NCBI GenBank assembly: GCA_019090585.1
Contig: JAHRVR010000148.1
Location: forward strand, 1-34,750
DNA length: 34,750 nucleotides
DNA from: Sphingomonadaceae bacterium
GTDB lineage: Bacteria > Pseudomonadota > Alphaproteobacteria > Sphingomonadales > Sphingomonadaceae
Direction of reading: 5' to 3'
Shown here in pieces: positions 1 through 34,750 of the stretch. Within the stretch, counting starts at the first letter, position 1; each line of letters opens with the position of its first letter. Both the position numbers and the translations under genes were made by a program. Below the pieces are notes generated by a model. The model had not been told where the DNA came from and searched no databases. It saw only the letters and a program-made list of their open reading frames with translations.

Positions 1-786
1 TCGCCCATCGATTTCCTTACCGGCCTGCACTGGTCTCCGGGCAACGCCGGAGGTGCGGATATTGGCGATGATTTCGGCGCGGTTCCGCTGTTTTGGGGCA
101 CGCTGTTCATCGGGGCGATCATTGCCATGATCGTGGCTATTCCACTTGGCCTGATGAGCGCGATTTATCTTACGCAGTATGCCAGTTACGCCATGCGCAA
201 ATGGCTCAAGCCGATGCTGGAGATTCTCGCCGGTATTCCAACCGTGGTCTACGGCTATTTCGCTGCACTGACCGTTGCGCCCAAAGTGCGCGATTTTGCC
301 GCTGCAATGGGGGCGGAAAATCCCTCCACCGAAAGCGCGCTGGCCGCTGGAGTGGTCATGGGCGTAATGATCATTCCGTTCGTTTCCTCGATGGCGGATG
401 ACAGCATTGCCGCAGTGCCGCAATCGCTGCGCGACGGTTCGCTGGCGATGGGCGCGACGAAGTCCGAGACGATCAAGAAAGTGCTGATACCGGCAGCCTT
501 GCCCGGCATTGTAGCCGGGGTAATGCTGGCCATTAGCCGCGCCATTGGCGAGACCATGATCGTTGTCATGGCGGCCGGTGCTGCAGCGAAGCTTTCGGCC
601 AATCCGTTCGATTCAATGACAACCGTGACTTATCAGATCGTCCAACTGCTGACGGGCGACCAGGAATTCAACAGTCCCAAGACGCTATCCGCTTTTGCGC
701 TGGGTCTGGTCCTGTTTATCGTGACGCTGATCCTCAACATCATCGCGCTGCGCGTGGTGAAGCGTTTCCGGGAAGCTTATGACTGA
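1..786 (+). CDS. pstC: Phosphate ABC transporter permease PstC (5' truncated by window edge)
   Basis: Open frame from base 1 (SPIDFLTGLHWSPG...) through the 127..786 ORF; permease signature (SLRDGSLAMGATKSETIKKVLIPAALPGIVAGVMLAISRAIGETM); followed by pstA-pstB-phoU-phoB. Confidence 0.93.
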   Translation, partial: SPIDFLTGLHWSPGNAGGADIGDDFGAVPLFWGTLFIGAIIAMIVAIPLGLMSAIYLTQYASYAMRKWLKPMLEILAGIPTVVYGYFAALTVAPKVRDFAAAMGAENPSTESALAAGVVMGVMIIPFVSSMADDSIAAVPQSLRDGSLAMGATKSETIKKVLIPAALPGIVAGVMLAISRAIGETMIVVMAAGAAAKLSANPFDSMTTVTYQIVQLLTGDQEFNSPKTLSAFALGLVLFIVTLILNIIALRVVKRFREAYD

Positions 787-1675
787 TACGAATATCAGCC
801 GCTGGCAGACGGACGAAATGACAAAGCGGCTGGCCAGACGTCACGCCGCAGAAAAACGGTTCCGGCTGCTTGGTCTGGCTGCGATCGTCCTGTCCCTGTC
901 GTTCCTCGCGCTCCTGCTTGTTATCATGCTGAAGAACGGGCTGGGCGGGATCGACTGGGGTTTCCTCACCGGGTCGGATTCGACCAATGCGGATGCCGCC
1001 GGCGTCTGGGGCGCCGCCAAGGGCTCGATCCTGACGATGCTGGTGACCCTTGCCCTGTCTTTCCCGCTGGGTGTGCTGTCTGCGATCTATCTGGAGGAAT
1101 TCGCGCCGAAGAACCGGTGGATCGACCTTGTTGAAGTCTCGATCAACAATCTTGCGGCCGTGCCCTCGATCATTTTCGGCCTTTTGGGCCTGGCCATATT
1201 CATCAACACGATGCACCTTCCGCGTTCCTCGCCGCTGGTCGGCGGACTGACGCTGGCGCTGATGACCATGCCTGTCATCGTCATTTCCGGGCGAAATGCG
1301 ATCAAGGCCGTTCCGCCGTCGATCCGTGATGCCGCACTCGCCATCGGGGCAAGCCCGGTGCAAACGGTGTTCCACCATGTCCTGCCGCTGGCCTTGCCGG
1401 GCATCATGACCGGTACAATTATCGGCATGGCGCGTGCACTGGGTGAAACCGCGCCGCTGCTGATGATCGGTATGCGCGCCTTCGTTTCCACGCCGCCGGA
1501 AGGAATTGCAGCGCCATCCAGCGTCCTTCCGATGCAGATTTTCCTGTGGTCGGACGAGATTGACAGAGGCTTCGTGCAAAATACTTCGGCAGCGATTATC
1601 GTGTTGCTCGTGTTCCTGCTCGCGATGAACGGGCTCGCCATCTATTTGCGCAACAAGTTTGAGGTACGCTGGTAG
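779..1675 (+). CDS. pstA: Phosphate ABC transporter permease PstA
   Basis: 298 aa, overlaps the pstC end; EAA-loop-like permease motif ([47 protein letters not shown]). Confidence 0.95.
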
Positions 1676-1679
1676 GGTA

Positions 1680-2444
1680 ATGCAGAATCATCCCAAAATT
1701 TCCGCGCGCAGCGTCGATGTATTTTACGGCGAGAAGCAGGCGATTAATGATGTGTCGATAGAAATCGATGCAGGGCGTGTGACGTCATTTATCGGTCCGT
1801 CGGGCTGCGGGAAATCAACGTTCCTGCGTGCGCTCAACCGGATGAACGATACGATTCCAACCTGCCGGGTGACGGGCGACATCCGGCTGGACGGCGAAGA
1901 TGTCTATGCGGCCGCCATGGACCCGGTCCAGCTGCGCGCACGGGTTGGCATGGTGTTTCAGAAGCCCAACCCGTTTCCCAAATCGATTTTCGAGAATGTT
2001 GCTTACGGGCCTCGAATTCACGGCATGGCTGGTGGAAAATCTAACCTTGAACAGATTGTCGAGCGAGCCTTGACCCGCGCCGGATTGTGGGACGAGGTAA
2101 AGGACCGGCTGAGCGATGCCGGCACTGCGCTTTCCGGCGGCCAGCAGCAGCGCCTGTGCATTGCCCGCGCCATTGCGGTTAGCCCGGAAGTTATCCTGAT
2201 GGATGAGCCCTGCTCGGCGCTCGACCCTATCGCTACTGCACGTATCGAGGAACTGATTGATGAGCTTAAGGAAGCTTACGCTATCGTGATTGTCACACAT
2301 TCCATGCAGCAGGCGGCGCGCGTATCTCAGCGCACAGCCTTTTTTCACCTCGGCAGTATGGTAGAGTATGGTGAGACAACCGACATTTTCACCAATCCGC
2401 GCAAGAAGCGGACCCAGGATTACATCACCGGCCGTTACGGCTGA
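1680..2444 (+). CDS. pstB: Phosphate ABC transporter ATP-binding protein PstB
   Basis: Walker [10 protein letters not shown], signature [14 protein letters not shown], Walker [17 protein letters not shown] opens at 1659; internal ATG (MQNHPK) at 1680 is the more likely start. Confidence 0.95.
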
Positions 2445-2455
2445 GGGAGGCCAGC

Positions 2456-3151
2456 ATGGTCGAACATACAGTCAAGGCATTTGAAAACGAGATCAGCCAG
2501 CTGCGCGGGCTCATCGCAGAGATGGGCGGGCTGGCCGAAGTGGCCATTCGCGATGCGATCAGCGCCCTGATCAATCGCGATGACGACAAGGCGCGCGTTA
2601 TCGTCGCCAACGATGCCAAGCTTGATGCGCTTGAAGCCGAAGTAGACCGGCTCGCGGTGCGGATTATCGCGTTGCGGGCGCCGATGGCGGATGATCTGCG
2701 CGAAGTGATCGCGGCGCTCAAGATTTCGGGCGTCATTGAGCGCATTGGCGATTATGCCAAGAACATCGCAAAGCGTGTGACCCGCTTTGAGCGCACCGGG
2801 CAGATTGAGCCGCTCACGCTGATCCCCACCATGGCTGAAATTGCGCAAAGCATGGTCCGCGATGTGCTCAATGCCTATGGCTCGCGCGATGCGCAGCTGG
2901 CGGTTGAGGTCATCCACCGCGATGAGAAGGTCGACAATTTCTACAACAGCATTTTCCGCAACCTTGTCGCGCACATGATGGAAAATCCCGCGACTATCAG
3001 CGATGCTGCGCAGTTGTTGTTCGTAGCCCGCAATCTGGAGCGCATCGGGGATCATGCCACCAATGTCGCGGAGATGGTCTATTTTGCGGCGACAGGTGAC
3101 TATTGCACCGAGCGTGACAGGCCGGACGAGATAACCGAAGAAGACAAATGA
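2456..3151 (+). CDS. phoU: Phosphate signalling complex protein PhoU
   Basis: 231 aa, two PhoU-type helical repeats (ERIGDYAKNIAKR and ERIGDHATNVAEMV), position after pstB. Confidence 0.95.
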   Translation: MVEHTVKAFENEISQLRGLIAEMGGLAEVAIRDAISALINRDDDKARVIVANDAKLDALEAEVDRLAVRIIALRAPMADDLREVIAALKISGVIERIGDYAKNIAKRVTRFERTGQIEPLTLIPTMAEIAQSMVRDVLNAYGSRDAQLAVEVIHRDEKVDNFYNSIFRNLVAHMMENPATISDAAQLLFVARNLERIGDHATNVAEMVYFAATGDYCTERDRPDEITEEDK

Positions 3152-3834
3152 ATCCCTCTGTTCTGGTGGTGGAAGATGACAAGGCGCTTCGCGATCTGAT
3201 CACCTGGAATCTGAGTGCGGAAGGCTATGACGTGCGCAGCACCGGGGATGGCGAGGAAGCGCTGCTGATGGTGCGTGAACAGCATCCGGACGCCATTATC
3301 CTGGACTGGATGATCGAACAGGTTCCCGGCATCGAAGTGTGCCGCCAGCTGCGCAAGGACAGGGAAACGGCGCGAATCCCGATCGTGATGCTGACCGCCC
3401 GTGGCGAAGAGGAAGACCGTATCCTCGGCCTTAAGACCGGGGCCGACGATTATGTGACCAAGCCGTTCTCCCCGCGTGAGCTTATGGCGCGGGTTGAGGC
3501 ATTGTTGCGCCGCAGCCAGCCATCGCTGGTCGGCGAGATGCTGCAATTTGCAGACCTTGAACTCGATCCAACGTCTCACCGTGTTCGTCGCGCTGGCGAG
3601 GCATTGAATCTGGGGCCCACTGAATTTCGCTTACTGCGCTATTTCATGGAGCGTCCCGGCCGCGTGCTCTCCCGCCACCAGATTCTGGACGGCGTATGGG
3701 GAATGGATTCCGATATTGATGAGCGGACGGTCGATGTGCATATCCGCCGCTTGCGCAAGGCGATCAACCGGCAAGGTGAAAGTGATCCGATCCGGACTGT
3801 GCGCGCCGCCGGTTACGCGATGGATGTTTCCTGA
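3148..3834 (+). CDS. phoB: Phosphate regulon response regulator PhoB
   Basis: Receiver domain (VLVVEDDKALRDL, LDWMIEQVPG, MLTARGEEED, KPFSPREL) plus OmpR-type winged helix (LGPTEFRLLRYFMERPGRVLSRHQILD...VDVHIRRLRKAI). Confidence 0.95.
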   Translation: MNPSVLVVEDDKALRDLITWNLSAEGYDVRSTGDGEEALLMVREQHPDAIILDWMIEQVPGIEVCRQLRKDRETARIPIVMLTARGEEEDRILGLKTGADDYVTKPFSPRELMARVEALLRRSQPSLVGEMLQFADLELDPTSHRVRRAGEALNLGPTEFRLLRYFMERPGRVLSRHQILDGVWGMDSDIDERTVDVHIRRLRKAINRQGESDPIRTVRAAGYAMDVS

Positions 3835-3855
3835 CGAAGCAGTTCGCGTGGTCGG

Positions 3856-5757
3856 TTATTCCGCTTCGTAGACGAGGAGGACATTCCCCGCCATATTCCT
3901 GGGGCCGTATCCGGACGCGATGATCAATTGCCCATCATCGGCGATAGGGGCTGCGCCGCCGCCCATCGCACCGCCAGTCGCCGCAACGCCGTTCACGGTC
4001 TCGAACCTTCGTTTGAGGTCTAGGTCGAGCAACACCGCGCCGGTATCGGCTGCATAAATGCGAAAATGCCCGTCATGGGCGCCACTGAAAACCAGTTCCG
4101 GTGTCGCGGTAATCGCGCCGCTCATACCCGGATCGCAAACTGGCAGATCGGCCGTACAGACGTTTTTGGCCGGACTTTCCCAGATTAATTTTCCGCTTGC
4201 GATATCGACTGCGTAAAGGCCCGGGCTGGGCGGGTGTTTTGAATAATCATGTTCGCCGTAATCGCTGATCGGAGCGAACAATTTGCCATCGATGGCGGCT
4301 ATGCCGAACAGGATTCCACCAGTAAGTCCGCCGCGACCCAGACGCGTCTGCCAGACCACTTTGCCGTTATCGGCATCGATAGCATAGGCGATGCCGGATT
4401 TCTGTCCGGCCAGCACGAGGTCACGCCCGTCCACATCGGGCACCAGAATCGTTGCTGCGCCAAAATCGAAGTCCGGGCCTTCGTCGTCAGGACAGTTGGC
4501 GCTTTGGAAATAACAAGCGACATTCCAGGCATCGCCTTTGGTCGCCTGGTAGTGCCAGGCAATCGCTCCGGTCTTGAGATCGAGCGCGACGATGGCATCG
4601 CTCAGTTCAGTTGCCGGTTCGGAGTAGTTGTCACCCGTAGCGACATACAAAACTCCGCGATCCGGATCGATCGCCGGGGTGTTCCACACGGCAACCCCGG
4701 ACGGCCCATAGGATTCCGCGCCGTTATCCTGCGCAATACGCTGCGGTTCGCCCACCATATAAGTGCGCCAGTTTTCCTTGCCCGTAGCGGGGTCTAGAGC
4801 AACGACCGAGCCGCGAAAGGTGCAACACAGGTAATGCGGATTGGCGGCTGCCGCTTCCTCAAGGGAAGAGACCGGCACGAAAAGCTGTCCGCCATAAAGC
4901 GTGGGTGAAGCTGTAATGACGGTCACGGGATGCTCGTCCATCCGTTTTTTCCAGACCAGTTCGCCAGTGAACGCCCGGATGGCATAGGCATTGCCCGCCT
5001 GGTCCGCAAAGAAAGCGAGCGGATCGGCATTCTCGTCATCGGCCTCCCACGGGCTGAGGATCACGGCGGTGCGCACTTCAGCTGCTGCCTCAAAGCGCCA
5101 ACGCTCACATCCGGTTTCACGGTCGAGGGCACGGACAATTCCATTTTGCCCGCCAATGAAAATTGCGCCGCCGCCCAGTGAAGGCTGGGATCGAATTCGT
5201 GCTGAATCGGGGAATCCATATGCCCATTTGAGTTTGAGCTTGCTGACATCGGCCTTGTGCAGCCCAGCCTTTTGCGAGGGGATGCCATGTGTGTTGGCCC
5301 GGTCCAGCCCCCAACCCGAAAAGGCTGGCGGCTTCGAGCGGTCGAACTGGGCAAGGGGGCCTGCGCAAGTGTTCGCTTTGGGTTGGGGAGCGGTGGAGGA
5401 GAGCCTGCGCCCGGCCAGAAACTCGGAAACCGCGATCTTTTCGGTATCGCCAAGCCCGGAGGCCATGGATCTCATGACGCCGTCTGTGAGAGCCTTGTAG
5501 ATGGCATCGGGCCGCATCCTGTCCAGCTCGAACTTTTGCGGTGCGCGATTGACGCCTGTGTCGTGGCACCCGGCGCAACTGGACTGATAGACCTGCTTGC
5601 CCAGCTTGAAATTCGCGCCAAGCGACAAGGGATTTTCCAGCGCGGCTTCCCGTTCTGCATTGGCAAGAGCAGGTTGGCCCCAGGCCGCGGCACAGATCAA
5701 AAGGGACAAGGCAATCTTGGGCCAGATTCGCTTCGCTGCGCTGCCAAATACGATCAT
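3856..5757 (-). CDS. PQQ-binding-like beta-propeller protein with N-terminal cytochrome c domain (polyvinyl-alcohol-dehydrogenase-like quinohemoprotein)
   Basis: 633 aa, signal-peptide-like N terminus, heme c motif CAGCH near the N terminus, repeated propeller blades (GSVVALDPATGKENWRT, AIVALDLKTGAIAWHYQ, IAYAIDADNGKVVWQ), vicinal Cys pair HYLCCTF. Confidence 0.8.
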   Translation of the reverse strand: MIVFGSAAKRIWPKIALSLLICAAAWGQPALANAEREAALENPLSLGANFKLGKQVYQSSCAGCHDTGVNRAPQKFELDRMRPDAIYKALTDGVMRSMASGLGDTEKIAVSEFLAGRRLSSTAPQPKANTCAGPLAQFDRSKPPAFSGWGLDRANTHGIPSQKAGLHKADVSKLKLKWAYGFPDSARIRSQPSLGGGAIFIGGQNGIVRALDRETGCERWRFEAAAEVRTAVILSPWEADDENADPLAFFADQAGNAYAIRAFTGELVWKKRMDEHPVTVITASPTLYGGQLFVPVSSLEEAAAANPHYLCCTFRGSVVALDPATGKENWRTYMVGEPQRIAQDNGAESYGPSGVAVWNTPAIDPDRGVLYVATGDNYSEPATELSDAIVALDLKTGAIAWHYQATKGDAWNVACYFQSANCPDDEGPDFDFGAATILVPDVDGRDLVLAGQKSGIAYAIDADNGKVVWQTRLGRGGLTGGILFGIAAIDGKLFAPISDYGEHDYSKHPPSPGLYAVDIASGKLIWESPAKNVCTADLPVCDPGMSGAITATPELVFSGAHDGHFRIYAADTGAVLLDLDLKRRFETVNGVAATGGAMGGGAAPIADDGQLIIASGYGPRNMAGNVLLVYEAE

Positions 5758-6015
5758 TCTGTTCCTCTCCCAACCAGTTCACGCAGTGATAGCAGACATC
5801 TGCAATTGGGAAAGAGACTGATAGGAACGGCGGGGCGATCAGTTCCATGAGGGCGCCGGAGCAATCGCGGCGGGCATCTCGTTTGCGACACAGGATGACG
5901 CAAATGCGAACGTGACTGTTCATACACGGTGTGCCGCCGGTTGCGCGACTCGGGCAACAATGGGCACAGTCGCCCGAGTCTCCGAATACTGCTGAAGAGG
6001 CGGGGGGAAATCGTC

Positions 6016-6297
6016 ATGAACCTGGTTCGCTGTCCCGTGCACCGTGCGCTTACGCGCCCACAGATGTTTGCCGGCGTGACTTACAGCTACTTCATCATCA
6101 ATGCGGCGGTCACGACCGAGATTTTTCTCATCACCAAGAGTTTCTGGGCAGTGCCCGTTGCACTGGTTGTTCACGGCGCCGGCTATCTCGCGTGCCTGCG
6201 CGACCCGCGGGTGTTCGACTTGTGGATCGCAAAAGTCAGCAAATGTCCGCGCGTGCGGAACTGGAAGCTGTGGGGCTGTAACAGCTATGCACCCTGA
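6016..6297 (+). CDS. virB3: Type IV secretion system protein VirB3
   Basis: 93 aa from ATG 6016 (MNLVRCPVHRALTRPQMFAGV), hydrophobic segments, immediately upstream of virB4. Confidence 0.83.
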   Translation: MNLVRCPVHRALTRPQMFAGVTYSYFIINAAVTTEIFLITKSFWAVPVALVVHGAGYLACLRDPRVFDLWIAKVSKCPRVRNWKLWGCNSYAP

Positions 6298-6312
6298 GCC
6301 GGAGTTTGCAGG

Positions 6313-8733
6313 ATGACCAAGGTCAAGGCTGCTTTGGGACTGGGCCGCAGGGAAACCCTTGCCGGTGACAGGCTTCCCTACCTTGCTCAGGTTGATGAGA
6401 ACGTGGTGCTGCTGCGCGATGGTTCGGTGATGCTTTCGCTCATGGTGCCCGGCCTGGCCTTCGAAACGGCGGACGCGGATGAATTGAACGCCCATGCCGC
6501 CACACGCGAAGTGCTATTGCGCAGTGCGCTCGATGCCCGTTTCGTCCTCTATCATCATGTCATCCGCCGTCAGGTTGAAGTGGAACTTGAAGGGCAGTTC
6601 TCCGACCCGCTCTGTGCGCATATCGATGCGCGCTGGAAGCAGAAAACCGGCTCTGGCGCGCTCTATGTGAATGACCAGTTTGTGACGCTGGTGCGCCGGC
6701 CTGCGCGCGGCAAGGCAGGCTGGCTTGAGAAATTGGCGCGCAAGTTAAAGCGCAGCGGCGGTCAGGAAATTGAGGCTGATGTCGCAGATGTTCGTGCGCT
6801 TCGGGCCGCCGCCGCCTCGATGGCTGCGTCACTGGGGGCCTATGGTGCGCGGATGCTGGGCGATTACGAAGGTTCGGCGGGGCGTTGTTCCGAAATCCTG
6901 GAGCTGCTTTCGGCCATTTATAATGGCGAGATGCGGCCCGTTCGCCGCCCTGCTGAGGCTACGGACATCGGCCATATGCTGCCCTATCGCCGGGTAAGTT
7001 TCGGCCTTGATGCCTTGGAAATTCGCGGTGCGGATGGGCCGAGCTTTGCTTCGATCGTCAGCCTCAAGGATTATCCGGGTACGACCGCTCCGGGCCTTAC
7101 GGATGCCTTGCTGCGCCTGCCATGCGCGCTTGTCCTGACCGAAAGCTATGCACCGTCTGACCGCCAGGTTTCGCGTGAGCGGATCGACCTTGCCATTCGT
7201 CGGCTCAAATCGGCTGACGAAGAAGCGCTGTGTGAACGGCGCGAGATGATGGGCGCCCGCGATGCGCTGGGCACTGGCGCGGTCAGTTTTGGCGATCATC
7301 ATTTGTCCGTTCTGGTCCGCGCACCGACGCTCGATGCGCTTGACGATATGACCGCGGCCTGCGCGGCATTGCTGGCCGATGCGGGCGCCATTGCCGTGCG
7401 GGAGGATACCAATCTGGAGCCGTGCTTCTGGGGCCAGTTCCCCGGAAACGAGGCGTTCATCGTGCGCCGCGCCATGATTTCCAGCGCCAACATGGCCTGT
7501 TTTGGCAGCCTGCACGGCTTTGCCATGGGGCAGGCAAGCGGCAACCATTGGGGCGAGGCGGTTACATTGCTTGCCACCACCAGCCAGACGCCGTTCTTCT
7601 TCAATTTCCATCAGGGCGATCTGGGCAATTTCACTGTTATTGGCCCATCAGGCTCGGGCAAGACGGTGGTGATGAATTTTCTGGCCGCACAGGCACAAAA
7701 GTTCAATCCGCGCACAATCCTGTTTGACAAGGATCGCGGGGCGGAAGTCTTCCTGCGCGGCATTGGCGGCACTTACAGCCGCATCGCTGCGGGCCATCCC
7801 ACGGGCTTCAACCCGCTGGCGCTGCCCGATACGGCTGGCAACCGTGCGTTCCTGCGTGATTGGCTGGGCGTGCTTCTGAACGCCGATGGGCCGGTGGAGT
7901 TGGCGATCATTTCCACAGCGGTCGATGCGGCTTATGCCAATGATGCCAGCTTGCGCCGCCTGCGCCATTTCCGGGAACTTCTGGCCGGATCGCGCCGTCC
8001 CGAACCCGGCGATCTGGCGAGCAGGCTCGATGCCTGGATTGAGGACGGAGAGCAGGGCTGGCTGTTCGACAATGCCGAGGATCGGCTGGACTTGTCCGCC
8101 CGCAAGCTTGGCTTCGATATGACCGCGCTGCTTGAAAGCCCGCGTCTGCGCACGCCGGTCATGATGTATCTGTTCCACCGGATCGAAGAACGGCTGGACG
8201 GTGAGCCGACCATGATCCTGATCGACGAGGGTTGGAAGGCGCTGGACGATGAGGTGTTCGCCGCACGCATCCGGGACTGGCTCAAGACACTGCGCAAACG
8301 TGGTGCGCTGGTTGGTTTTGCCACGCAGAGCGCCCGCGATGCTCTCGACAGCCGCATTGCCACGGCGCTGGTTGAGCAGACCGCGACCATGCTGTTCATG
8401 CCAAATGCTCGCGCTCGGCATGAGGATTACTGTCAGGGCTTTGGCCTGACTGAACACGAGCTGGATGTCATCCGCACCCTTCCGGCGCAGAGCCGCTGCT
8501 TCCTGATCCGCCAGTCTGACGCTTCTGTCGTTGTCCGGCTCGATTTGTCTGGCATGCCTGAAATTTTGACTGTGCTATCTGGCCGCGAGAGCACCGTGCG
8601 CAAACTTGATGCCCTGCGTGAACGCTATGGCGATGCGCCTGGTGCCTGGTATCCCGCACTGACCGGCGCGCCGTGGCCGGGCGAAGCGGATGAGGATGGT
8701 GACGGCCCGATCTGGACCGAGGCGGCGGAATGA
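6313..8733 (+). CDS. virB4: Type IV secretion system ATPase VirB4
   Basis: 806 aa; Walker A (GPSGSGKTVVMNF), LFDKDRGAEVFLRGIGG, Walker B-like (TMILIDEGWKALDD), GFATQSARDAL. Confidence 0.93.
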   Translation: MTKVKAALGLGRRETLAGDRLPYLAQVDENVVLLRDGSVMLSLMVPGLAFETADADELNAHAATREVLLRSALDARFVLYHHVIRRQVEVELEGQFSDPLCAHIDARWKQKTGSGALYVNDQFVTLVRRPARGKAGWLEKLARKLKRSGGQEIEADVADVRALRAAAASMAASLGAYGARMLGDYEGSAGRCSEILELLSAIYNGEMRPVRRPAEATDIGHMLPYRRVSFGLDALEIRGADGPSFASIVSLKDYPGTTAPGLTDALLRLPCALVLTESYAPSDRQVSRERIDLAIRRLKSADEEALCERREMMGARDALGTGAVSFGDHHLSVLVRAPTLDALDDMTAACAALLADAGAIAVREDTNLEPCFWGQFPGNEAFIVRRAMISSANMACFGSLHGFAMGQASGNHWGEAVTLLATTSQTPFFFNFHQGDLGNFTVIGPSGSGKTVVMNFLAAQAQKFNPRTILFDKDRGAEVFLRGIGGTYSRIAAGHPTGFNPLALPDTAGNRAFLRDWLGVLLNADGPVELAIISTAVDAAYANDASLRRLRHFRELLAGSRRPEPGDLASRLDAWIEDGEQGWLFDNAEDRLDLSARKLGFDMTALLESPRLRTPVMMYLFHRIEERLDGEPTMILIDEGWKALDDEVFAARIRDWLKTLRKRGALVGFATQSARDALDSRIATALVEQTATMLFMPNARARHEDYCQGFGLTEHELDVIRTLPAQSRCFLIRQSDASVVVRLDLSGMPEILTVLSGRESTVRKLDALRERYGDAPGAWYPALTGAPWPGEADEDGDGPIWTEAAE

Positions 8734-9959
8734 GTGAATGCGCGCGCCTTGTTGAATTGGCGTCAGCTGGTGTTTCCCCGGCGCTGCGCGCTGTCGATTG
8801 CGTTGCAGGGGAGATGACGGTGGATGCCTTTAACCGGCTGTTCGGCGCCGAAAGTGCGATGGCTCCGGTTCTGACCATCCTGCTGACACTGTATATCGCC
8901 TTTTTCGCGATTTCGCTGCTGACTGGCCGGTCCAGCCTTGGCATTTCAGCGCTTACGCCGCGCATGCTGACGCTTGGCCTCGTGTTGACTTTCGCGACGA
9001 GCTGGGCCGCCTATCAGGGCGTGGTCTGGAACCTTACGGTCGGCGCGCCGGACTGGATCGGATCGCTGCTGACCGGGTCGGATGGTTCGGCCACGCAGAT
9101 TTTTGCCGACCGTATCGACATCGTTTTCGCTGCCATCGGCGAAGCTGCGCAAAATGCAGGTGGACAGGTTCAGGGCAGCGCTGCCGGAGGCGCGGCCGCC
9201 AGCATGTTCCAGCCTGCAGACGTAATGTGGCTTGGCGCGATGCTCCTTTTGCTCGGAACTGTCGGCATCTTGCTGACAGCCCGTATTGCTTTGGCCGTGC
9301 TGCTTGCACTGGGGCCGATCTTTGTGGTGCTGGCGCTGTTCAAGGGGACGCGCGGCCTCACAGCCGGATGGTTGCGCGGGCTGGCTCTGACCGGGCTGAC
9401 ACCACTGTTCGTCGTTCTGGCAGGCGGCATCACGCTTGAGCTTCTGGTGCCGGTCATCGCTGGCATGAATCAGAGTTTTGACGGGGTGAGCGCCCGTGCG
9501 GCCATGGCCTTGTTCCTGATTGCGGCGGTCCATGTCGCGCTGATGGCGATGGTGTTGAAAGTCGCGGCAACGATGGTTGGCGGCTGGCAGGTCTTTGGCC
9601 TTGCTGGTGAGAACGATGACAGAGCCTTGAACGATACGCCGCAAGGCACGGCCAATGGAGCCGGCCTGACTTACCCGCCGATGCAGCCTGCGTCGTCATC
9701 TGGCAGCCGTGTGCCCGCAGCGGCCCAATTCGGTGCGGATGGAGCCGCGCACCCGGGCGCTGGGGGTCATGCAGGCGGCAATAGTTCAACTGCGGAGCGC
9801 CGGACCGTGATCACGCAAATCAGCGGCGCCGCAGAAGCGTTTAGCGCGCGCAGCAACAACCCCGCGCGCAGCAACAATCGCGCGCACGGGATCGGCAGCC
9901 GCTTTCGCTCTGCGTCCAACGATGCGGGCCGTGCGTCGGCAAGGGAGATGATGAAATGA
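8730..9959 (+). CDS. virB6: Type IV secretion system inner-membrane protein VirB6 (TrbL/VirB6 family)
   Basis: 409 aa polytopic N-terminal region with a hydrophilic low-complexity C terminus; ATGA overlap with virB4 and followed by virB9. Confidence 0.85.
   Translation: MSECARLVELASAGVSPALRAVDCVAGEMTVDAFNRLFGAESAMAPVLTILLTLYIAFFAISLLTGRSSLGISALTPRMLTLGLVLTFATSWAAYQGVVWNLTVGAPDWIGSLLTGSDGSATQIFADRIDIVFAAIGEAAQNAGGQVQGSAAGGAAASMFQPADVMWLGAMLLLLGTVGILLTARIALAVLLALGPIFVVLALFKGTRGLTAGWLRGLALTGLTPLFVVLAGGITLELLVPVIAGMNQSFDGVSARAAMALFLIAAVHVALMAMVLKVAATMVGGWQVFGLAGENDDRALNDTPQGTANGAGLTYPPMQPASSSGSRVPAAAQFGADGAAHPGAGGHAGGNSSTAERRTVITQISGAAEAFSARSNNPARSNNRAHGIGSRFRSASNDAGRASAREMMK
9846..9877 (+). repeat. 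18-bp tandem duplication inside the virB6 C-terminal coding region
   Basis: gcgcgcagcaacaa at 9846-9859 and again at 9864-9877 (18-bp period), encoding ARSNNP/ARSNNR. Confidence 0.8.
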
Positions 9960-10801
9960 TCTGCGGCAAGAGCCTCGCCGCGTCTTTCGCAGCACTGGCG
10001 TTTGGCTTGGCTGGTGTGCCCGCTCAGGCCGATCCCCGGCTGGTTTCGCATCTATACAATGAAAATGAAGTCGTGCGGATTGATGGCAAATTGGGCGTTC
10101 AGGCAACCGTCGGCTTTGCAGCGGATGAGCAGATAGAGAACGTCGCGGTCGGCGATTCGCGCACATGGCAGATCACGCCCAACAAGCGCGCTAATCTGCT
10201 GTTCGTCAAACCGCTCGAATCCGGTGCGCGAACCAATATGACCGTGGTGACAAACAAGCGGACCTATTTCTTTGATCTTGTTGCTTCGCCGCGCGCAAAG
10301 CCGCTCTATATGTTGCGCTTCACATACAAGGATGAGGACAAGGCGCCCGGCAAATCGAGCCGGCCCGGTGGGGCTTCGCTGACGGGTGATGAACGCGCCG
10401 CGCTTTCGGGTGATCCGGGTGCCGCCCCGGCCGATCCGGCAGTGCTCAATTTTGCATGGTCGCGAAAGGGCGATGCCGAACTGCTGCCCACGCGGGTCTA
10501 TGACGACGGGCAGGCCACGTACCTCTTGTGGAACAAAAAACAATCGCTCCCGGCGATCCTTGTTCGCAATGAGGACGGGGTGGAAGGCCCGGTCAATTAT
10601 GCGGTCCGAGGGAGCACCATCGTGATCGACGAGGTGCCGCCGCTGATCGTCCTTCGCACGGGCAAAGCGAAAGCAACGCTTGAGAATATGCGCGGCAATG
10701 CTTCGGCCAATGTTGTCTTGCCGCCGGGGGTCAAGCTTCGATCACCGCGCTTTACAGCAGCTTTCGACCTGCCAGCCCATTCTTCGATCTGGAGGGATTG
10801 A
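9956..10801 (+). CDS. virB9: Type IV secretion system outer-membrane-complex protein VirB9 (TrbG/VirB9)
   Basis: 281 aa, signal peptide, ADPRLVSHLYNENEVVRIDGKLGVQATVGFAADEQIENVAVGDSRTWQITP and RVYDDGQATYLLW typical of VirB9. Confidence 0.92.
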   Translation: MICGKSLAASFAALAFGLAGVPAQADPRLVSHLYNENEVVRIDGKLGVQATVGFAADEQIENVAVGDSRTWQITPNKRANLLFVKPLESGARTNMTVVTNKRTYFFDLVASPRAKPLYMLRFTYKDEDKAPGKSSRPGGASLTGDERAALSGDPGAAPADPAVLNFAWSRKGDAELLPTRVYDDGQATYLLWNKKQSLPAILVRNEDGVEGPVNYAVRGSTIVIDEVPPLIVLRTGKAKATLENMRGNASANVVLPPGVKLRSPRFTAAFDLPAHSSIWRD

Positions 10802-10804
10802 CCC

Positions 10805-11902
10805 ATGGCTCCCAATGCGAAGCTTCATGAGCGACAAGATCCGGCGGATGAGCGCGACCCGCGCGATGGCGTGCAGGAAGGCGCGCAAGTAATCGATCTG
10901 GCAACGCGCAGTGTTTTGCCAGCAGTATCTCAGCGAAAACGCGGCGACGGGTTGGGCATGGCTGCGGGCGTCCTTGTCATTGCGGGGCTTGGCGCAGTAA
11001 CGCTTTGGTCGATGGACAGCGCGCGCCGGAGCGATGCAGCGATCCCGGCCAAGCGGCAACAGGATGCAACTTCGTCTCAGGTCGCAGCCGCGCAGACACC
11101 GCGGCCCGATCAGCTTGCGTTGGGCGAGCCCAATGTTCAGGCCGCGCCCGTTCGTTCGCCTGTTCTGGCCAAGCCGCCCCGGTCTGCAAACTTGCCGCTG
11201 GCGAGCAGCAATCCTTATGCCAGCCCAACAATTATATTCGATGCAGGCGCGCTCAAGGCACCCTCTGCTGCATTGACTTCGCCGATTACAGGCAAGGGCA
11301 ATTCGAATGATGACTTTGCGGCGCGTCTCGGCGGCGTGGGTGGATCGCGCGCGGTGGCGCAAGCATCCTTTGATCCGGCGACTACGGTCACTCAGGGCAC
11401 GCTGATTCCAGCAGTGCTTGAAACCGCGATTGACACCGATGTGCCGGGCTATGTCCGCGCGATCGTCAGCACCGATGTGCGCTCGTTCGATGGGGCGCGT
11501 GTGCTTGTTCCGCGTTCCTCGCGCCTGATCGGCCAGTACAAGAGCGGCCTGTCTGCCGGACAGAAGCGCGCTTATGTTATCTGGACGCGGCTGATCCGGC
11601 CCGATGGCGTTTCGGTCAACATCGGTTCGCCCGCGATTGGCTTTAACGGCGAGACCGGGCTTGCCGGGAAGGTCAACAGCCACTTTTTCCAGCGGTTCGG
11701 ATCGGCGATGCTGCTGTCGGTCGTTGGCGGTCTGGCCACGCTGCGCGGCAATGCCAGCGTCATCGTCGGCGGCGGCGGCCAGTCGGCTGCTGCTGCGGCC
11801 ATTGGTCAGACCGGCCAGATTGGCCCGACGATCCGGGTCAGGCAGGGTGAGCCCATTCGTGTGTTCACCGCCAGGGATCTCGATTTTTCGAAGGTTTCCT
11901 GA
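10805..11902 (+). CDS. virB10: Type IV secretion system protein VirB10 (TrbI/VirB10)
   Basis: 365 aa, one N-terminal TM, Pro/Ala/Gln-rich linker, C-terminal VTQGTLIPAVLETAIDTDVPGYVRAIVSTDVRSFDGARVLVPRSSRLIGQY. Confidence 0.93.
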   Translation: MAPNAKLHERQDPADERDPRDGVQEGAQVIDLATRSVLPAVSQRKRGDGLGMAAGVLVIAGLGAVTLWSMDSARRSDAAIPAKRQQDATSSQVAAAQTPRPDQLALGEPNVQAAPVRSPVLAKPPRSANLPLASSNPYASPTIIFDAGALKAPSAALTSPITGKGNSNDDFAARLGGVGGSRAVAQASFDPATTVTQGTLIPAVLETAIDTDVPGYVRAIVSTDVRSFDGARVLVPRSSRLIGQYKSGLSAGQKRAYVIWTRLIRPDGVSVNIGSPAIGFNGETGLAGKVNSHFFQRFGSAMLLSVVGGLATLRGNASVIVGGGGQSAAAAAIGQTGQIGPTIRVRQGEPIRVFTARDLDFSKVS

Positions 11903-11905
11903 GGC

Positions 11906-12931
11906 ATGAGCGCCGATGTCCATCCTATCCAGACTGAACATGGTGTGACCGATGCGGCGGTCCCTATATCGCGCAGCGTCTATCTTGACGCCTATCTGGC
12001 ACCGCTGCGTCCGTGGCTGGAGCGTGAGAGCGTGACCGAGATATTGGTCAACCGGCCCGGCGAAGTCTGGATCGAAGATGCGGCCCATCCGGGAATGGAG
12101 CGCGTGGACTTGCCCGAATTGACCGACCAGTTGCTTCAGAGGCTGGCCGAACAAGTCGCGCGGGTCAGCCATCAGGGTATCAATCGCGAACATCCTCTGC
12201 TGGCTGCGACTCTGCCGTCCTATGACGGGCTGGCCGGTGCGCGCATTCAGCTTGTCGGTCCCCCGGCTACGCGCGATCACTGGGCGCTGGCAATCCGCCG
12301 TCACAGGCTGCTGGACCTGCCGCTGGATGCCTATGACAACGGGCCGATCCTGGCGCGCGCCGAAGCGCCCACTCCCGATCCTCTGGCCGAGCCGATTGCT
12401 TTTCTGCGCGATGCTATTGCCCGGCGGCGCACTATCCTGATCTCGGGCGGCACTTCGACTGGTAAGACGACGTTTCTCAATGCCATGCTGCATGAGATTC
12501 CTGATCATGAGCGCGTTGTTCTGGTGGAGGACACGCCGGAGCTTTTCCTGCCCGGTGCCAATGGCGTGGGGCTGATCGCGGTTAAAGGTGCGCTTGGTGA
12601 GGCGAAGGTTTCGGCCAATGATCTGCTTCAGGCCGCGCTGCGGCTGCGTCCGGACAGAATCGTTCTGGGCGAGCTGCGCGGGAATGAAACGGTCAGTTTT
12701 CTGCGCGCCATCAATACCGGCCACCCCGGGTCTTTCTCCACGGTTCATGCCAACAGCCCGCGCGGTGCGCTGGACCAGATCGGCCTGATGGCGATGCAGG
12801 CAACCATAGGCCTGAACATGGCAGAAACGCTGGAGTATGCAGCCTCTGTCATCGATATTGTGGTGCAGCTTGACCGGGCGAACGGCAAGCGCGGCATCTC
12901 GGCAATCGCGGAAAGCGCGTCCCTGTTCTAG
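11906..12931 (+). CDS. virB11: Type IV secretion system ATPase VirB11
   Basis: 341 aa; Walker A ISGGTSTGKTTFLNAML, LVEDTPEL, LRPDRIVLGELRGNETVSFLRAINTGHPGSFSTVHANS. Confidence 0.94.
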   Translation: MSADVHPIQTEHGVTDAAVPISRSVYLDAYLAPLRPWLERESVTEILVNRPGEVWIEDAAHPGMERVDLPELTDQLLQRLAEQVARVSHQGINREHPLLAATLPSYDGLAGARIQLVGPPATRDHWALAIRRHRLLDLPLDAYDNGPILARAEAPTPDPLAEPIAFLRDAIARRRTILISGGTSTGKTTFLNAMLHEIPDHERVVLVEDTPELFLPGANGVGLIAVKGALGEAKVSANDLLQAALRLRPDRIVLGELRGNETVSFLRAINTGHPGSFSTVHANSPRGALDQIGLMAMQATIGLNMAETLEYAASVIDIVVQLDRANGKRGISAIAESASLF

Positions 12932-13287
12932 AGTGGCTTGCCTGCCGCCCACTTTGAAGTTGGGGAACAACGCGTCTGCATGGCGCACCAGCAAGTCTTC
13001 AACACCGATATAGACCGCGCCGACCCCCGCAGCGCGGATAAATCGCTCCGGCGCTCGCGCCTGCACTGCTATGCGTTGAATGTGGGAATGTTGCATGGCG
13101 ATGACAATATCGTTGCGGTGTGCCGCGCGGTTCAAAGCATGACGGGATCGGGGCCACCGGGCTGGATTTCCGCTTCAATCATTTTTCGGTCAGTTCGCAG
13201 CCGGCTCTCCGCTCGCCGCCGACACTGTCCTGGCAGACCAGAAGCGAGAGCACATCGCACGGTCCGGTCCGTTCACTTGCGGCCAGT

Positions 13288-13358
13288 TTGATCAACGCTG
13301 GAACGACATTATTGCTAATTGATTGCAACAGCAATAATGTCGTTCCAGCGTTGATCAA
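13288..13358. repeat. Perfect 29-bp inverted repeat with 13-nt spacer
   Basis: Left arm ttgatcaacgctggaacgacattattgct (13288-13316), spacer aattgattgcaac (13317-13329), right arm agcaataatgtcgttccagcgttgatcaa (13330-13358), exact reverse complements. Confidence 0.97.
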
Positions 13359-13413
13359 GTTCCTTCGTCATCTCACCCATATCGGAATGTAAAGCAGCGC
13401 GGGAACAGGCATC

Positions 13414-13441
13414 TCCCGCGCCGCTCCCGCGCCGCTCCCGC
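13414..13441. repeat. 11-bp tandem repeat, about 2.5 copies
   Basis: tcccgcgccgc-tcccgcgccgc-tcccgc read directly. Confidence 0.9.
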
Positions 13442-13465
13442 TATGCTTGATGCTTGCGCCTGGCG

Positions 13466-13861
13466 TTACTCGGTCGTTTTGCCATCGAAATGTTCGTGGG
13501 CGGCATTGGCCTCGGCGCAGGTCTTGTGCACAGTGCCGTCAAGATGCTCGGGCGGGCCGTAAATGGTGTAAAGCCTGAGCGGTTCGGAGCCCACGCTCTT
13601 GACGTTGTGGTTGGCACCTTGCGGCACGACGATGCCGTCATCGGCTTTTACCTTATGGACGACGCCGTCGATCGAGATTTCACCTTCTCCGGCCTCGATC
13701 CGGAAGAACTGGTCGATATCGTCATGCACTTCCGCTCCAATTTCATCGCCCGGCTCGATCGACATGAGCACCAACTGAAGGTTGTGCCCGGTATAAAGAA
13801 CACGGCGAAAATCACCGTTTTCCTCGGTTAGTTTCTCGATATCGTCGACAAATCCCTTCAT
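13466..13861 (-). CDS. Cupin-domain protein
   Basis: 131 aa; cupin motifs SIEPGDEIGAEVHDDIDQFFRIEAGEGEISIDG and VPQGANHNVKSVGSEPLRLYTIYGP. Confidence 0.9.
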   Translation of the reverse strand: MKGFVDDIEKLTEENGDFRRVLYTGHNLQLVLMSIEPGDEIGAEVHDDIDQFFRIEAGEGEISIDGVVHKVKADDGIVVPQGANHNVKSVGSEPLRLYTIYGPPEHLDGTVHKTCAEANAAHEHFDGKTTE

Positions 13862-13962
13862 CGGTTCCGTCCTTTCGCTTGGCTGCGTCCCGCATTTCGC
13901 GGGGATCGCGGAATGGATGCGACCAGGATAAGGCTTCGAGATCGGGCCGCAATCCGGTTTTT

Positions 13963-13995
13963 CCGATCAGTGTAACTTATGGCCGATCAGTGTAA
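13963..13995. promoter_or_regulatory. Direct repeat ccgatcagtgtaa x2 at 20-bp spacing (possible operator)
   Basis: Identical 13-mers at 13963-13975 and 13983-13995 in the divergent cupin / AMP-ligase intergenic region; function inferred from position only. Confidence 0.45.
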
Positions 13996-14082
13996 TTTCC
14001 AGACTTGCGATGCGGTGGCTTGCGGGCGCGGTTTGCGCCATGCATGGCAATCAAAGCAATCGAGACAATTCAGGATGACCAG

Positions 14083-15570
14083 ATGTCAGGGAATCTCTAT
14101 TCACGCTTTGCCCGCAGCTTCACTCAGTTCGCAGACCGGATTCTGGTTGAGGAAGATGGCAAGAGCTGGACTTATGCCGAGATTGAGCGAAAGGCCGCGC
14201 GCCTGGCGGCCCAGCTGATCACGCTGGGTGTCGAACCCGGCGAACGTGTGCTGGTGCAGACTGACAAATCCGTTGAGACGCTGATCCTCTATTTTGCGGC
14301 GGTCCGCGTGGGCGCGATCTATCTGCCCCTCAATACCGATTATACTGAAGCGGAGCTGCAATATTTCGCTGCGGACGCCGCCCCGGTGCTTGCAGTGTGC
14401 CGTGATCAGAACGTCGATCTGTTTGAGCGGATTGGCAAGGGTCAGCTCACCGTTCGCACCATCGCCCAGCTGTTCGCTTCTTTGACAGATGCGCAAGCCG
14501 CACCCGTTCCGCGCGGCGGCGAAGATGTGGCCGCCATCCTTTATACGTCGGGCACCACGGGCAAGCCCAAAGGCGCGATGCTGACTCATCACAACCTTGT
14601 CGCCAATGGCGATACGCTGATCGACCTGTGGCAATTCACGCCCGAAGATCGTCTGATCCACGCACTGCCCATTTTCCACGTCCATGGCCTGTTCGTGGCT
14701 GTCCATTGCGTGGTGTTCTCGGGCGCCTCGATGGTGTTCCTGTCAAAATTTGAAAGCGCTGTCGCAGTAGATCTCATGGCGGGTTCAACGGTGCTGATGG
14801 GTGTGCCGACCTTCTATATCCGCCTGCTGGGCGATGAGGCCTTTACGCACGAGGCAGCTGCAAACATGCGGCTTTTCATCTCTGGCTCCGCGCCGCTTTC
14901 GGCGGACATTCACCGTGCTTTCGAAGGGCGCTGCGGCCACCGCGTGCTGGAACGCTATGGCATGACCGAAACCGGTATGCTCACTTCCAATCCATACGGC
15001 GGCGAACGGCGCGCCGGTTATGTCGGCCCGCCGCTTCCGGACGTGGAACTGCGCATCGCGGAATTTGAGAGCGGAAAGGTGCTGGAACAAGGTGAAGTCG
15101 GCATTGTCGAAGTCAGGGGCCCCAATATCTTTAAGGGATACTGGCAGATGCCAGAAAAGACAGCGGCAGAGTTCCGGCCCGACGGATTCTTCATCACCGG
15201 CGATATGGGGGTCATCGATAGCGATGGCTATGTCCAGCTTGTCGGCCGGGAAAAGGACCTGATCATCTCAGGCGGGCTCAATGTCTATCCCGCCGAAGTC
15301 GAAGTGCTGCTTGATGACCGGAAGGATGTGGCCGAAGCGGCGGTTATCGGTGTTCCCCATCCCGATTTCGGGGAAGCCGTGGTTGCCGTGATCCAGCGGT
15401 CGGGCCCTTTCAACACGGATGCCGTGCGCAAGGAACTGCGCAAGGATCTTGCTGCCTTCAAGGTGCCCAAGCAGATCATTACGCTCGATGCGCTGCCGCG
15501 CAACACGATGGGCAAGATCCAGAAGAAGCTGCTTCGAGAGCGTTATTCAGACCTGTTTGCCGCCGATTGA
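14083..15570 (+). CDS. Malonyl-CoA synthetase-like acyl-CoA ligase (AMP-binding, MatB/ACSF3-like)
   Basis: AMP-binding motif AAILYTSGTTGKPKGAMLTH, LPIFHVHGLFVAVHCVVFSGASMVFLSKF, YGMTETGM, C-terminal domain GREKDLIISGGLNVYPAEVE, GKIQKKLLRERY. Start placed at ATG 14083 (MSGNLYSRF); ORF opens at 14005. Confidence 0.87.
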   Translation: MSGNLYSRFARSFTQFADRILVEEDGKSWTYAEIERKAARLAAQLITLGVEPGERVLVQTDKSVETLILYFAAVRVGAIYLPLNTDYTEAELQYFAADAAPVLAVCRDQNVDLFERIGKGQLTVRTIAQLFASLTDAQAAPVPRGGEDVAAILYTSGTTGKPKGAMLTHHNLVANGDTLIDLWQFTPEDRLIHALPIFHVHGLFVAVHCVVFSGASMVFLSKFESAVAVDLMAGSTVLMGVPTFYIRLLGDEAFTHEAAANMRLFISGSAPLSADIHRAFEGRCGHRVLERYGMTETGMLTSNPYGGERRAGYVGPPLPDVELRIAEFESGKVLEQGEVGIVEVRGPNIFKGYWQMPEKTAAEFRPDGFFITGDMGVIDSDGYVQLVGREKDLIISGGLNVYPAEVEVLLDDRKDVAEAAVIGVPHPDFGEAVVAVIQRSGPFNTDAVRKELRKDLAAFKVPKQIITLDALPRNTMGKIQKKLLRERYSDLFAAD

Positions 15571-15802
15571 GCCCTGGCTTGAGGCAGACCTGGGATAAGC
15601 CGCCCATTTTCCCATGCTGATCAGATATTCAGAGAATTTCTCGCGCCCCTCCGCGCTGACCGAAGGCCCGAGGCGCAGCTGGGTTCTTGTGCAAGTTTCG
15701 GAATAGGCTAAGGGGGGAGCGAGCGTCGGCCTGTCACGCGTGAGCAGTTGTTCTTTTGCGGTGATGGTTGGCCACAATTTCAATGAACCAAGGAGAAGCT
15801 GG

Positions 15803-16021
15803 ATGAAGCTACTTCGCTGGGCGGTCGCAGGTGCTTCCGTTTACGCCGTTTACAAATATTCGATCGGCAATAAGGCCACGGGGGAAGACATATTCACTTC
15901 TCCTGAGCGTGCCGTGGCAGAACTCGAAGAAGCTTCGGGAAAGTCTGCACAGGAAACTGAAAAGCCCGCGGTCAAGCCAGCCAAGGCCAAGCCGCCGAGA
16001 AAGAAAAGCGCCAAAGGCTGA
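15803..16021 (+). CDS. Small protein with Lys/Pro/Ala-rich C-terminal tail, unknown function
   Basis: ATG at 15803 preceded by aggaga; MKLLRWAVAGASVYAVYKYSIGNK... ending KPAKAKPPRKKSAKG. Confidence 0.6.
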   Translation: MKLLRWAVAGASVYAVYKYSIGNKATGEDIFTSPERAVAELEEASGKSAQETEKPAVKPAKAKPPRKKSAKG

Positions 16022-16061
16022 ACCTTTCCAAAGGCTGGCCCTTACCAAAGGCTGGCCCATG
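16011..16061. repeat. Three tandem 17-bp units (ccaaaggctg core)
   Basis: ccaaaggctgaaccttt / ccaaaggctggccctta / ccaaaggctggcccatg at 16011, 16028, 16045; first unit overlaps the stop codon of the small ORF. Confidence 0.9.
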
Positions 16062-16098
16062 TGGGCCAGAGACTGAATTCGAAACTTGGTTCCGGCGC

Positions 16099-17154
16099 TC
16101 AGGCCGGTTCCAACAGGAAATTGGCGCGCATGTAGGCCGCGCATTCGTCAAGAATGGCCTTGCCGAGTGCGGTTAGCTGCGCGCCGCCGCGCAGTGTTTC
16201 TTCGCATTCCCAAAATGCCGTTACGCTGGCTTCGAGTAAACCGACCATAAAGCCAGCTTCCCGATCGGAGAGGCATGGCTCCGCCTCATGGCGGCACAGC
16301 AGGCTGTCGAATGCGAGGCATTCACGGGCCGACACAAAGGCCGCGTGATAGATGCCGTCCATCGGGCGCACATCTTCCCTGAGCGGTGAATTGTGCCTTT
16401 CTTGCGGATCGTCCGTGACCAGTGGTTCCTCCCGGGCGATTGCGAAGAGGACATTGTGGGCGGTCTCATGGACCACCGTACGGAAATACTGCTCCCAGCA
16501 GTCATGATCTTGCGCATTGACGGTGAAGGTTCCCCATAGCGCGAAAGACGATGCGCCGCCGAATTCCAGGAGTTGCGTGCCGTCCGGTTGCGCCAGGATG
16601 ATGTCGCCAATGATGGCCTCGACCTCACCGTGTAAAACGGGCGAGGCCAGACGCAGCTTTTCCAGCGCGGTTTCCAGCAACGCACTTGCGGCCGAGAATT
16701 CCGGTCCAGAAAGGCTCGTCAAACCCATAAAATTCGCAGGTTCGATATCCCACCAGCGCGTCAGGCGAGTGATCTGCTCTACGCTATAGTGCTTCGTGCT
16801 CAGATTTAGGATGATTGGTGCGCTGGCGGATGCACGAGGGCTTTCGCCATCGCTTTGTCCCAGGCGTGCGGCCAGATAGCCGGCAGCCTCTTCCTTCACC
16901 GCGAGAGGAAGTTCAGCAAGATCTGGAGGCGTAAGGACAAGGTCGAAATAGGCTCCGAAATCCAGAGGGCCTGCATGGCCCGGTGTGGAATCGGCCGATC
17001 CTTCGCCCGCAGGAATGGACACCTCTCGTTCGGCCAGTGCCATTCGGACACTGGCCCACAGCGAGCGCTCCATCGCGCTGCGCAAGCAGCGTGCGCGATC
17101 AACGCATGGTTCGAAGTATGTCATGCGATCCGGGCCGGGCATCACACCCGGCAC
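16099..17154 (-). CDS. HExxH-motif putative peptide-modification enzyme (aKG-HExxH-type peptide beta-hydroxylase-like)
   Basis: 351 aa; FRTVVHETAHNVLFAIAREEPL (HETAH codons 16456-16470) followed by NSPLREDVRPMDGIYHAAFVSAR, resembling the HEXXH-motif domain family found in RiPP loci. Start codon ambiguous (17154 GTG, internal ATGs). Confidence 0.75.
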   Translation of the reverse strand: MPGVMPGPDRMTYFEPCVDRARCLRSAMERSLWASVRMALAEREVSIPAGEGSADSTPGHAGPLDFGAYFDLVLTPPDLAELPLAVKEEAAGYLAARLGQSDGESPRASASAPIILNLSTKHYSVEQITRLTRWWDIEPANFMGLTSLSGPEFSAASALLETALEKLRLASPVLHGEVEAIIGDIILAQPDGTQLLEFGGASSFALWGTFTVNAQDHDCWEQYFRTVVHETAHNVLFAIAREEPLVTDDPQERHNSPLREDVRPMDGIYHAAFVSARECLAFDSLLCRHEAEPCLSDREAGFMVGLLEASVTAFWECEETLRGGAQLTALGKAILDECAAYMRANFLLEPA

Positions 17155-17168
17155 AGGTCTATCAAAAA

Positions 17169-17450
17169 TCAGCGGCGTGCGTTGAGGCGAACCACACGCT
17201 TGCCGGTTCCATCAAGAGCGGGTGTACGAACCTTCCCGCCATCCTTGGCGATGAGCTGGGCGCTGCGGTCCGAACCATAGACCATCAGTCCGGCCAGACC
17301 TTTTTTGCCCGATGGGCCAGCTTTTGCAACAAGCCTTGATCCATCGTTCGCGCCATAGACCGAGAGCATGTCGGAGTTTGTCTTGCCGCCGATCTTGGCG
17401 ATCAGTTCCGAATTCCCGGTCATACCGTATGGAAGGAGTTTCTTGCTCAT
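17169..17450 (-). CDS. Candidate multi-core precursor peptide with three internal repeats
   Basis: ATG at 17450 preceded on the - strand by gagagg; 93 aa MSKKLLPYGMTGNSELIAKIGGKTNSDMLSVYGANDGSRLVAKAGPSGKKGLAGLMVYGSDRSAQLIAKDGGKVRTPALDGTGKRVVRLNARR; stop about 14 nt before the HExxH ORF on the same strand. Confidence 0.72.
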   Translation of the reverse strand: MSKKLLPYGMTGNSELIAKIGGKTNSDMLSVYGANDGSRLVAKAGPSGKKGLAGLMVYGSDRSAQLIAKDGGKVRTPALDGTGKRVVRLNARR

Positions 17451-17539
17451 CACTGGTACCTCTCATTGCAAAATGGCTTGCGCCGAGGCTACGTCACGAG
17501 CGCCGCGAATTCAAGGACAAGACCAGGAAGGCTCCCGAA

Positions 17540-19342
17540 GTGCCCCCCACCCAGTTTTATGGATACCAGGCCTTGCAAAGGCACCCCGCCGCCCTCGTTG
17601 AGCTGGAGCACCAGATCGCGGACGGGTTTGATGAGGCCAATATCGATCAATGGCTTACGGAATTCTGCGGGATCAAGCCGGAACTGCTTCCTGCGCTTGA
17701 GGAATTTTCCAGCGATCCGAACGGTCGGCAAGTCGCCTTCGTGTTTTCGCGCTCGCTCTCACTTTATGGTGCACTGCTGGACTATGTCGGCGTGCCATGC
17801 CTGAAAGGAGGACGGGTGCTTCGCGTCGCGGAAGCGAAAGACGGGCAAGGCAAATACCGTGCCGCGGTTCTTTTTGAGCTTCTCGACACTATGCCAATGC
17901 GCTTGTTTGCCGATCTCTTGCTTGCAGCACTCGATCTGGTGCGCAGCAAATTCAGCGCCAAGCCCGATGCTGAAACGGCGGACAAGCTGTTGCAACAAGT
18001 GTCGGCCAACCTCATTGAAGATCTGAAAACGCATTCACCGTTCGCTGTCGGAGGAGACTCGATACTTCACGAGGCTGTTCGGCAGGATGTGCCATACCGG
18101 CACCTTGGCCTTGGGATTGTGCGGCTGGGATGGGGGGCAAAATCGCGGTTGCTCAGGATCAGCGCTTCTGATGCTGACAGCCAGATCAGCAAGGAAATCT
18201 GCGGCATGAAGCACAGGACGGCGCAGATCCTGCGTGCGGCTGGGCTGCCCGGTGCACAGAACCATCTTGTCCGCTCTCCCGAAGAGGCTCTTGCTGCAGC
18301 GGAGGCGCTCGGTTGGCCGGTTGTGGTCAAACCGCCGCACCGCGAACGGTCCGAAGGGGTGATGACGAATATCGGCAATGAAGCGGAGCTGTTTGCCGCA
18401 TTCCAGGCGGCGAGCGAGTATGACCACCGCGTCGTGATTGAACGCCATGCGCCCGGCTATTGCCATCGAATCTATGTTGCTGGCGGGCAGCTGACTTATG
18501 CGGTCAGAAGAATTCCCCAGCGCGTGATCGGCGATGGCAAGAGCACCGTTTCTGAACTCGCCGAGGCGAAGAATCTGGAAGACCGGATATTTCCGCCGTG
18601 GAAACGCTGGCTCCCGTGTCAGCTCGATGAGCTTGCCGAGAAAACACTTGCCCGTCAGGGGTTGAACTTCGATTCGGTGCCCGAAGAGGGCCAGGGGGCT
18701 GAATTTCGCCCTTTCGATTCGCATGACTGGGGCGGCCATGTTGAGAATGTCATCAAGGATATTCATCCCGACAATGTTCAGCTGGCATTGCAGGCGACCG
18801 AACTGGTTGGCATGTCGATTTGCGGTGTCGATCTGATGACCACCGACATCACCAAGCCTTGGCACGAAACCGGCGCGATCATCAACGAATTGAACTTCGG
18901 GCCGGCATTCCGGTCGCACGATCGCGAGGAGGAGGCAGCCAGCGTCATTCCCGCACTTCTTGGCGGCGACGGCCGTATCCCGGTTCATCTTGTTATGGGT
19001 GAGGGAGACCTTCTGGCCGCGGCAAAGGCGCTGAAGGCAAAGCTTGGGAAGCAAGGCGGAAGATTTCATCTCACGACCGCCGATTATAGCGAGGATGCAG
19101 CAGGCAAGAACCTGCATATGGACGGCGAAACCCTGTTCGAACGGTCTCTGGCGCTGGTCCTGCGGCCCGACGTCGATGGGATTGTCATGGCGGGAAGCTG
19201 GCCAGACCTCTTCAAGGGCGGTTTTGCAGTGGACCAGCTGGAAAGCGCCAACACGGTCAATTGCGACGAACAGACGGCGCGTAAGTTGTTCGGGGCTTTG
19301 CAGGCACAAGTACGGGTTCACACGTTCCGCCGGCTAGGCTGA
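17540..19342 (+). CDS. Cyanophycin-synthetase (CphA)-like ATP-grasp protein, Mur-ligase half reduced
   Basis: ATP-grasp motifs GWPVVVKPPHRERSEGVMTNI, VVIERHAPGYCHRIYVAGGQLTYAVRRIPQRVIGDGKSTVSEL, IINELNFGPAFRSH; no GTNGKTT P-loop. ORF opens at 17312, but upstream in-frame ATGs overlap the antisense precursor; GTG 17540 after aggaag is proposed as start. Confidence 0.75.
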   Translation: MPPTQFYGYQALQRHPAALVELEHQIADGFDEANIDQWLTEFCGIKPELLPALEEFSSDPNGRQVAFVFSRSLSLYGALLDYVGVPCLKGGRVLRVAEAKDGQGKYRAAVLFELLDTMPMRLFADLLLAALDLVRSKFSAKPDAETADKLLQQVSANLIEDLKTHSPFAVGGDSILHEAVRQDVPYRHLGLGIVRLGWGAKSRLLRISASDADSQISKEICGMKHRTAQILRAAGLPGAQNHLVRSPEEALAAAEALGWPVVVKPPHRERSEGVMTNIGNEAELFAAFQAASEYDHRVVIERHAPGYCHRIYVAGGQLTYAVRRIPQRVIGDGKSTVSELAEAKNLEDRIFPPWKRWLPCQLDELAEKTLARQGLNFDSVPEEGQGAEFRPFDSHDWGGHVENVIKDIHPDNVQLALQATELVGMSICGVDLMTTDITKPWHETGAIINELNFGPAFRSHDREEEAASVIPALLGGDGRIPVHLVMGEGDLLAAAKALKAKLGKQGGRFHLTTADYSEDAAGKNLHMDGETLFERSLALVLRPDVDGIVMAGSWPDLFKGGFAVDQLESANTVNCDEQTARKLFGALQAQVRVHTFRRLG

Positions 19343-19435
19343 TCGCCAAGGAATGCCTGACTGCCAGGGAATGATTGTAATCAACCAGTCAGCCGGTCTA
19401 GCATCGCCTTGGATCGAGACGAGAGGGAGTTATTG

Positions 19436-20425
19436 ATGGCCTTGGCTGCGGATGTCCGTGAAAAGATCGTGTTGCCGGCATTTTGCGCGCCGATGTTCTA
19501 CTGCAGCAATGCGCCGCTTGCCATAGAATGCTGCAAGGCGGGCATCATCGGGTCTATCACCGCCAATCACTTGCGCGGGCTTGATGAGCTGGATGAACAG
19601 CTTCGTGAAATTCACGAGGCGCTGGCCAGATTCTCCGATGAGAACCCTGGCCGGAAAGTGGGTCCGCTCGCCGTCAATATTTCTCCAAACAAGGACGCGG
19701 AGGATTTTCGCCGTAACCTGGATATTTGCAAGCGGTATGGGACGAGCATCATTGTCACATCGGTCGGCAATCCGACGAAGAGTGCGCCGTTGGTGCGCGA
19801 TTACGGCATGCTCCATTTTCACGACGTGACCAATCTTCGCTTTGCCGAGAAAGCGGCAAAGGCAGGCGTGGACGGCATGATCGCGATCGGCGCTGGCGGC
19901 GGCGGACATGCAGGAACGATCAGCCATCTCACTTTCGTCCCGAAGATCCGCGAGATGTTCGATGGCACCATTGTCATGGCCGGGGCGGTCAGCACTGGCG
20001 CGACAATCCGCGCCGCTGAAGTGCTGGGCGCTGACCTTGCCTATATTGGCACGCGGTTCATTGCGACGAAGGAATCCGCTGCACCGGACAGGTACAAGGC
20101 GATGCTGGTCGAGGCAGGCGTTCAGGATGTGATCTACACCGACGGCGTGAATGGCATGCCCGCCAGTTGGCTCAAAGCGTCGCTGCGCGAGGTTGGTCTG
20201 GACCCGGACAATCTGATCGCGCCGGATGGACACTCGAGCGATCACCTGAGTGACAGCCAGAAGCCCTGGAAAGATATATGGTCGGGTGGACAAGGCGCTG
20301 CCCTGATCAATGATGTCCCGACCGTTGCCGAACTGGTCTGCCGCTTGTGCGACGAATATGTGGCGGCATGCTCAGTCCCCGATATGGCTGCTGCCGCGCG
20401 GCAAGCCAACACGGTTTCGACATGA
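19436..20425 (+). CDS. Nitronate monooxygenase / 2-nitropropane dioxygenase-family flavoprotein
   Basis: FMN-TIM-barrel motifs (FCAPMFYCSNAPLAIECCKAGIIGS, GVDGMIAIGAGGGGHAG, AGAVSTGATIRAAEVLGADLAYIGTRFIATKES); ATG 19436 preceded by ggag. Confidence 0.87.
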   Translation: MALAADVREKIVLPAFCAPMFYCSNAPLAIECCKAGIIGSITANHLRGLDELDEQLREIHEALARFSDENPGRKVGPLAVNISPNKDAEDFRRNLDICKRYGTSIIVTSVGNPTKSAPLVRDYGMLHFHDVTNLRFAEKAAKAGVDGMIAIGAGGGGHAGTISHLTFVPKIREMFDGTIVMAGAVSTGATIRAAEVLGADLAYIGTRFIATKESAAPDRYKAMLVEAGVQDVIYTDGVNGMPASWLKASLREVGLDPDNLIAPDGHSSDHLSDSQKPWKDIWSGGQGAALINDVPTVAELVCRLCDEYVAACSVPDMAAAARQANTVST

Positions 20426-21156
20426 GTCAGCGGCTACTGCGCGAGGATCGTGACGGACTGTGCACACTCACGCTCAACCGCCCCGATAAGCTCAATGCGC
20501 TCGATGGATTGATGTTCGATGAGCTGGATGCGATCACAACAGTGCTGGAGCGGGAGACTGACCGGATCGGCTGTGTCGTTCTGCGTGCGAATGGGCGATG
20601 CTTCAGCGCCGGAGCGGATATTGGCGGAGTTGGCGTCGAAAAGCGCGATCCGGGCCTCAACTCGAAGATATTGGAGCGGTTCTCGAAGCTGCCACAGCCC
20701 ATCGTTGTTGCCATACATGGCGTCTGCTTCACAGGGGGGCTTGAGCTGGCCCTGTCGGGTGATTTTCTCGTTGCGGATAAGACCGCTCGCTTTGCCGATA
20801 CACACGGGCGATTCGGCTTTGTTGCCATGTGGGGCATGACGCAGCGCTTGCCGCGCCGGGTCGGCTTGCCTGCCGCCAAGCGGATGATGATGACAGCCCG
20901 GCCGATTGACGCTGCCCAGGCTCTTGAGATCGGTCTGGTCGATGAACTTGCCGATGAGGGCATGCTCAATGAAACGCTTGACGCGTTAACCGCTTCCATT
21001 CTTGCCAACAGCTGGTTTACCAACTTTGGCAACAAGCGGATTCTGGTTGAAACGCAGGACATGCCGCTGTCGAAGGGTCTGGAATACGAGGTAGCTCACT
21101 GGCCGGGCAGCGCTCCCGACAGCAAAGAGCGGATTGCAAAATTCACGAAGACATGA
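20422..21156 (+). CDS. Enoyl-CoA hydratase/isomerase family protein
   Basis: LNRPDKLNALDGLMFDEL, GRCFSAGADIGG, IVVAIHGVCFTGGLELALSGDFLVADKTARFADTHGRFG; ATGA overlap with the preceding gene. Confidence 0.9.
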   Translation: MSQRLLREDRDGLCTLTLNRPDKLNALDGLMFDELDAITTVLERETDRIGCVVLRANGRCFSAGADIGGVGVEKRDPGLNSKILERFSKLPQPIVVAIHGVCFTGGLELALSGDFLVADKTARFADTHGRFGFVAMWGMTQRLPRRVGLPAAKRMMMTARPIDAAQALEIGLVDELADEGMLNETLDALTASILANSWFTNFGNKRILVETQDMPLSKGLEYEVAHWPGSAPDSKERIAKFTKT

Positions 21157-21191
21157 TTTCCCCACGTGGAAATAGAACGAAAGGAATTACG

Positions 21192-21992
21192 ATGTATGAG
21201 TCGATCAAGGACCTGAAGCTGGAAAAGCGGGGGCGGATACTCGTCATCACCATGGACAACCCGCCGATGAATCCGGCGACGATCGATGGTCATACAGAGC
21301 TTTCGAAGATCTTCGAGATCATTAATCACGATCACGATACCGATGTCGTGGTGCTGACGGGCGCGGGCGAAAAGGCCTTCAGCGCGGGCGGTGATATCAA
21401 GCGCATGATGAAGCGCTATGAACAGAACGATCATTCGCAGTGGTACCGTCAGATGCATGAAGCACGGCATATAGCGGAAAGCATGCTCCGGCTTGAAAAG
21501 CCACTGATCGGACGGATCAATGGCCACGCCATTGGGCTTGGTGCCACGCTCGCCTCCTTTTGCGATATCACGTACATGATGGCGAACGCCAAGATTGCCG
21601 ACACGCATGTCAATGTCGGCATGACGGCGGGAGATGGCGGCGCGATGATGTGGCCGCTGTTGATGGGGTTCGGAAAGGCCAAGTATCACCTTTTTACCGG
21701 AGAGGCGCTGACCGGGCGCGAAGCCGCCGAAGCAGGGCTGGTAAACGAGGCGGTCGAGACGTTTGAGGAGCTGGATGAGAAGGTTTACGGCCTGGCCCAG
21801 CGGCTGGCAGACAGTCCGCGCGTGGCGCTGCAGACCACCAAGCGGGCTGTGAATCTTGTAATGCGCAACATGCTCGAAGGCCTGATGGATGCGCATCTGG
21901 GTCTGGAAACTCTTAGCGCGTGGAGCAAGGACCACTACGAAGCCAGTAGTGCTTTTGCCGAACGCCGTGAGCCCAAGTTCACCGGCGAATAA
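21192..21992 (+). CDS. Enoyl-CoA hydratase/isomerase family protein
   Basis: MDNPPMNPATIDGHTEL, EKAFSAGGDIKRM, KPLIGRINGHAIGLGATLASFCDITYMMANAKIADTHVNVG. Confidence 0.9.
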   Translation: MYESIKDLKLEKRGRILVITMDNPPMNPATIDGHTELSKIFEIINHDHDTDVVVLTGAGEKAFSAGGDIKRMMKRYEQNDHSQWYRQMHEARHIAESMLRLEKPLIGRINGHAIGLGATLASFCDITYMMANAKIADTHVNVGMTAGDGGAMMWPLLMGFGKAKYHLFTGEALTGREAAEAGLVNEAVETFEELDEKVYGLAQRLADSPRVALQTTKRAVNLVMRNMLEGLMDAHLGLETLSAWSKDHYEASSAFAERREPKFTGE

Positions 21993-22068
21993 CACCTGAA
22001 TTCTGCAAGGCGCGGCGCTTCCGGCTCATACCGCCGGACGCCGCCCCGCAGGCTCAGATGCTTCTCCT

Positions 22069-23373
22069 TCAGGCTCTGCCGATGCTGCTGTAGGCAAAGC
22101 CTTTGCTGCGCATTTCCTCTGGCTGATACACATTTCTCAGGTCGACAAGCACCGGCGCCTTGAGCGCCTGCCTGATGCGATCGAGGTCCAGCGCGCGGAA
22201 TGCATCCCATTCGGTGACGATGACAACCGCATCGGCGCCTTGTGCCGCTGCATAGGGATTCTCCGCCATTTCGACATCGGGCATGATTGGTTTTGCTACC
22301 TCCATGCCTTCCGGATCATAGGCGACAACATCGACGCCGGCATCACTTAGTGCCTGCGCGATTGCGATTGACGGTGCGTCACGCATATCATCGGTATTGG
22401 GCTTGAAGGTCAGGCCCAGCATGGCAACGCGTTTGCCCCGCGGCACATCACCCAAGGCATCGATCACCTTGCGGCCCATGGCGCGCTTGCGATTGTCATT
22501 GGCCTTGGAAACGGCTTCCACCACGCGCAGCGGGCTGTCAAAATCCTCTGACGTCTTGAGCAGCGCCAGTGTGTCCTTGGGAAAACAGCTGCCGCCATAT
22601 CCAGGACCAGCGTGCAGGAATTTTGAGCCGATCCGATTGTCCAGGCCGATGCCTCTGGCGATATCCTGAACGTCTCCGCCGACCTTTTCACACAGATCGG
22701 CCATTTCGTTGATGAATGTGATCTTGGTCGCAAGGAAGGCGTTGGCAGCATATTTGATCAGTTCGGCGCTGCGGCGGGAGGTGAACAGGATGGGCGACCG
22801 GTTCAGGAACAGCGGGCGATAGACTTCACGCAGCACATCGCGGGCCCATTCGTCATTCGCGCCAATGACAATGCGGTCAGGCCGCTTGAAATCCTGGATG
22901 GCTGCGCCCTCGCGCAGGAATTCAGGGTTGGATGCCACGGCAAACTCAACGTTTGTGGCGGAGTTGGTGATGACCCGCTCGACCTCGTCGCCCGTTCCGA
23001 CCGGAACGGTGGACTTGGTGACGATGACGGCGCGGTTCTGCAGGTTTTCGCCCACCTCGGCTGCAACTTCGAAAACGAAAGTAAGGTCGGCATGGCCGTC
23101 GCCGCGGCGCGACGGTGTTCCAACAGCGATGAAAATCGCATCGGCGCCGGAAATGGCCGAGGCGAGTTCGGTCGTGAAGGAAAGGCGCCCGGCTTCCATA
23201 TTGCGCACGACAAGTTCTTCGAGACCCGGTTCATAGATCGGCATCTGGCCTGCATTCAGCCGCTCGATCTTGCCGGGGTCCTTGTCGATGCACACGACGT
23301 CATGGCCGAAATCCGCAAAACAAGCGCCCGACACGAGACCGACATAGCCCGATCCCACCATTGCAATCTTCAA
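22069..23373 (-). CDS. ugd: UDP-glucose 6-dehydrogenase
   Basis: MKIAMVGSGYVGLVSGACFADFGHDVVCIDKD (Rossmann), KSTVPVGTGDEVE, GPGYGGSCFPKDT catalytic Cys motif. Proposed TTG start at 23373 with ggagg 5 nt upstream; ORF opens at 23433. Confidence 0.93.
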   Translation of the reverse strand: MKIAMVGSGYVGLVSGACFADFGHDVVCIDKDPGKIERLNAGQMPIYEPGLEELVVRNMEAGRLSFTTELASAISGADAIFIAVGTPSRRGDGHADLTFVFEVAAEVGENLQNRAVIVTKSTVPVGTGDEVERVITNSATNVEFAVASNPEFLREGAAIQDFKRPDRIVIGANDEWARDVLREVYRPLFLNRSPILFTSRRSAELIKYAANAFLATKITFINEMADLCEKVGGDVQDIARGIGLDNRIGSKFLHAGPGYGGSCFPKDTLALLKTSEDFDSPLRVVEAVSKANDNRKRAMGRKVIDALGDVPRGKRVAMLGLTFKPNTDDMRDAPSIAIAQALSDAGVDVVAYDPEGMEVAKPIMPDVEMAENPYAAAQGADAVVIVTEWDAFRALDLDRIRQALKAPVLVDLRNVYQPEEMRSKGFAYSSIGRA

Positions 23374-23662
23374 AATGCGCCTCCGATCCGTCTCTGCGAC
23401 ATTCCAATGGGCCAATAAGCGCCGCAAAACCACCCGTGAGCATGCTTAATCCAACTTTGTGAGACAATCGTTAGCGCCGTGTTGTGCACGTAATCGGGTG
23501 GGTCAGGATTGTTGCACTGCATGGCGCGCGCGTTATAACGTGGCGAGTTACATGAGAGCTGGCAATTTGAGGTTGGCCCACAACACGATGGCGATTGCGC
23601 AGAGCAAGGCCGAATGTGGAATGCCTGAAGATTAGACCGGCAAATGGGATTGAGGATCGTAA

Positions 23663-25294
23663 ATGAAGCAAGAATATGACGCGGTAGTTGTCGGCGCGGG
23701 TTTTGCCGGCATGCACATGCTGTGGAAACTTCGTCAGATGGGCATGTCGGCTATCGTCGTCGAGAAGGGCAGCGACGTGGGCGGAACCTGGTACTGGAAC
23801 CGTTATCCGGGCGCGCGCTGCGATGTGCCTTCGCTGGACTATTCGGTGCCGTGGGATCCCGAGCTCGATCAGGAGTGGGACTGGAGCGAGCGCTACTCTG
23901 CACAGCCCGAAATACTAAAATATGCCACGCATCTGGCCGACCGGCACGATTTCCGCAAGGACATCAAGTTCAACACCAGGGTCAACCGCGCGACTTGGGA
24001 CGAAGCGCGCACGCTATGGGTGGTGGAGACCGATCAGGGCGACACGTTTGAGGCCCGCTATTTCATCAGCGGAGCAGGCGCGCTTTCCGAGCCGAACCTG
24101 CCCGATATACCCGGAATCCGCAGCTTCAAGGGCGAGATGTATCATACAGGGCAATGGCCGAGTGAACCGGTCACGCTTGCCGGCAAACGTGTCGCTGTGC
24201 TTGGCACAGGCTCGACCGGAGTTCAGGCAACCACTGCCATCGCAAAGGAGGCGGATCACCTCTATGTGTTGCAGCGCACGGCCCAGTTCAGCCTGCCTTG
24301 CCACACCCCCCCGCTGACCGAGGCCGACCATGCCAAGCTAAGGGTGCGCTATCCTGAGCACCGCGAATGGCAGCGCAACAGTTATGCTGCGACGGCTTCG
24401 ACCATAGAAATGCCGTTTGGCGCGCGCGCCTTTGACGACCCCAAGGAAACACGTTTCGAAAATTACGAGACAGCCTGGAATAACGGCTCGGCTGCACTGG
24501 TCGGCGTTTATGGCGATGTTTCGATCAATGCCGAGGTTGCCACAGAGGTGTCCGATTTCGTGCGGGACAAGATCCGCGCGACGGTGAAGGATCAGGCAGT
24601 TGCCGAAAAGCTCTGCCCGCGCCCGGGTTCCTATATCGGCACGCGCAGGATCATCATCGACACCGGCTATTATCAGATATTCAATCAGCCCAATGTGACG
24701 CTGATCGATATTCACAGCGACCCCATCACCGAGATCACCGAGAACGGTGTGAAGACGCAGAACACATTCTGCAAGATCGACATGCTGGTTGTCGCCACCG
24801 GATACGATGCCGTCACCGGGCCGCTGCTGTCCATGAACATTACCGGCAAGGACGGGGTACAGTTGAAGGATGCCTGGGCCGACGCACCGCGCACTTATCT
24901 TGGTGTGATGGTTGCTGGCTTTCCCAACATGTTCACCATCACCGGCCCAAGCAGCCCCGGCGTCCTGGCCAATGTGATTTACTCAATCGACCAGCACGTG
25001 AACTGGATTTCCGATTGCCTTGAAAATATGCACCAGACCGGGGCTATCGAGATCGATACAACGCCGGAAGCTGAGGCGGAATGGAATGCGCACACTTTCG
25101 AGACATGCTCTGGCAGCCTGCGCATGAACGATGAGAATAACTGGTATCTTGGCACCAATGTTCCCGGTAAGGCGCGCGCCGTGCTTGTCTATCAGGGCGG
25201 TCTTGGCTTCTACAAAGAGAAGTGTGACGAGATTGCCGCCGATAATTATCGCGGTTTCGTCTTCAATTATGACCAGGAGAAAGAGACCGCCTGA
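23663..25294 (+). CDS. Flavin-containing monooxygenase, Baeyer-Villiger type (BVMO)
   Basis: GAGFAGMHMLWKLR, GGTWYWNRYPGARCDVPS, BVMO fingerprint FKGEMYHTGQWP (FxGxxxHxxxWP), second Rossmann VLGTGSTGVQ. Confidence 0.92.
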   Translation: MKQEYDAVVVGAGFAGMHMLWKLRQMGMSAIVVEKGSDVGGTWYWNRYPGARCDVPSLDYSVPWDPELDQEWDWSERYSAQPEILKYATHLADRHDFRKDIKFNTRVNRATWDEARTLWVVETDQGDTFEARYFISGAGALSEPNLPDIPGIRSFKGEMYHTGQWPSEPVTLAGKRVAVLGTGSTGVQATTAIAKEADHLYVLQRTAQFSLPCHTPPLTEADHAKLRVRYPEHREWQRNSYAATASTIEMPFGARAFDDPKETRFENYETAWNNGSAALVGVYGDVSINAEVATEVSDFVRDKIRATVKDQAVAEKLCPRPGSYIGTRRIIIDTGYYQIFNQPNVTLIDIHSDPITEITENGVKTQNTFCKIDMLVVATGYDAVTGPLLSMNITGKDGVQLKDAWADAPRTYLGVMVAGFPNMFTITGPSSPGVLANVIYSIDQHVNWISDCLENMHQTGAIEIDTTPEAEAEWNAHTFETCSGSLRMNDENNWYLGTNVPGKARAVLVYQGGLGFYKEKCDEIAADNYRGFVFNYDQEKETA

Positions 25295-25368
25295 GCCTGT
25301 GCGAGCAAAGCTTGGGCTGCGGATAGACCCGTCCGGCGTTTGAGGCCCAACAAACAATCCGCCTCGGA

Positions 25369-25701
25369 TCAGTGTTCGAACACTTTGCCGGGATTCAGGA
25401 TGTTGCGCGGATCGAGAGTGGACTTGATCGCCTTCATCAGCGCGATTTCTTCTGGCGAGCGTGACCACGAGAGGTAATCGCGCTTTTCAAGGCCGATGCC
25501 GTGCTCTGCTGAAATCGAACCGCCGATGGGCTTCAGGGGATCGTAGATGATTTCATTCAGCGCGCGCTTGGTTTCCTTCTCCCGGTCCGGAACCCCTGCG
25601 ATGAGGTGAAGATTGCCATCGCCCATATGCCCAAAAACGGTCAGCGTAGCCTTGCCGGGCCACCTGGCCTCCAGCGCCGCGCGCACATATTTCATGAAAT
25701 T
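25369..25701 (-). pseudogene. C-terminal remnant of an FAD-linked oxidase (GlcD / D-lactate-dehydrogenase family)
   Basis: Last ~110 aa recognisable (NFMKYVRAALEARWPGKATLTVFGHMGDGNLHLIAGV...SAEHGIGLEKRDYLSWSRSPEEIALMKAIKSTLDPRNILNPGKVFEH); upstream sequence is unrelated and then becomes antisense to the acyl-CoA dehydrogenase. Confidence 0.8.
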
Positions 25702-25836
25702 CCTTTTCCCTGTAGGGTCATGCACCATTCTGTCTGGCCGAGTCAGCCTTTGCGCGTTAGGATGAAGCTGAACCGTGATTTGCCGCGACTGCATGTCAAG
25801 ACGGGCGGCACTGCATAAGTGCAAAGAGGATGATGG

Positions 25837-26982
25837 ATGGACTTTGAGTGGGACGAGGAGCAGCGCCTTTTCAGGGAAAAGGTGCGGGCGTTCATTGCAA
25901 ATAACCTTCCGGACAATTGGGAGGACGTTGCCGGTCATGGGCCCGGTTCTGCGGAACTGACGCACATGTCGCGCCAATTCTGCGGTGCGCTTGCCGATGA
26001 GGACATGTTGTTCCCGCATTGGCCGGTTGAACTTGGCGGACAGGGCGCGGACCCGTGGCATCAGCAGATCCTGGCTGAGGAGATGTGGGCTGCGGGAGAG
26101 CCGCGCGGCGCGCAATATATGAACGTCAACTGGATTGGCCCGACTCTGGTTCGCTATGGCACGGAAATTCAGAAAGAGCGTTACCTTCCGCCGATCGTCA
26201 AAGGCGATGCCATCTGGTGTCAGGGGTTTTCGGAACCGGGCGCCGGATCGGACCTTGCCGGGCTTCGCACTCGCGCCGTTCTTGAGGACGGCAAGTACCG
26301 GATCAATGGCCAGAAAATCTGGACCAGCTATGCGGGCCTGGCGGAGACATGTTTCATGCTCGTGCGGACTGCGGAGGACAGGCATACCGGGATAACTATC
26401 CTGCTGGTGCCGATGGACACGCCGGGAATTACGGTGCGCGAGATTCCCAGCATTATCGGCGATGGCGACATTCACGAGGTTTTCCTCGACGATGTCATAG
26501 TGCCTGCCGATGCGCGACTGGGCGAGGAAGGCCATGCGTGGGAAATCATCAATTATTCGCTCAGGAACGAGCGGCTGGGCATTCCGCGCTATCAGCTTGC
26601 ACGCGCGGCTCTGGACCGGGCGGTTGCAACCTTGCGCGATCATGCGGCGTTTGACGATGACTCGGTTCAGATCGAGGCTGCTCGCGCGGCCAGTATGTGC
26701 GAGGCGGCGCGCTCGGGCATCTATGCCATTGTCAGTCGCCGCAGTCATGGCGAAGAAGTAGGCCCGGAAGCAGCAGCGGCGCGCTTTGCCACGGTCATGG
26801 CGGAGCGCGCAGTGAGCGAATTCGTGGTCGAATATTTGCCGGGGGCGCTGGCATCGTCCGATCCGTTCCTGAGGATGCATCACCAGCGGGGAATCGTGGC
26901 GGGCATTGCGTCCGGTGCGGCCGAGATTCAGCTTAACATCATTGCCTCAAGTGTCCTGCAACTGCCCAGGGAGCCTCGCTAG
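25837..26982 (+). CDS. Acyl-CoA dehydrogenase
   Basis: WCQGFSEPGAGSDLAGLRTRAVLEDGKYRINGQKIWTSYAGLAETCFMLVRT, NERLGIPRYQLARAAL. Confidence 0.93.
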   Translation: MDFEWDEEQRLFREKVRAFIANNLPDNWEDVAGHGPGSAELTHMSRQFCGALADEDMLFPHWPVELGGQGADPWHQQILAEEMWAAGEPRGAQYMNVNWIGPTLVRYGTEIQKERYLPPIVKGDAIWCQGFSEPGAGSDLAGLRTRAVLEDGKYRINGQKIWTSYAGLAETCFMLVRTAEDRHTGITILLVPMDTPGITVREIPSIIGDGDIHEVFLDDVIVPADARLGEEGHAWEIINYSLRNERLGIPRYQLARAALDRAVATLRDHAAFDDDSVQIEAARAASMCEAARSGIYAIVSRRSHGEEVGPEAAAARFATVMAERAVSEFVVEYLPGALASSDPFLRMHHQRGIVAGIASGAAEIQLNIIASSVLQLPREPR

Positions 26983-27906
26983 ATGGATATTACACTTAGC
27001 CCGGACCACATCACCCTGCTCGATGCGCTGGACAGCCTCGTCAATCCTTATACCGCGCCTCCGACAGGCGAAGTTCCCTTTGCTCTCGAAGACACAGCAT
27101 TGGAGGGCGCGCTTGTTGAAAGCGGTTTTCTGGAGGTTGCACGCGAGCCTGAATTTGGCCTTGTCGGTGCGGCGCTCGTTACCGAACGGATTGCCCGTTT
27201 GCCCTATGCCGTTGAAGCGGCGGCAAGCGCATTTGTGGGTCCGCTCCTTGATGAAGAACTTTCGCGGCCTGTCTGCGTGAGCGCGCGAAGCGGATTGTGG
27301 CAGCCGATCGCTTACCTTCGCGGTGGCAGCACGCTGATCTTGCTTGAAGACGATGACTCCGTGTCCATCCTGAAGGTCAGCGAAGATATGGTGCAAGCCG
27401 AACCGGAATCGCTTTTCGCTTATCCTATGGGAAAGCTGATCGACCCATCGGGCGGGGCTGCGACGCGCGTTGGCGCGCTCAGCGCCGATCAGGTGCGGAT
27501 CCGGGTTCAGCTCGCACTGGCGGCTGAGGTATCGGGGTTGCTGCGTGCCGCGCTGGACAGCACGGTCACTTACGTATCCGAGCGCAAACAATTCGGACGC
27601 CCGCTGGCGACTTTCCAGGCCCTTCGGCATCGTCTTTCCGAAATCCACGTGCGGACCGAGAGTCTCTATTGGATGATGTTGCGCGCAGCCGGCCTTCAGG
27701 ATCCGGGGCAGGCGGCGCTCACAGCGCTTTATGCGCAGGAAAGCGCAAGGGTGGCGACTTATGATTTCCATCAGCTACTTGGCGCGATGGGCATGACGCT
27801 GGAGCATCCTCTGCACTTCTGGACTTATCGCCTCAAGGCGCTGATCGGCCAGATGGGAGGGCGCGGAGAGCAAGCGCGCCGTGCCGCAGCTTCGCTTTGG
27901 CCGTAA
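26983..27906 (+). CDS. Acyl-CoA dehydrogenase (second, shorter subunit-like copy)
   Basis: 307 aa starting directly after the upstream stop codon; VSGLLRAALDSTVTYVSERKQFGRPLATFQALRHRLSEIHVRTE typical of acyl-CoA dehydrogenase C-terminal domain. Confidence 0.88.
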   Translation: MDITLSPDHITLLDALDSLVNPYTAPPTGEVPFALEDTALEGALVESGFLEVAREPEFGLVGAALVTERIARLPYAVEAAASAFVGPLLDEELSRPVCVSARSGLWQPIAYLRGGSTLILLEDDDSVSILKVSEDMVQAEPESLFAYPMGKLIDPSGGAATRVGALSADQVRIRVQLALAAEVSGLLRAALDSTVTYVSERKQFGRPLATFQALRHRLSEIHVRTESLYWMMLRAAGLQDPGQAALTALYAQESARVATYDFHQLLGAMGMTLEHPLHFWTYRLKALIGQMGGRGEQARRAAASLWP

Positions 27907-28158
27907 GCGCCCCGCGGAATCGAAGTCGGGCGCGAAGGGCACGGGATTGACGATTTGGCGCGCTTGCTTGCTGTCGGAATTTTGGGCGTTAGACAGGCTG
28001 CGCGGGCTGCGCCGCCGCTTAACCCACGCATCGCAAAGGGACATACCGTCCATAGACAGCATGTCCGAATATGACGTGTGGGTGGTTGCGGTAAGGGAAT
28101 CTCATGATTTCGGATTCCTCTGTTTCTCGCGTCCCTCCTATTACCCGCCGATAACGGG

Positions 28159-29349
28159 TCAATATTTCTCCGAGCTATAGACCACGGCACCGCCCGAATT
28201 CGGGAGCCCCTGGCAGGCCATTGCCATATTGACGTCACGCTGTCTTTCTCCGGCGCGGCGGGACAGCTGTAAATAACATTCCAGCATCTGCGCCGTTCCA
28301 TGAACGCGCCCATTCCCGAGAGAGCCGCCACTGGCAAGCACGGCAGGGGAGCCGGCCCGGTCAGAGTCGATGCCGCCTTCCGATACCATTTGATGCGCTT
28401 CACCGGGTCCGCAAAGCCCGGTCAGTTCCATCCAGAAATAGACGAGCGGGGCAAAGCCGTCATAGACTTGCAGGTAATCGATTTCCTCAACGCTCACGCC
28501 CGCACGCTGGCACAACTGATCTACATTCTGCTGCCCCTGTTCCATGATACCGTCATAGGGCCACAGTGAGGGTATCAGCCTGCGTTTTGGCAACATTTCC
28601 GTATAGCTGGAAATATAGACCGGCTTGTGCGGTAAATCGCGCGCGCGTTCAGCCGATGTCAGGACGAATGTCGCGACGGCATCAACGGGAATATCGCAGT
28701 CGAACATTCGAATGGGATCGTTGATGACTGGCGCTGCAAGGTATGCTTCCTCGCTCAACGGCTTGTCCGCCCAATAGGACCACGGCAAGCGCGCGCCGTT
28801 CTTTCTGGCCTCTGTAACCACCGAAGCCAGTGCGTTTTCAGGCACGTCATATCGCTGCACATATTCGTTATAGGCAAGCGCGATCGCGGCTATCGGCCCG
28901 AAATGCCCTTGCGGCATTCCCCATTGCTCGCGTCCGCGCGCCTCCTGTTCCGTGCTATTGTGGTAACGGCCGACAGGATTGTGCAGCGCCCGGTGGACGA
29001 CGACATAATCGGCGGCTCCGGCATGAATCGCATTGACTGCCAAAGCCACTGGGGCGGGCAACTGCCCTTGCGGATTCTCCATGAACCGGGGGATGACACC
29101 AAGATGTTGCGCCAGCCAGTTGGCGGTCACAAAGGCCACACCGTCTTCGGCGCTGTGCGACCCGAAGCTGGGGAACATCGGGGTCGTGGTAAAGCCATCA
29201 ATATCCGATACGGCCAGTCCCGCATCCGCTATTGCCTCACGCGTTGTCTGAATGGTGAGGGCACCCAGCGACATCGGTGATCGCCGTGAGACCGGACTTT
29301 GTGCATAGCCTGCGATGGCAACCTGATTGCGCGCTGCAAATTCGCTCAT
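28159..29349 (-). CDS. Thiolase-family protein (acetyl-CoA acetyltransferase / SCP-x-like)
   Basis: RNQVAIAGYAQSPVSRRSPMSLGALTIQTTREAIADAGLAVSDIDGF, ASGGSLGNGRVHGTAQMLECYLQLSRRAGERQ; ATGA overlap with the upstream DUF35 gene. Confidence 0.86.
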   Translation of the reverse strand: MSEFAARNQVAIAGYAQSPVSRRSPMSLGALTIQTTREAIADAGLAVSDIDGFTTTPMFPSFGSHSAEDGVAFVTANWLAQHLGVIPRFMENPQGQLPAPVALAVNAIHAGAADYVVVHRALHNPVGRYHNSTEQEARGREQWGMPQGHFGPIAAIALAYNEYVQRYDVPENALASVVTEARKNGARLPWSYWADKPLSEEAYLAAPVINDPIRMFDCDIPVDAVATFVLTSAERARDLPHKPVYISSYTEMLPKRRLIPSLWPYDGIMEQGQQNVDQLCQRAGVSVEEIDYLQVYDGFAPLVYFWMELTGLCGPGEAHQMVSEGGIDSDRAGSPAVLASGGSLGNGRVHGTAQMLECYLQLSRRAGERQRDVNMAMACQGLPNSGGAVVYSSEKY

Positions 29350-29771
29350 GATGTGGCCAATCGGAACGCCGGACAAGCGACGCCATCGGCAATATCTTCA
29401 AAGTCCACTTGCACCTTGTCCCCCAGTTTCAACGCTGTGTCGACGCCGTCCAGAAGGCGGCCCGTGATACGAAGTCCCGCCTGCTCAGAGAGTTCAACGT
29501 CGACCAGCAGGAACGGAACATCCTGCTCAAAACCCGGCAGGAGCGCCTGCCTTACCACCGTCCAGGATTTAACAATCCCGCGCCCGGAGACCGGCTCGAA
29601 CGTGAAGCGCGGCTCGATGCTCCCACACCTTATGCAAACAGTGTCCGGCGGGTGCGTGAACCCGTGGCAGGCGGAGCAGCGCGCTATCGCCAGTTCATGG
29701 CGTGCGGTCGCTTCCCAATATCCGGCTGACGATGCATCGGGTACTGGAACGGGTCTGTCAGTAACGCTCAT
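29346..29771 (-). CDS. Zn-ribbon / OB-fold protein (DUF35 type), thiolase partner
   Basis: 141 aa; Cys pairs CSACHGFTHPPDTVCIRCGS followed by an OB-like domain. Confidence 0.87.
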   Translation of the reverse strand: MSVTDRPVPVPDASSAGYWEATARHELAIARCSACHGFTHPPDTVCIRCGSIEPRFTFEPVSGRGIVKSWTVVRQALLPGFEQDVPFLLVDVELSEQAGLRITGRLLDGVDTALKLGDKVQVDFEDIADGVACPAFRLATS

Positions 29772-29979
29772 TCATGCGCACCTTGTGTTTAAGAGTAACT
29801 GCGCTCGTATAACTGCAATTTTCGGCACATTGCCAAGGCTTCATCGGCGGCTGGAGGACTGTCGATTTCCTGTTGCCGGTCAGCCAAAGGCACCGCCGTC
29901 ATTGCGGCCTCTCTTCGTCAATCCGGCCTGCGGCAGGGGCAATAACCCCCGCCGCAGACTGGTTCATGACATCGAGAAA

Positions 29980-31200
29980 TCAGGACGCGGCAGGCGCGGC
30001 GCTGAGGTCAAGATTGTAAAGCGCCTCGGCATTGGCCCCGAATACCTTGCGGCGATCGGCTGGCGAAAGCTGCTCCAGCGTCGATTGATGATAGCCCAGC
30101 GGGCTGGGGTGCAGACAAGTTGGATGCGGCCAGTCTGTCTCGAACATGATGTTATCCGCACCAGTACGGTTCACCGCATCAAGCAGACCGGTACGCTCGG
30201 CCCAGAAACAGATTGAGAAGTGTTCGTTGAAGAGGTCCGTAACAGAAGTGTTCCAGTCGGGCAGGTTTTCTTCGACCTGATATTGCAGCGTTTCCAGCAT
30301 GAACGGAACCCAGCCAACATTGCTTTCGACCGAAGTGAACTGCAGCTTGGGATGGCGCTTGAATATGCTCGACATCAGGATGTTCAGGATAATGATCATG
30401 TTGGGTGCGAAGAGCATTGAGCCGCTAACCGCATATTGCTCGTAGCCTGTCAGGCTGGGCCAGGTGTCGGGATTTACCCATCCCTCTGAGCCTTGTGAGA
30501 AGCCAATGTGGAAATTGACCGGCAGCTTGCGGTCTTCGCACAGCTCCCACAGCGGGCTCCAGTATTCTTCCGCCAGATCGGGCAGGCCATGATGCTGTGG
30601 GTTCGCGTGAATGTTGACACCGCGCATGCCCATGTCAGCGCAACGTTCAGCCTCGGCGACTGTCTTCTTGATATCCCACCATGGCAGCATTGCCATCGGA
30701 TAGATCCGGTTGTTCGAATCCGCCTGAAGTTCGGCCATCGCATCGTTCTGGATCGTGATGGCCATTTCCCTCAAGTCTGCGGCGACTTTCTGGGACTTTC
30801 CGCCGCCAAATCCGAGGAGATTGGTATAGGCGATCTGGGCGGCGATCCCGCTGTCATCCATATAGGCCAAACGGGCCTTGGTGTCGTAGGCGCCCACGAA
30901 GACATCTTCGATCGGGTGGTCGAAGAACTCAAGACCTGGAAGCTTTGAGCCGTCCTTCATAATTGCGGAATAGCCGTAATCCCGGCCCAGCATGTAGTCA
31001 CCGAGCATCCAGGCCGTCACACCGTCGACCGTCTTGCGCTGCGGCATCACGTCTTTGTATTTGCCCGGCGCCCGCGAGGTCCAAAGATCGGGCCATTCGG
31101 TGATATGCGAGTCTGCATCGACCACTTTGACGCCTTTGAGCAGCTCTTTGGCAGTCTTCTCGTGCGCGAGTGGGTTTCTTTCTGCTAAGTCCAGGGACAT
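29980..31200 (-). CDS. Amidohydrolase family protein (ACMSD-like metal-dependent hydrolase/decarboxylase)
   Basis: VVDADSHITEWPDLW, MRGVNIHANPQ, LPVNFHIGFSQGSEG, NIMFETDWPHPTCLHP; ATG 31200 preceded by ggag. Confidence 0.88.
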   Translation of the reverse strand: MSLDLAERNPLAHEKTAKELLKGVKVVDADSHITEWPDLWTSRAPGKYKDVMPQRKTVDGVTAWMLGDYMLGRDYGYSAIMKDGSKLPGLEFFDHPIEDVFVGAYDTKARLAYMDDSGIAAQIAYTNLLGFGGGKSQKVAADLREMAITIQNDAMAELQADSNNRIYPMAMLPWWDIKKTVAEAERCADMGMRGVNIHANPQHHGLPDLAEEYWSPLWELCEDRKLPVNFHIGFSQGSEGWVNPDTWPSLTGYEQYAVSGSMLFAPNMIIILNILMSSIFKRHPKLQFTSVESNVGWVPFMLETLQYQVEENLPDWNTSVTDLFNEHFSICFWAERTGLLDAVNRTGADNIMFETDWPHPTCLHPSPLGYHQSTLEQLSPADRRKVFGANAEALYNLDLSAAPAAS

Positions 31201-31668
31201 CTTTTTCTCCTTCAATGAAAGCTCCTAAAGGAACTGCCGTCTTTTTAGGGTTTCGCGCGCCGTAGTGACGCCGAGATGCCTGCGCTGGGCACCAATTAAA
31301 TTAACTCGGCGCTATTGCCGCACCAAACCGGAATTGTCGAGAAACGACTACGATTATCGGATGCTGGAGCAGTTCAGGCCGCGTGTAATCCCGCTTTCGC
31401 TGTACGAAGCTGCGCCAGTTCACTGTTTGATCAAGCGCAATTTCTTCGGATAAATTGTCACCGCGCGAATCGGTATCTCTCGATCACGGCTGCAACAATT
31501 CCGGCGACCGGGAGTATTTTCCGGACACCGCGCACCGGATGTCGGACACCTGATGCCGCGCGGCGCAGACATGCATGGCAGTTGACGACCGGCGGGTAAG
31601 TGAGATTAAGTGAGGCATCAGGCCGGGCGTTCAAGCGTTCTTTGTTTTGATGTTGGGGGAAATGCAGG

Positions 31669-32727
31669 ATGCGGTTCGGCGTTACATACAACCTGGAATT
31701 TGTGCCGGAAGTTCACAAGACCCACAAGCGTTACGTCGAGCTGATCCTGGAGCAGACCGTCCTGTTGGAACAATGCGGTTACGATGCCGCATGGTATAGC
31801 GAGCATCACACTGGCAGCTATTCATTCGGCAACCCCGCCGTGATCGCCGCCGCGGCTGCAATGAAGACCAGCACGATCAAGATTGGGACTGGCGTTTCCC
31901 TTTTGCCGCTGCACGAGCCGGTCTTGCTGGCAGAGGAATTCGCGCTGCTCGATGTCTTGAGCGACGGCAGGCTCGAATACGGTATCGGGCGGGGTTACAT
32001 CCCGCACGAATACGGATGGGTCAAAGTCCCGATTGAAGAGAGTCACGAACGGTATCACGAGATCGCCGACTTCCTGGTCCAGATGTGGACAACCGAGGGA
32101 AAGAGCGATTTTCACGGGAAGCATTTCCAGATCGAGAATTATGAGTGTTTCCCCAAGCCGCTTCAAAAGCCGTTCCCGGCGATCTACGCTTCAGCTGCGG
32201 GGTCGATGGAAAGTTACGTCTGGGCCGGTGAGAACGGCTTCCACCTTGGCACCGCTCTGTTCCTGCCAGACATCACCATGCTTCCCGATGGTCTTGCCGC
32301 ATACCGACAGGCGCTTAGCGATAACGGTCACGATCCCGCCCAGCGCGAGGTCATGGCGATAACCCAGATGTATTGCCACAAGGATCACGAAACCGCGCTG
32401 CGCGAGGGCGGGGCTTTCGCCAACAATTATTACCGCCATTTCGCGAAGCTTGGCGGGACAACCGATGCGAACCCGATTTACAACTATTACAACACGGTCG
32501 AATCGCTGGACCTGAACGCCAACGGCCAGTTGCTGCTCGGCTGTCCGCAGGCGCTTGTCGACAAGATTTCGCATTATCAGGAAGTGTACGGGCTTGATTA
32601 CATCATGCTGGAGATCGCCCAGGGCGGCGCGGAAAACTCAAAGATCTGCGACGCGGTAGAGACCTTTGCCAGCGAAGTGATGCCGCATTTCAAGACCGAT
32701 GCAAAACCCAAGGGAGTTTCTCCATGA
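31669..32727 (+). CDS. LLM-class flavin-dependent oxidoreductase (luciferase-like monooxygenase)
   Basis: 352 aa; CGYDAAWYSEHHTGSYSFGNPAVIAAAAAMKTSTIKIGTGVSLLPLHEPVLLAEEFALLDVLSDGRLEYGIGRGY. Confidence 0.92.
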   Translation: MRFGVTYNLEFVPEVHKTHKRYVELILEQTVLLEQCGYDAAWYSEHHTGSYSFGNPAVIAAAAAMKTSTIKIGTGVSLLPLHEPVLLAEEFALLDVLSDGRLEYGIGRGYIPHEYGWVKVPIEESHERYHEIADFLVQMWTTEGKSDFHGKHFQIENYECFPKPLQKPFPAIYASAAGSMESYVWAGENGFHLGTALFLPDITMLPDGLAAYRQALSDNGHDPAQREVMAITQMYCHKDHETALREGGAFANNYYRHFAKLGGTTDANPIYNYYNTVESLDLNANGQLLLGCPQALVDKISHYQEVYGLDYIMLEIAQGGAENSKICDAVETFASEVMPHFKTDAKPKGVSP

Positions 32728-33467
32728 CCGGTAATGCAAAAGTCGCGATCGTCACCGGCGGGGGGCAGGGGCTTGGTCAGGGCATCGCTATTGCACTTAG
32801 CAAGGCAGGATACCGTGTCGCGGTTCTGGGCCGGACTTTGTCCAAGCTCGAGGCGACAGCCAGTCTGTGTGAGGGGGAATGCCTACCGGTCGTTTGCGAT
32901 CTGATCGTTCCTGATTCGGTTCGCGGTGCCTTTGCGAAAGTTGCCGAAGCATTTGGCCAGCTCGACGTGCTGGTCAACAATGCTGCAAGCTATGCCGCAT
33001 TTCCCTTCGACGAGGCACAGGACAGCCAGATCGTCGATGTCGTCAACCAGAGCCTGATCGCGCCGATGTTCTGCACGCGCGAAGCGATAGGCCAAATGAA
33101 AAAGGCTGGCGGCGGGGACATCGTCAATATCTCGACGCAATCGGTGCTGACGCCGCAACCATTGATGATCGTCTATGGCGCGGCAAAAGGCGGGCTCGAA
33201 ACTTTGGCGCGCGGGCTGCGCAATGAGTATCGCGGGCAGAATATTCGTGTGTTGAACGTCCAGATCGGTGTCGTCACGAACACCGCGCTTGATGTCCCGG
33301 ATGAAGAGTCCGCGCGCAGATATGGCGAAGCCCTTGCAAATGCAGGAATGGAAAAGACTTTCGTGTTCCCCGGGTCAAAACCTGCCGATATTGCCGCGTC
33401 GATCGTGCATGCGGTCACAGCGCCTCGCGATACGATAATCGAGGAAATCGTCCTTCGAGGGTTCTAG
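32724..33467 (+). CDS. SDR family oxidoreductase
   Basis: VTGGGQGLGQGIAIALSKAGYRVAVLGR, LVNNAA, VYGAAKGG (YxxxK); ATGA overlap with the LLM gene. Confidence 0.92.
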   Translation: MTGNAKVAIVTGGGQGLGQGIAIALSKAGYRVAVLGRTLSKLEATASLCEGECLPVVCDLIVPDSVRGAFAKVAEAFGQLDVLVNNAASYAAFPFDEAQDSQIVDVVNQSLIAPMFCTREAIGQMKKAGGGDIVNISTQSVLTPQPLMIVYGAAKGGLETLARGLRNEYRGQNIRVLNVQIGVVTNTALDVPDEESARRYGEALANAGMEKTFVFPGSKPADIAASIVHAVTAPRDTIIEEIVLRGF

Positions 33468-33690
33468 ATCTTGTCGGCGGGCAGTCTGATCGCGGCGCAT
33501 GGATTGGGCCAGGTTTGATTGAAAGGAAGCCAAGCGCCCAAGGCGCCGTCGCAGGAGCCAGGATTAGGTTCTGAACCTGATCAGGAATGACGCGCAGCAG
33601 CCTTTTTTGCAGTTTGCGGCTATGACGGGACGAGGGTGCACGATGTGCATGACCTCGCCCGCCTGCAGGCCGATGCTTATGCGCCTCTGA

Positions 33691-34461
33691 TTAGTGGAAG
33701 CACCTTCCCCCATCCACCGCGAGGGCGGAGCCCGTGATGTATGAGGATTCGCCTGAACTCAGGAAGAGCACGGAATTGGCGATCTCAATCGGTTCGGCGA
33801 CTCGTTTCAGAGCATATTGCTGCACGAAGGGCGCGTCCGACGGGTTGTCATAGTCCGCGAACGTAAAAGCCGCCATCGGCGTGTTGGTCACGCCCGGACA
33901 GACCGCATTGACCCGGACGCTTGGTGCAGCTTCAACCGCGAGGTTCTTGCTGAATGCGATCAACCCGCCCTTGGTTGCCGCATAGGCGGTGTTGTTTGGC
34001 GCATTGGGCAGCAGTCCTTGTCCCGAGGCGATGTTGACAATCGTCCCGCCACCGGCGGCTCTCATCAGCGGCAGCGCTGCCTTGCAGATCATATAGGGTG
34101 CTTCAAGATTGATGGCGGTGAACTTGCGTAGCGTTGACAGGTCCATCTCCTCGATCGGGCTGCCAGAGCCGAGCGCCGCGCAATTGACGACGCCGTCCAG
34201 ACCGCCAAGCTCACGTGCCGCGTTTGCCACCATCGCCTCTACATTCTCCACATCGGAGAGATCATAGGGGCAGGGCACAGCGTCCAGACTGGCTGAAATT
34301 GCTCTTACGCCGTCTTCATTGAAATCAACCAGGGCCAGTTTCGCGCCATGGCTGGCGAACAGCTCAGCGATCGCCTTGCCGATGCCCGACGCGGCCCCGG
34401 TGATCAGGATGCGGCGGCCCGCCAGGCGCGGTCCGCCGACATCGTTTCCATTTCCAGACAT
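33691..34461 (-). CDS. SDR family oxidoreductase
   Basis: ITGAASGIGKAIAELFASHGAKLALVD, VVNCAALGSG, YAATKGG, VCPGVTNTPM; ATG 34461 (MSGNGND) preceded by gggaga, ORF opens at 34683. Confidence 0.92.
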   Translation of the reverse strand: MSGNGNDVGGPRLAGRRILITGAASGIGKAIAELFASHGAKLALVDFNEDGVRAISASLDAVPCPYDLSDVENVEAMVANAARELGGLDGVVNCAALGSGSPIEEMDLSTLRKFTAINLEAPYMICKAALPLMRAAGGGTIVNIASGQGLLPNAPNNTAYAATKGGLIAFSKNLAVEAAPSVRVNAVCPGVTNTPMAAFTFADYDNPSDAPFVQQYALKRVAEPIEIANSVLFLSSGESSYITGSALAVDGGRCFH

Positions 34462-34750
34462 TGATTCTCCCCTCGATTGGTACAGTGTTACACTTCTGGA
34501 CAATGCGTTCAGCGTGTTGTTTCCCGAGCGCAAGTTAGCAAAGTTGTGCAGATAGTCGATCCGGCATGGACTGAGATTATGGTCATTCCAAAGAGGCTCT
34601 CTTGAGCGGCGTAAAATTGAAGTTGTGATGATCAGCTTTGGATTGGGCAATAGGGACAGGTCATATTTTTGACAATGTGTCATATTCTGTCAGAGATGCG
34701 GAGAACTGGCTATTAGAAGCTGGCCCGGCAGGTTACGCCCGTCGAACCGA

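Follow-up and report, generated by a model that had tools for sequence, protein, structure and literature searches.

The locus lies within a window of 34,750 nucleotides (the whole stretch of DNA that was analysed) from a Sphingomonadaceae bacterium, and comprises a peptide gene and an HExxH-motif gene on the minus strand, together with a divergent gene on the plus strand encoding an ATP-grasp ligase related to cyanophycin synthetase (CphA). The peptide gene (17169..17450; ATG at 17450, stop ending at 17169) encodes a precursor-like product of 93 aa (MSKKLLPYG...RVVRLNARR) with three units of the pattern Y-G-x(7)-L-(I/V)-A-K-x-G: YG...LIAKIG (residues 8-21, YGMTGNSELIAKIG, 17388..17429), YG...LVAKAG (residues 32-45, YGANDGSRLVAKAG, 17316..17357) and YG...LIAKDG (residues 58-71, YGSDRSAQLIAKDG, 17238..17279), all on the minus strand. 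The initial annotation had described three near-regular repeats, in agreement with these coordinates, with the spacing of 24 and 26 residues between unit starts (8, 32 and 58), and with shuffling of the residues of the peptide, as none of 200,000 shuffles contained at least two units of the strict pattern and none of 200,000 contained three units of a looser one. The peptide ends in a basic motif, KRVVRLNARR (17172..17201, minus strand), which is conserved in Novosphingobium homologues and may serve as a recognition sequence or as the ligation end.

The HExxH gene (16099..17124, minus strand) has an open reading frame extending to a GTG at 17154. The gap of about 14 nt from the peptide gene noted previously corresponds to this GTG, but ATG 17124 is the likelier start, because homologues begin at (M)xxFEP, and it leaves 44 nt. 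The ligase gene (17540..19342, plus strand; about 600 aa) has a probable GTG start at 17540, which is preceded 8 nt upstream by AGGAAGG and coincides with the position where its homologues begin; the ATG at 17312, which gives the longest ORF, is unlikely and would overlap the peptide gene in antisense. With GTG 17540, the ligase gene and the divergently oriented pair are separated by 89 bp (17451..17539), matching the earlier estimate of about 90 bp. Likewise, the reported absence of an adjoining transporter or protease was confirmed among the ORFs listed between 12.0 and 24.0 kb, where the neighbours, read from their sequences, are acyl-CoA-ligase-like, nitronate-monooxygenase-like and enoyl-CoA-hydratase-like genes. 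An AMP-binding gene (13996-15567) matched an A-domain model and was rejected as part of the cassette, being an acyl-CoA ligase by similarity and located beside fatty-acid genes.

Family membership and fold of the HExxH protein

The HExxH protein had been attributed to the alpha-ketoglutarate (aKG)-dependent peptide hydroxylases, and profile score, motif and fold all bear this out. It scored 81.8 bits against TIGR04267 (E=5.7e-23; curated cut-off 40), a model matched by 30/30 members of the HExxH family set, and a Pfam search returned no match. Within its HETAH motif (16456..16470, minus strand), H217, E218 and H221 are invariant in 30 homologues, and an SPxRxDxRPxDGIxHA block lies downstream. 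The best PDB match of its AlphaFold (AF2) model (pLDDT 94.1) in Foldseek was ChlB-HExxH, an aKG oxygenase (8s5f, E=5.9e-11, TM 0.70) in which the SPxRxDxRPxxGxxHA block is also present. The protein would thus be expected to hydroxylate the neighbouring peptide in an Fe/aKG-dependent manner, although not with certainty, because members of this family also cleave peptide backbones, oxidatively or hydrolytically (PMC12636437). It might accordingly process the repeat peptide as a protease or by another kind of backbone cleavage; the HExxH sequence is characteristic of zincins, PflC and PosC cleave backbones oxidatively, and PflC without a leader cleaves hydrolytically (PMC12636437). However, PflC and PosC are also aKG hydroxylases, and the block shared with ChlB-HExxH points to oxygenase activity, so that we consider cleavage in place of hydroxylation improbable.

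The CphA-like ligase and its active site

The divergent gene had been annotated as a CphA-like ATP-grasp; its descent from CphA was upheld, but a cyanophycin synthetase function was not. The best NCBIfam matches of the ligase were two cyanophycin synthetase models and its PDB matches were CphA, with E=1.7e-78 for the CphA1 7wac profile and E=5e-40 in Foldseek between its AF2 model (pLDDT 84.5) and 7wae. Homology with CphA1 and CphA2 extends over the N and G domains, yet against TIGR02068 the protein reached 216.7 bits (E=4.9e-64), far under the cut-off of 850. The ATP-grasp machinery is retained: the ATP-binding K287 (K261 in CphA1), within the glycine-rich loop KPPHRERSE (18329..18355, plus strand), and the Mg-binding D454, E473 and N475 (D431, E450 and N452 in CphA1; 18830..18895, plus strand) are invariant in 17 cassette ligases, and the equivalents of CphA1 R309 and R323 are invariant as well. 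In contrast, H267 and R269 of CphA1 are replaced by R293 and E295, which are invariant in 17/17 cassette ligases; in CphA1, the H267A mutation abolishes activity (PMC9262961). Moreover, whereas CphA1 possesses N, G and M domains with an active Mur P-loop, the M domain of the window ligase is reduced to a remnant of its initial part (18968..19339, plus strand) with GTNGKTT changed to VMGEGD. Given that Arg invariably stands in place of the catalytic His and that the Mur P-loop is lost, the ligase is, judging by these residues, not a cyanophycin synthetase in function, and a storage-polymer reading of the locus was considered and set aside. Phylogenetically, the ligases of the cassettes group in a single clade (SH-aLRT 100) that is distinct from CphA1 and from other short CphA-like proteins; relatives were searched for in viral contigs and none was found.

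Recurrence of the gene set in other genomes

The initial annotation had named lack of conservation of the triplet in other genomes as a refuting result; this was not what was observed, as homologous sets were found in other Novosphingobium, Burkholderiales, Nitrotoga, Methylococcaceae and others, in several gene orders (divergent, convergent and same strand). A carboxylate-activating enzyme lay within 3 kb in 67 of 78 HExxH loci, a share conditional on the search, because the loci were gathered through HExxH motifs; these loci belong mostly to Pseudomonadota, while Verrucomicrobiota, Planctomycetota and Acidobacteriota are represented by one locus each. The partner was a CphA-like ligase in 20 loci, a protein of ~330 aa in 43, and an A-PCP-TE protein in 4, and the first two types never occurred in the same locus. 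Thus, the three-gene unit put forward initially stands in part: the peptide and HExxH pair is constant, but its partner is exchangeable among three types, the CphA-like ligase being one of them, and on the HExxH tree the CphA-like label requires at least 6 changes. The ~330-aa partner is probably an ATP-grasp as well, as suggested by a PDB D-Ala ligase profile match (E=2.8e-4); it had no Pfam match, its hhalign comparison with the CphA-like family was not significant, and relatives of it were also found without HExxH. In nine neighbourhoods of other TIGR04267 loci of the family, taken as a control, both the ligases and the peptides were absent. Plasmid-borne HExxH genes of Xenorhabdus, Pantoea and Photobacterium were discarded, since the two examined fall into different HExxH groups and are accompanied by MFS transporters but not by an ATP-grasp.

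Among 196 Novosphingobium genomes, a cassette-type ligase (E <= 8e-136) and a close HExxH homologue (E <= 4e-97) occurred in exactly the same four, with a probability of about 1.7e-8 if independent. Peptide, HExxH and ligase genes are together in N. marinum (L089) and N. sp. HKST-UBA127 (L083), while in N. album the ligase is elsewhere in the genome, away from the pair. A second peptide and HExxH copy in the window genome and the pair at locus L084 lack a nearby ligase, which makes this enzyme dispensable at some loci. It could be argued from this second copy, and from the resemblance of the ligase to CphA1/CphA2 in sequence and fold, that an ordinary cyanophycin-related enzyme lies beside the pair by chance; nevertheless, the co-occurrence of ligase and HExxH largely refutes this, the CphA-like enzyme being adjacent in 20/78 loci in three orientations, present within Novosphingobium in the same four genomes as the close HExxH, grouped in a separate clade and devoid of the Mur P-loop and H267. 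We therefore regard chance proximity as extremely improbable and set it aside.

The peptide recurs with its neighbour, in line with the check suggested in the initial annotation: a related 'KxG' peptide was found nearby in at least 55 of the 78 loci, and KxG pattern matches numbered 66 in 252 kb near HExxH vs 8 in 1,693 kb of control. The window peptide is of type A ('LxPYGSxxxAxLVAKVG' family), whose homologues adjoin HExxH genes at L073/L082, L074/L083, L075/L089, L076/L084 and L085-L088. No model covering these peptides was found in Pfam and NCBIfam, where their matches to Fer4_NifH, lasso_cyano, Yae1_N and Shal-type entries were at chance level; peptide matches in G584 and G113 lay inside unrelated ORFs and were excluded.

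Proposed chemistry and relation to known systems

The locus shows the general hallmark of RiPPs, i.e., a gene for a ribosomal precursor that is accompanied by modifying enzymes and conserved with them as a set, and no named RiPP class fits it, as had been suspected. Because it recurs across many bacteria, the trio looks like an undescribed system for a chemically modified peptide. We consider it reasonably probable that it constitutes a minimal, widespread RiPP-like cassette in which the HExxH enzyme acts as a hydroxylase on the repeats and the ligase makes an amide, and for which we found no description. The precursor would carry one to several 'xKxG' units, within LxPYGSxxxAxLVAKVG repeats in the window branch; the Fe/alpha-ketoglutarate HExxH enzyme would place a hydroxyl group on one carbon per unit, most probably at the conserved Lys or at its neighbour; an ATP-dependent carboxylate-activating ligase would then create an amide linkage on the peptide. 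The ligase of the window branch would have arisen from the ATP-grasp (G) domain of a cyanophycin synthetase, with the Arg-adding Mur activity lost and the active site re-tooled. As two precursors at L087 lack any Asp or Glu, the activated acid would most likely come from the C-terminus of the peptide or from a free amino acid, the nucleophile being a peptide or amino-acid amine, and the product may be a small bioactive or metabolic compound.

The peptide might instead be a scaffold, with the ATP-grasp adding one or more amino acids to the C-terminus of the carrier, in the manner of CphA1 with Asp and of PEARL enzymes with aminoacyl-tRNA; the HExxH enzyme would oxidise the newly attached residue or the one beside it, and a protease would free a small molecule. 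The G domain of CphA1 activates the C-terminal carboxylate of a peptide (PMC9427784), the R309 that stabilises the acyl phosphate is invariant in cassette ligases, the basic motif ends the Novosphingobium precursors, and neighbourhood clustering within 5 kb revealed neither a conserved transporter nor a conserved protease for export or leader removal, genes which often lie elsewhere in RiPP genomes (PMC12636437). However, C-terminal extension needs no internal KxG repeats, yet these are the most conserved part of the precursors; in addition, the C-termini of type B precursors are variable and the Asp-binding N394 and R458 of CphA1 are not conserved. On balance, the scaffold pathway appears unlikely.

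Graspetides (microviridin-type) resemble the cassette in combining a precursor, sometimes with repeated cores, with an ATP-grasp gene, and the abundance of Lys in the cores would suit a macrocyclase linking Asp/Glu to Lys/Ser/Thr side chains. Nonetheless, besides the L087 precursors several cores have 0-2 Asp or Glu, a simple pattern for the graspetide core (Asp/Glu-Thr/Ser/Lys) matched 0/22 precursors, the ligase belongs to a different ATP-grasp lineage, that of CphA, and has an HExxH partner, and the main text of a graspetide survey (PMC8939145) mentions neither cyanophycin nor HExxH; macrocyclisation is thus very improbable and was set aside.

Regarding other systems, the published aKG-HExxH hydroxylases (TIGR04267/IPR026337: ChlB-HExxH, PflC/PosC, PesO, BpmH) share family, fold and a gene beside a precursor gene with the cassette enzyme; the partners described for them are radical SAM, MNIO, MNIO-nitroreductase or asparagine-synthetase-like enzymes, unlike the ATP-grasp ligases or A-PCP-TE proteins found here, where the substrates would be KxG-repeat peptides. 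The cassette ligases differ from CphA1 and CphA2 also in their association with HExxH and peptide genes. PEARLs depend on tRNA and are not known to be CphA-like. As described in PMC10979984 and PMC8939145, PEARLs and the alpha-guanidino-acid peptide ligase (pheganomycin type) resemble the cassette in a ribosomal peptide acceptor and an ATP-dependent amide bond; we found no report in the literature of either with HExxH. The nitrilobacillin BGC of Peribacillus likewise pairs an HExxH hydroxylase with an ATP-using activator of the peptide C-terminal carboxylate, but with an asparagine-synthetase-like enzyme and MNIO instead of an ATP-grasp (PMC13060819). In the open-access literature, where absence is no proof, no publication on an HExxH plus ATP-grasp or cyanophycin-type peptide cassette was found.

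The exchange of ligase types on a constant peptide and HExxH pair constitutes a natural experiment that points to carboxylic-acid activation as the required chemistry. More tentatively, the HExxH enzyme and its interchangeable ligases (the repurposed cyanophycin-synthetase ATP-grasp, the second small ATP-grasp or the NRPS-like A-PCP-TE protein) may build a hydroxylated, amide-extended unit, e.g., aminoacylated Lys, at each KxG repeat, as a new widespread class; if so, this would be ribosomal/non-ribosomal hybrid chemistry without precedent. As far as we found, this is the first link between cyanophycin-synthetase-type ligases and ribosomal peptides, and the cassette suggests that many peptide natural products form a large family for which there is no precursor model.

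Cassette genes and their relatives

The initial annotation of the window (contig C128 of a 2.6-Mb draft genome) had proposed genes for a repeat peptide, an HExxH protein and a divergent ATP-grasp, and the re-examined open reading frames (ORFs) bore this out; all start codons are predictions. The precursor-like peptide (93 aa; minus strand, ATG 17450 to the stop at 17169) does contain three near-regular repeats, Y-G-x(7)-L-(I/V)-A-K-x-G units starting at residues 8, 32 and 58. Among 200,000 shuffled versions of this peptide, one strict unit was found in 23 and two in none, and three units of a looser pattern in none. As annotated, the HExxH gene lies downstream on the same strand. Homologues begin at (M)xxFEP, which makes ATG 17124 the likely start of this gene, even though its reading frame extends up to GTG 17154. 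Oriented in the opposite direction, the ligase gene has a predicted start at GTG 17540, with AGGAAGG upstream, leaving a divergent gap of 89 bp for the approximately 90 bp first described. At 11906-12931, an ORF resembles, by eye, a TrbB/VirB11-type secretion ATPase, and given this ORF the contig upstream of the cassette may carry a mobile-element fragment.

The close relatives revealed by the collection scan are Novosphingobium. The same triplet recurs in N. marinum (L075/L089) and, with two peptides, in N. sp. HKST-UBA127 (L074/L083), and N. album (L073/L082) encodes two peptides and the HExxH protein, with the ligase on a separate contig. Close HExxH proteins (E <= 4e-97) and cassette-type ligases (E <= 8e-136) were found in exactly the same four of 196 Novosphingobium genomes, the next ligase-like matches being 2.6e-56 or weaker; this coincidence has a probability of about 1.7e-8 if independent, a figure weakened by shared descent. 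A second pair in the window genome (L042; G000:C124:2704-3955) comprises a 48-aa single-unit peptide (MTKLLPYGDTRNSNIVAKIGG...) and an HExxH paralogue 40% identical to that of the window; the 13 kb examined there contain no ligase. Locus L084 has the same form with two peptides; its HExxH gene (G749:C231:2470-3450; L076/L084) has one in-frame TAG near the 3' end, possibly decay or an assembly error.

HExxH protein and CphA-like ligase

The window HExxH protein had no match in Pfam and matched NCBIfam TIGR04267 (aKG-HExxH-type peptide beta-hydroxylase; cut-off 40 bits) with E=5.7e-23 and 81.8 bits; 30/30 aligned homologues also matched this model. In the alignment, the HExxH motif and a further block, SPxRxDxRPxDGIxHA, show complete or almost complete conservation and line up with ChlB-HExxH. 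The AlphaFold model (pLDDT 94.1) best matched the alpha-ketoglutarate oxygenase domain of ChlB (PDB 8s5f; E=5.9e-11, TM 0.70), followed by SjiH (22ob). Among characterised relatives, the residues hydroxylated are His, Asp, Phe, Gln and Pro (PMC13060819), and two of these enzymes also cleave a backbone (PMC12636437).

Against the cyanophycin synthetase model TIGR02068, the window ligase scored 217 bits (E=4.9e-64), far under the 850-bit cut-off, with the match spanning residues 235-590 or more of its longest ORF. Its structure model (pLDDT 84.5) matched CphA1 7wae (E=5e-40) as well as CphA2 7ta5/8fxi, and a profile of 17 cassette ligases matched TeCphA1 7wac (E=1.7e-78). Position-by-position alignment showed that CphA1 K261, R309, R323, D431, E450 and N452 are invariant in all 17. 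In 17/17, H267, whose Ala mutant inactivates the CphA1 G domain (PMC9262961), is Arg and R269 is Glu. The two residues that bind the incoming Asp in CphA1, N394 and R458 (PMC9427784), are not conserved, and another sequence (VMGEGD in the window) takes the place of the Mur P-loop GTNGKTT. This residue pattern indicates that the cassette ligases retain ATP chemistry and acyl-phosphate stabilisation, have lost Arg addition and have a changed acceptor pocket.

In a tree, the cassette ligases group in a single clade (SH-aLRT 100), including the unlinked N. album ligase and an L140 fusion (11107-14307; an AMP-binding domain joined to a second cassette-clade ATP-grasp), apart from true CphA1 and other short family CphA-like proteins. 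Further short CphA-like ATP-grasps, which lack a Mur domain, branch outside this clade in the Sphingomonadaceae loci L016, L022, L024, L027, L038-L041, L164 and L169. Extra CphA-like ATP-grasp genes share a cluster with the cassette ligase in L086 (1-1302, 1251-3074 and 4717-6780; one extra ligase-like gene in this locus is outside the clade) and L092 (11424-13310), which suggests more than one ligation step.

Precursors and ligase types across loci

When the HExxH alignment was used to scan 85,462 species genomes, 77 loci were recovered (78 including the window); the counts are conditional on two HExxH-protein motifs, and E-values and neighbourhoods are computed. A carboxylate-activating enzyme lies within 3 kb in 67/78: CphA-like (type C) in 20, with L115 as a divergent member, a ~330-aa protein (type D) in place of the CphA-like ligase in 43, and an AMP-binding A-PCP-TE protein (type A, assigned by Pfam domains and their order) in 4. 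Types C and D never co-occur in the 78 loci. An acyl-CoA-ligase-like gene giving the window an A-type label was not counted. Gene order is divergent in the window, L083, L085-L090, L092 and L112, convergent in L116, L121, L122, L134 and L140, and same-strand in L118, L135, L139 and L141. On the HExxH tree the CphA-like label requires 7 changes, of which well-supported branches force at least 6, against a mean of 17 after shuffling, indicating that ligases were exchanged. Among the 11 loci without a neighbouring ligase, N. album has type C, and L099, L129 and L130 type D, elsewhere in the genome. Other TIGR04267 loci of the family served as a control: their nine neighbourhoods contained neither these ligases nor these peptides.

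The D protein (e.g., L100:6306-7295, L113:6301-7302, L097:3411-4388) is only a probable ATP-grasp: it has a conserved GRxDF...EINTNP and its profile matched D-Ala-D-Ala ligases (E=2.8e-4); Pfam gave no match, and hhalign against the CphA-like family was not significant. Relatives occur without HExxH, and relatives are also present in a polysaccharide locus of Paracoccus and on a Deinococcus plasmid. NRPS-like A-type proteins directly follow the HExxH gene, with AMP-binding, phosphopantetheine and thioesterase domains in L095 (8541-11957) and L154 (8590-11115), similarly in L149 (8543-11230), and cut by the contig end in L152 (3323-4390).

Precursors were recovered in 55/78 loci by a conservative pattern search, which gave 66 matches in 252 kb near HExxH versus 8 in 1,693 kb of control DNA; NCBIfam and Pfam hold no models for them. 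Type A (LxPYGSxxxAxLVAKVG) occurs in the window branch, Burkholderiales and Nitrotoga, and in type B an N-terminal xLDxxKLLGFKI precedes the xKxGxK units, Lys-x-Gly being common to both types. In some genomes one cluster contains several tandem precursor genes (L107:4462-4979, L131, L087:9382-10122, L083, L082, L084, L125), which have strongly conserved N-terminal parts and differing tails.

Proposed chemistry and product

The HExxH protein would most likely bind the precursor and hydroxylate a carbon in each Lys-x-Gly unit, and the ligase would most likely convert the C-terminus or a free amino acid into an acyl phosphate and couple it to an amine. A graspetide-like ligase would instead join Asp/Glu side chains to Lys, Ser or Thr in the core; a simple pattern for such cores matched 0/22 precursors next to CphA-like ligases, and two of these 22, both in L087, lack any Asp or Glu, which argues against side-chain lactams or lactones and favours the C-terminus or an outside acid as the group activated. 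Adenylation domains typically act on free acids, so the A-PCP-TE variants and the L140 fusion would point in this direction too.

In the open-access literature we found no report that pairs HExxH with a CphA-like ATP-grasp; the precursor class and enzyme combination are undescribed, the enzyme families and RiPP-like logic being known. Across the loci, the surrounding 5 kb contain no conserved transporter, protease or regulator, so the product may act inside the cell, or the processing genes may lie elsewhere, as reported for some RiPPs (PMC12636437).
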